In this document: positions 1-57,385 of the stretch, one piece after another
Layout of the letters: each line of letters begins with the position of its first letter
Numbering within the stretch: position 1 is the first letter of the stretch
Assembly (NCBI GenBank): GCA_036265815.1
Contig: DATAOI010000076.1
Location: 1-57,385 of the forward strand
Source of the DNA: Gemmatimonadales bacterium
GTDB taxonomy: Bacteria > Gemmatimonadota > Gemmatimonadetes > Gemmatimonadales > GWC2-71-9
Direction: 5' to 3'
Length of the DNA stretch: 57,385 nt
Translations under genes and position numbers: made by a program
Notes under the pieces: model-generated
Databases searched by the model: none
Told to the model about the DNA's origin: nothing
Seen by the model: the letters and a program-made list of their open reading frames with translations, nothing else

Positions 1-2
1 CC

Positions 3-527
3 GGGTGGGGCCCCCGCGCACTCCTCAGCAGGGTAGCGCACTGGAGTACCGAGCTGCTCACGCCGCAGCCGCTCCAGGCAGCCGTCGCGGTGAAGACGGG
101 CTCCAGCGGAACGACCAGCGGCTTCAAGAGCAAGTTCAAGACGAATGGGGTGTCGACCCTGACGGTGACCTTCACCGCTCCGGGCAGCAAGGGGCCGAAG
201 CTCGGGAAGCCGTTCAACGCGACCGTCACCGTCACCGCTCTGGATGACCAATCGGTTGCCACGGGCGTACTCAACACCTGTGTCTACATCAAGGGCTCCA
301 ACAACAATGGGACCCCCACCCGGGTGCAGGGTCCCAAGGATCCCGCGTGCCTCACTCCGCCCGCGCCAACACCCGACACGGTGTCCGCGGTGACCGGAGC
401 GGGCGGGACGGCAACCCTCAGCCTTACCGTCACCAAGTCGGGCGGTCTGGTCCTCACTGCCAACGCCAATGTGATCGGCCGGACTGGTGCCGGTGTTGGG
501 ATGGTCAAGACCAACGTCGCCCCGTAA
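3..527 (+). CDS. C-terminal part of an Ig-like domain surface/secreted protein (5' end outside window)
   Basis: The frame is open to the left edge of the window and ends with TAA at 525-527, so the start lies outside; a GTG at 90 is the first usable internal start. The product is rich in Thr, Ser, Val and Gly, with alternating beta-strand patterns such as VSTLTVTFTAPGSKG and GTATLSLTVTKSGGLVLTANA, typical of one or two Ig-like (Big-type) beta-sandwich domains of exported bacterial proteins. Two Cys (in LNTCVY and DPACLT) could form a disulphide. The first 29 codons look less Ig-like and may be linker. A strong terminator follows. The family cannot be fixed from this fragment. Confidence 0.6.
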   Translation, partial: GWGPRALLSRVAHWSTELLTPQPLQAAVAVKTGSSGTTSGFKSKFKTNGVSTLTVTFTAPGSKGPKLGKPFNATVTVTALDDQSVATGVLNTCVYIKGSNNNGTPTRVQGPKDPACLTPPAPTPDTVSAVTGAGGTATLSLTVTKSGGLVLTANANVIGRTGAGVGMVKTNVAP

Positions 528-552
528 CGCGTACCCTGACGGCTTTCGCTTT

Positions 553-587
553 GAGAGGGCGGCTCGCCAGAGCCGCCCTCTCTTTTT
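553..587 (+). terminator. Rho-independent terminator
   Basis: A perfect 12-bp stem (GAGAGGGCGGCT paired with AGCCGCCCTCTC) with a six-base loop is followed at once by TTTTT. It lies 26 bases after the stop of the Ig-like gene and points along the plus strand. The minus strand has no T-run beyond the stem, so it is not an obvious terminator for the convergent arginine operon ending at 617. Confidence 0.88.
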
Positions 588-616
588 CGCGGGTCAACCA
601 ACGATGCGCAATCCGC

Positions 617-1063
617 TCAGCCAAGCGAAAGCTTCCGCACCTCGGCGATGACCCGGCGCTGGGCCCTGGCGTCCTTGACGGCCAGGAAGATGGTATCGTC
701 GCCGGCCAGCGTGCCCACCACGTCGGACCACGCCAGCCGGTCGATGGCCACCGCCACCCGGTTGGCTTCACCCGGGGGCGTGTGCAGGACGACGAGCGCC
801 TCGCCGGCCGGCTCTATGCTCAGGACTCCCTCCGAAATGCGAAGCTCGTCCGGGTCCGCGGGCGGCCGGATCGAGGCGGACCGCCGGTAGGCGCCATCCA
901 CCTTGACCAGCCGCAGTGCCGCGATGTCACGGCTGACCGATGACTGGGTGACGTCCCATCCCTCGGAGGCCAGCGCCTCCGCCAGCTCCTCCTGGGTACG
1001 GACCGCACGAGTGCTGATCAGCTCGAGGATCTTGAGGTGGCGCTTGCGCCGGTCGGTCGTCAT
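617..1063 (-). CDS. argR: Arginine repressor ArgR
   Basis: 148 residues, the usual ArgR length. The N-terminal winged helix carries the recognition-helix motif TQSSVSRDI (about 39-47). The C-terminal oligomerisation and arginine-binding domain carries GTLAGDDTIFLAV (about 117-129), matching the family's GTIAGDDT motif. It starts at ATG 1063 and overlaps the argH stop by four bases (ATGA), so it is the last gene of the arginine operon and should regulate it and itself. The likely target is the ARG box at 9996-10020. A hexameric arginine-dependent repressor is inferred from the family. Confidence 0.95.
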   Translation of the reverse strand: MTTDRRKRHLKILELISTRAVRTQEELAEALASEGWDVTQSSVSRDIAALRLVKVDGAYRRSASIRPPADPDELRISEGVLSIEPAGEALVVLHTPPGEANRVAVAIDRLAWSDVVGTLAGDDTIFLAVKDARAQRRVIAEVRKLSLG

Positions 1064-2445
1064 CCTGCCCGAGCCCGGGTGCGGCCGGCCAGCCGCTGCA
1101 TCGCGGCGTCGAAGCGCCGCCGCTCGCGCGCGGCCCAGCTCCGCGCGCGCCGGATTCGAGCGCGCGCCTGGGGGAGACCCAGATCACCGAGCCCCCCGGC
1201 GGACGACCGCCGGGCCAGGATGTGGGTGGGGGCTGGAGAAACGAATCGCTCGCCACGGGTGAGCGCGGCCGCCACCTCCCGATGCGCCAGGCGGAACGGC
1301 TGACCCAGCTCGACCCGGCGCATGACCTCGTCGGTCGCCAACGTCCCGCCCGCGAGCGCGGCCGAGCAGCGCGCGCGATCGACGCCAAGCCGGGGAACCG
1401 CGCTCGCCATCATCCCGAGCATCGCCGCGGTGCGGTCGAGCCCGCGCATGAGCGGCTCCTTCAGAAGCTGGAAGTCCCGATGGTAACCGCCGGCGAGCTT
1501 GCCCTTGATCTGCAGCACGGCGACGAGGTCCCCCTCCAGCGCGGCGGCCCGGGCCCGGGTGAGCTCGAACAGATCGGGATTGCGCTTGTGGGGCATGATG
1601 CTCGACCCGGTGGCGAGCTCCGCCGGCAGGATCAGGTAGCCGAACTCCTCCGCGCTCAGGAGAATCACGTCCGCCGAGAGCCGCTGCAGCTCGTGGCCCA
1701 GCTGGGAGCACCAGAAGAGCGCGGCGGCCTCCAGCTTGCCCCGCCCGCCCTGCACCGTAGCGACGTTCCGGTCCAGCCCGCCGAAGCCGAGCGCCCGCGC
1801 CACCAGCGCCCGGTCGAGCGGGAGCGGCACGCCGTACCCCGCCGCGCTTCCCAGCGGCGAGCGATCCACCTGGGTCCACAGCGCCGGAAGCGCCTCGATC
1901 GTATCGAGCATGCCTTCCGCGTACGCTCCCGCCCAGAGCCCGACCGATGACGGCATGGCTCGGCGCTGATGGGTGTAGCCGGGCCAGAGCACCGTCCGGT
2001 GGCGGGAGGCAAAGGAGACCAGCTCCTCCGCCAGCGCAAGCGCCGCCTGGTGCAGCGACCAGAGGGAGTGCTTGAGGAAGAGCCGCAGGTCGCAGGCAAC
2101 CTGATCGTTTCGCGACCGACCCGTGTGGAGCCGCTCGCCGATGCCCGGCAGGCGCCGCGTCAGCCATTCCTCGACCGCGGTATGGATGTCCTCGTGACGG
2201 CGCGCGACCGCCAGATGCCCCGAATCCACCGCCGCCAGCGCCTGCCGAAGCCCGCGGCGGAGCCGGCCGTACTCGGCGCCGCTCAGGAGACCCGCGGCGC
2301 GGAGCCCTTCGATGTGCCCCAGGCTGCCGAGCACGTCCCACCGCAGCAGCCGCGAATCCCATGGCCGGTCGTCACCAGCGGTGTACTCGAGCACCGCCCG
2401 GTCGGGGGCGCTCGAGGCGCTCCAGAGGGTGGTCGGCCTGGCCAC
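1060..2445 (-). CDS. argH: Argininosuccinate lyase
   Basis: 461 residues, GTG start at 2445. It splits argininosuccinate to arginine and fumarate, the last step of the pathway. The fumarase/aspartase superfamily signature GSSIMPHKRNPD, which holds the catalytic Ser loop, is intact, as is HTGRSRNDQVACD. The catalytic His region reads PGYTHQRRAMPSS, where many ArgH have THLQRAQP; from memory similar AMPSS versions occur in argininosuccinate lyases of acyl-ornithine carbamoyltransferase pathways. It lies four bases after the M20 gene and overlaps argR. The Arg-rich C-terminal tail is unremarkable. Confidence 0.95.
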   Translation of the reverse strand: MARPTTLWSASSAPDRAVLEYTAGDDRPWDSRLLRWDVLGSLGHIEGLRAAGLLSGAEYGRLRRGLRQALAAVDSGHLAVARRHEDIHTAVEEWLTRRLPGIGERLHTGRSRNDQVACDLRLFLKHSLWSLHQAALALAEELVSFASRHRTVLWPGYTHQRRAMPSSVGLWAGAYAEGMLDTIEALPALWTQVDRSPLGSAAGYGVPLPLDRALVARALGFGGLDRNVATVQGGRGKLEAAALFWCSQLGHELQRLSADVILLSAEEFGYLILPAELATGSSIMPHKRNPDLFELTRARAAALEGDLVAVLQIKGKLAGGYHRDFQLLKEPLMRGLDRTAAMLGMMASAVPRLGVDRARCSAALAGGTLATDEVMRRVELGQPFRLAHREVAAALTRGERFVSPAPTHILARRSSAGGLGDLGLPQARARIRRARSWAARERRRFDAAMQRLAGRTRARAG

Positions 2446-2449
2446 GCCG

Positions 2450-3520
2450 CTAGTGCTCCCCGAGATACGCGGTCACGAGCCCGGCGTAGAACTCGCGCGC
2501 GGCGGTGACCTCGGGCAGATCGACGTACTCGTCGGCCGTGTGCGAGCGCCGGCTGGTGCCGGGGCCGCACTTGATCGCGTCGGTGTGCCGGAGAAAAACC
2601 CAGTCGGAGCAGGTCGGACTCCCGAAGGTCCTGGCCTTGGGACGGACCCGGCGGGCCGCGGCGAGAAGCGGTGAGCCCGGGGGCGTCTCGCAGGGGACCA
2701 TGCGCCGGGAGGTGACCACGACCGTCGACTCGAGCGCGCGCTGCAGCACCTGGGTGATCTCCTCGTGGCTCCAGTCCGGCGTGCTGCGGATGTCGAGCAC
2801 GGCCTTGGCCACGGGTGGCGTCACGTTGCGGCTGATGCCCGCCTCCAGCATCGTCGGCGTCGCGGTGGTCTGACCCAGCACCGGATGCGCTCGGGAATCG
2901 AAAAGGTCCTGCAGCCGCAGCAGGTCGCGTGCGAGGACCAGCGCGGCGTTGGTGAAATCCCCATCGGCCGACGCGTAGCCGGCGTGACGCTGGTGCCCCT
3001 GGGCGATCAGGTCGGCCATGAGGAGCCCCCGTTGCGCAACGGCGACGTCGAGACTGGTCGGCTCGCCGACCACCGCCGCCTCGATAGCGCCCGCGCGGGC
3101 GACCGCCCGCTCCATCGTGGTGTTCTTGGTCTCCTCGCCGTACCCGAGCAATACCAGCAGGCGCCCCGCCGCGAGGCCGCCGGCATCCAGCAGGTCCTTC
3201 GCGGCGCAGAGCATGGCAGCCACCGAGGCCTTGGCATCGCCCGAGCCACGGCCATAGAGGCGGCCGTCCTCGATGAACGGGGTGAACGGATCGCGGGTCC
3301 ACCCGCTGCCCGGCGGCACCACGTCGAGATGGGAGACCAGAGCGATGGTTGCGCCCGGGGCGCGGCCGCGGAGCTCGACCCGGACCGCGGCATCGTCCCG
3401 GGTCACCTCGAGACCCCACCCGCGCGCGGTCTCCTCGAGGAAGGAGGCCAGGGTTGCCTCGTCGCCGCTCACCGACGGAATTGCCACGATGTCTCGCAGG
3501 AGCTGGACCTCATCCGGCAA
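2450..3520 (-). CDS. M20 family deacylase, predicted N-acyl-citrulline deacylase (ArgE-like)
   Basis: 356 residues. The start is TTG at 3520, preceded by GGAG six bases upstream and overlapping argB by 11 bases. It has the complete M20 di-zinc set: H64 and D66 in SHLDVV, D95 in GRGSGDAKA, the catalytic pair E129-E130 in YGEETKN, E153 in VVGEPTS and H327 in RRSHTADEY. A dimerisation domain lies between about 165 and 275. The neighbour argF' makes an N-acylated citrulline, so this enzyme most likely removes the acyl group to free citrulline. Whether acetyl or succinyl is removed depends on argF' (Val92 predicts succinyl). LysK/ArgE-type deacylase on ornithine is the alternative, but it fits the operon less well. 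Confidence 0.85.
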   Translation of the reverse strand: MPDEVQLLRDIVAIPSVSGDEATLASFLEETARGWGLEVTRDDAAVRVELRGRAPGATIALVSHLDVVPPGSGWTRDPFTPFIEDGRLYGRGSGDAKASVAAMLCAAKDLLDAGGLAAGRLLVLLGYGEETKNTTMERAVARAGAIEAAVVGEPTSLDVAVAQRGLLMADLIAQGHQRHAGYASADGDFTNAALVLARDLLRLQDLFDSRAHPVLGQTTATPTMLEAGISRNVTPPVAKAVLDIRSTPDWSHEEITQVLQRALESTVVVTSRRMVPCETPPGSPLLAAARRVRPKARTFGSPTCSDWVFLRHTDAIKCGPGTSRRSHTADEYVDLPEVTAAREFYAGLVTAYLGEH

Positions 3521-4445
3521 GATCGACTCCGAGGTAGGTGGCCTTCTCCTTGCGGCCGACGATCATAGTGCCACAGCCCGCCCCGGTGAAGACCTCCAGC
3601 AGCAGCGCGTCGGGAGCGCGGCCGTCGATGATGTGGGTGCGCTCGACCCCGCCGGTGGCCGCCCGGATGCAGGCCTCCACCTTGGGCCGCATTCCACCTG
3701 CCAGGACGCCACTGGCCATGAGGCCGGCGAGGTCGTCGGGGTCGGCAAAGGTGACGAGGGTGGTCGGGTCCTTCCGGTCGCGGAGCACGCCGGGGGCGCC
3801 GGTGAGGAAGATGAGCTTCTGGGCCCGGAGCGCCACCGCGAGCGACTCCGCCACGGTGTCGGCATTCACGTTGAACACCTCCCCATCCTCTCCGCCCGCC
3901 AGGCTGGCGACCACCGGGACGAACCGCGCTTCCATGAGGGTGGTGAGGATCCGGGGGTCGACCCGCTGGATATCGCCCACGTGGCCGAAGTCCACCTTCA
4001 GCGTGGCACCGTCGTCGTCCACCACGTTGCCGGGCGGGCGGCGGTGGGCGGTGATGAGGTCGGCGTCCACCCCGCTCAGTCCCACCGCCTGCACCCGGTG
4101 CTCCCGGAGCGCAGCGAGCAGGTCGACATTGAGCTGGCCGGCGTAGACCATCTTGGCCACTTCAAGTGCCGCGTCGTCGGTGATCCGGCGCCCCGCCACG
4201 ATGCGCGGCTCGGTGCCGAGCCGGCGGCTCAGGTTGGACGCCTGCGGCCCTCCGCCGTGGACCACGACCAGCCGGATGCTGAGGGAGGAGAGCAGCGCGA
4301 GCTGGGCGGTCACGTGATCGAGCACCTCCGGCTCTCCCACCACGTCGCCGCCCAGCTTCACGACGAAGACCTGATCGCGATACGCTCGCACATAGCGCAG
4401 CGCCCCTTTGAGGCCCGCGATGCCCTTGCTGGTGTCGATGGTCAC
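3510..4445 (-). CDS. argB: N-acylglutamate kinase
   Basis: 311 residues from GTG at 4445. This start overlaps the argF' stop as GTGA and places the VTIDTSKG terminus correctly; longer upstream reading is Arg/Gly-rich shadow. Amino-acid kinase fold: nucleotide-loop VVKLGGDVVGEP near residue 30, substrate-loop VVHGGGPQASN, and the C-terminal FNVNADTVAESLA and GMRPKVEA motifs. It phosphorylates the gamma-carboxylate of N-acetyl- (or N-succinyl-) glutamate. No GNAT acyltransferase domain is fused, unlike the bifunctional ArgB-ArgA of xanthomonads, so the acyl-glutamate must come from elsewhere. Confidence 0.93.
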   Translation of the reverse strand: MTIDTSKGIAGLKGALRYVRAYRDQVFVVKLGGDVVGEPEVLDHVTAQLALLSSLSIRLVVVHGGGPQASNLSRRLGTEPRIVAGRRITDDAALEVAKMVYAGQLNVDLLAALREHRVQAVGLSGVDADLITAHRRPPGNVVDDDGATLKVDFGHVGDIQRVDPRILTTLMEARFVPVVASLAGGEDGEVFNVNADTVAESLAVALRAQKLIFLTGAPGVLRDRKDPTTLVTFADPDDLAGLMASGVLAGGMRPKVEACIRAATGGVERTHIIDGRAPDALLLEVFTGAGCGTMIVGRKEKATYLGVDLAG

Positions 4446-5464
4446 GCGGCACTTCTCCCAAGCAGCTCCAACAAGAGGGCCCGCTGCGCGTGGAGCCGGT
4501 TCTCCGCCTGCTCCACCACGACCGAGTTCGGCCCATCCAGCACGGCGTCGTCGATCTCCACGTTGCGCCGGACCGGGAGACAATGCATCACGATCCCCTT
4601 GCCGCCCCGGGTCCCGCGGAGCCGGGCGGGGGTGAGCCGCCAGTCTCGGAGGCCTGCCCGGAGCGCCGCCTCTTCCTGAGGCTTGCCGTAGAGCTTGACC
4701 GAGCCCCAGGACTTGACGTACACCGCGTCCGCGCCGACCAGCGCGTCGTCGGGATCGTCGATGATGTGGACGAACTCCCCGCCCGTCTCCTGCGTCAGCC
4801 GGCGGACCAGCGCGGTGTCCTCGGGGTCGAGCTCGTACCCCTCCGGGCGGCCAATGACGATCTCCATGCCGAGCCGGGCGGCGGCAAGGGCCGCACTGGC
4901 GGGTACGGCCGTGGGGAGCGCCTTGGGATGCCAGGCCCAGGTGAGGACGAAGCGCTTACCGGCGGTGTCGCCCAGCTTTTCCCGCAGAGTCATGGCGTCG
5001 GCCAGAGCCTGGCAGGGGTGGCGGCGGGCGGACTCGAGGTTGATGACCGGCTTGTCGCAGTAGCGGGCGAAATTCCGGAGGATGAGATCTTTCCGCGCCT
5101 CGGTCCAATCGCTGCCCCGGGGAAAGCTGCGCAGTCCCAGCGCATCGGCGTAGCGACCCAGCACCCGGGCCGCGTCCACGATGTGCTCGACCGTGTCGCC
5201 GTCCATCACGGCGCCCAGCTCGGTCTCCAGCGGCCAGCTCCCCTTCCCCGGCTCCAGCACGACGGCGTGTCCGCCGTGGAGGTACATCGCGGTCTCGAAG
5301 CTGGTGCGGGTCCGAAGACTCGGATCCATGAACACCATGGCCAGCACCTTCCGCTCGAGGCCCCCGGTGATCTCCCCGCGCTTGATCCGCCCCGCGAGCG
5401 CCAGCAGGCCCTCGACCTCGTCCGCGGTCCAATCCTCCAGCGCCAGGAAGTCGCGTTTGCTCAC
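4442..5464 (-). CDS. argF': N-acyl-ornithine carbamoyltransferase, predicted N-succinylornithine type
   Basis: 340 residues from GTG 5464, with AGGAGGT just upstream and a GTGA overlap with argD. Carbamoyl-phosphate motif SLRTRTS (49-55), HPCQ (149-152) and HCLP (294-297) are present. It aligns without gaps over the first 100 residues to Xanthomonas N-acetylornithine carbamoyltransferase as I recall it, including the GxVMDGDTxEHI block, FVLTWAWHPK and ENRLHAQRA. The specificity residue Glu92 of the acetyl enzyme is Val92 here (DGDTVEHI); published swaps of Glu92 to Val, Pro, Ser or Ala converted the acetyl enzyme to a succinyl enzyme. The carboxylated Lys302 of Xanthomonas aligns with Glu303. 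Class confidence is high; the succinyl call is inference. Confidence 0.9.
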   Translation of the reverse strand: MSKRDFLALEDWTADEVEGLLALAGRIKRGEITGGLERKVLAMVFMDPSLRTRTSFETAMYLHGGHAVVLEPGKGSWPLETELGAVMDGDTVEHIVDAARVLGRYADALGLRSFPRGSDWTEARKDLILRNFARYCDKPVINLESARRHPCQALADAMTLREKLGDTAGKRFVLTWAWHPKALPTAVPASAALAAARLGMEIVIGRPEGYELDPEDTALVRRLTQETGGEFVHIIDDPDDALVGADAVYVKSWGSVKLYGKPQEEAALRAGLRDWRLTPARLRGTRGGKGIVMHCLPVRRNVEIDDAVLDGPNSVVVEQAENRLHAQRALLLELLGRSAA

Positions 5465-6630
5465 GGCAGCACCTCCTTGAGCCCTGCGAGCAGGAGATCG
5501 GCCTCGCGGAGCGAGAACGAGAGCGGCGGCAACAACCGAAGCACCCGCGGGTCGGTGGCGGTGCCGGTGAGGATCCGGCGGTCGAAGAGCGCCCGCTGCA
5601 CCTCGACGGCCGGCCGCCCCAGGTGAAGGCCAAGCAGCAGACCCCGCCCGGTGACGGTGGCAACGCCCAATGCCCGCGCCCCTTGCGCGAGGTGACCCCC
5701 GATCTCGACCGCGTTGGCGATGAGACCGTCCCGCTCGATCACGCCGATATTGGCGAGCGCCGCCGCGCACGGCACCGGGCCGCCTCCGAAGGTACTGCCG
5801 AGGTCGCCGGGAGTCAGCGAGTCCGTGAGGCTGGGCGCGGCCACCACGGCGCCGATCGGAAGCCCGCCCGCGAGCCCCTTGGCAAAGGTGAGCGCGTCCG
5901 GCGTCACCCCGAATGCCGCAGCTGCGCTGAACCCGCCGCAGCGGCCGACCCCGCACTGCACCTCGTCGAAGAGCAGGGCCGCGCCCCGCGCGCTGCAGAT
6001 CCGGCGGGCGGCGTGCAGGAAATCGGGCGAGCAGTCGCGGGCACCGGCGAACCCCTGGACCGGCTCGACCAGCACCGCCGCTACGCGCTCGTCGACTGCG
6101 GCGTCGAGAGCGGCGATATCGTCGAACGGCACCTTGACCGACAGCGGCACGCCGGCGCGGCGGGCCGCCTCCTCATACCCCGGCCCGTCGGTGCAGGCAA
6201 GCGTCGCCGCTGTCCTCCCATGCCAGCCGCCCCGGATGGTGACGATGGTCTGCCGCCCGGTAGCCCGGCGCGCCAGATGCAACGCGTTCTCGTTGGCCTC
6301 CGCGCCGGAGTTGCAGAAGAAGACCTGACCCAGCGGATCGGGACAGAGCGCCGCCAGCTTCTCCGCCAGCTCCTCCCGTTGGGGAAGCGGTACCGCGGTG
6401 GAGTAGAACAGCAGCCGTTCCGCCTGCTCCGCGATGGCCCGGACCACATCGGGATGGCTGTGGCCGGTGGAGGCGACGGCGTGGCCGCCGTAGGCGTCGA
6501 GCCACCGATCCCCGTTCTCGTCGATGAGCCAGGACCCGAAGCCACGGACCGGGCGCACCGGCATCGAGGCGTAGACCGGGAGGAGCGCGGGCCGGGCGCC
6601 GACCGCCGAGGCCACGCTCTGACTCAGCAC
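5461..6630 (-). CDS. argD: N-acylornithine aminotransferase
   Basis: 389 residues, GTG start at 6630, overlapping argC by seven bases. Class III PLP aminotransferase: FCNSGAEANENALHLAR near residue 110, the cofactor Asp in LLFDEVQCGVGR, and the Schiff-base Lys in TFAKGLAGGLPIGA. It converts N-acylglutamate semialdehyde to N-acylornithine with glutamate as amino donor. In many bacteria such enzymes accept acetyl and succinyl substrates, compatible with either reading of argF'. It is co-transcribed with argC and argF'. Confidence 0.95.
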   Translation of the reverse strand: MLSQSVASAVGARPALLPVYASMPVRPVRGFGSWLIDENGDRWLDAYGGHAVASTGHSHPDVVRAIAEQAERLLFYSTAVPLPQREELAEKLAALCPDPLGQVFFCNSGAEANENALHLARRATGRQTIVTIRGGWHGRTAATLACTDGPGYEEAARRAGVPLSVKVPFDDIAALDAAVDERVAAVLVEPVQGFAGARDCSPDFLHAARRICSARGAALLFDEVQCGVGRCGGFSAAAAFGVTPDALTFAKGLAGGLPIGAVVAAPSLTDSLTPGDLGSTFGGGPVPCAAALANIGVIERDGLIANAVEIGGHLAQGARALGVATVTGRGLLLGLHLGRPAVEVQRALFDRRILTGTATDPRVLRLLPPLSFSLREADLLLAGLKEVLP

Positions 6631-7673
6631 GGATATGCCCCCGCGATGGCGAGTCCGGCCCGCTCGTCGATACCCAGCGCGAGATTCATCGCCTGGACGG
6701 CCTGGCCCCCGGCGCCTTTCACCAGGTTGTCGATGGCCACGGTGACCTGCACCTCCCGGCCGTCGGTGCTCTCGACCGCGTGGATCAGAGCGTAGTTGGT
6801 GCCCACCGCATGGGTGAGCTCGGGCGGGGTATCGAGCACTCGGACGAACGGCCGGTCACGATAGGCGTCCCGATACCAGTCGGCCGCGACGCTGCCGGGA
6901 TCTCCCTCGGTGATGGCCAGGTCGGTGTCGAGATAAGCGTGCAGGGTGAGGTAGATCCCCCGCACGAACGGGCCGGAATGGGTCAGTAGACGTGCCGTCG
7001 CATCGGGCCGCCCGACCCATTCCCGCCAGCCTTGCAGCACTTCGGCCTCGTGACGATGGCCGAGCACCGAGTAGGCGAAGAGGTTGTTGGCCCGCATCGG
7101 ATGGTGGGTGGTGGGCCGGGGCTGTACGCCGGCTCCGCTCGAGCCAGTGACCGCGAAAAGCGAGGGCGAGACGTCCAGCCCGGCCCGGGCGAGAGGATAG
7201 AGCGCCAGCTGCGCCGCGGTGGCGAAGCAGCCGGGGGCCGCGATGGCGGTCGCGCCCCGAAGCTCGCACCCGCGCACGTCGGCCAGCCCGTAGGCGAATC
7301 GGCGCACCAGATCAGGCGCGGCATGCGGCCCGTAGAACCGCTCGTACAGATCGAGATCCTGCACCCGGAAATCCGCGGCGAGATCGATGACCAGACCAGG
7401 CCCCGCCTCGAAGACCTCCCCGGCGATCCGCGAAGACTCGCCATGCTCGAGGCAGAGGAAAACCACGTCACGGCCCCGCGCGACCTCTCCCGGTGTGGCC
7501 CCCGCGAAGCGCGCGTCCGACACGGCGGCGAGCGCCGGGTGCACGTCGGCGATCGGCTTGCCGGCCTGACTCCGGCTGGTCGCCACGCACTCCGTGACAT
7601 GGGGATGCTGGAGCAGTAAGCGGAGCAGCTCGCCTCCGGCGTACCCCGCGGCGCCGACAACGGCGATCTTCAT
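6624..7673 (-). CDS. argC: N-acyl-gamma-glutamyl-phosphate reductase
   Basis: 349 residues, ATG at 7673 overlapping the P-loop gene stop as ATGA. The N-terminal Rossmann motif is VVGAAGYAGGELLRLL (5-20). The active-site Cys149 lies in APGCFATA, where most ArgC have PGCYPT. The downstream HHPMRANNLFAYSVLGHRH block is the family's conserved His region. It reduces the acyl-phosphate made by ArgB to the semialdehyde with NADPH. The length and AYxxxGHRH type resemble the ArgC/LysY branch rather than E. coli ArgC (inference). Confidence 0.95.
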   Translation of the reverse strand: MKIAVVGAAGYAGGELLRLLLQHPHVTECVATSRSQAGKPIADVHPALAAVSDARFAGATPGEVARGRDVVFLCLEHGESSRIAGEVFEAGPGLVIDLAADFRVQDLDLYERFYGPHAAPDLVRRFAYGLADVRGCELRGATAIAAPGCFATAAQLALYPLARAGLDVSPSLFAVTGSSGAGVQPRPTTHHPMRANNLFAYSVLGHRHEAEVLQGWREWVGRPDATARLLTHSGPFVRGIYLTLHAYLDTDLAITEGDPGSVAADWYRDAYRDRPFVRVLDTPPELTHAVGTNYALIHAVESTDGREVQVTVAIDNLVKGAGGQAVQAMNLALGIDERAGLAIAGAYPC

Positions 7674-8782
7674 GCGCCGGCGGCCACCACGGTGGCTCGA
7701 AGACGCGCGAGGTCCGCCCCTGGAGGCACGTAGGCCTCGATCGCGGCGCGCACCACCGCGAGCAGGCCCGCCGTGTCCCGCCGGGCGTTGTGTGCCGGGA
7801 GGCCCAGACCGGTCGTGACGTACACCTGGCCGACTTCGTTGTCGGTGGCCGGTCCGGTGATGACGGTGACCGGCAGCTCGAACTCCCGCCGCATCAGCTC
7901 GACGGCGCCCCAGCAGGCCACCGGGTCGGGCGCCGCCATGACGTAGGCCGCGCCGACCCGGGTCAGCTCCCGGTCGTGCAGAATGTCCTGTACGCCGTAC
8001 TCGCCCAGGATGCCATCGCCCAGCTCGGCGACGATCACGTCGGGCCTGGTGCCGGCGAGACGGTTGAAGATCCCCTTGGCGGTCGTCACCGTCACTCCCG
8101 CATGCGTGCTGGCGATACCGACGTCGTTGAAGGTGAGCGCGGCCACCGCACCCGCGTCGAGCATGGAGAGCGCGTCGCGCATGAGCGAGACCCCGGTGAG
8201 CTTGGCCGCGGCCACCCGGAGGCCGCCGCGAGTGAGCCCGCGCACCAGCTCCGTCGCCGCCACCGTCTTGCCGGAGTTCATGCAGGTGCCGGCGACGTAG
8301 ACGACGGGGACCTTGGTCTCCAGCGCGTCCGCCGGCGGAACGGCGCGGTCGCGGATGTGGGCCGGCCGGCCGACCCGGTCGCCCAGCTCGGGGAACGCGA
8401 GGACGGCGCCCAATACCTCGGCCTTGAACGGCGGCCCGATCTCCGGGTTGACCGAGGTGCAGCGGCCCAGAATGCCGCCGAGATTGAGGACCTCGATCGT
8501 GTCGCCGACGGCGATGCGCCCCGGCACCACACCGGCGTAGCCCCGGAGCGCGCGGCGAGTGCCGAGAGTGCCGGCGAGCACATCGCCGGCACGAAGCGCG
8601 AGCATTCGTCCGGTGACGTCCTCGACCGTGTTGTAGTCGGCCTTGTCCTCCAGGACGCGCACGGCAAGCACGTACCCCTCGGCCGCGACGATCTCGTCGC
8701 CCACGATCACCTCGGGGGAGAGCGCGGCGTTTCTGGTGGAGCTGCTGATCCGGTCGAGCCGGACCCGACTGGTGACGACCAT
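7670..8782 (-). CDS. Uncharacterised P-loop protein (DTBS/CobQ/MobB-like) embedded in the arginine operon
   Basis: 370 residues from ATG 8782, chosen because GAGGT precedes it; ATG 8794 is an alternative. Residues 60-130 look like a small beta-barrel (AGDVLAGTLGTRRALRGYAG, then VAVGDTIEVLNLGGILGRC-like strands). Residues 158-335 form a P-loop domain: Walker A GTCMNSGKT (165-173), then GLRVAAAKLTG, whose Lys matches the second conserved Lys of dethiobiotin synthetase-type enzymes, then DVIVAELGDGILGEYG and a PATDNE motif. It overlaps argC as ATGA and follows argG by 26 bases, so it is made with the pathway enzymes. I do not recognise a named family. DUF1611-like or a carboxylate-activating ligase are possibilities. 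Confidence 0.75.
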   Translation of the reverse strand: MVVTSRVRLDRISSSTRNAALSPEVIVGDEIVAAEGYVLAVRVLEDKADYNTVEDVTGRMLALRAGDVLAGTLGTRRALRGYAGVVPGRIAVGDTIEVLNLGGILGRCTSVNPEIGPPFKAEVLGAVLAFPELGDRVGRPAHIRDRAVPPADALETKVPVVYVAGTCMNSGKTVAATELVRGLTRGGLRVAAAKLTGVSLMRDALSMLDAGAVAALTFNDVGIASTHAGVTVTTAKGIFNRLAGTRPDVIVAELGDGILGEYGVQDILHDRELTRVGAAYVMAAPDPVACWGAVELMRREFELPVTVITGPATDNEVGQVYVTTGLGLPAHNARRDTAGLLAVVRAAIEAYVPPGADLARLRATVVAAGA

Positions 8783-8808
8783 CGATGACCTCATGCGGGA
8801 GAAAGGCT

Positions 8809-10002
8809 TTACTTCGGCGCCGCGCGCGCGGCGAGCAGCGAGGGCACGGCAGACACCCGGGCGAACGCACGGGCCTCGTCCCCGGTCCAGAGGAGATTTT
8901 CCTCGCCGTAGGTGGCGACCGAAGCATCCATCATGGAGTGCGGACTGCGGGTGCCCACCACCTGAAAGCGGCCAGGCGCGAGACGGACCCGGGTCTCGCC
9001 GGTGACCCGCACCTGCGAGCTGGTGATCAGCGCCTCGATGTCGCGCAGCGACGGGTCGAAGTACTGGCCCTCGTGCAGCCGGTCGCCGTAGAAGCGGCCG
9101 AGCTGGTCCTTCCAGAACGTCTGCCACCTGGTGAGCACCAGCTTCTCCAGCTCGCGGTGCGCGCCGATCAGCAGCAGCGCGGCGCCGGCCTCGAAACCGA
9201 TCCGGCCCTTGATACCCAGGGCGGTCTCACCCACGTGGATGTTGCGGCCGAGACCGTATGCCTCCGAGAGCTCACCCAGGCGAGCGACCAGCGCGGGACC
9301 CACCAAGGCGGCGCCGTCGAGGGCGACGGGAAGCCCGCGCTCCCATGCCAGCACGATTTCGCGGACCGCGGGCGCTGTGGCTGGTGGGTCGAGCAGCTCC
9401 GGCGGCGGTCCCGCCCAGGTATCGTGGGTCCAACCGCCGCCCCAGGTGGTGCCCCAGAGGCCGCGGTTGATGGAGTAGGCGCCGGCCTTGGCGGGCACCG
9501 GAAGGCCGAGTCGCTCGAGGTAGGCGATCGACTGCTCGCGCTTCACGCCGTGGTCGCGGATCGGGGTGACGATCTGAAGATCGGGGGCGAGGACCCGCAG
9601 TGCGACATCGAACCGGATCTGGTCGTTGCCGGCGCCGGTGGAGCCGTGGGCGACGGCGCGGGCGCCCATGCGCCGGGCGGTCTCCACCACCGAGAGTGCC
9701 TGCTGGGTCCGCTCCGCCGCCACGCTCAGGGGGTAGACCTCTCCCCGGAGCACGTTGCCCTGGATGAGGAACCGGACGAAGCGCAGGTAGACCTGGTCGC
9801 GCGCGTCGATTTCGTGGTGCTCGACGGCGCCGACCCGCTCCGCCTGTTGCCGGATGGCGGCGCGCTCCTGGGCGGTGGCGCCGCCGGTGTCCACGTACAC
9901 GGTGTGCACGGCCCAGCCGTCCTCGGCCAGGCGGGGAACGCAGTAGGAGGTGTCGAGCCCGCCGGAGAAGGCGAGGGCGAGGGGGGCGCCGGGTGAGTGC
10001 AT
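8809..10002 (-). CDS. argG: Argininosuccinate synthase
   Basis: 397 residues from ATG 10002 (MHSPGAPLALAFSGGLDTS). A longer reading from 10038 would pass through the ARG box and promoter, so the shorter start is preferred. The N-type ATP pyrophosphatase loop AFSGGLDTSY is at about residue 10. AHGSTGAGNDQIRFD binds the citrulline/aspartate side, and ITPIRD-like and AYSINRGLWG blocks follow. It joins citrulline and aspartate with ATP. It is the first gene of the operon, and citrulline comes from the M20 deacylase. The mRNA may be leaderless because the -10 lies directly before the ATG. Confidence 0.95.
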   Translation of the reverse strand: MHSPGAPLALAFSGGLDTSYCVPRLAEDGWAVHTVYVDTGGATAQERAAIRQQAERVGAVEHHEIDARDQVYLRFVRFLIQGNVLRGEVYPLSVAAERTQQALSVVETARRMGARAVAHGSTGAGNDQIRFDVALRVLAPDLQIVTPIRDHGVKREQSIAYLERLGLPVPAKAGAYSINRGLWGTTWGGGWTHDTWAGPPPELLDPPATAPAVREIVLAWERGLPVALDGAALVGPALVARLGELSEAYGLGRNIHVGETALGIKGRIGFEAGAALLLIGAHRELEKLVLTRWQTFWKDQLGRFYGDRLHEGQYFDPSLRDIEALITSSQVRVTGETRVRLAPGRFQVVGTRSPHSMMDASVATYGEENLLWTGDEARAFARVSAVPSLLAARAAPK

Positions 10003-10020
10003 ATTGCATAAGTATGCACT
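9996..10020 (-). promoter_or_regulatory. Predicted ARG box (ArgR operator) over the argG start
   Basis: An outer perfect 8-bp inverted repeat AGTGCATA ... TATGCACT encloses an inner palindrome TGCATA-AG-TATGCA (10005-10018), giving three TGCATA half-sites. TGCAT-type half-sites match the ARG boxes known from Streptomyces, and the region is much more AT-rich than its surroundings. It covers the argG start codon (10000-10002) and the proposed -10, so ArgR binding would block initiation. The partner repressor is encoded by the last gene of the operon. Confidence 0.75.
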
Positions 10021-10038
10021 GGCACCGGCAGAACACAA
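10011..10038 (-). promoter_or_regulatory. Predicted arginine operon promoter
   Basis: On the minus strand TTGTGT (10033-10038) lies 16 bases from CATACT (10011-10016), a fair sigma70-type pair. The predicted start of transcription falls at about 10004, practically at the argG ATG (10002), with no Shine-Dalgarno in between. This suggests a leaderless or near-leaderless argG message. The -10 is inside the ARG box. Confidence 0.45.
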
Positions 10039-10123
10039 GCCGGAGGGATCGACCCCTTCGTCGGGGCCTTAGCGACGCTGCCTCAGCCGACGCGGCGGAA
10101 GCCGAAGCGGCGGAGGCCCGAAG

Positions 10124-11110
10124 CTATTTGCCGAGCTCGATCTTCCCCAACCGCCCGGTTCCACTCAGCGCCAGCCAGAGCCTGCCGCGTGTGCTGTCCG
10201 TCTCCATGTGCCGCACGATCGCGCCGGGCGTGGGGAAGGCGATCGTCTCCATCTTCTCGGTCTTGGGATCGAAGGCGACCATCTTGCCGGCCCCCGACTC
10301 GCAGTACCAGACCCGTCCGTCCGTGCCGATAGCGATGCCATACGGGCCGGACCCCTTGCCCGATGGCGACGGCCAGTCTCGCACCTTCCCTGTCTTGGGA
10401 TCGAGCGCCCCGAGGTAGCCGCGCCCGAAGTCGGTATACCAGACGGTGCCGTCTCCACCCACCTGCAGGCGCCGCGGCCGCGCTTCGGCGGCGGGCAGCA
10501 CGAACTCACGCATGCTGCCGGTCGCGGGATCGACTCGACCCAGCTTGTTGGTACCCAGCATCGCGATCCAGATCGACCCGTCGGGCGCGGCCACGATGCC
10601 GTAGGGGACCGACTCGGGAGTCGGAGTGTGGTACACCTTCACCGCACCGCTCTCGGGGTCGAGACTGCCGTAGCTCGCGTTGTTCGCGTCGGTAAACCAG
10701 ATCCGACCTTGGTGGAAGATGGGCGTGTGGGGATTACGCACTTCCGGGGGCAGCGCGAATTCGGTGATGTGCCCGGTCTTGGGATCTACCCGGCCGATGA
10801 CGCCGGCGCCCTGCCCGGTGTACCAGACGTGCCCGTCCGGCGCCACCGTGAGACCGTGCGGCCCGGAGCGGGCGGTCGGCGTGGGATAGTCGACGACTTT
10901 CCCAGTCGCGGGGTCGAGCCGGCCGATGAAGCTGTTCTTCTGGTCGGTGTACCAGACGCTCCCGTCGCGGGCGACGGCAGGATCGTGCGGGAAGTTGCCG
11001 GGACGGGGAATCACGTATTCGACGATGGTGGGTGGCGCCGGCGCAGCCGCCAGGAGGAGTCCCGCGACCGCGGCGAGGCGGAACGAGCGGAACGAGTTGA
11101 TCATCTGCAT
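10124..11110 (-). CDS. Secreted seven-bladed beta-propeller protein, virginiamycin B lyase-like
   Basis: 328 residues from ATG 11110, placed six bases after GAGG; a signal peptide (MQMINSFRSFRLAAVAGLLLAAA region) follows. Seven repeats of about 42 residues, each with the form DGxVWYTD ... GRLDPxTGKV, make a Vgb/NHL-type propeller. The lyase His-His-Glu set of streptogramin lyase (recalled as RPHAI and EPHGI loops) is not obvious: blade-linking His occur in FPHD, GPHG and NPHT, while later blades have PYG or RPRR. A periplasmic or extracellular binding or sensing role is more likely than antibiotic cleavage. It lies between the arg promoter and a beta-helix gene on the same strand. Confidence 0.8.
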   Translation of the reverse strand: MQMINSFRSFRLAAVAGLLLAAAPAPPTIVEYVIPRPGNFPHDPAVARDGSVWYTDQKNSFIGRLDPATGKVVDYPTPTARSGPHGLTVAPDGHVWYTGQGAGVIGRVDPKTGHITEFALPPEVRNPHTPIFHQGRIWFTDANNASYGSLDPESGAVKVYHTPTPESVPYGIVAAPDGSIWIAMLGTNKLGRVDPATGSMREFVLPAAEARPRRLQVGGDGTVWYTDFGRGYLGALDPKTGKVRDWPSPSGKGSGPYGIAIGTDGRVWYCESGAGKMVAFDPKTEKMETIAFPTPGAIVRHMETDSTRGRLWLALSGTGRLGKIELGK

Positions 11111-11144
11111 GTGCGGCCTCATCCGAAGATTGGTTGTCGACGAG

Positions 11145-12290
11145 TCATGGGAGCAGCACCGCGCTCCCCGCACCGCCATAGGCGCCGAGGTCGGCGCGCC
11201 GGCGGCCCATCGCCGGCCGGCGCGCGGCGCCTCCGGAGCCGGGGTCAGGAGCCACGGAGGGGTCGCCGGAGTCGATCGCCGGTGAGCCCGGGGCCAGGTA
11301 GTAGTGGAGGCTGTCGGCGAAGCGCGGATCGGCGTCGAGATTCCCGGTGCCGGGGAAGCCGCCTTCGACCAGATCGTAATCGCCCGTCGGAGAACGGCGC
11401 TTCGATTTGTCGATCTGGCCGCCGACCGCCTGCTGATTGCCCCACACGATATTATTGCGCAGCACGGCGGGCGCGTAGATGGTGAGTCCGCCACCTTTCC
11501 CCGCCAGCCCTCCCGGGGTGGTGTCGGGCAGCACCGCGACATTGCCCGTGATGGTGTTCTGCTCGATCAGGTTGGCCAGCCGGTAACTGAGCCTGCCCAC
11601 CACCCAGAGCCCCGAGCCGCCGAATCCGGCCCCGCCGCGGTTCCCCACGATGAGATTGTTTCGGACCGTGCCGGCCGAGTGGAAGAGCACGATGCCCGCG
11701 CCGTAGTGACCCTGGTTTCGCCGGATCACGTTGTTCCGGATGATCGGCTCCGCATACCCGCAACGGATCCCGCCGCCACCCGCGCTCAACACGCCGGCCG
11801 CGGCTGCCACATCGACCGCCTGATTGTCCTCGATCACGTTGTGCTGGATGACGGGAGAGGAGAGCTCGCAGAGCACGCCCCCGCCCTCGCGATACGGCGC
11901 CTTCTGGGCGGCATCGGTCCAGATGGTGCCCTTGCCGCCCGTAAGGGTGAACCCGCTCAGAACCGCGGTCGAGTCCTCCTCGTCGACGAACAGCACCACA
12001 CTGGCGGTGTCGGGGTGTCGCGGGTGGCTTCCGTCGATGATGGTGCGGGAGATGATCGCCGGGTCGTGCCTCAGCAGGTACTCGCTGGCCACGAGGATTC
12101 CCTTGCCCCCGAACCGGATGTTCTCCAGATAGCGTCCCGGGGCCACCAGCACGGTATCGCCCGCTGCCGAGCTGTCGATGGCCGCCTGGATGGTTCGATA
12201 CTCGCCCGGCACGTGCCGGATTCGGCCCGCCGGTGGACCGGCCATGGCCAGCAGACTCCCCAGCAGCAGCCAGGTGGCACGGAACGGCAT
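11145..12290 (-). CDS. Secreted right-handed parallel beta-helix protein
   Basis: 381 residues from ATG 12290, just after GGAGG (GTG 12293 is an alternative). Signal peptide about 1-18, then YRTIQAAIDSSAAGDTVLVAPGRY, the standard opening of bacterial pectate-lyase-fold repeat proteins. Many coils of the type PVIQHNVIEDN, PIIRNNVIRRN, GTVRNNLIVGN and AVLRNNIVWGN follow. It ends with LDADPRFADS, PAIDSGDPS and LGAYGG, the common C-terminal cap of this family. Such proteins are exported and often bind or cut polysaccharide; no catalytic residues can be assigned. It lies 34 bases upstream of the propeller gene, so the two are probably co-transcribed. Confidence 0.85.
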   Translation of the reverse strand: MPFRATWLLLGSLLAMAGPPAGRIRHVPGEYRTIQAAIDSSAAGDTVLVAPGRYLENIRFGGKGILVASEYLLRHDPAIISRTIIDGSHPRHPDTASVVLFVDEEDSTAVLSGFTLTGGKGTIWTDAAQKAPYREGGGVLCELSSPVIQHNVIEDNQAVDVAAAAGVLSAGGGGIRCGYAEPIIRNNVIRRNQGHYGAGIVLFHSAGTVRNNLIVGNRGGAGFGGSGLWVVGRLSYRLANLIEQNTITGNVAVLPDTTPGGLAGKGGGLTIYAPAVLRNNIVWGNQQAVGGQIDKSKRRSPTGDYDLVEGGFPGTGNLDADPRFADSLHYYLAPGSPAIDSGDPSVAPDPGSGGAARRPAMGRRRADLGAYGGAGSAVLLP

Positions 12291-12444
12291 CACTCCTCCG
12301 ATTGGTGAGCGTGGCGGACGCCGAGCCGAGGCGCCTTACCAACGACGGTATCCGCGGGGATCAGGTTTCCACCTGAGGATCGAGCGGTGGGCAGGCACAG
12401 GGCAGGCCGCCAACGGCGGAAGCAACGATACGATCGACAAGATC

Positions 12445-12473
12445 GGCGCGAGGACGCCTGGCGCCCTCGCGCC
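12445..12473 (-). terminator. GC-rich hairpin after the small hypothetical gene, possible terminator without U-run
   Basis: A perfect 9-bp stem GGCGCGAGG / CCTCGCGCC with an 11-base loop begins 14 bases beyond the stop of the minus-strand gene at 12487-12813. No T-run follows on either strand, so intrinsic termination is doubtful. The hairpin also lies about 150 bases upstream of the beta-helix gene start. Confidence 0.35.
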
Positions 12474-12486
12474 ATTCGAGATGGGA

Positions 12487-12813
12487 TCAGTGCAGCTGCC
12501 GCATGTCTGCCGTCATGCCCACGTCCAGATCGTGGACGTAGAGGGCGGCGCCGCTGCCATCGGGAGATTCACTGACGACGTCCCGGAGGAGTTCCAGCGC
12601 CTCGGTGAGGGTTCGGGCAAAGGCGTATTCCAGCGCGCGCGGCGCCGGCTCGCCTTCGCGGGTTTCGGGCAGATAGGCGGCGAGAAAACGGTCGGTGATG
12701 ACGGGGAGAAGGTCGCGGTGGTTCGAAGGTGGCAGTGCGTGACGGCGTTCGATTTCGGTCAGGAGACGCTCGGCCATGAGCAAGCGCTCCTGTTCCAGGT
12801 CGGCAGGAAGCAT
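12487..12813 (-). CDS. Small hypothetical protein, mainly helical
   Basis: 108 residues from ATG 12813, six bases after GGGAG; a GTG at 12816 is less well placed. The sequence is Leu/Glu/Arg-rich and predicted helical (LEQERLLMAERLLTEIERRHALP; TLTEALELLRDVVSESPDG), then ends in a short GAALYVHDLDVGMTADMRQLH segment. No signal peptide or membrane segment is seen. I do not recognise a family. It stands alone between the beta-helix gene and pbpC on the same strand. Confidence 0.55.
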   Translation of the reverse strand: MLPADLEQERLLMAERLLTEIERRHALPPSNHRDLLPVITDRFLAAYLPETREGEPAPRALEYAFARTLTEALELLRDVVSESPDGSGAALYVHDLDVGMTADMRQLH

Positions 12814-13013
12814 CACATACTCCCTCTACTCGTCGTGCCGGCCTGTCTGGCGCCCGGCCGGCGGGGAGGATTGGGCGGCGCCAGACGCCCGGGGAAACAC
12901 GCGTACTCGACAACCATCTTACCAATGCGCTGTGGTCACGGACCGCGAAAGAGAAGAAAGACCGAACGACCGTGACCGTTGCGACTGAATGGGCTCGGGA
13001 TTAAATGACCACG
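12814..13013. other. Intergenic region with two long-loop inverted repeats
   Basis: The 200-base gap between pbpC and the small hypothetical gene holds a perfect 10-bp inverted repeat (GTCTGGCGCC at 12845-12854 and GGCGCCAGAC at 12877-12886) and a perfect 8-bp one (GGTCACGG at 12934-12941 and CCGTGACC at 12970-12977). They may be operators or mRNA hairpins upstream of the small gene. No clear promoter hexamers and no U-run were found. Confidence 0.35.
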
Positions 13014-15278
13014 TCACTCCACCCGCACGACCGCCTCTGCGGCCTGCCCTGATGTCGAGAGCGCCCGAATCCGGTGAGTGCCCGGCGCCAGCGGCCAACG
13101 CCGGCCTGCATAGGGGCGATCGTCCACGAACCAGTGCACTCGCGACCCCGCCGGAACGGCCGCCGATCGCAGGGCCACGGTCGCAAATCGCCGCTCTACG
13201 CCGGGAGGAATGCGGTACACGTCCCCGTCCTGGGGCGAGAGGATGCGGAATCCGACGGCCTCCGCGCTGGCGCTCCCCGCCGGATGCCGCGGCGGTCCGG
13301 TATCCAGTGCGAGTGCCCCGCTCCGCTCCGCCCATTCCGCGAATTGACTGGGGAGTGCAATCGTGCCGTCGTCCCGGTGCCAATCGCAGTCCTTGATGGG
13401 CTCGCTCCCCGGTGCGAACCACTCCACCGCCCCCGGGCACGAGGCGGTGGCTCGAAGCCCCGAGAGCCGGCAGATCCTGACCGGCACGGCCCCAGCCATG
13501 CGAGGGGTGGTGAGCGACCCGGGCGGGTAGCGTCGCGCGGTAGCCAGTACGGCGCGGTGCAGCAGCGGACCCGCCCCGCTCACACCACTCACCCCGTTCA
13601 TAGGTCGGCCGTTGAAGTTGCCGGCCCAGACCGCCACGGTGAAGCGTCCCGTGGTGGCCACCGCCCAGTTGTCGGTGAAGTGCCGGCTCGTTCCGGTCTT
13701 GGCCGCGACGGGAAAGGGGAAATCGAGCGGACTGTCGAGACCAAATCCCGGGATCCGCGCCACCGGATCCGCGAGGATGTCGAGCACCAGCGCCGCGGAA
13801 CGCGCGGTCACGAACCGCTCTCCGGGACTGGCGCCCTCGGAGGCGGCCGCCACCCGCCAGCGGTAAGGACGCCACACCCCACCGTTGGCCAGACCGCGAT
13901 AGGCGTTGGCCAGCTCGAGCAGGGTGACGTCACCGTTCCCCAGCGCGAGCCCCAGGCCGTAGAATTCGGCGCTCCGGCCAAGCGAGGCGAACCCCGCCTC
14001 GTGCAACACGTGGAGCAGGCTCCCGACCCCGAGCCGGCTGGCGAGCTCGACCGCGGGGAGGTTGAACGAGCTCGCCAGGGCCTCACGCGCGAGCACCGGC
14101 CCGTGGAAGCGCCGGTCGTAGTTCCGCGGGCTGTAGGGACCGGTCGATGTCTGATACAGGTGGGCCACGTCGGCCAGCAGCGAGGCCGGGGTGTAGCCGC
14201 GGTCGAAGGCGAGCGCGTAGAGCAGCGGCTTGAGAGCGGAGCCCGGCTGGCGCGGCGAGACGACCATATCCACCTGCCCCGTCGTGTCGCCCCAGAAGTC
14301 GGGCGATCCGACCCAGGCCAGGATCTCGCCGCTGGCGTTGTCGAGCACCACAGCCGCTGCCTGACCGACACCCTGATCAGCCAACGTCTCGACCGTGTGA
14401 CGGACTTCCGCCTCCAGATCCGACTGGAGCGAGAGATCCAACGAGGTGCGCCAGGTGCCCACCGCTATCGATCCCTCCCGTTCCGCCCACTGCACCACTC
14501 GGGTGGTAAAGTGCGGGGCGAGGAACGGTCGCGATCGGTCGCGGCCGAGGAGCGGCTCGCCCGCCGCGCGACCGATGGTGGGCGGAGTCGCATAGCCGCG
14601 AACCACGAGGCGTCCGAGCGCGAAGGCACGCCGCCGCTCGGCCCGCCGCGGCGAAACGAGGGGGTTGTCGCTCGACGGTGCCCGGGCCAGCCCCGCCAGC
14701 AGGGCGGCTTGCCCCAGGCTCAGGTCGCTGGCAGACGCACCGAAATAGAGCGCCGCAGCGGCCTCGACTCCCACAGCGCCCTGGCCGAGAGGCACGCGGT
14801 TGAGGTACTGCTCGAGGATGGCCTGCTTGGAGAGATGTCGCTCGAGTCGCAGCGCCCAGAGCGCCTGGCGCAGCTTGCCGCTCCAGCTGCGGGCGGTCGG
14901 GTGGAGCGCCCGGGCAAGCTGCATAGTGATGGTCGAGCCGCCGGACACCACACGGCCGGCGCGCAGGTTCGAGCGGAGAGCGCGAGCCACCGCGCGAGCA
15001 TCGACGCCCGGGTGGCCGTAGAACCGCTGGTCTTCCACGGCAAGAAACGCCGCGATGACGTCCGGATCCATCTCCTCCAGTGGTAGCCATCGCCGGACAC
15101 TTCCATCGGACGACCGCGTACTCCGCAGCGGGAGACCGGCGCGGTCCTCCAGCACGAGGCCGGGCCCGGGCGCGCTGGTGAGGAGCCCGCCGGGAAGCGG
15201 CGCCATCATCCAGGAGACAATCCCGGCGACCGATAAGGCGGCCCCGGCAAGACCGAGGCTCCAGACAGGGCGGCTCAT
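13014..15278 (-). CDS. pbpC: Penicillin-binding protein 1C (glycosyltransferase/transpeptidase)
   Basis: 754 residues, ATG 15278 overlapping the alpha-2-macroglobulin stop as ATGA. An N-terminal membrane anchor spans about 8-27. The glycosyltransferase 51 domain has catalytic E82 in VEDQRFYGHPGVD and GGSTITMQL. The transpeptidase has S347xxK350 in QPGSALKP, SxN at 404-406 (SFN) and KTGTS at 527-531. The last 100 residues form the BiPBP_C-like beta domain (FRILSPQDGDVYRIPP). It polymerises and cross-links peptidoglycan at the outer face of the inner membrane. All catalytic residues are present, and the pairing with the next gene is the classic bacterial pbpC-A2M arrangement. Confidence 0.95.
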   Translation of the reverse strand: MSRPVWSLGLAGAALSVAGIVSWMMAPLPGGLLTSAPGPGLVLEDRAGLPLRSTRSSDGSVRRWLPLEEMDPDVIAAFLAVEDQRFYGHPGVDARAVARALRSNLRAGRVVSGGSTITMQLARALHPTARSWSGKLRQALWALRLERHLSKQAILEQYLNRVPLGQGAVGVEAAAALYFGASASDLSLGQAALLAGLARAPSSDNPLVSPRRAERRRAFALGRLVVRGYATPPTIGRAAGEPLLGRDRSRPFLAPHFTTRVVQWAEREGSIAVGTWRTSLDLSLQSDLEAEVRHTVETLADQGVGQAAAVVLDNASGEILAWVGSPDFWGDTTGQVDMVVSPRQPGSALKPLLYALAFDRGYTPASLLADVAHLYQTSTGPYSPRNYDRRFHGPVLAREALASSFNLPAVELASRLGVGSLLHVLHEAGFASLGRSAEFYGLGLALGNGDVTLLELANAYRGLANGGVWRPYRWRVAAASEGASPGERFVTARSAALVLDILADPVARIPGFGLDSPLDFPFPVAAKTGTSRHFTDNWAVATTGRFTVAVWAGNFNGRPMNGVSGVSGAGPLLHRAVLATARRYPPGSLTTPRMAGAVPVRICRLSGLRATASCPGAVEWFAPGSEPIKDCDWHRDDGTIALPSQFAEWAERSGALALDTGPPRHPAGSASAEAVGFRILSPQDGDVYRIPPGVERRFATVALRSAAVPAGSRVHWFVDDRPYAGRRWPLAPGTHRIRALSTSGQAAEAVVRVE

Positions 15279-18200
15279 CTGCCGCCACTCTTCGGCGTCA
15301 CTGTGAACACGCCGCCATCACTCTCTCCGAACACCGCCTGGTTGTACATCTCCTCGGCATGCGCCGGCGGGCGAATGAAGGTGCCCGGCGTGGTGGCACG
15401 CGCCACGTAGCCTGCGGTGTAGCTGCCCTTCCAGAGCTGGGAGGCCACGTACACCACTTTCTCGTCCCGGATCTCCTTGTAATCGAACGGCGACCACCAG
15501 CCCCCGTCCCAGCTTCCGTAGCTCCAACGCGCCTCGTCCGCATCATCGCCGGAAGGCTCGGACGCCGTGGTATCCGGGGCTCCCGGGCCCGGGATGCCGC
15601 CCGCAGTGAGGAGGCTCAGGTCGACCGCTTCGAGGCCGGCCGGCAGCGGATCATCCAGCACCACGAAGTGGCGCTCGCTCGGGGCGGTGACCCGGAGCCT
15701 CACCCGCACCAGCTCTCCCTCGACGGCCTCGGTGATCGGCTTGCCATCGGAGTAGCGCTCGTACCAGCGCTCTACCTGAAGACCGCGGTCGTCCGGCCGC
15801 ACCGGCGCCTCCCGCGGCACCGCAGTGACGGTCAGATAGTAGAACAGCGGCACACCACTGGGGGCGCCGGTGCCGCTGGGGGCGCCGGTGCCGCCCGGCC
15901 CGAGCGCGAGGCGCAGCAGCTTGCCAGCCTTCCCATTCGCGAGCAGGCCACGAAGGCTGACGGTGGAGTCGCGACTGGCGCCGAGGGCGCCGATCTCCAG
16001 GACGACCCGATTGCCGGCCGTGACCCGGAGGCCGCGCGCCCCGGCAACTCGCTGGTGCTTCTCGAACTCGAGCAAGGCGCTCACGGCCGTGCCATAGTCC
16101 TGGGTGTTCCACAGCCACTGATCTCCCCTCCCCTGCGCCACCAGGGTCTCCACCAGCGGGCCGACCAGCGGATGATCGGGTTGCACCGCGAGCGTGGCGC
16201 TCAGCAGATACGCCGCGGGGCGCATCGGCGAGAAGAAGTAGAACGCGCGGCGGGACGCCGGCGGGAGCGTGGCCGTGCGGCCTTCCACGACCACCGAGGC
16301 CCAGGCGGGCTCGAGCAGGCGCCGGGCGGTGGTCCGGTCCCCATTTCGGGCGAGTACCAGGGCGAGCCGCACCCGATCTTCCCAGGCAAGCTGCGCCTGA
16401 AGCCGCAGCAGCTCGTTCTCCGCCGCGGGATCGCGGAGACCGGCGCGGCTGAGGTAATCCACCGCCATCACCCGGTCGCTCAGCCGCACATCCTGAGCCT
16501 CGTACCAGTGCGCCACCGGGGTGAGCAGCGGCGATGTCTCGGTCAGCGACTTATGCAGGTATGCCCCGAGGCGCGCGAGCACGGAGTCATCCACCACGAT
16601 GCCGGCGGCCCTGGCATCGAGCAGCACGGCCCCGGCATAGGCACTGAGCCACGGCGTGGTCCAGTCGGTGGCGCTCCAGAGACCGATGCCCCCGTCGGTG
16701 CGCTGGCGGCGGCTCAGCGTGGTTACCGCCCGCACCAGATCGGCATGCGCCGACCGACCCAGCAGCGAGTCGGCCCCGAGCTCGGATGCCGCGCGATACA
16801 GCGCGAGGAGTGGCTCCGCCGCGCTGGTCACCTGCTCGGTGCACCAGTAGGGATAGACTCGGAACCAGCGGTACGCCCCGCGGATCATCGCCAGCGGAGA
16901 CGTACCGAGGGTGAGCTGCAGCCTGGAGCGCTCGGGCTCGATGTCCTCCGGCAGCAGGAGCTCCGCCGAGGCAGTGTCATGCAGCACGCCGGCCACGGTG
17001 TAGGCGCGCGGATGGTAGACCGGCTGGACTGGCAAGCTGAGCGCCACGGCATCGGCGTCGGTGCCGCTTGCCGCCCGAAATCGGAAGGCGGCGCTGTCCT
17101 CCGCGCGGGCCCGGAACTCGAAGCGGACCTCCCGGCCGCGCCCAGTCTCGAGCGTGGTAGTCTGGCTGCGCTTGCCCTTGAGCTCGGCGCCTCGGCTCTC
17201 CGCGTCGACCTTGACCTCGGGGGTCCCGCCACCGCGGGAGTTCACCACCACGCCGGCGGCGAAGCGATCGCCTGCGCGGAGAAATCGGGGCAATGCCGGC
17301 CGGGCCACCAGGGGCCGGGTGACCAGCAGCGAGGACTGGCCGCTGCCGTAGCGGTCGCCGGCCGTGACGGCTACGGCCATCAGGCGGAAGGTGGTCAGAT
17401 TATCCGGCAGCCGCGCGGACGCCGTGCCCCGGCCCGCGCCGTCGGTGATCACCGACCCGAGAAAGAAGGCAGTCGTCTGAAACCGGGAGCGCAGCACGTC
17501 CGCGGCGTCGAGTCCTCCCCCTCCTCCCGGCGCGCGCTTCCCCTTCTCACCTTCGGCCACCTGCGGCGCCACCGTGGTGAGGGTGCTCGCGAGCCGCATC
17601 CCGAGCCCGCGAGGCTGGTAGAGCAGGTCGAGCGGATCGGGCGTGCGGTATCCGGTGAGCGCCAGCACGCCCTCATCCACCGCCCAGAGCGTGACCTCGC
17701 TCCTCTGGCCTGCGCCGGCGGCGTCGTGCACGCGCAGGCTCACCCGGGCGGTGTCGCCGGGACGGTACTCCGATGCCTCCGGCGTCAGCTCGACCGTCAG
17801 CCGCTTCCGCTCGGGCGTGACTCGCAGCTCGGCATAGCCGACGCGGATGGTAGGCCTGCCCGGATCGTCGAGCGGACCGGGCGGCGCGCTCCGTCCGCGC
17901 GCCACCACGATGGACACGAAGACATTGGGCGCGAGCGCCTCGGTGATGGGAAGCTTGAATGTGGTGGTGCCGCTCTGAATCCGGAGGCGCCGCTGCTGGA
18001 TCAGCCCTTCGCGCTCCACGGTCACCCACGCCTCCGCTCCGGTGAACGGCGAGGCGAACAGCACCGTGGCGGTGTCGCCGATGGCGTACCGTGGCTTGTC
18101 CGGGATCACGTCCATCTTGAACTGACTCTCGTCGTTCCACGGTACCCAGTCCTTGCCGATGACCCACCGGTAGAAGCTGGTCACGACTTCCCGGCCAGCC

Positions 18201-21061
18201 GGGTCCGCCGCGCGGAAGCTCACGATGTAGGTCCCGCCGGCGGGCGGAGTGAACCGACAGGGCGCAGGGTCGGAGGCGGTGACCAGGTCGCACCGGGCCA
18301 CGGTGTCGGCGACCCACTCCCCGACCAGCTCCGGATACCCGGCACGCTCGCGGCGGACCTGATGCCACTCTCGCCGGACCACGGCGCCCGACACCTTGAC
18401 CTCGGGCACCCTGCCACCGTCGGGCCGCACCGCGATCACGCCGACGCTCACCGGTACCCCGGCGGTCCAGAAGTAGCTCTTCCCGTCCGGCCGGGCACCG
18501 AGATAGAAATCGGCGGGATGCACCAGCAGCGACGCGGAGGCGGACACCGTCTGCCGGTTCACATCGGTGACGGTTGCCTCCACCGTGGCCCTGGACGGCC
18601 GGCCGCGCGCCGTGGCGCCTAGCTTGAGGCGGAGACGCAGGTGGCCGGCCGGGTCCAGCGTGTCGATGCCGCTGCCTGCCACCTGCACCGGCGACGACTG
18701 ATCCGCCGGCTCCTCGTACCACCAGCCACCCTCGCTGACGTGGAACCCTTCGGTGCCCGGGATCTGGATCTCCTCGGGGAAGACCGGCTGTTGCCGCAGG
18801 GTCCAGCGCACCGCCGCCCGGCCCATGGGCGCACCGAACAGGTACCGCGCCTCGACCCCGGCGGTCACCGAATCCTCCGGATGCCGCGGGCCGCTGTCGG
18901 TCGCCACGCTCACCAGGAATTCAGGCGGCCGGTACTCGGCCACCCGATACGCGGACGAGGCCACCTCGGTCCATCGCCCCTGCCGGCGAAGGTGGACGAT
19001 CAACGCGTATTCGCCGAGACGTGCGTCCGTCGGCACGAGGAAACGCTGGTCGGCCGTGCCGAAGGGGGATAGCGCGACCGTAGTGTCGCGCAGGGTGCCC
19101 GCCTCGCCGGCCTCGTCCGCGCGGGCCTTGAACAGCCAGCGGAGGGAGTCACCCGCGGGAGGACGGACCAGGGTGCCGAGCGGGCCGGTACGGACGATCG
19201 CCTTGGCGTAGAGCGGCTCGCCGGGCCGATAGATGCCCCGCTCGGTAAAGACCCCTGCCGCCACCGACAGCCGCTCGGCGCCCCAGGCCGCACTGACGTT
19301 GAACCGCCACGGACTCAGGTCGGGGTCGTAGTCGCTGATCCCTACCAGCGCGCGGTCGGTTCCCAGCACCACACTCACGTAGCCTTGAAAGCTCGACCGG
19401 CCGGACTCGTCTTCCTCCTCCGCGTCGGTCTCCGCCGCCCGAGCTCGAAAGCCCGTGAGCCTCGCGAGCCCCGCGGAATCGGTCGTGGCCCGGGCAACGA
19501 TCTTCCCCGTTGCGTCGTGCAGCGCCACGGCCGCGCCGGCGCGGGGCCGGCCGTCACCCGCGCCGGTGACCCACACCACGCCCTCATCCGCCCCCACCCG
19601 GGCGTGCACGCCGAGATCGGTGACCTGCACCAGCGCGATGGGTCGCCGCGACCGGCTGGCGCTGTCGAGGCGGGAGCTGGTCACCTGCAGCGCCATCAAG
19701 GTCGGGGTCCCCTGACGGGTATAGACCGGCGTGGAGAGCGGAACGCCGTACACCCGCACCCGGTCGCGCTGGGCGCGCACCGGGAGCCGCTGCCGCGACG
19801 CATGGGGAAGGAGCGCGGGCCAGAGGTCGTTCCAGGCCCACTCGCTCCGGGCCAGGAACTCGGGCTCGAGCGAGTCGGGCACGGGCGCGAGCAGCACCTC
19901 CAGGGTATCCACGTTCACGAGGGTGAGCCCGAACGTCCGCGCGCCCTTCCGTTCCACGGTCGCGCGCCCGGACTGGTAGTTCACCGCCGGGGCGAAACCG
20001 GTCGTGACCACCGTGGCAACCGGGTTGCCGGTCAGGCGCTGTCCGAAATCGTCGGCCAGCGCCGTGTCAGCCACCAGGGCATAGGCGGTATGCGGGGTGA
20101 GCGTAGCGTCGAGCGCCCACTCGGCGCGCGACCCTGACGTATCGCTCACCTGAAACGGCAGGGCCGGACGCAACGCCAGGTGTCGCAACAGCTCGGCTCC
20201 CCGTACCGGAGTGGAGAAGACCACGATGAGCGGGCCGCTGGGACAGAAGGCGTAGTTCCACCCGCATCCCGCCCGAACCAGGCGGAAGTCGCCGTAGGTG
20301 GAGAACTCCCAGCGTCGGAGATCACCCCGGCCGGTCTCATCGAAGGAGGAAGGGACGGTGAGCCGGCCGGCGCAGCCGCGCGGCAGCGGCTGTCGGGGGA
20401 CGAGGCGGACCACGCGTCGGAGCGGATCGGCCGCTCGATCACGATCCCAGCCGCCGGCCTCACGGAACTCCGGGCGGTCATCGGTCGCGATGGGTCGCTC
20501 GGATTCGAGCCTCAAGCGGATCACGCCGGGCGCGGAGCAGAATCGATCGAACTCGAGATAGGCAGCGCCCTCCACTGCGGCCGAGTCCAGCGGGGCGTCG
20601 ACCACCAGGTCGAACCTCGCGTCGGCGCCGAGATAGCGCGCCCGGTCGCCGGGGCCCACCGGCCAACCGGCGATCACCCTCGGTCCCCGCACCCGGAAGG
20701 AGAAGGCGTAGGGCTGGGCGAGCCGGCTGCCGTCCATCGCCTCGAAGCGGTTGTCGACGGTGACCTGGTACACCGTGTTGGGCGTCAGCGGCGCCGCCGG
20801 CCGGAAGCGCAGGGTGACCGGGTCGCGCCAGTCCGTCTTACCCGGCGTGGCGGGCGCGATCCGGAAGATCGCGCCGGGATCCACCGTGCGGTCGAGCGAG
20901 CCTGCCACCGGACGATCGAATGTGATCGTCACGGCAGTGGTCGGCGCGGCTTCAGCGGTCGGGGTGGTCCGGAGAACTCGGAGCGCGGGGGCGGGGTCGG
21001 CCAACAGCGTCGCGCCCGCCAGCGCGAAGAGGCGAACCGACGTCGATTGGACCGGGAGCAT
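15275..21061 (-). CDS. Bacterial alpha-2-macroglobulin with thioester
   Basis: 1928 residues, ATG 21061 preceded by AGGA. A putative N-terminal export segment (RLFALAGATLLADPAPA) lacks a lipobox, so it is probably periplasmic or released rather than a lipoprotein like E. coli YfhM. Ig-like macroglobulin domains occupy roughly 30-1150 (MG2-type near 560-680), the bait region follows, and the thioester site C1407-T-E-Q is in YPYWCTEQVTS inside the alpha/alpha toroid domain. The motif is intact (GCxEQ in most; WCTEQ here). It likely traps proteases that reach the cell wall, with PBP1c repairing damage; this role is inferred from the family and operon. An 18-bp tandem repeat lies near the C-terminus. 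Confidence 0.93.
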   Translation of the reverse strand: MLPVQSTSVRLFALAGATLLADPAPALRVLRTTPTAEAAPTTAVTITFDRPVAGSLDRTVDPGAIFRIAPATPGKTDWRDPVTLRFRPAAPLTPNTVYQVTVDNRFEAMDGSRLAQPYAFSFRVRGPRVIAGWPVGPGDRARYLGADARFDLVVDAPLDSAAVEGAAYLEFDRFCSAPGVIRLRLESERPIATDDRPEFREAGGWDRDRAADPLRRVVRLVPRQPLPRGCAGRLTVPSSFDETGRGDLRRWEFSTYGDFRLVRAGCGWNYAFCPSGPLIVVFSTPVRGAELLRHLALRPALPFQVSDTSGSRAEWALDATLTPHTAYALVADTALADDFGQRLTGNPVATVVTTGFAPAVNYQSGRATVERKGARTFGLTLVNVDTLEVLLAPVPDSLEPEFLARSEWAWNDLWPALLPHASRQRLPVRAQRDRVRVYGVPLSTPVYTRQGTPTLMALQVTSSRLDSASRSRRPIALVQVTDLGVHARVGADEGVVWVTGAGDGRPRAGAAVALHDATGKIVARATTDSAGLARLTGFRARAAETDAEEEDESGRSSFQGYVSVVLGTDRALVGISDYDPDLSPWRFNVSAAWGAERLSVAAGVFTERGIYRPGEPLYAKAIVRTGPLGTLVRPPAGDSLRWLFKARADEAGEAGTLRDTTVALSPFGTADQRFLVPTDARLGEYALIVHLRRQGRWTEVASSAYRVAEYRPPEFLVSVATDSGPRHPEDSVTAGVEARYLFGAPMGRAAVRWTLRQQPVFPEEIQIPGTEGFHVSEGGWWYEEPADQSSPVQVAGSGIDTLDPAGHLRLRLKLGATARGRPSRATVEATVTDVNRQTVSASASLLVHPADFYLGARPDGKSYFWTAGVPVSVGVIAVRPDGGRVPEVKVSGAVVRREWHQVRRERAGYPELVGEWVADTVARCDLVTASDPAPCRFTPPAGGTYIVSFRAADPAGREVVTSFYRWVIGKDWVPWNDESQFKMDVIPDKPRYAIGDTATVLFASPFTGAEAWVTVEREGLIQQRRLRIQSGTTTFKLPITEALAPNVFVSIVVARGRSAPPGPLDDPGRPTIRVGYAELRVTPERKRLTVELTPEASEYRPGDTARVSLRVHDAAGAGQRSEVTLWAVDEGVLALTGYRTPDPLDLLYQPRGLGMRLASTLTTVAPQVAEGEKGKRAPGGGGGLDAADVLRSRFQTTAFFLGSVITDGAGRGTASARLPDNLTTFRLMAVAVTAGDRYGSGQSSLLVTRPLVARPALPRFLRAGDRFAAGVVVNSRGGGTPEVKVDAESRGAELKGKRSQTTTLETGRGREVRFEFRARAEDSAAFRFRAASGTDADAVALSLPVQPVYHPRAYTVAGVLHDTASAELLLPEDIEPERSRLQLTLGTSPLAMIRGAYRWFRVYPYWCTEQVTSAAEPLLALYRAASELGADSLLGRSAHADLVRAVTTLSRRQRTDGGIGLWSATDWTTPWLSAYAGAVLLDARAAGIVVDDSVLARLGAYLHKSLTETSPLLTPVAHWYEAQDVRLSDRVMAVDYLSRAGLRDPAAENELLRLQAQLAWEDRVRLALVLARNGDRTTARRLLEPAWASVVVEGRTATLPPASRRAFYFFSPMRPAAYLLSATLAVQPDHPLVGPLVETLVAQGRGDQWLWNTQDYGTAVSALLEFEKHQRVAGARGLRVTAGNRVVLEIGALGASRDSTVSLRGLLANGKAGKLLRLALGPGGTGAPSGTGAPSGVPLFYYLTVTAVPREAPVRPDDRGLQVERWYERYSDGKPITEAVEGELVRVRLRVTAPSERHFVVLDDPLPAGLEAVDLSLLTAGGIPGPGAPDTTASEPSGDDADEARWSYGSWDGGWWSPFDYKEIRDEKVVYVASQLWKGSYTAGYVARATTPGTFIRPPAHAEEMYNQAVFGESDGGVFTVTPKSGGR
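15858..15893. repeat. Perfect 18-bp tandem duplication inside the alpha-2-macroglobulin gene
   Basis: Two adjacent identical 18-base units, CTGGGGGCGCCGGTGCCG, encode a repeated Gly-Thr-Gly-Ala-Pro-Ser linker on the minus strand. In-frame units like this can gain or lose copies by slippage without breaking the gene. Confidence 0.9.
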
Positions 21062-21134
21062 TTCCTAAGATAGCGGGCTACCCCCCATCTGCCTTGTCCG
21101 CCCGCGGCACTTTCGTAGCGGCCTGACCGGCGAC

Positions 21135-22181
21135 TCAGCTCGGGCTGGTACCCGCCAGCGCCGGATCGAGGGCCTCGGGATCATCGCCCTTGCCCTCGAG
21201 ATACTCCGCCCGGTACATCCGGATGAGCTCGAAGAAATAGGAGATCGCCAAGGGACCGATGAGCAGGCCGAGCAGGCCGAACCAGTTGATTCCCGCCAGG
21301 GCGCCGATCACCGTGATGAAGGGATGGATCTGAGCCCACCGGCGGAACACCACGGGCCGGATGACGTTGTCGACGTTGGCCACAACCAGGATCCCCCAGA
21401 GCACCAGCCCGATCGCGAGCCCGTAGTGATGATCCAGGGCCAGCGCCGCGGCGCCCGGGCCCCACACCAGCCCGCTGCCGACCACCGGCAGGATGGCGAA
21501 GATCACCGTCACCACTCCCCAGAAGAGGGCATTGGAGAGTCCGGTCACCCAGAAGGCGAGTCCCACCAGGACTCCCTGCACCATCGCGGTGAGTCCGGTG
21601 CCCACCAGCGTCGAGATGGTCACGTCGTGGAACCGCTGCCGCAGGATCTCGGCGTTGCGGGACGAAAAGGGAATGAAGGGACGCACTCCGCTCCAGGCAC
21701 CCCTCGGCGCCACCAGCAGATAAAACAGACCGAAGAACGTGATGGTGAGCTGAATGCCCAGCCGGGTGGCGGTGCCGATCGCGCTCAGTGCACTGCTGCC
21801 GATCCAAGAGACCACCTGGGCGCCGAGGGCCTCGATCTGCGCTCCGATATCGTAGGGCCCGACCCTGAGCTCCCGCAGCCGGGCCAGGACCGGGCTCCGA
21901 ATCACCCGGGTGGCCATGTCCTGCGCCTCGTTGGCGATCAGCCCGACGAACGAGATCCCCGGCCCCACCACCAGCACGATGGCCAGAACCAGGACGACCG
22001 CCGCCGCTTTTCCGGGCGAGAGCCAGCGCGTGAGCCACCGGTGCACTGGCCGGAAAATGACGAACAGGACGGGGGCCCCGACCAACCCGGTGATGAACGG
22101 CCAGAGCGCATAGACTAAGCCGATGCCCAGCAAGAGGATCAGGGAAGCGGCCCGGTACTGCTTGGTATCGAGGAAAGCCAT
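21135..22181 (-). CDS. AI-2E family transporter (YdiK/PerM-like)
   Basis: 348 residues from ATG 22181 (MAFLDTKQYRAAS); earlier GTG codons add eight unlikely residues. Seven to eight hydrophobic helices follow the family plan: an N-terminal pair (SLILLLGIGLVYALWPF and AAVVLVLAIVLVVGP), a soluble middle part (about 90-150), then the C-terminal bundle with the conserved motifs ILPVVGSGLVWGPGA, VDNVIRPVVF and GLLGLLIGPLAISYFFEL. Members move small molecules or ions, some act as Na+/H+ antiporters and some were linked to AI-2. The substrate here is unknown. It is divergent from the sensor gene at 22317. Confidence 0.9.
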   Translation of the reverse strand: MAFLDTKQYRAASLILLLGIGLVYALWPFITGLVGAPVLFVIFRPVHRWLTRWLSPGKAAAVVLVLAIVLVVGPGISFVGLIANEAQDMATRVIRSPVLARLRELRVGPYDIGAQIEALGAQVVSWIGSSALSAIGTATRLGIQLTITFFGLFYLLVAPRGAWSGVRPFIPFSSRNAEILRQRFHDVTISTLVGTGLTAMVQGVLVGLAFWVTGLSNALFWGVVTVIFAILPVVGSGLVWGPGAAALALDHHYGLAIGLVLWGILVVANVDNVIRPVVFRRWAQIHPFITVIGALAGINWFGLLGLLIGPLAISYFFELIRMYRAEYLEGKGDDPEALDPALAGTSPS

Positions 22182-22252
22182 GGCACAAGAGTACGCCTCC
22201 ACCACCAGACTCGCCAGCAGGTGCCTGTATTTGCATGGGCTTGCCGAGGGGC

Positions 22253-22279
22253 GTACCGCAACGCGACATTACGCGGTAC
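22253..22279. promoter_or_regulatory. Inverted repeat in a divergent promoter region
   Basis: GTACCGC (22253-22259) and GCGGTAC (22273-22279) form a perfect 7-bp dyad with a 13-base spacer between the divergent transporter and sensor genes. Position and symmetry suit an operator, but no cognate regulator is known. Confidence 0.3.
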
Positions 22280-22316
22280 TTGCCCACCAGTCGGAAACCC
22301 CATCGGAGTCGCGGAC

Positions 22317-23513
22317 GTGAGCCAGGGGAAGGATCCATCGGCCGTGCCCCGGCCTCCGGTGCGCGTCCAGGCGAAGCGTGCAGCCGACCCGACGGAAGAG
22401 GGCCGGGAGCCGGCGTACGATCGGCTGGCCCGGCTGGCCTGCACGCTGCTGGGCGCTCCGCTCGCGCTCGTAGTGCTGCGGGATGGCGATCGCGAGGCTC
22501 TCAAGGGTCAACATGGGCTCCCGGCCGCCGGTGTCGCCGAGCCGCCGCTCGACCTCTCCTTCCGCGATTTGGTGGCACCAGGCCCTGCCGGCATTGTGGT
22601 GGAAGACGTCCGGGCATCGAGCGACTGGGCCACTCACCCACGGCTCAGGCGGCTCGGGGTCGGCTCGTTCGCCAGCGTACCCCTGCTCGCTTCCGATGGC
22701 CTGATCCGTGGCGGCCTCTGGGTTCTGCAGCCGGGTCAGAGGCGCTGGACACCGGACGATCTCGGCGTCCTCCAGGAGCTCGCAGCCCAGGCGACGGAGG
22801 ACCATGACCTGCGGATGGCCGCGGGGGCGGAGCTGGAGCGCGCCCGGGTCATGGGGCGGCTGGCGGGAGGAATCACCCACGAGTTCAACAACCTGTTGAC
22901 CACCATCCTCGGGCATGCTGCGCTGCTGCTGGAAGAGGCCGGGCTCTCCCCGCGGGGCCGCGAGGACGTGGGCCAGATTCAGCGCGCCAGCGAGCGCGCG
23001 GCGACCCTGGTCCGCCAGCTCCTTCCCCTCAGGGGGCAGAGCGGCGGCTACGGCGTCATCGAGGGAGAATCGGGAAGCGGGTCGCACGCCGCGCCCTCGG
23101 AGCAGAGCGCCGAGTCGGGCGGGCCGCACGAGACCATCCTGCTGGTGGAGGACGAAGCGCAGGTCCGCGAGCTCACCCACCGAGTACTCGAGCGGGCGGG
23201 CTATACCGTGCTCGCCGCGGGTGACGCCGAGGCTGCCGGCGCGCTGGCGGATCGGCATGCCGGGCATATCCACCTGCTGCTCACCGACATGATGCTGCCG
23301 AGCGCGAGCGGCCGGGAGCTGGCCGCTCGGCTCTCCATTCACCGGCCCGCCGTCAAGGTGCTCTACATCTCAGGCAGCAGCGACGAGGCGATCGCGCGGC
23401 ACCGGCTGCTCCAGCCGGGGACCGAGTTGCTGGAGAAGCCGTTCTCGCTCGACCGCCTGCTCCACACGGTGCGCCAGGTGCTGCGCACAAGCGATGGAGT
23501 GTGCCGGCGGTGA
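22317..23513 (+). CDS. GAF-HisKA-receiver protein lacking the kinase ATPase domain
   Basis: 398 residues from GTG 22317 (GGAG eight bases upstream). Residues 32-165 are a GAF domain (LACTLLGAPLALVVLRDGD ... FASVPLLASDGLIRGGLWVL). Residues 176-236 are a HisKA helix pair with H188 in GGITHEFNNLLTTILGH. At about 237-241 the chain jumps directly to QSGGYGVIEGESGSGS, which looks like the last strand of a HATPase domain. The N, G1 and F boxes (about 110 residues) are missing. A full receiver follows (E278-D279, D324, S352, K374). It cannot autophosphorylate, so it may act as a receiver scaffold or phosphate sink, or be decaying. The following gene fragment supports local decay. Confidence 0.8.
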   Translation: MSQGKDPSAVPRPPVRVQAKRAADPTEEGREPAYDRLARLACTLLGAPLALVVLRDGDREALKGQHGLPAAGVAEPPLDLSFRDLVAPGPAGIVVEDVRASSDWATHPRLRRLGVGSFASVPLLASDGLIRGGLWVLQPGQRRWTPDDLGVLQELAAQATEDHDLRMAAGAELERARVMGRLAGGITHEFNNLLTTILGHAALLLEEAGLSPRGREDVGQIQRASERAATLVRQLLPLRGQSGGYGVIEGESGSGSHAAPSEQSAESGGPHETILLVEDEAQVRELTHRVLERAGYTVLAAGDAEAAGALADRHAGHIHLLLTDMMLPSASGRELAARLSIHRPAVKVLYISGSSDEAIARHRLLQPGTELLEKPFSLDRLLHTVRQVLRTSDGVCRR

Positions 23514-23778
23514 GTGCGCCGGCTCCCGTCCGGCAGCAGGACGGTGCGATCGATCTCATGGTCACCGACCTGGTCATGGCCCGGATGAGCGGGCACGAGC
23601 TGGTGGACCACTCGCGTCCGCTGGACCAGCCATGCGGCTGCTCTAGGTGACCGGGTATTCCCAGGAGGCGATCGCCCGCCAGGGGCGGCTCACCGAGGGG
23701 GCGGAGCTCCGGCCCAAGCCGTTCACCCCCGGCGTCCTCACCGCCAAGATCCGTCAGATCCTCGACCGGACCTCCTGA
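23510..23778 (+). pseudogene. Broken response-regulator receiver domain
   Basis: From GTG 23510 the frame reads a receiver core (GAIDLMVTDLVMARMSGHELV, phospho-Asp in VTDLVM) up to LDQP. The receiver sequence then continues in another frame as MRLL, an in-frame TAG at 23646-23648, VTGYSQEAIARQGRL and ELRPKPFTPGVLTAKIRQILDRTS, ending at TGA 23776-23778. A one-base loss near 23630 and a nonsense change where Tyr or Phe is expected explain both lesions. The part before about residue 10 is also missing. It overlaps the end of the preceding gene and looks like a degraded duplicate receiver. Confidence 0.8.
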
Positions 23779-23816
23779 CGGGTATATCTTCGGGGCACAT
23801 TTCACGGGTCGCCCCT

Positions 23817-26471
23817 GTGGTTCCAACCATCTCCGATTTGTCCCGTCTCCTGGCCCCACCCATGCTGCTGGCCGCCGGCGCCGCCCTGACGGGCATCGCC
23901 CTGATCGTGCTGTTCCTGCTCCAGCTGCGGGCCAGACGGCGGGCGGAACGCACCGCCACCGCAGCGAGGGTTGAGCTGAGGACGGTCACGGCCACCATGC
24001 GGGAAGGGGTGATCGCGTACGATACCGACCTGCGCCTACTGTACGTCAACTCGGCGTTCGAGCGGTTGACCGGTTTTCCCGAAGAGGACCTGCGGGACCA
24101 GGACTTTCTGCAGTACATCCACCCGGACGACCGCCCCGCATTGCTGGGGGAGTGGGAGCGGCTGGCCCAGGGTGAGGGTCTCCGGGATCAGGAGTACCGG
24201 GTGATGACCCGCACCGGCGCCATCCGCTGGTGCGCCGGCGATTGGGAGCCGCTGCGCGACGAGACCGGCCGGCAGATCGGTGTCCTGGGCACCGGCTTCG
24301 ATATCACCGAGCGGAAGCTGGCCGAAGACGCCATGCAGAGCGACACCGACCTGCTCCAGGCGGTGATCGAGGTGCAGCAGGCCGTGGCGGCCGCGGGTCT
24401 CGACTCGGCCACGGTGATGCGGGTCATCGTCGAGCGCAGCCAGCGGCTCACCGGGGCCACCGGCGCGTGCATCGAAGTGATCGAGGGCGACGAGCTGGTG
24501 CCCAAGGTGCACCTGGGCACCGACCCGCCCCGTCTCAAGCTGGACGGGAGCCTCTCGGGGCTCAGCGTGAGGACCGGTGAGCTGCAGCGCAGCGCCGACA
24601 CCTTCGCCGACCCGCGGATCGGACACACCGCCTACCGCGAGCGCAACATCCGCTCGATGATGGTGGTGCCGCTCAAGGACGAGCAGCGCATCCTGGGCAT
24701 CCTCAAGGTGATCTCGACCGAGCCCCAGTCCTTCAGCGACCGCGATGCCAAGGCCCTCCGGCTCCTGGCCGGACTGGCGGGTGCCTCGCTGGGCCACGCG
24801 GCCGCCTTTGAGGGCCGGCAGACTCGGCTGGAAGAACGGACTCAGGCGCTGCAGGAGAGCGAGCAGCGGTTCAAGCAACTGGTCGATGTGGCCCAGGAGG
24901 GCATCTGGGTGGCGGACGACCGCGGCATCATCACCTACGTCAACCAGCGGATGGCCGAGCTGCTCGGCTACCAGAACGGCGCGATGCTGGGGCGGCCGGT
25001 CTACGAGTTCGTCGACGCCGGCTCCCGGTCGAACGCGCAGCGGGTCCTGTCCCGGCCCTCGGGTACCCAGGGCGAGAACCAGGATCTCCGCTTCCGCCGG
25101 CGCGATGGCACCGAGCTCTGGGGACTGGTCTCGGCCAGCCCGATCGTGGGCCGGGACGGCGGGACGATCGGCAGCGTCGGCATGGTCACGGACATTACCG
25201 CCCGGAAGCGCGCCGAGGACCGCCTGCGCCGCTCGGCGGAACGGCTGGCCATACTGCACGACATGGATCAGGCCATCCTGGCGGCCCGCTCTCCCGCCGA
25301 GATCGGCCGCGTCGCGCTGGGCCGGATGCGCCGGATGGTCACCTGTCAGCGCTGCAGCGTGGTGCTGTTCGATTTCCAGCGGGGTGAGGCGCAGATGCTC
25401 GCGGGCTACGCCGACGGCGTACCGCTCAAGACCGCGCCGCTCCCGCTGGAGACGTTCTCCCCAGCGGACGTGCTCCGGCACGGCTCCTCGCGGTACCTGG
25501 AGGACCTCGCCGCGGTGGAGACCCGGCCGCCGATCCTGCAGGACCTGTACGACGAGGGGATGCGGAGCGTGCTCTCGGTACCGCTCCTGGTGGACGGCGA
25601 AGCGATCGGCGAGGTCAACCTCGCCTCGACCACGCCGCAGGGCTTCGATCCCGAACACCGCGATATCGCGCAGGAGATCGCCACGCCGCTGGCCATCGCC
25701 ATCCAGCAGGCCCGGCTGCGCGAGGAGCTCGGGCGGCAAGCGGGGGACCTGGAGCGGCGGGTGGCCGAGCGGGGCGTGGAGCTCCGCGCGGCCACGGTGG
25801 AGCTGGAGACGCTGTTGTACTCGGTCTCCCATGACGTCCGCGATCCACTCCGGCACATCTGCGGGTTCACCCAGCTGTTGCTGGATGACGGAGGGTCCGC
25901 GCTCGACCCGGCCTCCAGGCACTACGCCGAGCGGGTCGGAGAGGCGGCCCGGCGGATGGCCGGCCTGGTGGACGACCTGGTCAACCTGTCCCGGGTCGGA
26001 CGCCAGGACCTGATGCGGCGCCCGGTGGACCTGGGATTCCTGGTCGAGGACCTGGTGAGTCAGCTCCAGGCGGAGGACAGCGACCGCTCGATCGAGTGGC
26101 GAATCGATCCGCTACCCACAGTGGATTGCGATGCCGCGCTCGCCCGGATCGCGCTGGGTGAGCTCCTCTCCAACGCGGTCAAGTTTACCCGCGGCCGGGA
26201 CGGGGTCGTCATCCAGGTCCGCGCCTTCGAGACCGATGGTCAGACCGGCGTGGCGGTACAGGACAATGGCGTAGGGTTCAACACGGCGCACGCCGGCAAG
26301 CTGTTCGGCGTGTTCCAGCGACTCCACCGGACGGGAGAGTTCGAAGGCAACGGCGCGGGACTGGCGCTGGTGCAGCGGATCGCGCACAAGCACGGCGGGC
26401 GGGTCTGGGCCGAGGGCGAGCCCGACCGGGGCGCCACGTTCTATCTGAGCTTCGGCGGTCCTCGCGTCTGA
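23817..26471 (+). CDS. Membrane-anchored PAS-GAF-PAS-GAF sensor histidine kinase
   Basis: 884 residues from GTG 23817. One membrane helix at about 14-37 is followed by PAS1 (55-170, ends GFDITERKLAED), GAF1 (185-325), PAS2 (345-465, ends TDITARKRAED), GAF2 (480-640), a coiled linker and HisKA with H672 in YSVSHDVRDPLRHICGF. The HATPase domain is complete: N box LLSNAVKFTRG, G1 QDNGVGF and G2 GAGLALVQRIAHKHGG. The HisKA style is that of phytochrome-like kinases that use stand-alone Rcp1-type regulators, and such a regulator follows with a one-base TGATG overlap. The signal is unknown. Confidence 0.92.
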   Translation: MVPTISDLSRLLAPPMLLAAGAALTGIALIVLFLLQLRARRRAERTATAARVELRTVTATMREGVIAYDTDLRLLYVNSAFERLTGFPEEDLRDQDFLQYIHPDDRPALLGEWERLAQGEGLRDQEYRVMTRTGAIRWCAGDWEPLRDETGRQIGVLGTGFDITERKLAEDAMQSDTDLLQAVIEVQQAVAAAGLDSATVMRVIVERSQRLTGATGACIEVIEGDELVPKVHLGTDPPRLKLDGSLSGLSVRTGELQRSADTFADPRIGHTAYRERNIRSMMVVPLKDEQRILGILKVISTEPQSFSDRDAKALRLLAGLAGASLGHAAAFEGRQTRLEERTQALQESEQRFKQLVDVAQEGIWVADDRGIITYVNQRMAELLGYQNGAMLGRPVYEFVDAGSRSNAQRVLSRPSGTQGENQDLRFRRRDGTELWGLVSASPIVGRDGGTIGSVGMVTDITARKRAEDRLRRSAERLAILHDMDQAILAARSPAEIGRVALGRMRRMVTCQRCSVVLFDFQRGEAQMLAGYADGVPLKTAPLPLETFSPADVLRHGSSRYLEDLAAVETRPPILQDLYDEGMRSVLSVPLLVDGEAIGEVNLASTTPQGFDPEHRDIAQEIATPLAIAIQQARLREELGRQAGDLERRVAERGVELRAATVELETLLYSVSHDVRDPLRHICGFTQLLLDDGGSALDPASRHYAERVGEAARRMAGLVDDLVNLSRVGRQDLMRRPVDLGFLVEDLVSQLQAEDSDRSIEWRIDPLPTVDCDAALARIALGELLSNAVKFTRGRDGVVIQVRAFETDGQTGVAVQDNGVGFNTAHAGKLFGVFQRLHRTGEFEGNGAGLALVQRIAHKHGGRVWAEGEPDRGATFYLSFGGPRV

Positions 26472-26926
26472 TGCTGCCCGATGAGCTCGATGTGCTCCTG
26501 GTCGAGGACGATCCTTCGGAGGCGGAGCTGATCCTGCGCGCGCTCAAGGGGGTGGACCCGTCCTGCCGGATGGGTGTGGCCCGCGACGGTGAGGAGGCAC
26601 TCGATTTCCTGCTCGCGCGCGGCCGCTTCCGCCACCGGCTGGGCGCGCCGCTGCCCCGCGTGATCCTGCTCGAGCTGAAACTGCCCAAGATCGATGGCGC
26701 CGAGGTGCTCCGAGCGCTCCGGGCCAGCCCCCGCACCAGCACCACCCCGGTGGTCATGCTCACGTCGTCGGCGGAGTCGCGCGAGGTGGCCCAGTGCTAC
26801 CAGCTCGGCGCCAACAGCTGCATCGAGAAGCCGGTGGAGTTCCGCGCCTTCGCCGAGACCATGCAGGCCTTGGGCGGCTACTGGCTGCGGCTCAACCAGA
26901 CCGCCGACTCCCAACTCTTCGTGTGA
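26471..26926 (+). CDS. Rcp1-type stand-alone response regulator with Asp-to-Glu phospho-site
   Basis: 151 residues, a receiver only. The acidic pocket E12-D13-D14, the switch T98 (VVMLTSS) and K120 (CIEKPV) are intact. The acceptor site reads VILLELKLPKIDG: E68 (codon GAG) replaces the usual Asp of VILLDLKLPK. Glu at this position cannot be phosphorylated normally and often mimics the active state. It overlaps the kinase stop by one base, so it is the apparent partner. Either the kinase signals through another regulator or this protein works independently of phosphorylation. The rest of the domain is well preserved. Confidence 0.92.
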   Translation: MLPDELDVLLVEDDPSEAELILRALKGVDPSCRMGVARDGEEALDFLLARGRFRHRLGAPLPRVILLELKLPKIDGAEVLRALRASPRTSTTPVVMLTSSAESREVAQCYQLGANSCIEKPVEFRAFAETMQALGGYWLRLNQTADSQLFV

Positions 26927-26933
26927 GGTCCCG

Positions 26934-29672
26934 TTGATCGCCCGATCCGATTGGATGCTGGCCACCTCTCTGCTGCTGCTTCCGCTTGCCCCACTCCGCG
27001 CCCAGTCGTCTCTGGAGATCCCCTACCAGCGCTTCGTGCTCCCCAACGGCCTCACCGTGCTGGTCCATGAAGACCACAAGGCGCCGATCGTGGCGGTGAA
27101 CGTGTGGTATCACGTCGGTTCCAAGAACGAGCGCCCAGGACATACCGGGTTCGCCCACCTGTTCGAGCACCTCATGTTCAACGGGAGCGAGCACTACGAC
27201 AAGGAATTCCAGGGACCGCTGGAGCGGGCCGGCGCCACCGATCTCAACGGCACCACCAACGAGGACCGGACCAACTACTTCGAGAACGTGCCCACCTCCG
27301 CCCTGGACCTGGCGCTCTGGCTCGAGTCGGACCGGATGGGACACCTGGTGGGGGCCATCAGCCAGGCCAAGCTGGACGAGCAGCGCGGCGTGGTGCAGAA
27401 CGAGAAGCGGGAGGGCGAGAACGCCCCCTACGGCAAGGTCTGGGACTTCCTCATCCCCAAGCTCTATCCGGCGAACCACCCCTACTCCTGGACCACGATC
27501 GGCTCGATGGAGGACCTCGACGCCGCCAAGCTGGACGACGTGAAGGGCTGGTTCCAGACCTACTACGGGGCGGCCAACGCCGTCGTGGCGATCGCCGGCG
27601 ACATCGACCTCAAGACGGCCCGGGAGAAGGTGGAGCGCTACTTCGGCGACATCCCCGCCGGGCCGCCGGTGGCGCGGCAGGACGAATGGATCGCCAAGCG
27701 GACCGGCAGCCAGCGCGGACGGATGCAGGACCGGGTGCCACAGGCGCGACTCTACAAGGTGTGGAACGTGCCTTCCTGGAGCTCGGCCGACGCGGACTAT
27801 CTGAATCTCGCGGCCTCGGTGCTGAGCGATGGCAAGTCCTCCCGGCTGTACAAACGGCTGGTGTACGAGGAACAGCTCGCCACCGACGTCGACGCGTCGC
27901 TCGATCTGCGGGAGATCGGTGGATTGTTCACCATCCAGGCCACTGCCCGCCCCGGGGTGGAGCTCTCGCGGGTGGAGCGGGCGGTCAACCAGGAGTTGGC
28001 GCGCTTCCTGGCCGGCGGCCCGACGCCAGCCGAGCTGCAGCGGGCCAAGACCCAGTTCCGCGCCGGCTTCATCCGCGGGATCGAGCGGATCGGCGGGCTA
28101 GGCGGCAAGTCGGACGTGCTGGCGCAAGGCGAGGTGTTCGCCGGGCGGGCCGACTTCTACCAGGTGCGGCTCAGGCGGGTGGCCGGCGCTACCGCGCAGC
28201 AGCTCCGGGGAGTGGCCACGCGGTGGCTCTCGGACGGCGATTACACGCTGGAGGTGCTGCCCTTCCCCGACTATGCCACGGCGGCCGGCGGCGTCGATCG
28301 CTCCAGGCTGCCCCAGCCGGGCACGCCGCGCGAGGCGGCATTCCCCGCGCTCGAGCGGACGACGCTCTCGAATGGTCTCAAGGTGGTGTTGGCCGAGCGG
28401 CGCTCGATCCCGCAGGTACGGTTCGACCTGCTGCTCGACGCCGGCTCCGCCTCCGACCAGTTCGCCTTGCCCGGCACCGCCAGCCTGGCAATGACGATGC
28501 TGGATGAAGGCACCCAGACCCACTCGGCGCTGGAGATCAGCGATCGGCTGGAGGAGCTGGGCGCCAATCTGGGCGCGGCGTCACGCCTGGATGTCTCCAG
28601 CGTGTCGCTGGAGGCGCTTCGGGACCAGCTGGAGCCGTCGCTGGAGCTCTATGCCGACGTTATCCTTCATCCCGCCTTCCGGCAGCGCGACCTCGACCGG
28701 CTCAAGAAGCAGCGTCTGGCCCAGATTCAGCGGGAGAAAGCCGATCCGGTCGGCATGGCGCTCCGGGTCTTCCCTCGGCTGGTCTACGGGCAGGGACACG
28801 CCTATGCCAACCCGTGGAGCGGCTCCGGCACCGAGGCGTCCGCCGCCCGGATCACCCGGGACGATCTGGTCAGATTCCACCAGACCTGGTTCAAGCCCAA
28901 CCACGCCACCCTCGTGGTGGTCGGGGCCACGACGATGGCCGAGGTCCGGCCCAGGCTCGAGCGGCTGTTCGCGGGATGGGCGCCGGGTGAGGTGCCCCGC
29001 AAGAATATCGGCGCTGTGGAGCAGCCGAAGCCCGCGGTTTACCTGCTCGACCGGCCGGGATCGCTGCAGTCGGTCATCATCGCGGGCGACGTGGCGCCGC
29101 CCAAGGCCAATCCGGACGAGCCCGCCATCGAGGTGATGGGTGCCGTGCTGGGGAGCGACTTCGGCTCCCGGCTCAACATGAACCTGCGGGAGGACAAGCA
29201 CTGGTCCTACGGCGCCTTCAGCTTCCTGCGAGACGCGCGGGGCCAGCGGCCATTCATCGCCTACGCACCGGTCCAGACCGACAAGACCAAGGAGGCGATC
29301 GTCGAGGTCCAGAAGGAGCTGCGCGGCATCCTGGGCGAGCGGCCCATCCTGCCGGACGAGCTGGAGCGGGCCAAGGCGTCGCTCACCCTGACGCTGCCGG
29401 GGTCATGGGAGACCATGGCCGCGCTGGCGGGCACCATCAGCGAGATCGTCTCCTTCGGGCTCGACGACCGCTACTACGATACCTATGCCCAGGCAGTCCG
29501 GGGGGAAACCGTGGCTACGATCACCGCGGCGGCCCAGCGCACCGTGGCCCCCGATCATCTGGTCTGGGTCATCGTGGGCGACCGGGCCAAGATCGAGCAA
29601 GGTCTCCGGGAGCTCAACCTCGGCGAGATCCACCTGATCGATCCCGATGGCAATCCGGTGCAGGCGTCCTGA
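26934..29672 (+). CDS. M16 family zinc protease (pitrilysin/insulinase-like), two-repeat
   Basis: 912 residues. TTG 26934 is chosen because GAGGT sits five bases upstream; ATG 26955 is an alternative. A signal peptide ends near LRAQSS. The N-terminal half carries the inverted zinc motif H75-L-F-E78-H79 in GFAHLFEHLMFNGS, with the distal ligand probably E156 in VVQNEKREGE. The C-terminal half repeats the fold from about 455 but has no HxxEH, as usual for the inactive partner lobe. It is a periplasmic or outer-membrane-associated peptidase that forms a clamshell. It starts seven bases after the response regulator; a functional link is uncertain. Confidence 0.93.
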   Translation: MIARSDWMLATSLLLLPLAPLRAQSSLEIPYQRFVLPNGLTVLVHEDHKAPIVAVNVWYHVGSKNERPGHTGFAHLFEHLMFNGSEHYDKEFQGPLERAGATDLNGTTNEDRTNYFENVPTSALDLALWLESDRMGHLVGAISQAKLDEQRGVVQNEKREGENAPYGKVWDFLIPKLYPANHPYSWTTIGSMEDLDAAKLDDVKGWFQTYYGAANAVVAIAGDIDLKTAREKVERYFGDIPAGPPVARQDEWIAKRTGSQRGRMQDRVPQARLYKVWNVPSWSSADADYLNLAASVLSDGKSSRLYKRLVYEEQLATDVDASLDLREIGGLFTIQATARPGVELSRVERAVNQELARFLAGGPTPAELQRAKTQFRAGFIRGIERIGGLGGKSDVLAQGEVFAGRADFYQVRLRRVAGATAQQLRGVATRWLSDGDYTLEVLPFPDYATAAGGVDRSRLPQPGTPREAAFPALERTTLSNGLKVVLAERRSIPQVRFDLLLDAGSASDQFALPGTASLAMTMLDEGTQTHSALEISDRLEELGANLGAASRLDVSSVSLEALRDQLEPSLELYADVILHPAFRQRDLDRLKKQRLAQIQREKADPVGMALRVFPRLVYGQGHAYANPWSGSGTEASAARITRDDLVRFHQTWFKPNHATLVVVGATTMAEVRPRLERLFAGWAPGEVPRKNIGAVEQPKPAVYLLDRPGSLQSVIIAGDVAPPKANPDEPAIEVMGAVLGSDFGSRLNMNLREDKHWSYGAFSFLRDARGQRPFIAYAPVQTDKTKEAIVEVQKELRGILGERPILPDELERAKASLTLTLPGSWETMAALAGTISEIVSFGLDDRYYDTYAQAVRGETVATITAAAQRTVAPDHLVWVIVGDRAKIEQGLRELNLGEIHLIDPDGNPVQAS

Positions 29673-29723
29673 GGCGTCATACCGAAGCACTCAGCTGAGA
29701 CAATTTATCGACACGGAGGTCGG

Positions 29724-30212
29724 ATGGGGGCTCGCTACGCTGTGGCGGTTCTGCTGGCGCTCATGGGTGTGGTGCCGGCTCGGGCGGCCGCGCAGTTTCG
29801 CGGGAGAGGGTCCGGGCTGCTCCAGGGCCCCATCGAGGCCGGACTCAGAACCGGACGCGACTTCGAGAACCACGCCTGGAGCCTGGGCGGGCAGCTTCGC
29901 ATCCCGGTGCGGAAGAACGTGGAGCTTCGGCCCAGCGCCGATCTCTTCTTTCCCAAGCATGGATCCACGGGCTGGCAGGCCAACGGCGACGCGGCGCTCC
30001 GCCTGGGCCAGGGCGGCGGCCTCTACGCCGGCGGCGGCATCGCCTTCGTTCACCTGGGCGACAGGGGGACAGAAACCGGTTACAATCTCTTCTTTGGTCT
30101 CAGTACCGCGCCGCCGCTGGCCCGGACCAAGCCGTTCGTCGAGTTTCGCTGGACCTTCCTCGACGAGACCAGCCCCTTCCGACTGGCGGTCGGTTTCAGC
30201 CGCGTGCTGTAG
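29724..30212 (+). CDS. Small outer-membrane beta-barrel-like protein
   Basis: 162 residues from ATG 29724 with GGAGG upstream. A clear signal peptide (VAVLLALMGVVPARAAAQ) is followed by alternating strands (HAWSLGGQLRIPV, VELRPSADLFFP, GGLYAGGGIAFVHLG, YNLFFGLSTAP, PFVEFRWTF) and a C-terminal strand ending in SRVL, typical of small outer-membrane barrels. No specific family is recognised. It stands between the protease and osmC on the same strand with short spacing. Confidence 0.65.
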   Translation: MGARYAVAVLLALMGVVPARAAAQFRGRGSGLLQGPIEAGLRTGRDFENHAWSLGGQLRIPVRKNVELRPSADLFFPKHGSTGWQANGDAALRLGQGGGLYAGGGIAFVHLGDRGTETGYNLFFGLSTAPPLARTKPFVEFRWTFLDETSPFRLAVGFSRVL

Positions 30213-30233
30213 GACGCACACTGGGGGAGAGTC

Positions 30234-30662
30234 ATGAGAACAAGCAACGCCAGCGCGACATGGGAAGGTGGTCTCAAGAGCGGCCGCGGGCATTTCGCGG
30301 GGACGTCGGGGCACATCCAGGGCGACTACACCTTCGCCACCAGGTTCGAAGACGCCAAGGGCACCAATCCCGAAGAGCTCATCGCCGCCGCCCACGCGGC
30401 GTGCCTCAGCATGGCCCTGTCCGCCGGACTGGAGGGGGCAGGTACGCCGCCCACCCGGATCAGCACCACGGCCGCCTGCACCGTCGAGAAGGTGGCGGCC
30501 GGCTTCAAGATCACCCGCATGCGGCTGGAGGTGCGCGGGGAGGTGCCCGGCATCGACCAGGCCGCGTTCAAGAAGGCCGCCGAAGCGGCCAGGGACGGAT
30601 GCCCCGTGTCGGGCGCGCTCAAGGGCAACGTGCAGATCGAGTTGGACGCGAGGCTGGTATAG
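30234..30662 (+). CDS. OsmC/Ohr family peroxidase
   Basis: 142 residues, ATG 30234 after GGGGGAG. The two redox Cys are C57 in AHAACLSMAL and C123 in ARDGCPVSGAL, and the NPEELIAAAHAACL motif is that of the OsmC branch. It reduces organic hydroperoxides in the cytoplasm with its Cys pair. It ends with TAG at 30660-30662, which overlaps the apparent ATA start of the next gene. Confidence 0.93.
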   Translation: MRTSNASATWEGGLKSGRGHFAGTSGHIQGDYTFATRFEDAKGTNPEELIAAAHAACLSMALSAGLEGAGTPPTRISTTAACTVEKVAAGFKITRMRLEVRGEVPGIDQAAFKKAAEAARDGCPVSGALKGNVQIELDARLV

Positions 30663-31693
30663 ATCCGGTCTGCCACACACTGGTAGGCGCCGCTCTGGCG
30701 CGGGGCGGCCTGGGGAGACGCACCGCCCTCGGCACCGCGACGCTGCTCATCGGCGCCAACCTGCCTGACCTGGACGTGCTGGCTTTCCTCGATGGTCCGG
30801 CCGCCGATCTCTCCTTCCGGCGTGGCTGGACCCACGGCCTGCTGGCGATGGCGGTGCTCCCGTTCCTGCTGACGGGCGGGGTGCTGCTCCTGGACAGCGC
30901 CAGTCGCCGGGCGAGCCGGTCGAACCTTCCGTCTGGCGTCGTGCCCCGACAGATCCTGCTCCTCTCGTTCCTCTCGATACTCAGCCATCCGATCCTCGAC
31001 TCGCTCAACACCTACGGTGTCCGCTGGCTCATGCCGTTCAGCGGACACTGGTTCTACGGAGACACGCTGTTCATCGTCGATCCGTGGGTGTGGCTCGCCC
31101 TGGGAACCGGCGTCATGCTGAGCCGGCGGCGCGGCACGCGGGGGCACTTCGGGATGCAGGGGCGGCCGGCGCGGGTGGCGCTGGGCGCGACGGCGGCGTA
31201 TGTGGTCGCGATGGCGCTTTCAGGGGCCGGAGCAAGGATGATCGCGACCCGGGAGCTGGTCGCCCTGACGGGCACACCGGTGGAAGCCCTCATGGTCGGG
31301 CCGCTGGCAGTCAACCCGATGGTGCGGCATGTGGTGGCCTCGCAGGGGGACAGCTATCGCATTGCGACGTTTCGCTGGCTTCGGCGGCCCCATCTGGATC
31401 GGGCGTCGGTTCGAAGCTATCCCCGCGGCCGGCCGGATACACCCGCGGTGGCCGCCGCGGTGGCGACACTGGTTGGCCGGCGCTTCCTCGGCTGGGCGCG
31501 GTTTCCGGTGTTCTCGGTGGAGTCCATCGGGCCGGCGACGCTGGTACACATCGTCGATTTGAGGTATGCAGAGCACCCTGGCGCCGGCTTCGGAACGGCC
31601 ACGATCAGCGTGGCTCGGCCGCCAGCTTCCGCGCCATCGTCAGGTATCCCTCCAGCATCGCCGTCAGCCGCTCCCGTCGCTCCTTCTCCCTGA
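30659..31693 (+). CDS. YdjM/DUF457-type inner-membrane metal-dependent hydrolase with apparent ATA start
   Basis: 344 residues if read from ATA 30659. Family proteins begin MDPVCHTLVGAALA and this frame reads I-D-P-V-C-H-T-L-V-G-A-A-L-A at exactly that point, with no ATG, GTG or TTG in frame upstream for translation within reason. ATA overlaps the osmC stop as ATAG, the analogue of the ATGA overlaps seen elsewhere. Metal-binding signatures are HTLVGAALA, GANLPDLDVLAF, RRGWTHGLL and LSHPILDSLNTYG. Four to five membrane helices lie in the first 200 residues, and a soluble tail follows. The 3' end overlaps the convergent FMN reductase by 89 bases. Confidence 0.85.
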   Translation: MDPVCHTLVGAALARGGLGRRTALGTATLLIGANLPDLDVLAFLDGPAADLSFRRGWTHGLLAMAVLPFLLTGGVLLLDSASRRASRSNLPSGVVPRQILLLSFLSILSHPILDSLNTYGVRWLMPFSGHWFYGDTLFIVDPWVWLALGTGVMLSRRRGTRGHFGMQGRPARVALGATAAYVVAMALSGAGARMIATRELVALTGTPVEALMVGPLAVNPMVRHVVASQGDSYRIATFRWLRRPHLDRASVRSYPRGRPDTPAVAAAVATLVGRRFLGWARFPVFSVESIGPATLVHIVDLRYAEHPGAGFGTATISVARPPASAPSSGIPPASPSAAPVAPSP

Positions 31694-32168
31694 ACTGGCC
31701 TGCCTCGTCGAAGACCTTGTCCGCCCAGGGCAAGGGGTACATGTCGGGGTAGAGGAGGACCCCCACACCTTCGAGCGGAATCCTGAGCTGCCAGAGACCA
31801 CGAATGCCGCCGGCCTGCGCCGTGGAGGCGGAAAGGAGCATTCCGGTCTTGCCACGGAACGGCATCGGGCTCATGCGGGAAACCCAGTCGATGGCATTCT
31901 TGAGGGTGCCGGGAAGCGAGTAGTTATACTCCGGCGAGGCGATCAACAGCCCATCCGCCGCCAGGACGCGCCGCTGCAACTCGCGGGCACCGGGCGGGAA
32001 TCCCGTGCCGTCCTGAACGTCCCGGTCGTAGAGCGGCATGTCGAACTCGTGGAAATCCGCCAGGTCGACCTCGACCGCCCTCTCCCGGGCGAGGCCGGCG
32101 GCGAGTGCGATCAACTTCCGGTTCCACGACGCGCGTCGCAGGGAAGCGGCGAAAGCCAGCAGTTTCAT
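31605..32168 (-). CDS. NAD(P)H-dependent FMN reductase (flavodoxin-like)
   Basis: 187 residues, ATG 32168. The flavodoxin-like fold shows LLAFAASLRRASWNRKL (phosphate-binding loop) and the family signature SPEYNYSLPGTLKNAIDW at about 80-97. Members reduce FMN, quinones, chromate or azo compounds with NADPH; the substrate here is unknown. Its C-terminal 29 codons lie antisense to the end of the membrane hydrolase gene. Confidence 0.92.
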   Translation of the reverse strand: MKLLAFAASLRRASWNRKLIALAAGLARERAVEVDLADFHEFDMPLYDRDVQDGTGFPPGARELQRRVLAADGLLIASPEYNYSLPGTLKNAIDWVSRMSPMPFRGKTGMLLSASTAQAGGIRGLWQLRIPLEGVGVLLYPDMYPLPWADKVFDEAGQFREKERRERLTAMLEGYLTMARKLAAEPR

Positions 32169-32179
32169 GCCGCGGCCGG

Positions 32180-33079
32180 TCAGTCCGAGCTCATAGTGTA
32201 CCGGATGAGGACGCCCTCCACGAAATCGGCCCTGACCCGTCCGGTGTCCATCGCGTAGGTGCGGGTGACCACGTTGAGCTTTCCTTCGCGTCGCTGGGAT
32301 GTGGTGCTGGCCGCCCCGAGCAGCGCGTCGGCTTCTTCCAGGAGCATGCCTTTCCGAGGGATCCGAGACGGCGGAGGCGGGGGAGGCGGCTCGGGACACG
32401 AGGGCGCCGCCGAGGCGACCGCAGTCTCCCCGAAGTCGACGTACTCCGCCAGGGCCTGCATCATCGACTCGGCCGTCAACGCCGACTGGGGGACCCCGTG
32501 TCGGTACCGCAGGTTGAAGCGCGAGCCGCCGTCGAGCCGGCGCTGACGGATGTTCTCCTTCTTGTGCTCCTCCGCGTCCGCCACCTGGGCGCGGTTGCGG
32601 GCGTCCTCCCGCTCCCGTTCTCTGCGGAGGTCGTCCAACTCCTCCTTGATGGCGCGCTTCCTTGCGGGATCGCCTTCGCGCCGGAGCTCGCCCTCGAGAT
32701 TCTGCTCCCGCTTGGTCTTGGGGGTCGATCCCACGTTGACGTTGGAGGAGGTCTCGTCGCCCATGGTGCCGTAGCCGCCGCCATCGAGCTGGAACTCGAT
32801 GAGGTCCGATTTCACCTTGATCTTGGTGACGATGGCTGATTGGCCGGACGGGAGAGCCGTCCCGAACTTCTTGAGCCGACTGGCGTATCGGGGGTAGTCG
32901 AGCGGTTTCTCGGTGCCGGGGTAGACGTCCACGCCGTCTTCGGTGCCGGGCATCGCCAGCCTGAGGACGACGTGGCGTCCTTCGAATCGCTCCTTGAGCT
33001 CGGGCTCGGACTGGGCGTGGAGCGGTGGGGCGAGGAGGCAGAGGGCGAAAGGCAGAGCGATGACGGGAGCAGTGCGCAT
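32180..33079 (-). CDS. Secreted hypothetical protein with charged central helix
   Basis: 299 residues from ATG 33079, four bases after GGAGGA; the longer reading from 33112 lacks this. A signal peptide (RTAPVIALPFALCLLAPPLHAQ) is followed by a beta-rich part (RHVVLRLAMPGTEDGVDVYPG; SAIVTKIKVKSDLIEFQLDGGGYG), a highly charged helix or coiled coil at about 125-190, a proline stretch (eight Pro) and a C-terminal region (RKGMLLEEADALLG ... VVTRTYAMDTGRVRADFVEGVLIRYTM). I do not recognise a named family. It is divergent from the GntR regulator, whose operator may also control it. Confidence 0.7.
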   Translation of the reverse strand: MRTAPVIALPFALCLLAPPLHAQSEPELKERFEGRHVVLRLAMPGTEDGVDVYPGTEKPLDYPRYASRLKKFGTALPSGQSAIVTKIKVKSDLIEFQLDGGGYGTMGDETSSNVNVGSTPKTKREQNLEGELRREGDPARKRAIKEELDDLRREREREDARNRAQVADAEEHKKENIRQRRLDGGSRFNLRYRHGVPQSALTAESMMQALAEYVDFGETAVASAAPSCPEPPPPPPPSRIPRKGMLLEEADALLGAASTTSQRREGKLNVVTRTYAMDTGRVRADFVEGVLIRYTMSSD

Positions 33080-33093
33080 GGGTCCTCCAGGGC

Positions 33094-33122
33094 TTGACTC
33101 GTGTCGGAACACAGAATACTGT
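33094..33122 (+). promoter_or_regulatory. Predicted promoter of the GntR gene
   Basis: TTGACT (33094-33099) with a 17-base spacer to TACTGT (33117-33122); TATACT at 33122-33127 is another -10. Either choice puts the transcription start within a few bases of the ATG at 33132, so the message would be almost leaderless. The -10 lies inside the dyad at 33111-33129. Confidence 0.4.
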
Positions 33123-33129
33123 ATACTGT
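33111..33129. promoter_or_regulatory. Predicted GntR auto-operator
   Basis: The 19-mer ACAGAATACTGTATACTGT is a dyad of form ACAG-N-ATAC-N-GTAT-N-CTGT, in which 16 of 18 non-central positions pair. It ends three bases before the GntR start codon and covers its -10. FCD-type GntR regulators commonly bind such short palindromes in front of their own gene, so autoregulation is likely. Confidence 0.6.
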
Positions 33130-33131
33130 AT

Positions 33132-33791
33132 ATGAATTCAAAGTCTCAGGCAGGCACCACCATCCCCCGAATGCCCCTCCGCGACGAGGTCTATCGCCAT
33201 ATCCTCGATCGCATTCACCGCGGCGAGCTTACCCCCGGCCTCCGGGTCCGCGACACTGCTCTCGCCGCCGAACTCGGTGTCAGCCGGACTCCCGTCCGGG
33301 AGGCCCTGCTCCGCCTCACCCGCGACGGCGTGCTCCAGGCAGACATGGGGCGGGGCTTTCGGCTGCGCCCCCTCGACCGCACTGAGATCCGGGAGGTCGG
33401 CGCCATCCTGGGAGCGCTGGAGGCCCTCGCCTTCGAGCTCTCGCCCGATTTCCCGGAGGAGCGCCTGGCGCACCTCGCCGAGCTGGATCGAGCGCTGGAG
33501 CAGGCCCGCGGCGACCTGGCGGCATGCCTCGACCTGGAAGACGAGTGGCACCGGGTGCTGCTCGCCGGCTGTCCCAACCGGAGACTGCTGGAGCTGATCA
33601 CGAGCCTCCGCCAGGTGCCCCGCCGATATCTCTCAGCCTACATGCGGGCCGCCGGCCGACTCGCGCTCTCCACCGCTCCCCACGGCAAGGTGCTCCACGC
33701 ATTCCGGCAGGGGGATCGTGTCGCCGCACTCCAGGTCTTTCAGCGGCAGTGGCGCCGCGGGATCGCGGAGCTGGAGGCGTGGGTCGCGTGA
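33132..33791 (+). CDS. GntR family (FCD type) transcriptional regulator
   Basis: 219 residues, ATG 33132. The N-terminal winged helix reads YRHILDRIHRGELTPG with the recognition region LAAELGVSRTPVREALLRL and the wing VLQADMGRGFRL. The helical FCD ligand domain (about 85-215) keeps D and H of a metal or ligand site in DLEDEWHRVLLAGCPN and H in HGKVLHAFRQGD. Its stop overlaps the start of the aminotransferase as GTGA, so regulator and enzyme are one unit. The ligand is probably the enzyme's amino or keto acid substrate (inference). Confidence 0.93.
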   Translation: MNSKSQAGTTIPRMPLRDEVYRHILDRIHRGELTPGLRVRDTALAAELGVSRTPVREALLRLTRDGVLQADMGRGFRLRPLDRTEIREVGAILGALEALAFELSPDFPEERLAHLAELDRALEQARGDLAACLDLEDEWHRVLLAGCPNRRLLELITSLRQVPRRYLSAYMRAAGRLALSTAPHGKVLHAFRQGDRVAALQVFQRQWRRGIAELEAWVA

Positions 33792-35002
33792 GCGCCGCCG
33801 CCAACCCGCCGGAGCTCGGCCGCTGGCGGGCCGACACTCCGGGCTGTACCCGCCGGGTGCATCTGAACAACGCCGGGGCGGCCCTGACGCCTCGACCGGT
33901 GCACCAGGCCGTCACCGCGCACCTCAGGCTGGAGGACGAGCTCGGTGGCTATGAGGCGGCGGAGGCCCGGAGGGACGCGCTGCGCCAGGTGTACCAGGAC
34001 CTGGGCCATCTGCTCGGCGCCGGAGCGCGGAACATGGCACTGGCCCAGAGCTCCACCACGGCCTTCGCGCAGGCGCTCGAGACATTCGACTTCGCCCCGG
34101 GCGACACCATTCTCACCAGCCGCGCGGACTACGCCTCCAACCAGATCATGTATCTCTCGCTCGCCCGCCGGCGAGGAGTCGAGATCGTTCGCGCGCCGGA
34201 CGCCCCTGAAGGCGGCATCGATCCCGCCGAGGTGCGGCGGCTGGTGGGACGGAGGCGCCCCACGCTGGTGGCGCTCACCTGGGTGCCGACCAACTCGGGA
34301 CTGGTTCAGCCGGTCGAGGCGGTCGGCGAGATCTGCCGCGCCGCGGAGGTGCCCTACCTGGTCGACGCCTGCCAGGCGGTGGGCCAGATGCCGGTCGACG
34401 TAGGCGCCCTGTACTGCGACTATCTGGCGGGGACCTCCAGGAAGTTCCTGCGCGGCCCCCGCGGCATCGGATTTCTCTATGTGTCGGACCGCGCGCTTGC
34501 CGCCGGCGCCCATCCCCTGCTGGTCGACATGCACGGGGCCTCCTGGAGCGATCCCGACGCCTTCGAGCTGACGCCCGACGCCCGACGCTTCGAGACCTGG
34601 GAGATGCCCTTCGGACTGGTGCTCGGACTGGGGGCCGCCGTGCGCTACGCACTGGAGGTCGGCATCCCGACGGCTCAGGAGCGCGCGTGGGCGCTGGCTC
34701 GCCATGCCCGCGAGCGGCTGGCCCGGGTGCCCGGCGTGCGGGTACTGGACCGCGGCCCGGCACTCTCTGCCATCGTCACCATTCAGCCGGCCGCCCGCGA
34801 CGGCGCCGAGCTGAAGCTGGCGCTGCGGGCGCGCGGGATCAACACCAGCTCACCCGAGCGGGAGGATGCCGTCATCGACATGGACGAGAAGGGGGTGACC
34901 TCCGCGCTCCGGATTTCCCCGCACTACTACAACACCACCGACGAGATCGACACCGCCGCCGCCGCGCTCGAGGAGCTGCTGGGGTCAGGCGTGCCCTCGT
35001 AG
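33788..35002 (+). CDS. Class V-fold PLP-dependent enzyme (aminotransferase/cysteine desulfurase-like)
   Basis: 404 residues, GTG 33788 in GTGA overlap with the regulator. Substrate-side HLNNAGAALTPRPV lies near residue 25, the PLP Asp is in YLVDACQAVGQMPVD and the Schiff-base Lys in GTSRKFLRGPRGIGFLY. HGASW and RRFETWE occur in the relatives that resemble isopenicillin N epimerase and EgtE-type C-S lyases. No scaffold or sulphur-transfer partner is nearby, so an amino-acid lyase or aminotransferase role under GntR control is more likely than Fe-S assembly. The exact reaction is unknown. It overlaps the convergent esterase by 18 bases. Confidence 0.88.
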   Translation: MSAAANPPELGRWRADTPGCTRRVHLNNAGAALTPRPVHQAVTAHLRLEDELGGYEAAEARRDALRQVYQDLGHLLGAGARNMALAQSSTTAFAQALETFDFAPGDTILTSRADYASNQIMYLSLARRRGVEIVRAPDAPEGGIDPAEVRRLVGRRRPTLVALTWVPTNSGLVQPVEAVGEICRAAEVPYLVDACQAVGQMPVDVGALYCDYLAGTSRKFLRGPRGIGFLYVSDRALAAGAHPLLVDMHGASWSDPDAFELTPDARRFETWEMPFGLVLGLGAAVRYALEVGIPTAQERAWALARHARERLARVPGVRVLDRGPALSAIVTIQPAARDGAELKLALRARGINTSSPEREDAVIDMDEKGVTSALRISPHYYNTTDEIDTAAAALEELLGSGVPS

Positions 35003-35656
35003 CACCGGCTCCAGCACCCGCCACACCGTCTCCGCCAGCCGCCGCTGTCCCGCCACGGTGGGATGCGTCAGGTCCGCCTGGTTGAGTGAGTCCACCCCGG
35101 CCACCCCTTCGAGCAGAAACGGAATCAGCGGCAGATGGTTGCGCTGCGCGAGCTGGGGGTACGCCGCACGAAATCGCCGGGTGTAGGCCAGACCGTAGTT
35201 GGGCGGCGCCTGCATCCCCGCGAGCACGATGCCGGGAGGCGGCTGCTGGCGCTTGGCGCGGTCGATGATCGCCTGGATATTGGCCGCCAGGGAATCCACG
35301 TCCTGTCCGCGGAGCCCGTCGTTGGCGCCGGTCTCGATCACCAGAACGGCCACCGGCTGGCGGAACAGCCAATCGATCCGCCGCCTGGCCCCGGCCGAAG
35401 TCTCTCCGCTCACGCCGGCGTTGACGGTCAGGAACGGAAGGCCGGCCGAATCGATCTTCTGCTGGAGCAGCGCGGGGTACGCCTGGTCGGGATCGAGGCC
35501 GAGTCCGGCGGTGAGGCTGGTGCCGAGGAAGACGATGCGACCGCGCTGGCCATCGGATGGCGGCGGTGGCGGGTCTCCGGCCGGAGCGCGCTCGCCCGCG
35601 TCGCATCCGGCGCCCAGGCTGAGCATCAGCCCGCACACGACGGACCGGAGTATCAT
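34985..35656 (-). CDS. tesA: Exported SGNH-family arylesterase/lysophospholipase (TesA-like)
   Basis: 223 residues from ATG 35656; longer starts at 35665 and 35689 would run into the divergent ABC gene at 35664. An export signal (ILRSVVCGLMLSLGAGC) has a lipobox-like Cys at 18, though Leu is one residue too far. Block I is FLGTSLTAGLG, with GTSL where most have GDSL; the nucleophile Ser is kept. Block III is TGANDGL and block V is DLTHPT with catalytic Asp and His. It hydrolyses esters or thioesters in the periplasm. It is divergent from ybbA-ybbP exactly as tesA is in E. coli. Confidence 0.9.
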   Translation of the reverse strand: MILRSVVCGLMLSLGAGCDAGERAPAGDPPPPPSDGQRGRIVFLGTSLTAGLGLDPDQAYPALLQQKIDSAGLPFLTVNAGVSGETSAGARRRIDWLFRQPVAVLVIETGANDGLRGQDVDSLAANIQAIIDRAKRQQPPPGIVLAGMQAPPNYGLAYTRRFRAAYPQLAQRNHLPLIPFLLEGVAGVDSLNQADLTHPTVAGQRRLAETVWRVLEPVLRGHA

Positions 35657-35663
35657 TGACCTC

Positions 35664-36332
35664 ATGCTGCGCTGTGCCTCGTTGACCAAGAGCTATGCGT
35701 CCGGTGACCGCGAGCTCACCGTGTTGAAGGATATCACCTTCGCCGTGGAGCCGGGCGGCTTCGTGGCGATCGTCGGCCCGTCGGGCAGCGGCAAGACGAC
35801 GCTGCTGGGCCTGCTCGCGGGGCTCGACCGGCCCACGGCCGGGACGGTGCACCTCGATGGCGCCGAGCTGGGCCAGCTGGATGAAGACCAGCGCGCGCGG
35901 CTTCGCGGCGAGAAGATCGGATTCGTGTTTCAGTCCTTCCAGCTGATCCCCACGCTCACGGCAAGGGAGAATATCCAGGTGCCGCTCGAGCTGCGGGGCG
36001 AGGAGGGACGCGCCCGGGCGGACGAGCTCCTGGCCCGCGTGGGGCTCACCGAGCGGGCGCATCATTATCCGGCCCAGCTTTCGGGTGGCGAGCAGCAACG
36101 GGTCGCGCTGGCGCGTGCCTTCAGCACCCGTCCCCGGGTCCTCTTCGCGGATGAGCCCACCGGCAACCTCGACGCCAGCACGGGCGCCACCATCATCGAC
36201 CTCATGATGGAGCTGAACCGGGATCTCGGCACCACGCTGGTGCTGGTCACCCACGATCTCGACCTGGCGTCCCGGGCCCGGCGCACCATCCGCCTGGCCG
36301 ACGGCCGGATCGTCGCCGACAGCGCGGCGTGA
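35664..36332 (+). CDS. ybbA: ABC transporter ATPase (YbbA/LolD-like)
   Basis: 222 residues, ATG 35664. Walker A GPSGSGKTT, Q-loop FVFQSFQLIPTLTARENI, signature LSGGEQQRVALARAF, Walker B RVLFADEPTGNLD and switch His in LVTHD are all present. It is the MacB/LolD subclass that pairs with FtsX-type permeases. The next gene overlaps it as GTGA and encodes the matching permease. With tesA this forms the conserved tesA-ybbAP group. Confidence 0.95.
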   Translation: MLRCASLTKSYASGDRELTVLKDITFAVEPGGFVAIVGPSGSGKTTLLGLLAGLDRPTAGTVHLDGAELGQLDEDQRARLRGEKIGFVFQSFQLIPTLTARENIQVPLELRGEEGRARADELLARVGLTERAHHYPAQLSGGEQQRVALARAFSTRPRVLFADEPTGNLDASTGATIIDLMMELNRDLGTTLVLVTHDLDLASRARRTIRLADGRIVADSAA

Positions 36333-38872
36333 CCACAGCCGGATTCGTGCTCCGCATGGCCGCGCGGGAGATCCGGGCGGCGCCTCGACGGCTGCTCCTT
36401 CTGACGGCCTCGATCGCCGTTGGCGTGGCCGCGCTGGTGGCGATCGGCTCCTTCACCGACAATCTGCGCGACTCGGTGCGCGCCCAATCGCAGGCGCTGC
36501 TCGGAGCCGACCTGGCGTTCTCCAGCCGGCGGCCGCTCACGCCCAAGGCGGAGGCGGTCGTCGACACCCTGGTCTCCGGCGGGGCGCGGCTTGCGCGGCT
36601 CACCAGCTTCTCTGGCATGGCCTACGTGCCCCGCACCTCGGGTACCCGGCTGGTGCAGGTGGCAGCGGTCGACGGGGCCTACCCATTCTATGGCGAGATC
36701 CGCACCCAGCCGGCGCCCGCCTGGCGCGAATTGCAGTCCGGGCGATTCGTCGTGGTCGATCCCTCGCTGCTGAGCGCGCTCGGTGCCAGGCTGGGCGACA
36801 CGCTCGCGTTGGGCGAGGCTCGCTTCGTCATCACCGGCTCGATCGTGAGCGCGCCGGGCAACGTTGGTATCCGGGCCGCGTTCGGACCGCGGATTTTCAT
36901 CCCGGGCCGTTTTCTCCAGGACACACGCTTGCTGGGGTTTGGCGCACGCGCGGAATACGAGGCGTTCCTGAGCCTCCCGCCGGGGACCTCGCCGGCGGCC
37001 ATCGCCGACCGCTACCGCACCCGGCTGCAGGTCGAGCGCGCCCGGGTGCGGACCGTGGCGGAGGACCAGCAGAACCTGAACGACGCGCTCGTCCGGCTGG
37101 CGGGGTATCTGGGACTGGTGGCGCTCATCGCCCTGCTGCTCGGCGGGATCGGGGTGGCGAGCGCTGTGGTGGTGTTCATCCGCCAGCGGCTCGACAGCAT
37201 CGCCGTGCTCCGCTGCCTGGGCGCGAGCGCCGGTCGCGTACTGGCGATCTACCTCGCCGAAGCCGCCGCGATGGGACTCGTGGGCAGCATCCTCGGTGCG
37301 CTGCTCGGCCTCGGCGCGCAGCAGGTTCTCCCGGAGCTCCTGGCCGGGCTGCTCCCGGTGACCGTGCGCCCGGAGCTGTCGCTCCGCGCCGTCGCGCTTG
37401 GGCTGGGGATGGGACTCTGGGTGGCGCTGATCTTCGCGCTCTCCCCACTCCTCGCGGTGCGCCGAGTGCCTCCGCTGGCCGCACTCCGGCGCGACGTGGA
37501 CCCCGAGGTCCGGCGGAGCCGCGATCCGTGGCGCTGGCTCAGTCTCGCGGCGCTGGCTGCCAGCACGGTGGCGCTCGCCGCCATCCAGGTCGGGAGCTGG
37601 CGACGGGCCGCGATCTTTTCAGCCGGCGTGGCCGCGGCCTTGCTGATCCTGTGGGGTGCCTCGTGGGCGCTCATCCGGGTGGCGCGGCGCTGGCTACCGC
37701 CGGCATGGCCCTACGTGTGGCGCCAGGGCGTGGCCAACCTGCACCGCCCCTTCAACCAGACGACCACGGTAGTGCTGGCCATCGGCTTCGGCGGGTTTCT
37801 GCTGGGTACGCTCTTCCTGGTCCAGTTCAACCTGCTGCGGCAGCTCCGGATCACCGGCGGCCCCAGCCGGCCCAACCTGGTGCTCTTCGACATTCAGCCC
37901 GACCAGCAGCCCATTGTCCAGCGGGCGCTGGCAGAGGCCCGGCTGCCGTCGTTCGGGCCGGTGCCGATCGTGCCGATGCGGATCGAGTCGGTCAAGGGCA
38001 AGCCGGTGAGCATGACGCTGGCCGATACCTCAGCCGGCCGGGACGGGCCGAGCAATGCCTGGGCGTTTCGGCGGGAGTACCGGTCGACCTACCGCGACAC
38101 CCTGGTGGGTTCGGAGCGGCTCGTGGCCGGCCGCTGGTGGACGCCAGGAGCGAGAACGCCGGAGATCTCGGTCGAGACGGACCTGGCGCGCGAGCTGGGC
38201 GTCCGGGTGGGAGACGAGATCGTCTGGGACGTGCAGGGAGTGCCGGTCACCACCCGGGTGGCCAGCCTCAGAGAGGTGGAGTGGGCCCGGTTCGAGCCCA
38301 ACTTCTTCGTGGTGTTCGCGCCGGGGGCGCTGGAGGGCGCGCCACAGTCGCTGGTGACGCTCACCCGGATCGCGCGGCCTTCGGATCGCGGCACCTTCCA
38401 GCGCCGGCTGACGGAACGACTCCCCAACGTCACCATCCTGGATCTCTCCTCGGTCCAGGAGACTCTCGAGCGGCTGATCGCGCGGGTGCTGCTCGCGATC
38501 CGCTTCATGGCGCTCTTTACCCTGGGCACCGGCACGCTCGTGCTGGTCGGGGCGCTTGCCACCAGCCGGTTCCAGCGGGCGCGCGAGGGAGCCCTGCTCC
38601 GCACCCTCGGCGCGACTCGGGGACAGCTCTTCCGCATCGTGATCGCCGAGTACGTCTCCCTCGGGCTGATCGCATCGCTGGTGGCGGTGGTCCTCGCCTC
38701 GGTGGCTGGTTGGGCGCTGGCACGCTTCCTGTTCGAGGGGAGCTTCACCCTTCCGGTCGTGCCCTTGTCGCTGCTCGCCGCCGCAGTCGTGACTCTCACC
38801 GTCGTCGTGGGCCTGGCCAACAGCCGGGTGGTCCTCCGGCTGCCGCCGCTGGAGGTGCTCCGGGCCGAGTGA
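36329..38872 (+). CDS. ybbP: FtsX-like ABC transporter permease (YbbP-like)
   Basis: 847 residues, GTG 36329. One N-terminal membrane helix (LLLLTASIAVGVAALVAIGSF) and an extracytoplasmic MacB-like domain come before three helices at about 255-380 (LGLVALIALLLGGIGVASAVVVF, etc.). A second helix group follows (about 395-445 and 480-500), then a second periplasmic domain and three C-terminal helices (FMALFTLGTGTLVLVGALA ...). This is the YbbP double-module plan with about ten helices. The substrate is unknown; lipid or lysophospholipid-related export is suggested only by the link to tesA. Confidence 0.93.
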   Translation: MTTAGFVLRMAAREIRAAPRRLLLLTASIAVGVAALVAIGSFTDNLRDSVRAQSQALLGADLAFSSRRPLTPKAEAVVDTLVSGGARLARLTSFSGMAYVPRTSGTRLVQVAAVDGAYPFYGEIRTQPAPAWRELQSGRFVVVDPSLLSALGARLGDTLALGEARFVITGSIVSAPGNVGIRAAFGPRIFIPGRFLQDTRLLGFGARAEYEAFLSLPPGTSPAAIADRYRTRLQVERARVRTVAEDQQNLNDALVRLAGYLGLVALIALLLGGIGVASAVVVFIRQRLDSIAVLRCLGASAGRVLAIYLAEAAAMGLVGSILGALLGLGAQQVLPELLAGLLPVTVRPELSLRAVALGLGMGLWVALIFALSPLLAVRRVPPLAALRRDVDPEVRRSRDPWRWLSLAALAASTVALAAIQVGSWRRAAIFSAGVAAALLILWGASWALIRVARRWLPPAWPYVWRQGVANLHRPFNQTTTVVLAIGFGGFLLGTLFLVQFNLLRQLRITGGPSRPNLVLFDIQPDQQPIVQRALAEARLPSFGPVPIVPMRIESVKGKPVSMTLADTSAGRDGPSNAWAFRREYRSTYRDTLVGSERLVAGRWWTPGARTPEISVETDLARELGVRVGDEIVWDVQGVPVTTRVASLREVEWARFEPNFFVVFAPGALEGAPQSLVTLTRIARPSDRGTFQRRLTERLPNVTILDLSSVQETLERLIARVLLAIRFMALFTLGTGTLVLVGALATSRFQRAREGALLRTLGATRGQLFRIVIAEYVSLGLIASLVAVVLASVAGWALARFLFEGSFTLPVVPLSLLAAAVVTLTVVVGLANSRVVLRLPPLEVLRAE

Positions 38873-38985
38873 TCATACCGGCTTGGCCCGGGAGCGCTCC
38901 CGCGACCTGATCGCCCCGCGCGGCTCTGCACCGTCCTCCACCCGTCCCACTATATTCCCGCGACCCTTCCCGAGGATTCCTCCGG

Positions 38986-39885
38986 ATGCTCGCGATCGAC
39001 CTCACCGGAAAACGTGCTCTCGTCGCCGGCGTCTCGGACGATGGCGGCTTCGGTTTCGCCATCGCCAAGGCACTCGCCGAGGCGGGGGCCACGATCTGCC
39101 TCGGAAGCTGGCCGCCGGCCCTGGGGATCTTCACCAAGCTGCTCGAGCGCGGGAAGATGGAGGACTCGCTTCGGCTCTCCGATGGCGGCAAGCTGGAGTT
39201 CGAGCGGATCTATCCGCTGGACGCCGGCTTCGACACGCTGGCCGAGGTTCCCGATGAGGTCCGGGAGAACAAGCGCTACAAGGAGCAGGGCGACTTTACC
39301 ATCCAGGGCATGGCGGGCCGGATTCGCGCGGACTTCGGCGAGTCCGCCCTCGACATCGTGGTGCACAGCCTGGCCAACGGGCCGGAGGTCCGCTCGCCGC
39401 TGGTCGACACCAGCCGGCAGGGGTATCTCGCGGCGGTCAGCGTCAGCGCCTACAGCAACGTGTCCCTGGTGCGGCACCTCGCGCCGCTGATGCGACCGGC
39501 CGGCAGCTTCCTTTCCCTCACATATCTGGCGGGCGAACGGGTCATCCCCGGCTATGGCGGCGGCATGTCGTCGGCCAAGGCGGCGCTCGAGGCGGACACC
39601 CGCACGCTCGCCTTCGAGGCCGGCCGCAGATGGGGCGTACGGATCAATGCGATTTCCGCCGGCCCCTGGGCTTCCCGCGCCGCGTCGGCGATCGGATTCA
39701 TCGACACCATGATCGCCTATTCGGCCGCCAACTCTCCGCTGCCTCATCCTATTCAGGCCACCGATGTGGGACACACGGCTGCCTTCCTCTGCAGCCCGCT
39801 CGCGGCGGCCGTCACCGGCAGCGTGGTCTACGTGGACAACGGTTTCCACGCCATGGGAATGGCGGTGGCCGAGGGCGGGCGCTGA
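38986..39885 (+). CDS. fabI: Enoyl-[acyl-carrier-protein] reductase, plant-plastid type
   Basis: 299 residues, ATG 38986. The Rossmann start is KRALVAGVSDDGGFGFAIAKAL. The catalytic region is TYLAGERVIPGYGGGMSSAKAALE, with Tyr-x9-Tyr and Tyr-x7-Lys as in plant ENR (recalled Tyr188, Tyr198, Lys206 in Brassica), not the Y-x6-K of E. coli FabI. A 30-residue insertion after residue 50 and SAGPWASRAASAIGFIDTMI also match the plastid enzyme. It reduces trans-2-enoyl-ACP with NADH in fatty acid elongation. TATATT at 38951-38956 is a possible -10. Two acyl-CoA genes follow closely. Confidence 0.93.
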   Translation: MLAIDLTGKRALVAGVSDDGGFGFAIAKALAEAGATICLGSWPPALGIFTKLLERGKMEDSLRLSDGGKLEFERIYPLDAGFDTLAEVPDEVRENKRYKEQGDFTIQGMAGRIRADFGESALDIVVHSLANGPEVRSPLVDTSRQGYLAAVSVSAYSNVSLVRHLAPLMRPAGSFLSLTYLAGERVIPGYGGGMSSAKAALEADTRTLAFEAGRRWGVRINAISAGPWASRAASAIGFIDTMIAYSAANSPLPHPIQATDVGHTAAFLCSPLAAAVTGSVVYVDNGFHAMGMAVAEGGR

Positions 39886-39888
39886 GCC

Positions 39889-40677
39889 ATGTCGGACGAG
39901 CTGTTGTACTCGGTCGAAGGCCCGGTGCACCGGCTGACGCTCAATCGGCCCGCACGACGCAACGCGCTCACGCCCGCTCTCGCGCGGGAGCTCGCGCTGG
40001 TGCTCGAGACCATCGAGGAGGCGGCGCAGGCGGAATCGGTGGTGCTCGGCGGCGCCGGCGGGCACTTCTGTGCCGGGCTCGACCTGCACTGGCTGCGCTC
40101 CCTGGGTGCCAGTGCCACCGTGGCCGAGCTGCAGCACGGCCTGAGCGATTTCCAGGCGGCGGTGCTGGCCATCGTGCGCTGCCCGGTGCCGGTCATCGCG
40201 GTGGTGGCGGGGACCGCGGCCGGGTACGGACTCGACCTCGCCCTCGCCTGTGATTTCCGGGTCGCCGGCGCCGGGGCCAGCTTCACCTCCGCCTTTGCCC
40301 GTATGGGGCTTGTGCCGGACGGCGGCTCGACCTTCACCTTGCCCCGGCTGGTCGGAGTCGGTCCGGCGCTTCGCCTGCTCCTGGCCGGTGAGACGCTGGA
40401 TGCCGCGCGGGCCCATGCCATCGGGCTGGTTGACGCCGTGGTGGACGACGCCGCGCTGGAGGCCGAGGTCCGCCGGCTGACCGAGCAGCTCTCCGCCAAC
40501 GCACCGTCCAGCGTCCGTACCATCAAGCGGCTGGTGCGGGCGCCGGAGATCGGGGTGCTGGAACAGGCGCTCTCCACGGAGGGCGCGGCCCAGATCCAGG
40601 CGCTCCAGGGAGCCGAGTTTCGCCGGCGGCTGGAGAGCTTCACGGCGCGGGGCGCGGCCCGGACCGACAAGGCATGA
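39889..40677 (+). CDS. Enoyl-CoA hydratase/isomerase family protein
   Basis: 262 residues, ATG three bases after fabI. Crotonase fold: the first oxyanion motif is GGAGGHFCAGLDL and the second is GTAAGYGLDLALACDFRVA. The acid/base position is in ARMGLVPDGGSTFTLPRL, with Asp-Gly-Gly as in isomerase or PaaG-like members rather than the Glu of classic hydratases. It therefore could be a hydratase or a delta3-delta2 enoyl-CoA isomerase. Its stop overlaps the next gene as ATGA, and that gene encodes a dienoyl-CoA reductase-like SDR; together they suit unsaturated fatty acyl-CoA handling. Confidence 0.9.
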   Translation: MSDELLYSVEGPVHRLTLNRPARRNALTPALARELALVLETIEEAAQAESVVLGGAGGHFCAGLDLHWLRSLGASATVAELQHGLSDFQAAVLAIVRCPVPVIAVVAGTAAGYGLDLALACDFRVAGAGASFTSAFARMGLVPDGGSTFTLPRLVGVGPALRLLLAGETLDAARAHAIGLVDAVVDDAALEAEVRRLTEQLSANAPSSVRTIKRLVRAPEIGVLEQALSTEGAAQIQALQGAEFRRRLESFTARGAARTDKA

Positions 40678-41492
40678 GCCAACCGGATCGAAGCCCCTTC
40701 CGTCCCGATCTCCTCAGCGGTCAGCTCGCGGTGGTGACGGGCGGGGGCACCGGTATCGGCCTGGGCATCGCCGGGTGCCTCGCGTCCGCCGGCGCCGCGG
40801 TGGTCCTCGCCAGCCGGAAACCGGAGCACCTCGAGCACGCCGCTGAGAGCCTTCGGGCCGAGGGGGCGCGTGTCACCACTGTGGAGACCAACGTGCGCGA
40901 GCCCGAGTCGGTGGGCCGCATGGTCGAGCGAGTGTCCCGTGAGCACGGCCGCATCGACATCCTGGTGAACAACGCCGCCGGCAACTTCTACGCGCCGTCT
41001 GCCACGCTCTCGCCCAACGGCTGGCGTGCGGTGCTGGAGACCGATCTCTCCGGGACCTTCCTGTGCGCACAGGCCGTGTACCCGGTGATGAAGGCCCAGG
41101 GCGGCGGCCGCATCGTCTCGATCTCCATGACCCTGCATTACCGCGGCTGGCCTCAGATGGCCCACGCCACCGCCGCCAAGGCCGGCGTCGACGCACTCAC
41201 GCGGACGCTGGCCCTGGAATGGGCGCCGGACCGGATCACGGTCAATGCCGTGGCGCCCGGGCCGATACCGACCGAGGGAGTCAGGAAGGCGTTCACCCCG
41301 CCCAACGAGGCTGCACCGGACCTCTTCCGGATGGATCGGTACGTGGCCGACGCCATCCCACTCGGCCGATGGGGCACGCCCGAGGACGTGGGCCAGATGG
41401 TCACCTTTCTGGCGAGCCCCGCCGGTGAGTGGATCACCGGGGCCATCTTCGTGGTCGACGGCGGCTCTTGGCTCGCGGGCGGGAGGCCCTGA
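40674..41492 (+). CDS. SDR oxidoreductase, 2,4-dienoyl-CoA reductase-like (peroxisomal DECR2 type)
   Basis: 272 residues. NADPH-binding GGGTGIGLGIA (about 23-33) and NNAAGNFYAP are intact. The catalytic area reads SISMTLHYRGWPQMAHATAAKAGVDA: the usual Tyr-x3-Lys Tyr is His, and a Tyr sits upstream in LHYRG, which is the arrangement of dienoyl-CoA reductases. VNAVAPGPIPTEGVRKAF also matches DECR2. It likely reduces 2,4-dienoyl-CoA with NADPH. It shares a coupled unit with the hydratase/isomerase. Confidence 0.88.
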   Translation: MSQPDRSPFRPDLLSGQLAVVTGGGTGIGLGIAGCLASAGAAVVLASRKPEHLEHAAESLRAEGARVTTVETNVREPESVGRMVERVSREHGRIDILVNNAAGNFYAPSATLSPNGWRAVLETDLSGTFLCAQAVYPVMKAQGGGRIVSISMTLHYRGWPQMAHATAAKAGVDALTRTLALEWAPDRITVNAVAPGPIPTEGVRKAFTPPNEAAPDLFRMDRYVADAIPLGRWGTPEDVGQMVTFLASPAGEWITGAIFVVDGGSWLAGGRP

Positions 41493-41497
41493 CACCC

Positions 41498-42193
41498 ATG
41501 TTCCTCGGGCACTACGGTGTGGCGTTCGCGCTCAAGCGAGTCGAGCCCAAGATCTCGCTCGGCACGCTCTTCGTGGCGTGCCAGCTGGCGGACCTACTCT
41601 GGGGCTGCTTCCTCCTGCTCGGATGGGAGCACGCGCGCGTCGTTCCGGATCCCAATCCGCTGCTCAATTTCGAGTTCCTCGACTATCCGATCTCCCACAG
41701 CCTTGTGGCGGCGCTCGCCTGGGGCATCGTCGGGGCGGCGGCCTACTACTCCTGGCCCACCCGCGACACCAGCCGGCACTGGCAGGCGTCGGTGCTGGTC
41801 GGCGCGGCGGTCGCCTCGCACTATCCGCTGGACGTGCTGGTGCACCTCAAGGATCTGCCGCTGGCGGGGGACGATTCTCTCAAGATCGGCCTCGGATTGT
41901 GGAACCACTTCGGCATCAGCATCGCGGTGGAGCTGCTGACGCTGGCGATCGGACTCGCCGTCTACATCCGGTTTCAGTCCCGGCGGCACCCGATCCGGGT
42001 GGGGCGGCTGGCCGTCGTGGTCCTGCTGCTGGTGGGCATGTACGCCGCGGCACTCATCTCGCCGCCGCCGCCCGGAATGACGATAGTGGCGGTGAGCGAC
42101 ATCGCGCTCATCCTGGGGGTGGGGGCACTCGCCGCCTGGGCCGACCGCCAGCCCTCGCCCGCGGAGCTCGCGGCGGCGCGCGCGCCGAGGTGA
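41498..42193 (+). CDS. Integral membrane protein, YdjM-like
   Basis: 231 residues from ATG 41498, five bases after the SDR stop. Six to seven hydrophobic helices. It begins with FLGHYGVAFALKR and has ACQLADLLWG, LDYPISHSLVAAL and VASHYPLDVLVHL, a His/Asp pattern like the metal-binding signatures of YdjM/DUF457 proteins. A cytoplasmic Ala/Pro/Arg tail ends it. The function is unknown; membrane phospholipase-like activity has been suggested for the superfamily but cannot be judged here. Confidence 0.75.
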   Translation: MFLGHYGVAFALKRVEPKISLGTLFVACQLADLLWGCFLLLGWEHARVVPDPNPLLNFEFLDYPISHSLVAALAWGIVGAAAYYSWPTRDTSRHWQASVLVGAAVASHYPLDVLVHLKDLPLAGDDSLKIGLGLWNHFGISIAVELLTLAIGLAVYIRFQSRRHPIRVGRLAVVVLLLVGMYAAALISPPPPGMTIVAVSDIALILGVGALAAWADRQPSPAELAAARAPR

Positions 42194-42197
42194 TGAC

Positions 42198-42563
42198 GTG
42201 CAGCGACTCTTTTTCGTGCTCGGAGCGATCTCGGCTTTCCTCGCCGTGGCGGCGGGGGCGTTCGGGGCGCACGCTCTCCGCGGACGGCTGACCCCGGAGC
42301 TGCTCGGCGTCTTCGAGACGGCCGCGCGGTACCAGATGTACCATGCGTTCGGGTTGATCGCCGCGGCGTGGGCGGTGGTGCGGTGGCCCGGGGCGCTGAG
42401 CCACTGGGCCGGGTGGCTGTTCGTGGGCGGGACGCTGCTCTTCTCCGGCAGCCTCTATGGGTTGGCGCTCACGGGAGTCCGCTGGCTGGGGGCGATCACG
42501 CCGCTGGGCGGGGTTGCGTTTCTGGCGGGATGGGTCTGTCTGGCGCTGTCGGCGCGGGGGTAG
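42198..42563 (+). CDS. DUF423 (YgdD-like) membrane protein
   Basis: 121 residues from GTG 42198, which has GAGGTGA upstream inside the end of the previous gene. Four membrane helices. The family signature AAGAFGAHALRGRL is near residue 20, with YQMYHAFGLIAAAW and the GGTLLFSGSLYGLALTG motif in the third helix. The molecular role of the family is unknown. It ends before the inverted repeat at 42646-42689. Confidence 0.92.
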   Translation: MQRLFFVLGAISAFLAVAAGAFGAHALRGRLTPELLGVFETAARYQMYHAFGLIAAAWAVVRWPGALSHWAGWLFVGGTLLFSGSLYGLALTGVRWLGAITPLGGVAFLAGWVCLALSARG

Positions 42564-42606
42564 GAATAGACGAGCGCCTGCGGCCACCTCGGAGGCGAAC
42601 ACCGAA

Positions 42607-42660
42607 CGGCAGCCACAGCCACGGCCACCACCAAAGCAATAGCCACGGCAACAGCAACAA
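42607..42660 (+). repeat. Degenerate CA-rich hexamer repeat (RGCMAC)
   Basis: A run of imperfect six-base units of form (A/G)GC(C/A)AC, for example AGCCAC, AGCCAC, GGCCAC, AGCCAC, GGCAAC and AGCAAC, with one interruption. Base composition is strongly strand-biased (C/A on the plus strand) and unlike the flanking genes. It runs directly into the left arm of the inverted repeat. Confidence 0.6.
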
Positions 42661-42689
42661 TTCACCAGGGAGAATTGTTGCTGTTGCCG
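42646..42689. repeat. Perfect 18-bp inverted repeat between convergent genes
   Basis: CGGCAACAGCAACAATTC (42646-42663) and its exact complement (42672-42689) flank an 8-base loop, making a very stable hairpin between DUF423 (plus) and DinB (minus). No T-run follows on either strand. It could end both transcripts through secondary structure, or be a copy of a dispersed palindromic element. The unusual composition fits the second option. Confidence 0.85.
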
Positions 42690-42706
42690 ATCCCAGCCCG
42701 AGACGC

Positions 42707-43213
42707 TTAGGCCACCCGCGCCGCAGCCACCCGCGCTTTCAACGCTCCGCGTACGGCAGCCAGGTGATGATAGCTGTGCCGGACCGCGTGATCCTCCAGC
42801 ATGAACTGACAGGTGAGCGGGGCATCCGCGTTGAGCGAGACCGGAGCGGCCCGGTCGAGCTCCTCGTCGCCCAGCGCGCGGATCGCCGCGGCGGCCGCGG
42901 CGCTGTTGCGCCGAAGCAGATCCAGCGCCGCGTCCTTCGTCACCGCGTCGTACTCCTTGGCGTGCGCGGCATTCAGCGCGTGGACGTCATCCCACGTCAC
43001 CCCCGCCACCGGCTCCCCTCCGGCCAGCTTCTGCGCCAGTTGGATCTCCAGCGGGTACATGGTGGCGACATGATGCACGACAACGCCGATCGTGCGCCCG
43101 TCCTTGGGAATCCGGGTCTGCCACTCCGACTCGGTGAGCGCGCCCGCGAGGGCGTCGAGGGCAAGGGCACCCTGTTCCAGGCGATTGGCGAGAGCGTTGG
43201 CACGTTGGCTCAT
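42707..43213 (-). CDS. DinB/YfiT superfamily protein
   Basis: 168 residues, ATG 43213. Four-helix bundle with the metal His in VVVHHVATMY (about residue 47) and the C-terminal pair in EDHAVRHSYHHLAAVRGAL, typical of DinB-like putative metal-dependent enzymes related to thiol S-transferases. The substrate is unknown. It is transcribed together with, or just downstream of, the methyltransferase gene (61-base gap). Confidence 0.85.
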   Translation of the reverse strand: MSQRANALANRLEQGALALDALAGALTESEWQTRIPKDGRTIGVVVHHVATMYPLEIQLAQKLAGGEPVAGVTWDDVHALNAAHAKEYDAVTKDAALDLLRRNSAAAAAAIRALGDEELDRAAPVSLNADAPLTCQFMLEDHAVRHSYHHLAAVRGALKARVAAARVA

Positions 43214-43274
43214 TGGTTCATCTCCGGTTGAATGACTTGGGCATTTCAGTCCATCGCTGAGACAGGCCTGCGAC

Positions 43275-44138
43275 TCAGGCGACCCGCGCTTGCACGTCGA
43301 GATATTCCCCCGCCACGGCCGTGGTCCCGTCGGTCGCGAGGTTGTGCTGCTGGAACAGACTGGTGAGCTCGTCGCGCAGCCGGCTCGCGCCTTGGGGATC
43401 GGTCGCGCGGAGCGTCGTGACCGTCGGCCCGTAATTGGCGGCGAACAGCTCGGTGACCGCTGCCGGTGGAAACGGGAAGCGAAGCTCCAGGGTCCGGCGG
43501 GTGCAGGTCAACGAGGTCACCCCTCCCCCGAAGCGGGCACGAACCGTTTCCTCCTTGCCCCACTCCAGCGAGCTCGGTACACCCGGCGGGGGCGGCACCA
43601 CGCCGACGTGAGCCCGCAACACCTTCCCGATGAAGCCCTCCGGCGTCCAATTCGCCATCGCTACCCGGCCTCCCGGGCGGGTGACCCGCAGCAGCTCCGC
43701 CGCGGCCCGCTCCGGCCGGTAGGCGAACATCGCGCCGAACATCGTCACGGTGGTATCGAACTGATCGTCGACGTAGGGCAGCGCCTCCGCATCGCCCACC
43801 TCGAACGTGATGGCCTGACCGGCGGTCCGGGCCTCGAGCCGGGCCTCCGCGATCAGGTTCGGCGCGATGTCGATGCCGCTCACCCGAGCGCCGGCCCGTG
43901 CCGCCGGGATGGCGAGGTTGCCGGTACCACACGCGACGTCAAGTACCGATTCCCCAGGGCGCAGCGCCAGCCGGGTGATGAACTCCTCGGCGCCGGGCGC
44001 GAAGCTGCGCGCGATCGGCAGGAAATCGCCCGCCGTCCACACCTTCCGTGCCCGGGCGGTGAGGGCATCTTCGGACCAGGCGGGGACCTCGGCGCGGACG
44101 GCGGGAGCGTCGGCGCGGAGGATGTTGTCGGATGACAT
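43275..44138 (-). CDS. Class I SAM-dependent methyltransferase
   Basis: 287 residues from ATG 44138 (GAGAGG upstream). Motif I is VLDVACGTGNLAIPAA, the acidic end of strand 2 is GIDIAPNLI, motif II is GDAEALPY and the post-motif DDQFDTTVTMFGAMFAY. This is the UbiE/Methyltransf_11 type with a long C-terminal part that may bind the substrate. A small-molecule methyltransferase is likely; the acceptor is unknown. It is upstream of dinB and downstream of the AraC regulator on the same strand. The 184-base gap upstream contains a 7-bp GC hairpin (44163-44181). Confidence 0.88.
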   Translation of the reverse strand: MSSDNILRADAPAVRAEVPAWSEDALTARARKVWTAGDFLPIARSFAPGAEEFITRLALRPGESVLDVACGTGNLAIPAARAGARVSGIDIAPNLIAEARLEARTAGQAITFEVGDAEALPYVDDQFDTTVTMFGAMFAYRPERAAAELLRVTRPGGRVAMANWTPEGFIGKVLRAHVGVVPPPPGVPSSLEWGKEETVRARFGGGVTSLTCTRRTLELRFPFPPAAVTELFAANYGPTVTTLRATDPQGASRLRDELTSLFQQHNLATDGTTAVAGEYLDVQARVA

Positions 44139-44322
44139 GCCAGCCTCTCGGTGAATGGGTCGGCGCGCCCTCGTGGCGCGCGAGACGCATAGTGGCGAGG
44201 CGGCACGATTTGCCCTATGACTGCCCGTCCCGACTTCCTGCTCGGGCGTACCCGGACCAGCAGTTCCTGCGCGGGAGTCCAACGGAGTTGCGCGATCGTC
44301 TCGATTGAGCGGAGTGGAAGAG

Positions 44323-45279
44323 CTACTGGCGAGTGGTGCGGCGAGCCTCGCGCCACGCACCGGGAGCGAGGCCGGTGGCCTTCTTGAATGCCCGGCTGAA
44401 GGCGGCCTCGGAGTCGTATCCCACCTCCGCTCCGATGGTCGCGACCTTCGCGCCGCTCTGGGCGAGCAGGTTGGCCGCGATCTGCATCCGCCATTGCGCG
44501 AGGTACTGCATCGGCGGCTGGCCCACCAGCAGGGCGAACCGCTTGGCCACGTTGGACCGGGAAGAGGCCGCGGCTCGAGCGAGCTCGTCGAGCGTCCACG
44601 GATGCGCTGGCCGACTGTGGAGCAGCGCCAGTACCCGCCCCACCACATCATCGCGGATGCCGGCGAGCCAGCCGGTCTGCCCCTGCGGCAAATCCTCCAG
44701 GTACCGGCGCACCACCTCGATGAACATCAGCTCCGCCAGCCGGGTGAGGACCGTGTCGGCGCCGGCCCGGCCCAGGCGGGACTCTTCGATGAGCTGCCGA
44801 GTGAAGTTGCCGTGCCAGGCGTTCGACATGCCCCGCATGTGCATCCGGCGTGGGAGTGCCGCCAGCAGGGGGTTGAACGGCCGGCGGTCACAGGCCAGAA
44901 ATCCGCAGACGAACGAGGTGACCCGGGGCCCGTGATCGCCGAGCAGGACAGTGTGGGGGTAACGGGCGGGCGCGCTACTATTGACTTCGGGACCGGTGCG
45001 AAGGCCTCGCCCGCTCGACATCAGGTGCGCGTCGCCGTGGGGGAAGACCAGGACGTCGCCCGGGGCGAGCTCGACCTGGTCCTCGCCGTCCAGGCCGCCA
45101 AAGCAGCGGCCTTGGGTCAGGACATGGTAGGAGATGAGGTGCTCCGCGTCCGGCATGATGCGGGGCGAGAGCTCCTGGGCGGCCACTGTCTCCACGCTCC
45201 ACGGCTCCGCCGCCTCGACCGCGTAGAAGTACGCGCCATCGAGGCGGACGACGCGCAGCAGGTCTGAGAGGGGGTCCAT
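44323..45279 (-). CDS. AraC family transcriptional regulator with cupin sensor domain
   Basis: 318 residues, ATG 45279. The N-terminal cupin (about 5-190) has ELAPGDVLVFPHGDAHLM. The C-terminal double helix-turn-helix (about 210-310) reads LDELARAAASSRSNVAKRFALLVGQPPMQYLAQWRM and VGYDSEAAFSRAFKKATGLAPGAWR, the AraC signature. This AraC_binding_6/cupin_6 type often controls nearby methyltransferases, oxidoreductases or hydrolases in response to small molecules, so the methyltransferase-dinB pair downstream is the first candidate target. Confidence 0.93.
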   Translation of the reverse strand: MDPLSDLLRVVRLDGAYFYAVEAAEPWSVETVAAQELSPRIMPDAEHLISYHVLTQGRCFGGLDGEDQVELAPGDVLVFPHGDAHLMSSGRGLRTGPEVNSSAPARYPHTVLLGDHGPRVTSFVCGFLACDRRPFNPLLAALPRRMHMRGMSNAWHGNFTRQLIEESRLGRAGADTVLTRLAELMFIEVVRRYLEDLPQGQTGWLAGIRDDVVGRVLALLHSRPAHPWTLDELARAAASSRSNVAKRFALLVGQPPMQYLAQWRMQIAANLLAQSGAKVATIGAEVGYDSEAAFSRAFKKATGLAPGAWREARRTTRQ

Positions 45280-45465
45280 GGCCGGGGGAATACTAACTCT
45301 GATTGGCCTGCCGCCGCTCACGCTGGGTGAGCCGTTCCCTGACGCAGCCCCCGCTCATTGGCCGATGATGCAGGGCCTCCCGCATTGCTCTGGCCCGCTA
45401 CCCGGTCAGAGTGTACCGTTAGGCCGTTACGGTTACCCCTCGCCGGAAAGACCAGCTTGCCCGAT

Positions 45466-47895
45466 ATGCTGCATCATCTCCAGGCGTCTCTGGCAGACCG
45501 CTACCGGATCGAGCGCGAGCTGGGACGGGGCGGCATGGCCACGGTCTTTCTGGCTCACGACCTCCGGCATGACCGGCCCGTCGCGCTCAAGGTTCTCCAT
45601 CCCGGCCTGGCTCAGTTGCTGGGCCCGGAGCGATTCCTCCGCGAGATCCGGCTCTGCGCCCGCCTGCAGCATCCGCATATTCTGGCCGTGCACGACTCCG
45701 GCGGCGCCGACGGACAGCTCTGGTTCACCATGCCGTACGTCGAGGGAGAGACCTTGCGGAGCCGGCTGCTGCGGGAGAAGCAGCTCCCGGTGGGTGACGC
45801 GCTGCGCATCGCCCGCCAGGTGGCCGACGCGCTGCACTACGCGCACCAGCACGGCGTGATCCATCGGGACATCAAGCCCGAGAACATTCTGCTCACCGGC
45901 AACCTCTCGCTCGACCAGGGCACAACGGGGGAATTCCACGCCCTCGTCGCGGACTTCGGGATCGCACGAGCGGTCGCGGCCGAGCCGGGCGAGCGGTTGA
46001 CCGAGACCGGACTCAGCCTGGGCACGCCCCACTACATGAGCCCCGAGCAGGCGCTGGCGCAGCGGGACGTCGATCAGCGGACCGACATTTACGCTTTGGG
46101 CTGCGTCCTCTACGAAATGCTCACCGCTGAGCCGCCCTACACCGGGCCGACGCCCCAGGCGATCCTGGCCAAGCGGCTCACCGAGCCGGTCCCGCACGTG
46201 CGCACGACTCGTGAGGTGCCTCCGGCCCTGGAGCGCGCGGTGACCAGGGCGCTGGCCCGATCGCCTGCAGATCGCTTCCCCACCGCGGGCGAGTTTGCGG
46301 CCGCGCTGCAGACCGACCCGGCGGCGGATGGCGCCGGCACCAGGGACACCACGGCAACGCAGCGCCCGGGCCGGAGGGTGGCTCGACCGATCGTGCTCGG
46401 GGCGACGCTGCTGCTGCTGGTGCTCGGCGCCTACGCCGCGCTCCGGTGGATCAGGCCGGCAGGAGCGGCCCCGGCGGCTTCTGCCGCGGTCCTTCCCTTC
46501 GTCGATCTGAGCCCCGAGAGGGATCGGGAGTACTTCAGCGACGGACTCACCGAGGAGTTGATCACCACGCTCAGTCAGGTGCCCGGCCTCCGGGTTGCGG
46601 CCCGGACCTCCTCGTTTCAGTTCAAGGGACAGAGCGTCGACCTGCACGAGGTCGGCCGGAGGCTCGATGTCGGCGCCGTGCTGGAGGGGAGCGTGCGGAG
46701 GAGCGGCAATCGGCTCAGGGTCAGCGCCCAGCTCATCAATGTGAAGGATGGGTACCAGCTCTGGTCCGAGTCCTACGATCGAGATCTGGCCGATGTGTTC
46801 GCCGTGCAGGAGGATGTGGCGCGGTCCATCGTCGCCGCTCTTCGGGTGCGGCTCGCGCCGGCCCGTGATTCGACTCTGGCCCTGCGCCCCACCGGCGATC
46901 TCCAGGCCTACGATCTATACCTCAAGGGACGGTTTGCCTGGAACCAGCGAACCGGTCCTGCCCTGCGGGACGCGGTGCAATACCTGGAACAGGCCGTGGC
47001 GCTAGACTCGACCTTCGCCCGCGCCTGGGCGGCGCTGGCCGATGCCTACATCCTCGCCTACAACTATGGCGGCGGTGGCTCGGTGGCGGACACTTGGCGG
47101 AAGGCTCAGGGCGCCGCGAAGAAGGCGCTGGCGCTCGACCCCACCTCGGCCGAGGCGTACACCACGCTCGGCTATGGCAACATGCTCTTCGCGTGGAACT
47201 GGCAGGCGGCGGAGCAGAATTTCCGGCGGGCCATCGCCGCGGATCCCAACTACGCCACGGGCCATCACTGGTACGGCGACTTCCTGGCCGGCCGGCACCG
47301 GCTGACCGAGAGCCTCGCGGAGATGAACCGCGCGCACCAGTTGGATCCCTTGTCGCGGCAGATCGGAGTCGAGCTGGGATGGGTGCTCTACCTGATGCAC
47401 CGGAACGACGAGGCGGCCGCGCAGATCAGCCAGACTCTCACGCTCGATCCGAACTATTCTCAGGCCCACGCTCGACTCGGCATGGTCCGGATCCAGCAGC
47501 GGCGCTACGATGAGGCGATCGCCTTACTCAAGCGCTCCATCGACCTGGGCGGGTTTTATGCCTATAGCGCGAGTCCGCTCACGGTTGCGTACGCCAGGTC
47601 CGGGGATCGCGTCGCGGCAGCTCGAACCCTGGACGAGCTCAAGCGCCGCGCCGCGACGGAGCTCGTGCCTCCCTATTCCATGGCTGTCGCGTATGCCGGC
47701 CTGGGCGACGTGACGCAGGGCATCGCGTGGCTCAACCGAGGCATCGACACCAAGGACGCCTATCTCCCGGAGAATTTCTCGGAGCCGCTACTGGACCCAC
47801 TGCGGAAGGACCCCAGGTTCGCTCGGGCGTTGGCGCGGATGGATCTGGCGCCTTCGTCGGAGGATTCGTCGAGCGCGCCGTCGGCGGGGCGATGA
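45466..47895 (+). CDS. Ser/Thr protein kinase fused to TolB-like domain and TPR repeats
   Basis: 809 residues from ATG 45466 (MLHHLQASLADRYRIERELG); a longer start at 45358 is unlikely. Kinase domain 13-275: GRGGMATVFLA, K42 in VALKVL, E60, HRDIKPEN and DFG in VADFGIAR, and GTPHYMSPEQ. A membrane helix lies near 308-330 (PIVLGATLLLLVLGAYAAL). The extracytoplasmic part begins with a TolB-N/adenylate-cyclase-associated module (FSDGLTEELITTLSQVPGLRVAARTS ... LEGSVRRSGNRLRVSAQL), then about eight TPRs (ALDSTFARAWAALADAY, ALDPTSAEAYTTLGYG ...). All catalytic residues are present. This fusion is abundant in Gemmatimonadota and Acidobacteriota. Partners are unknown. Confidence 0.93.
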   Translation: MLHHLQASLADRYRIERELGRGGMATVFLAHDLRHDRPVALKVLHPGLAQLLGPERFLREIRLCARLQHPHILAVHDSGGADGQLWFTMPYVEGETLRSRLLREKQLPVGDALRIARQVADALHYAHQHGVIHRDIKPENILLTGNLSLDQGTTGEFHALVADFGIARAVAAEPGERLTETGLSLGTPHYMSPEQALAQRDVDQRTDIYALGCVLYEMLTAEPPYTGPTPQAILAKRLTEPVPHVRTTREVPPALERAVTRALARSPADRFPTAGEFAAALQTDPAADGAGTRDTTATQRPGRRVARPIVLGATLLLLVLGAYAALRWIRPAGAAPAASAAVLPFVDLSPERDREYFSDGLTEELITTLSQVPGLRVAARTSSFQFKGQSVDLHEVGRRLDVGAVLEGSVRRSGNRLRVSAQLINVKDGYQLWSESYDRDLADVFAVQEDVARSIVAALRVRLAPARDSTLALRPTGDLQAYDLYLKGRFAWNQRTGPALRDAVQYLEQAVALDSTFARAWAALADAYILAYNYGGGGSVADTWRKAQGAAKKALALDPTSAEAYTTLGYGNMLFAWNWQAAEQNFRRAIAADPNYATGHHWYGDFLAGRHRLTESLAEMNRAHQLDPLSRQIGVELGWVLYLMHRNDEAAAQISQTLTLDPNYSQAHARLGMVRIQQRRYDEAIALLKRSIDLGGFYAYSASPLTVAYARSGDRVAAARTLDELKRRAATELVPPYSMAVAYAGLGDVTQGIAWLNRGIDTKDAYLPENFSEPLLDPLRKDPRFARALARMDLAPSSEDSSSAPSAGR

Positions 47896-47899
47896 CCCC

Positions 47900-50074
47900 T
47901 CACTTGCCGGGATGGTATTCGCGCTCGGTATGCCCCTCGAGCTGTGCCGGATAGAAGTACACCTGGCGCAGATTCCCCGCCGCATACCGCTCTGCCTGGT
48001 CGTCGAAGTGCCGAGACCGCGGATCGCCGCTCTCCCCGCCCGCCGTCACCGCCTTCGCCCGCACGCTGTCCTTTCCGAACTCTACGACCGCGACGAAGCT
48101 GTTGCCGTAGGTTCCGTACATCCGCCGAGTGCCCGGATAGGTCTGCGCCCCGAACGACGCGAGCGACCCCCACCGTGCCGAGGTGAACGGCACCGGCACG
48201 CTTGCGCCCGAGTCGGAGAACGGCTGCACGATATCTCCAGTGAGCCGCTGGAAGCGGTTGATCTCACCCCAGGGCATCTTCCAGGTCCCGAAATCCCGGG
48301 TGAGCCGCTCGACTGCCGCGGCGAGCGCACTCAGGCGCTCAGCGGGTGTCGCCCGCGTGGCCATGTAGTCGTAGGCCGACATTCCCGCGCGGCCGGCGTT
48401 TCCCCGCACCATCGCCGCGAGCGTGTCTCCCCAGTATACGGCCAGCGCCGTCGGCACCGAGCTGGCCGACCAGCGGAAATCCCACTGGCGGAGGACCGCG
48501 ATCGGCTCGGCGACCCGGCGCTTGAGCGAGTCGGCGTCTGAGGCCGCGTCGTACGCCGCCAGCAGCGGCGGCACCAGCCGCGCGAACGCCGTGAGATAGC
48601 TGTCGAATGCCGCGTCGCGTAGCCGATCGAGCGTGAAGTCCTTCCGATGCTCCAGCACCATGATCGCGTGGAGCCCGCGCGGGCTCTCGCCGGCATGATC
48701 CATATACGCGGGAAAGTCCTCCCGCTTGGGGCTGTACGGCCCGGCCGCCGAGTAGGGCCAGTCGTTGGTATTCTGGATCCAGCCGTTCGGCGGATCGACT
48801 ACGTGCGGACTGTCCTCGACGCCGTGCAAGCCATGCCATTCGGTGGCCGGATCGCTGCCATCCACCGGCTGCGTCCAGTCGAACCGGTCGTCCCGTCTGG
48901 GAATGAACTGCGGGTGGAAGTAGGCGATGTGCCCGTCCGCGTCTGCGTAGACCGTGTTGTTCGACGAGTTGGCGTGCAGCTCCATGACCTTGCGGTACGC
49001 CGCGAGGGACCGCGCCTTAGTGCGGAGAAACGACTGGCTCAGCGCCTCGACCGGCTTCTCCATGAGGCGGATGCTGATCCACTTCCCCTCCGCTGCGCGC
49101 ACGATCGGCCCGTGTCGGGTCCGGTACACCGTGAACGTCTTCGCCGCCATGCCGCTCGCCGTGCGGTAGGGTACCGTGATGCGGGCGACCAGCATGGGGT
49201 GCTCCTCCCGCCCGTACCTGGCGTCGAGCCGGCCATGCTTCCGCACGACGCGCTCGGCATACTCGTCGATCACGTCCGCGCCGGTCGAGCTGTGCATCCA
49301 GCCGAGCCGATCGTTGAATCCCTGGTAGATGAAGAGCTGTCCCCAGGTCGCCGCGCCATACGCGTCGAGACCCTCGTCGCTCCTCATCTGCAGCTCGGCC
49401 CGGAAGAAGAACGAGGTGTGCGGGTTGATGAGCAGCAACGCCCGATGGTTGACCGTGTTCGCTGGGGCGATCGCGAAGGCGTTCGATCCGGTGGGCTCCG
49501 TCGCGCCCACGCTCGCCTCCGCCGGAGCGGGCCGGCTCGCGCTGTCGCCATAGAACGCCCGGAGGCCGTCGAGGGACACGCTCTCGATGTCGCCGCCGAT
49601 GCTGCCCTCGCTGAAGGTGAGCGGCATCCATGCCTCGAACCGCGTGATGACCCGCGGCTGCACCTTCGGATGGGTGTAGAGGTAATAGTTGAGGCCGTCT
49701 GCCCAGGCGCTCGTCAGCCGCCGAAGCCAGGCCGGGCTCGCGGCGTAGCGTGCCTTCATGCTGTACGGATCGATGAACAGCTTCATCCGAAGGTCCTGCC
49801 AGATGGCACTCTCCCCCTCCGCCTCGGCCAGCCGCCCCATCGCGTTCAGGTAATTGGTCTCGACCCGGTTAAAGTCGTCCTCTGCCTGGGCGTAGATCAT
49901 CCCGAAGACGGCGTCAGCGTCGGTCTTCCCGTGGATGTGCGGGATCCCCCAGTCGTCCCGCACGATGGTGACCTGGCGCGCCTCGCGCTCCCAGCGGGCG
50001 ACGTCGCTCTCGCGGGGGCGTTGGGCGGGAAGCTGGAGGGTGGCGGCGGACAGGGACAGCAGGAGGAGGTACAT
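47900..50074 (-). CDS. Penicillin acylase family protein (Ntn hydrolase)
   Basis: 724 residues, ATG 50074. A signal peptide (MYLLLLSLSAATLQLPAQ) is followed by the alpha part with VTIVRDDWGIPHIHGKTDADAVFGMIYAQAEDD. The autocatalytic nucleophile is S197 in EPTGSNAFAIAP, so cleavage should occur between G196 and S197 to free the beta-chain N-terminus. The beta part contains ALLLINPHTSF and later GGESGDPRSRHFDDQ near the end, normal for the family. It hydrolyses amides such as N-acyl-homoserine lactones or beta-lactam side chains in the periplasm. The substrate cannot be read from sequence. It is downstream of the ADOP permease with 116 bases between. Confidence 0.92.
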   Translation of the reverse strand: MYLLLLSLSAATLQLPAQRPRESDVARWEREARQVTIVRDDWGIPHIHGKTDADAVFGMIYAQAEDDFNRVETNYLNAMGRLAEAEGESAIWQDLRMKLFIDPYSMKARYAASPAWLRRLTSAWADGLNYYLYTHPKVQPRVITRFEAWMPLTFSEGSIGGDIESVSLDGLRAFYGDSASRPAPAEASVGATEPTGSNAFAIAPANTVNHRALLLINPHTSFFFRAELQMRSDEGLDAYGAATWGQLFIYQGFNDRLGWMHSSTGADVIDEYAERVVRKHGRLDARYGREEHPMLVARITVPYRTASGMAAKTFTVYRTRHGPIVRAAEGKWISIRLMEKPVEALSQSFLRTKARSLAAYRKVMELHANSSNNTVYADADGHIAYFHPQFIPRRDDRFDWTQPVDGSDPATEWHGLHGVEDSPHVVDPPNGWIQNTNDWPYSAAGPYSPKREDFPAYMDHAGESPRGLHAIMVLEHRKDFTLDRLRDAAFDSYLTAFARLVPPLLAAYDAASDADSLKRRVAEPIAVLRQWDFRWSASSVPTALAVYWGDTLAAMVRGNAGRAGMSAYDYMATRATPAERLSALAAAVERLTRDFGTWKMPWGEINRFQRLTGDIVQPFSDSGASVPVPFTSARWGSLASFGAQTYPGTRRMYGTYGNSFVAVVEFGKDSVRAKAVTAGGESGDPRSRHFDDQAERYAAGNLRQVYFYPAQLEGHTEREYHPGK

Positions 50075-50190
50075 GGGCTCTCGTCAGGGGGATCGCGGGC
50101 GGGCAGAAATCTAGCGGTGCCTGCTCTGCCGGTGCACGGGCGACCCTCGCCGCTCACGGCCAGGGCACCAGGTACACCGTGACCGGCCGC

Positions 50191-52635
50191 TCACTCCACT
50201 CTGATGGCCCGGGCCGGATCGACCGTCGTCGCGCGGCGTGCGGGGACCAGCGTCGCCACGGCGGCCACCGCGGCCAGCACCAGCGCCGCTACCAGAAACG
50301 TGACCGGATCGGTGGCGCTCACCTCAAAGAGCTGCGCCCGGAGCCAGCGGGTCGCGACCGCCGCACCCACCGCGCCGATCGCCACCCCGATGGCCGCCAG
50401 GCGCATTCCCTCCCCGAGCACCAGCGCGAGCACGTTGCTCCGCTGGGCCCCGAGTGCCATGCGAATGCCCATCTCGCGGCTCCGCTGCGCCACCAGGTAC
50501 GCCACCAGGCCGTAGATGCCAAGCCCCGCGAGCAGCAGAGCGGGCACGGCAAAGGCGGCGAGGAGGCCGGTGATGAAACGCCTATAATCCAGCGTCTCGC
50601 GAAGCGATGCGGTCAGCTGGTACACCCGGTTCCCCAGCCGGGCGCCCTCCAGCGGGATATCGCGATCCACCCCGTGAACGGCGCGTCTCACCGCCTCGAC
50701 AAACCGCTCCGGCTCCCCGGCAGTCCGCACCATGAGCGCCATCCGAGGCCAGACCGTGAGGGTGTACGGCAGGTAGACCTCGGGCATGAAGTCAGTGTCG
50801 AGCGAGAAGTGGCGCACGTTGCCGGCGACGCCGATGACTCTGGCGCGCACCGGCTCCCCGAAGTCGGGCCGGCCCTGGGCCGATTTGTAGACGGTGAGCC
50901 GCTTCCCGATCGGATCGCCCCCGGGCCAATAGCGCGCGGCCAGCGCCTGGTTCACCAGCACGGCATCGCCCGGGTGTGCCACCTCCTCGGCCGTGAAGTC
51001 GCGCCCGCGCAGGATCGGGATCCCCGCCGTCCGGAAGTAGGCCGAGTCCACCTCGCGGAACATCGCCTCGTCGGTATCGTCACCTCCCAACGCCGATCCC
51101 TCCACCTCGATGGCGGTGTTGATGGATGCGCCGCTCAGCGGGACGTGGTTGGTGAGTGCGACGGACTGGACGCCGGGCACCGCCGCCACTGCCGCCGCGA
51201 CATCCCGGTAGAGCTGGAGCGCCCGCTCCGGCGCGTCGTAACGGGGCGATGGCGGCCCGATCGGCACGGCGAGCAGCCGGTCGGCGTCGAATCCGGTGGG
51301 CACGCGCTGCAGCCGCACGAAGCTCCGGAGCAGCAGGCCCGCACCGGTGAGGAGCACGAGCGCGAGCGCGATCTCGCCCACCACCAGCGACGCGCGGAGC
51401 CGGCGTCGCGCCGGGCCCCGGCCCGCGCCCGCCCCTTCCCGAAGCGCGGCCGTGAGCGGGCCGGACTGGCGCATGGCTGGCAGGAGGCCGAGAGCCACGA
51501 CGATGACGATGGCGAGCCCCACCGCCCACAGGAGAACGCCCGGATGCACCACGACCTCGTCCGTGCGCGGCAGGAGATCCCCGCCCGCAAACCGGATCCA
51601 GCGCACCACGACGTACGCCAGCACCAGCCCCACCGCTCCCGCCACCGCGCCGAGCACGACGCACTCGGCCGCCAGCAGCCGGAGCAAGGCGGCGCGCCCG
51701 CCGCCGAGTGCGGTGCGGATGGCCAGCTCGCGCGAGCGCGCGCCGGCCCGCGCGAGAGCCAGGCCCGCCACGTTCACGCAGGCGATGAGGAGCACCAGCA
51801 CTGCCGCTGCCGTGAGCAAACGCAGCTGGGGACCGGAGTCGCCCAGGATCTCGCTGGCCACCGGCTGAAAGGCGACGCTGCGCCAGCCGCCGCTCTCCGC
51901 GGGGTATGTCTCGGCGAGATGCGCCGCGACCGCGGAAAGCGCCCGCCGTCCAGCGGCTGAGTCCACCCCGGGCCGGAGCCGCGCGACCACCCGGCTGTCC
52001 ACGTGCAGACCGCGTTGCCCGAGCGCCGAATCGGTGGCGAGGATAGTGCTGAGGGGCGCCCAGAGGTCGGCCCAGGTAGGATAGACGAACTCGGTGGGCA
52101 TCACCCCGACCACGGTATAGGCCTGGTCGTCGAGCGTGACGCTCCGGCCCACGATGGCCCGGTCGCCGCCGAAGCGGCGCTGCCAGAGGCGCCAGGACAG
52201 CACCACGGCGGGTGGCGCGCCCGGCCCGGCGTCGGCTGCCTCGAGCGTGCGGCCGGCTGCGGCCGTCTCCGGCAGCACCCGGAAGAACTCGTCGGATACG
52301 AAGGCAGCCACCAGTCGCTCGGCGCCGTCACCGGTCTTGAGCGTCGCTTGGCGTCCTCGGGTGAAGGCCATCGACTCGATCGCGTTGGTGCTGTTGCGCC
52401 AGTCCTGAAACGTCGGGTAGGACGCGGGCCGAATGTTGTCCGCCGAGTCCCGCTCGGCCACCATCATCACCCGGTCGGTCGGAGCGTAGGGCAGCGGGCT
52501 GAGGATGACTGAGCGAAGGACGCTATACACCGCCGTAGCGCCGCCGATGCCCAGCGCCAGGGTGAGGATAACGGTGAGGCTGTAGGCGGGAGCGCGGCTC
52601 AGTGTGCGGCACGCGTGGCTCAGGTCGTTCGCCAT
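50191..52635 (-). CDS. ADOP-type ABC transporter permease (MacB_PCD/FtsX)
   Basis: 814 residues from ATG 52635, seven bases after AGGAG. The N-terminal helix SLTVILTLALGIGGATAVYSVLRSVILSPLPY and PASYPTFQDWRNST belong to the ADOP (Acidobacterial duplicated orphan permease) family. A MacB-like periplasmic domain, three helices near 270-395 (TAAAVLVLLIACVNVAGLALARAGARSRELAIRTALG), a second periplasmic domain and three final helices (LLAGLGIYGLVAYLV ...) follow. No ATPase is adjacent, as usual for these orphans. The function of the family is unknown. Confidence 0.92.
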   Translation of the reverse strand: MANDLSHACRTLSRAPAYSLTVILTLALGIGGATAVYSVLRSVILSPLPYAPTDRVMMVAERDSADNIRPASYPTFQDWRNSTNAIESMAFTRGRQATLKTGDGAERLVAAFVSDEFFRVLPETAAAGRTLEAADAGPGAPPAVVLSWRLWQRRFGGDRAIVGRSVTLDDQAYTVVGVMPTEFVYPTWADLWAPLSTILATDSALGQRGLHVDSRVVARLRPGVDSAAGRRALSAVAAHLAETYPAESGGWRSVAFQPVASEILGDSGPQLRLLTAAAVLVLLIACVNVAGLALARAGARSRELAIRTALGGGRAALLRLLAAECVVLGAVAGAVGLVLAYVVVRWIRFAGGDLLPRTDEVVVHPGVLLWAVGLAIVIVVALGLLPAMRQSGPLTAALREGAGAGRGPARRRLRASLVVGEIALALVLLTGAGLLLRSFVRLQRVPTGFDADRLLAVPIGPPSPRYDAPERALQLYRDVAAAVAAVPGVQSVALTNHVPLSGASINTAIEVEGSALGGDDTDEAMFREVDSAYFRTAGIPILRGRDFTAEEVAHPGDAVLVNQALAARYWPGGDPIGKRLTVYKSAQGRPDFGEPVRARVIGVAGNVRHFSLDTDFMPEVYLPYTLTVWPRMALMVRTAGEPERFVEAVRRAVHGVDRDIPLEGARLGNRVYQLTASLRETLDYRRFITGLLAAFAVPALLLAGLGIYGLVAYLVAQRSREMGIRMALGAQRSNVLALVLGEGMRLAAIGVAIGAVGAAVATRWLRAQLFEVSATDPVTFLVAALVLAAVAAVATLVPARRATTVDPARAIRVE

Positions 52636-52799
52636 CGAAGTACTCCTGGAACGCGGTGACGGGCAGGCCTCGCCAATATACCGCCAAGTCTTGCATCGGG
52701 CAGCGCTGGCTCGTCCCACCGGTTTGATCGGGTTCCCGGTCTGCTTAGTCTTGAGCAGCAGCCGACACCCGACGCGCGGCGATACGACAGTGGAGTCTT

Positions 52800-53816
52800 A
52801 TGCCGACGATGCGTGTAGTACAGGTTTCCCGCCCGAACGGCCCCTTCGAGATCGTAGAGCGGCCCATACCCGAGCCGGACCTTGGATCGGTGCGGATTCG
52901 GGTGCAGGCGTGCGGCATCTGCCACAGCGATACGCTCACCAAGGAAGGAGCCTATCCGGGGATTCACTACCCGCGGGTGCCCGGCCACGAGGTCGCGGGA
53001 GTGATCGACTCGGTCGGAGCCGGCACTCCCGATTGGCAGCCGGGGCAGCGGGTGGGCGTAGGGTGGAATGGCGGATATTGCGGACACTGCGAGCCCTGCC
53101 GCCGAGGCGACCTCTTCGCCTGTGTGACTGGCAAGATCACCGGCATCACCTCGGATGGCGGCTACGCGGAGTACCTGATCGCGCCGGCCAGCGCGGTCGC
53201 GCGAATGCCGGCCGAGCTCTCGCCGGTCGAGGCCGCCCCCCTCATGTGTGCCGGCATCACCACCTTCAACGCCCTCCGGAACTCCGGCGCCCGCCCCGGT
53301 GACGTCGTTGCCGTGCTCGGCTTGGGCGGGCTCGGTCACCTGGCGGTCCAGTATGCCGCGAAGATGGGATTTCACACGGTCGGCATCGCGCGTGGCAAGG
53401 ACAAGGAGCCGCTGGCCCGCCAGCTTGGGGCGGCGGTGTACATCGACAGCCAGGCGCAGGACCCGTCGGCGGAGCTGCTTCGTCTGGGCGGCGCCAAGGT
53501 CATTCTGGCGACGGTCACCAGCGGCGAGGCGATGGCCGCCGTGCAAGGCGGTCTCGCCGTCAACGGCACGCTGCTGATCCTCGGGGCGGCCCCCACGATG
53601 CAGGTCTCGCCCTTGTCGTTGCTGCGGGGTCGTCGGTCGATCAAGGGCTGGTATTCCGGGACGGCGATCGACTCCGAGGACACGCTCGCCTTCAGTGCGC
53701 GTAGCGGCGTCCGGTCGATGAATGAGACATTTCCGCTCGAGCGCACGTCCGAAGCGTACGACCGCATGATGAGTGGGAAAGCGCGCTTCCGGGTCGTGCT
53801 GGCGGTCGGCCGTTAG
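52800..53816 (+). CDS. Zinc-dependent alcohol dehydrogenase (AdhP-like, MDR family)
   Basis: 338 residues, ATG 52800 after GGAG. Catalytic zinc ligands C38 (CGICHSD), H63-E64 (PGHE) and the Cys in PLMCAGITTF. The structural zinc loop is C94, C97, C100, C108 (YCGHCEPCRRGDLFAC). Cofactor motif GLGGLGHLAVQYA is at about 190. It oxidises alcohols or reduces aldehydes with NAD(P). It is divergent from the ADOP permease. A 32-base gap with a 6-bp inverted repeat (GTGGGC/GCCCAC) precedes the next gene. Confidence 0.93.
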   Translation: MPTMRVVQVSRPNGPFEIVERPIPEPDLGSVRIRVQACGICHSDTLTKEGAYPGIHYPRVPGHEVAGVIDSVGAGTPDWQPGQRVGVGWNGGYCGHCEPCRRGDLFACVTGKITGITSDGGYAEYLIAPASAVARMPAELSPVEAAPLMCAGITTFNALRNSGARPGDVVAVLGLGGLGHLAVQYAAKMGFHTVGIARGKDKEPLARQLGAAVYIDSQAQDPSAELLRLGGAKVILATVTSGEAMAAVQGGLAVNGTLLILGAAPTMQVSPLSLLRGRRSIKGWYSGTAIDSEDTLAFSARSGVRSMNETFPLERTSEAYDRMMSGKARFRVVLAVGR

Positions 53817-53848
53817 CCGTGGGCAGGTAAGACCGGCATCGAGCCCAC

Positions 53849-54511
53849 ATGAACGCCCGCGCGGGCACTCTCGCCTCCTATCGCGTCCTCCTGGACCAGC
53901 TCACCTCCTGGTTCGACCAGGCCCGCCGCGAGCACCCCGGCGTCATCCCCTGCCACGAGGGCTGCAGCGCCTGCTGTCACGGTCCGTTCGACATCTCCGT
54001 GGCCGACGCGGAGCTGATCCAAGCCGGTCTTCGCGACTTGCCCGAGGGCGAATGGCTGGAGGTGAGGCGTCGAGCCGAGGAGCTGGTCGGGCGGATGGAG
54101 GCGCTGGAACCTGGCTGGGGCGCCCCCCACGCCGTCGCCGACCTGGGTGAGGCCCGCTTCGACCGGCTGGCCGAATCCCTCGCGGCCGAGCCGTGCCCGC
54201 TGCTGGACCCGGCCGGCCGATGCCGGATCTATCACCACCGTCCCGTTGTCTGCCGGCTCATCGGGCTTGGCATGCGCACGCCGGCGGGCGGCACCATCGA
54301 AAACGCCTGCCCGATCCAGGACCGGTTTCCCGGCTACGCCGAGCTTCCGCCCGTTCGCTTCGATCTCGAGTCGTTCGAGGAGGTGGAGCGCGCCTGCCTG
54401 GTGCAGGCCGCCGGGCGCCGCCTGGGGGCGCCGGACCGCTGGGAGCAGGAGACCACCATCGCGGCGCTGATCGCCGATCTCCCCGCTACTCGCTCTCTTT
54501 GGCCCACTTGA
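53849..54511 (+). CDS. YkgJ family cysteine-cluster protein (putative Zn/Fe chelator)
   Basis: 220 residues, ATG 53849. The CxxxCxxCC-type cluster is CHEGCSACCHGPFDIS near residue 35, and the second set is EPCPLLDPAGRCRIYHHRPVVCRLIG near 111-135, with a last Cys in NACPI. This is the complete YkgJ/CxxCxxCC pattern that likely binds an Fe-S cluster or zinc. No membrane segment. The final 26 bases overlap the convergent ctaG gene. Confidence 0.9.
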   Translation: MNARAGTLASYRVLLDQLTSWFDQARREHPGVIPCHEGCSACCHGPFDISVADAELIQAGLRDLPEGEWLEVRRRAEELVGRMEALEPGWGAPHAVADLGEARFDRLAESLAAEPCPLLDPAGRCRIYHHRPVVCRLIGLGMRTPAGGTIENACPIQDRFPGYAELPPVRFDLESFEEVERACLVQAAGRRLGAPDRWEQETTIAALIADLPATRSLWPT

Positions 54512-55310
54512 AGAAGAGGACCCCGATCGCCAGGAAGAGGTAGAGATTGCCTGGCACCCACATGATGAGCCCGCCCAGCCGCTGGTCGTCCAGTGGTGAG
54601 AGCCCCCACGTCCCCGGCGTCACCGAGTACCAGGGATAGAGCACGGTGTCGCTCAGGGTGATGAGCGCAGCCACCAGCTGCATCGGTATCCCCACCAGAA
54701 AGAGGTACAGCATCCCCAGCCCATAGGGCAGCCGCGGTAGCTCGGCGATGGGGCTCATCACCGGCCACCAGAGCAGCGTGGCCGTCACCATGAACATCAG
54801 GTGGGTGACGATGTGCATGTCATGGTCCCGCATCATGAGGTCGTAGAACGGGGCCAGGTGCCACACGGCGATCGTCACCGTGAAGATGACCGCGGCCACC
54901 ACCGGATGGGTGAGCACCCGCGCCACCCGCTGGACCGCGGGCGGACGTGCCAGGAGCTGCCACAGCCAGCCCGGGATCCCGGCAATCAGCAGCGGCGCGA
55001 ACACCAGGGTAAGCAGCAGGTGCTGCACCATGTGCACGCTGAACAGGTAATAGTCGCTCAGGTCGTGCATCGGCCCGTTGAGCGCGCCGAGCAGCACCAG
55101 GAGGGCCGCCACGAAGCAGGCGAGCTGCCAGCGGGGCACGGGGGGTCCCAGGTTCCGCCGCCGGCGGAGGGGCCCGATGGCGTAAAAGTAGAAGGCACCG
55201 AGAAGCCCGGTGCCTATGAGAACGCTGGGGTGGAGCGCCCAGCTCCATTGGTAGGGGCCGCTGGGACGCGATCGTTCGTCCAGCAGCGCCGCCAGTGGCA
55301 GGAGCGTCAA
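54486..55310 (-). CDS. ctaG: Cytochrome c oxidase assembly protein CtaG (caa3 type)
   Basis: 274 residues, TTG 55310 in TTGA overlap with the subunit IV gene. Seven membrane helices. The family signatures are HMVQHLLLTLVFAPLLIAGIP, HLAPFYDLMMRDHDMHIVTHLMFMVTATLLWWP and LGGLIMWVPGNLYLFLA. The His-rich helices are thought to aid CuB insertion in subunit I. It is last in the oxidase operon, the normal place in Bacillus-like cta clusters. Confidence 0.93.
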   Translation of the reverse strand: MTLLPLAALLDERSRPSGPYQWSWALHPSVLIGTGLLGAFYFYAIGPLRRRRNLGPPVPRWQLACFVAALLVLLGALNGPMHDLSDYYLFSVHMVQHLLLTLVFAPLLIAGIPGWLWQLLARPPAVQRVARVLTHPVVAAVIFTVTIAVWHLAPFYDLMMRDHDMHIVTHLMFMVTATLLWWPVMSPIAELPRLPYGLGMLYLFLVGIPMQLVAALITLSDTVLYPWYSVTPGTWGLSPLDDQRLGGLIMWVPGNLYLFLAIGVLFFKWAKESE

Positions 55311-55672
55311 CCGCCCGACCGCGCGTAGGCGAAGTGGTATGCCATGAGCGCCATGAGCGCGAACACGATGATGGCCGCAATGATGAGCGGGAAGACGAAC
55401 ACGCCGGCAAAGAGCCGGCTGTCCTGCTTGAGGTGCATGTAGAACATCGCCACCAGCGCGAACTTGGCCGCGGAGAGAAGGAGCAGCAGTGGGACGAAGA
55501 ACGGCTGGATCTGGGCGCCCATCGTGCCCGAGTGCTCGCCGTAGGTGAACTCGTAGAGCCCCACTTCCAGGGCGGTCAGGATGAAGAGGATGATGCCGAT
55601 CTTGAGGTAGACCCCCGCCGATGGGTGCGAGTGCTCCTCGGCGGGAGCGGGTGTGGAGGCGTGCGCGTCCAT
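55307..55672 (-). CDS. ctaF: Cytochrome c oxidase subunit IV (CtaF/COX4_pro type)
   Basis: 121 residues from ATG 55672; longer upstream reading is a shadow of ctaE. The N-terminal tail is rich in His, Pro and Ala (MDAHASTPAPAEEHSHPS). Three helices follow: IGIILFILTALEVGLYEF, PFFVPLLLLLSAAKFALVAMFYMHLKQDSRLF and FPLIIAAIIVFALMALMAY. The AKFALVAMFYMHLK motif marks bacterial oxidase subunit IV. It assists oxidase stability. It lies between ctaE and ctaG. Confidence 0.92.
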   Translation of the reverse strand: MDAHASTPAPAEEHSHPSAGVYLKIGIILFILTALEVGLYEFTYGEHSGTMGAQIQPFFVPLLLLLSAAKFALVAMFYMHLKQDSRLFAGVFVFPLIIAAIIVFALMALMAYHFAYARSGG

Positions 55673-55683
55673 GCCTTCGGCCC

Positions 55684-56304
55684 TCACTTGATCAGGTAGA
55701 CGACGGGGAAGATCACCACCCAGACCACGTCCACGAAGTGCCAGTAGAGCGCGGCGATCTCCAGATTGAGCGACTTGGCGGGCGGAATCCGGCCGCGGAA
55801 CGCCTCGATCCAGAGCGTGATGAGCCAGATCACCCCCAGCGTCACGTGGGTGCCGTGAAATCCGGTCAGGGTAAAGAAGCTGGCCCCGAACAGGTTGACC
55901 TTGAGCGTGAGTCCCTTGTGCACGAAATGGGTGAACTCGTACACCTGCATGCCCACGAAGAAGAGCCCGCAGACGATCGTGGCGGAGAGCCAGCCCAGCA
56001 GCGCCCGGCGGTTGCCTCGCTGGGCACCCGCCAGCGCCAGCACGATGAAGAGCGAGCTGAACAGCAGCAGCGCGGTGCCGAAGGTGACCAGCGGGATCTC
56101 GATGACACCCTCGATGACCTTCCCGTCGGGGAGCGTCACGTTGTGGGGGAACGGCGGAATCAGGTTCCGGCTCTTGTTCACCAGGTAATTCGAGATCAGC
56201 GTCGCGAAGAACAGGCACTCGGACCCGATGAAGGTCCAGATCGCCAGCTTCCGGCTGTCGAGCCCGGTGGAGGTCTCCAGGTGGAGCGCGTGCGCGTCGG
56301 ACAA
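55684..56304 (-). CDS. ctaE: Cytochrome c oxidase subunit III
   Basis: 206 residues, TTG 56304 with AGGAG seven bases upstream. Five helices, the short bacterial form without the first two of the mitochondrial type. GSECLFFATLISNYL carries the family Glu, and FFTLTGFHGTHVTLGVIWLI has the conserved His; the C-terminus reads YWHFVDVVWVVIFPVVYLIK. It is part of the heme-copper oxidase core in the inner membrane. It is 15 bases downstream of ctaD. Confidence 0.95.
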   Translation of the reverse strand: MSDAHALHLETSTGLDSRKLAIWTFIGSECLFFATLISNYLVNKSRNLIPPFPHNVTLPDGKVIEGVIEIPLVTFGTALLLFSSLFIVLALAGAQRGNRRALLGWLSATIVCGLFFVGMQVYEFTHFVHKGLTLKVNLFGASFFTLTGFHGTHVTLGVIWLITLWIEAFRGRIPPAKSLNLEIAALYWHFVDVVWVVIFPVVYLIK

Positions 56305-56319
56305 GATCGTTCTCCTGGT

Positions 56320-57385
56320 TCAGCCCGCGGGCTCGAAGGCCCAGTTGTACACCCCGAAGAACAGGATCGCTGCCCCGGCGATGATGCCCCAGGGACCCAG
56401 ATGCTGGATCAGCAGCACCCCGGTCATCATGCCGACCAGCCCCACGGCCGCGATCAGTGGCCAGTACGATGGATTGGGCAGGTGGATCCCCGCGCCGCTC
56501 ACCCGTGCCGGCTCCGGCAGGGTCCCGCCGCGCTCACGCTTGGCCTCCCACACCGGATCTCGCCCGCGCACCGTCGGCACCTCGGCGAAGTTCCACTCCT
56601 GCGGGGGCGACGGAATCGACCATTCCAGCGTGGCGCCGTTCCAGGGGTCGGCCGGCGCGTTTCGGGGACCGCGGGAGGTCTTGAAGATGTTCACCAGGAA
56701 GACCGCGAAGGAGAGCGCCAGGATGAACGCGCCCACTGTCTCCAACTGGTTCAGCTGCTCGAAGCCCAGGCCCTCGGGATAGGTGTAGACCCGGCGCGGC
56801 ATGCCGTTGAGCCCCAGGATGTGCATCGGGAAGAAGGTCACGTTGAACCCGATGAGCATGAGCCAGAAGTGCAGCTTCCCGAGCGTCTCGTCCAGCACCC
56901 GGCCGGACATCTTGGGCCACCAGTAGTACGCCCCCGCGGTAAGGCCGAAGATGCTGCCGCCGAACAGCACGTAGTGGAAGTGCGCCACGATGAAGTAGGT
57001 GTCGTTCTGCTGGGTATCGGCCGGGGGGGACGCGTGCATCACGCCGGAGAGCCCGCCGATGATGAACATGGCGATGAACCCGACCGCGAAGTACATCGGC
57101 GTCCTGAACTGCAGAGAGCCGCCCCACATCGTCCCCAGCCAGTTGAATATCTTCACCCCCGTCGGGATGGCGATCAGCATGGTGGCGAGGGAGAAGAAGG
57201 TGTCCGCGATCGGGCCCATGCCGGTCGTGAACATGTGATGGCTCCATACCCCGAAGCCGAGGAAGGCGATGAACGCCCCGGAGAACACCATCGCCGCGTA
57301 GCCGAAGAGCGGCTTGCGGGAGAAGACCGGCAGCACCTCGGAGATGATCCCGAACGCGGGGAGCACCAGGATGTAGACCTCGGGA
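56320..57385 (-). CDS. ctaD: Cytochrome c oxidase subunit I, C-terminal part (5' end outside window)
   Basis: About 354 residues are visible. The frame is open at the right edge with PEVYILVLPAFG, the CuB helix region whose Tyr is cross-linked in A-type oxidases. CuB ligands HH are in WSHHMFTTGM, and heme ligands are in FIVAHFHYVLFGG. SPPADTQQNDTYFIVAHFHY and GMPRRVYTYPEG are standard for aa3/caa3 subunit I. The C-terminal extension (about 90 residues, two extra helices) is seen in ctaD of caa3 clusters. Upstream ctaC would be expected to the right. Confidence 0.96.
   Translation of the reverse strand, partial: PEVYILVLPAFGIISEVLPVFSRKPLFGYAAMVFSGAFIAFLGFGVWSHHMFTTGMGPIADTFFSLATMLIAIPTGVKIFNWLGTMWGGSLQFRTPMYFAVGFIAMFIIGGLSGVMHASPPADTQQNDTYFIVAHFHYVLFGGSIFGLTAGAYYWWPKMSGRVLDETLGKLHFWLMLIGFNVTFFPMHILGLNGMPRRVYTYPEGLGFEQLNQLETVGAFILALSFAVFLVNIFKTSRGPRNAPADPWNGATLEWSIPSPPQEWNFAEVPTVRGRDPVWEAKRERGGTLPEPARVSGAGIHLPNPSYWPLIAAVGLVGMMTGVLLIQHLGPWGIIAGAAILFFGVYNWAFEPAG

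Follow-up and report, generated by a model that had tools for sequence, protein, structure and literature searches.

The window analyzed here, that is, the whole stretch of 57,385 nucleotides from a Gemmatimonadales bacterium, carries three signaling genes, P3, P2, and P1, in that order and on the same strand, between an AI-2E-type permease gene on the opposite strand and an M16-type peptidase gene whose start is uncertain (TTG at 26934 or ATG at 26955) (Table 1). The three genes form a predicted operon, and a promoter and terminator scan across it returned nothing above chance that bears on this.

Table 1. Features of the P3-P2-P1 locus, in positions of the window.
Feature	Position	Strand	Remarks
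AI-2E-type permease	21135–22205	−	Conserved left border of the locus; named by sequence resemblance
P3 (H1), hybrid kinase GAF-HisKA-REC	22221–23513	+	430 aa; HATPase deleted in frame
P3 His220 codon	22878–22880	+
HATPase deletion junction in P3	23025–23036	+	RQLL / QSGG of orthologs
P3 receiver Asp356 codon	23286–23288	+	Intact
H2 remnant	23540–23769	+	Only C-terminal part of receiver; frame-shifted
In-frame TAG of H2 remnant	23644–23646	+
P2, sensor kinase PAS-GAF-PAS-GAF-HisKA-HATPase	23817–26471	+	884 aa; GTG start; catalytic motifs intact
P2 His672 codon	25830–25832	+
P2 stop codon TGA	26469–26471	+	Shares one base with P1 ATG (TGATG)
P1, Rcp1-type stand-alone receiver	26471–26926	+	151 aa; ATG start; pseudo-receiver by sequence (acceptor Asp lost)
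P1 Glu68 codon GAG	26672–26674	+	Phospho-acceptor position
P1 Cys117 codon	26819–26821	+	K-3, Y-T switch aromatic elsewhere; counted from the 26471 start
M16-type peptidase	26955–29672	+	Conserved right border in genus g1; named by sequence resemblance

P1, whose translated open reading frame contains RVILLELKLPKIDG, matches PF00072 in a Pfam scan (E 1.4e-18), with the receiver domain alone and no DNA-binding domain joined to it. Its structure model has a receiver fold (pLDDT 86) and finds its best structural matches among RcpA/Rcp1-type proteins (Z 19–21); having been built with mostly Asp-containing relatives, the model informs on fold only and not on the state that Glu68 favors. The phytochrome regulators Rcp1, RcpA, and DrRR (PDB 1K68, 1JLK, 6XVU, 5BRJ) represent the type that P1 matches best in sequence as well as structure, and they share with it a stand-alone receiver, a C-terminal arm (YWL..N in P1), and a gene directly 3′ of a kinase, here of the HisKA kind. 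P1 differs from them in lacking the functional acceptor Asp. The initial annotation had reported Glu, encoded by GAG, at this position, and we confirm it as Glu68 within VILLELKLPK. Its accompanying statement that all other receiver residues are intact is accurate for the acid pair Glu12/Asp13, Thr98, and Lys120, and Pro72 (D+4) and Gly76 (D+8) are also retained, but it does not extend to the aromatic residue of the Y-T switch, which is Cys117. With a receiver fold, four of the pocket residues present, and the acceptor Asp missing, P1 is by sequence classed as a pseudo-receiver, Rcp1-type by descent and not a working Rcp1-type switch. No second, canonical copy of P1 was found in its own genome, where the next match has 38% identity and lies within a 765-aa frame.

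The kinase partner appears fully equipped. Two PAS, two GAF, HisKA, and HATPase_c domains were matched in P2 by Pfam, and PHY is absent among these matches, which sets P2 apart from the phytochrome partners of Rcp1-type regulators. The His, Asn (Asn786, of the N box), and G-box motifs are retained in nine aligned P2 sequences of the genus over the parts present. A regulator overlapping a complete multisensor kinase, as first described, is thus what we find, by one base and with the P2 core intact; the missing Asp68 supports the earlier view that ordinary Asp phosphorylation is not available to the pair. For receivers with Glu68 or Ala68, the sequence would rule out canonical Asp phosphorylation, and its absence is strongly expected on chemical grounds.

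P3 has lost its ATPase domain, keeping the His of its DHp domain and a receiver with Asp356 (numbered D324 in the initial annotation, which applies if translation starts at 22317). The lost HATPase domain has no near copy elsewhere in the genome (best 55% identity), so there is no sign of a split P3 gene; the deletion may stem from misassembly. Between P3 and P2 lies the remnant of a second hybrid, whose sequence is 68% and 79% identical to that of the H2 hybrid of genome G041. A tree of hybrid receivers resolves two groups, H1 (P3 of the window, G040, G043, G045, G046, the first copy in G047, and G049; support 100/100) and H2 (G041, the second copy in G047, and G053; support 95/97). Within the family, close H1 copies (at least 57% over the kinase-receiver core) were found at this locus only. 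All H1 proteins retain the acid pair, Asp, Ser, and Lys of the receiver and the DHp His, and the N-box Asn of their ATPase core has been lost in G043, G045, G046, and G049, while the core looks intact in G040 and G047. In G047 (locus L120, about 1–4277), the P2 ortholog is preceded by two different hybrids in tandem, an H1 and an H2. The H2 receiver tail between P3 and P2 suggests that the window probably once had the arrangement H1-H2-P2-P1, as G047 still does.

Beyond the genus, the acceptor site hardly varies. We aligned 58 sequences from phyla ranging from Acidobacteria to archaea (55 from outside the genus, two canonical genus members, and P1), and Asp68 is present in 57/57 of the sequences other than P1, including 55/55 outside the genus; the same 57 all have Glu12, Asp13, Thr or Ser98, and Lys120. 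The K-3 position is Tyr or Phe in 55/55 relatives outside the genus. A tblastn search gave Asp in 136 of 140 matches, the four exceptions being the gene in the window and three orthologs of the genus (Glu, Glu, and Ala). Receivers without an acceptor Asp make up ~2–4% of all receivers, and Glu is their commonest replacement at 26% (PMC12632262, PMC4395418). Glu68 is therefore unusual for the family of P1, yet not unprecedented as a type of substitution.

Within the genus, nine genomes, the window genome included, have a syntenic P1, and the pocket has been lost among them by different routes (Table 2). At least one pocket residue is missing in 7/9 genus members, against 0/55 relatives outside, a comparison corrected neither for kinship nor for the choice of relatives by their similarity to the query. 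Conservation of Glu in relatives, to which the initial annotation had looked, is partial: G040 and G047 share it, G046 has Ala, and Asp stands in G042–G045 and G048. Relatives with Asp, which it had held to speak against Glu68 if joined by reads showing GAC, do exist, G042 and G048 being canonical and G043, G044, and G045 keeping Asp in altered pockets; the two independent orthologs with Glu argue against GAC. Among the genus orthologs without Asp68, then, three have Glu and one has Ala, and the sister group loses Thr while retaining Asp. By sequence comparison, what the orthologs appear to have in common is a lost dependence on phosphorylation, and not Glu itself. The K-3 residue is Cys in eight genus members and Trp in G042. 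Its aromatic is absent even beside canonical pockets, so its loss seems older than the decay of the phosphorylation pocket. Since regain of a complete pocket is unlikely, we take the canonical pocket to be the ancestral state, from which decay set in repeatedly; different residues are lost in the two genus clades, in G049, and in G053, which would amount to at least four separate decays. A second locus in G049 (L132) holds a separate pair of histidine kinase and Rcp1-type receiver with a canonical pocket, the decayed receiver of this genome being in L131.

Table 2. Receiver pocket residues of P1 and its orthologs (DD1, DD2, D, T, and K are positions 12, 13, 68, 98, and 120 of P1) and presence of a hybrid kinase upstream.
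Genome	Genus	DD1	DD2	D	T	K	Hybrid	Remarks
Window	Same	E	D	E	T	K	Present
G040	Same	E	D	E	T	K	Present
G047	Same	E	H	E	T	K	Present	His13 and Glu68
G046	Same	E	E	A	T	K	Present	Ala68 and Glu13
G043	Same	Q	D	D	V	K	Present	Gln12 and Val98; Asp68 kept
G045	Same	Q	D	D	M	K	Present	Gln12 and Met98; Asp68 kept
G044	Same	Q	D	D	T	K	Absent
G042, G048	Same	E	D	D	T	K	Absent	Fully canonical
G053	Other	Q	E	D	S	Missing	Present
G049	Other	E	G	A	T	K	Present	Ala68 and Gly13
G066	Other						Absent	Canonical receiver
G067	Other							Canonical receiver; upstream side beyond contig end

These orthologs bear on the interpretation that Glu68 is a true phosphomimetic, locking P1 in an active-like state so that its output is constitutive and governed by its expression level; a phosphomimetic Glu and, as one option, a constitutively active output were suggested in the initial annotation. 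Asp-to-Glu exchange activates some receivers, such as NtrC (cited in PMC4395418), CmrT, in which Glu is the native residue, has been inferred to act constitutively (PMC12548384), and P1 keeps the acid pair, Thr, and Lys. Glu by itself often does not activate, however (PMC4395418), and P1 has neither the Y-T switch aromatic nor an output domain. At the same locus, Ala68 occurs with Glu13 in G046 and His13 with Glu68 in G047, and the sister group dispenses with Thr98 and Glu12 while Asp68 stays. Phosphomimicry is thus possible for P1 of the window but leaves its orthologs unexplained, and we regard it as unlikely.

Pocket decay tracks the presence of the hybrid, here meaning sensor domains, HisKA, HATPase, and REC, with the upstream receiver intact. 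The permease and P2 are separated by a hybrid in the window, G040, G043, G045, G046, and G047, and directly adjoin each other in G042, G044, and G048. Counting DD2, D, T, and K, the pocket is decayed in 8/8 loci with an upstream hybrid and 0/4 without (Fisher p 0.002, uncorrected for kinship); including DD1, the figures are 8/8 and 1/4 (p 0.018, likewise uncorrected), the exception being G044, whose Gln12 despite the lack of a hybrid indicates that part of the pocket decay may start before a hybrid arrives or persist after its loss. The P2 tree offers three independent contrasts, all three concordant (sign test p = 0.25), a number with which the link cannot reach significance. G041, which has H2 upstream of P2, contributes no P1 as its contig ends after the kinase, and searches of the order and class with P2 yielded no genera beyond four. 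In six loci of other genera in the same family (L017, L021, L023, L025, L027, and L031), a canonical Rcp1-type receiver directly follows a hybrid kinase, with no P2-type kinase between them, so an adjacent hybrid alone does not cause decay.

A gene left functionless once the hybrid receiver had taken over, its pocket drifting, would fit the different substitutions in each lineage, and the H2 remnant and the P3 deletion indicate active erosion of the locus. Selection argues otherwise. The P1 reading frame is intact in all eight decayed loci, and dN/dS (Nei-Gojobori) for decayed P1 is 0.18 for both G043–G045 and G040–G046, 0.23–0.24 for other pairs in the latter clade, and 0.23–0.27 between the window and decayed orthologs. 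The same pairs give 0.16–0.33 for P2 and 0.18–0.25 for the M16-type peptidase, so that decayed P1 (0.18–0.27) matches the kinase and its other neighbor, which is not the signature of gene death. The D+4 Pro (9/9 genus members), the D+8 Gly (eight), and the C-terminal arm are retained as well; invariant in the genus are Glu17, Glu19, and Leu20 of alpha1, the alpha2 run Arg38–Asp45, the C-terminal YWL..N, and Asp75. Alpha1 is the face by which receivers dock on kinases in HK-RR complexes. Purifying selection acts on P1, which supports a P1 that is still functional, and we consider a dying gene improbable.

We know of no example of phosphorylated Glu in bacterial signaling, and it is very unlikely that P1 acts through phosphorylation of another residue, such as Asp75 or Glu68, or through another modification. 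Asp75 is invariant as noted, but as D+7 it would stand, by the model, at the start of alpha3, outside the pocket; phosphorylation of Glu is possible in principle (raised in PMC4395418), but position 68 is Ala in G046. A sequencing or assembly error behind Glu68, with GAC misread as GAG, can be set aside as extremely improbable even though the codons are one base apart and the assembly is a draft, because Glu also occurs in two further genomes of the genus, G040 and G047.

We propose instead that P1 is a pseudo-receiver whose acceptor role has passed to Asp356 of P3 and which is kept as a phosphorylation-independent partner, a reading that we prefer while holding it to be evenly balanced. P1 would be the ancestral, Rcp1-type partner of P2, no longer phosphorylatable on Asp, and the parts retained suggest that phosphoryl flow has been re-routed from P2 to Asp356 of the upstream P3. 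With no ATPase domain of its own in the window, P3 must depend on phosphorylation in trans, for which P2 is the likeliest source; the pair that stays intact is kinase P2 with receiver P3, and the pair that decays is receiver P1 with the P3 kinase core. Signaling from the kinase to the upstream receiver, an option raised in the initial annotation, gains comparative support from the correlation between hybrid and decay, the transfer itself being inferred. P1 could use alpha1 to dock on the P2 DHp helices, could pair with the P3 receiver, or could do both, and so tune P2-P3 signaling in place of accepting phosphate; conservation of alpha1 and the arm, together with proposals made for CmrT (PMC12632262), is consistent with such a phosphate-independent role. 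Counting against this proposal, the H1 hybrids of G040 and G047 have a complete kinase core and might phosphorylate themselves, and the P1 orthologs of G043 and G045, with Asp kept and Thr lost, might be phosphorylated weakly. More tentatively, the locus may represent a receiver-replacement series, in which, once a hybrid with a receiver of its own has settled between a permease gene and a kinase-regulator pair, the old regulator is repeatedly reduced to a pseudo-receiver and the ATPase of the newcomer decays, leaving a recombined pair of old kinase and new receiver together with a phosphorylation-independent adaptor. All stages, from canonical through half-decayed to fully decayed, are still represented in this genus and its relatives.

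The origin and control of bacterial pseudo-receivers have been called a mystery (PMC12632262), and nearly all those studied are orphans, whereas here the kinase remains adjacent, and canonical, intermediate, and decayed states occur among close relatives. This series makes the steps from a switch to a phosphate-independent partner testable with matched proteins, and it suggests a simple evolutionary trigger, namely a second acceptor entering the same gene run. A literature search, which covered subscription journals thinly, found no earlier description of hybrid-linked receiver decay. As a protein P1 is of a known kind; what is unusual is how informative its evolutionary setting is.

The nearest known case is CmrRST. 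CmrT, one of only two described non-orphan atypical regulators in bacteria (PMC12632262), has Glu at its acceptor site and shares a Clostridioides difficile operon with a kinase and with a receiver protein of normal type (PMC12548384); the P3-P2-P1 run likewise joins a Glu-bearing pseudo-receiver to an intact kinase and to another receiver protein in which Asp is retained. CmrT has a DNA-binding domain and a DGD motif, whereas P1 is a bare receiver with Glu12/Asp13 intact; the partner receiver of P1 lies within a truncated hybrid kinase, and its ortholog series shows stepwise decay. P1 also resembles the wider class of Asp-less receivers in its PF00072 fold and its Glu replacement (PMC4395418, PMC12632262), although most described bacterial cases are orphans, whereas P1 still stands beside its kinase and some of its orthologs at this locus within the genus are canonical. 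P3, for its part, recalls the pseudo-histidine kinases (discussed in PMC12632262) in keeping the DHp His and receiver without an ATP-binding domain. It differs from them in that the domain has been cleanly deleted in frame in one genome and has decayed at the N box in others, and in that an intact kinase lies next to it.
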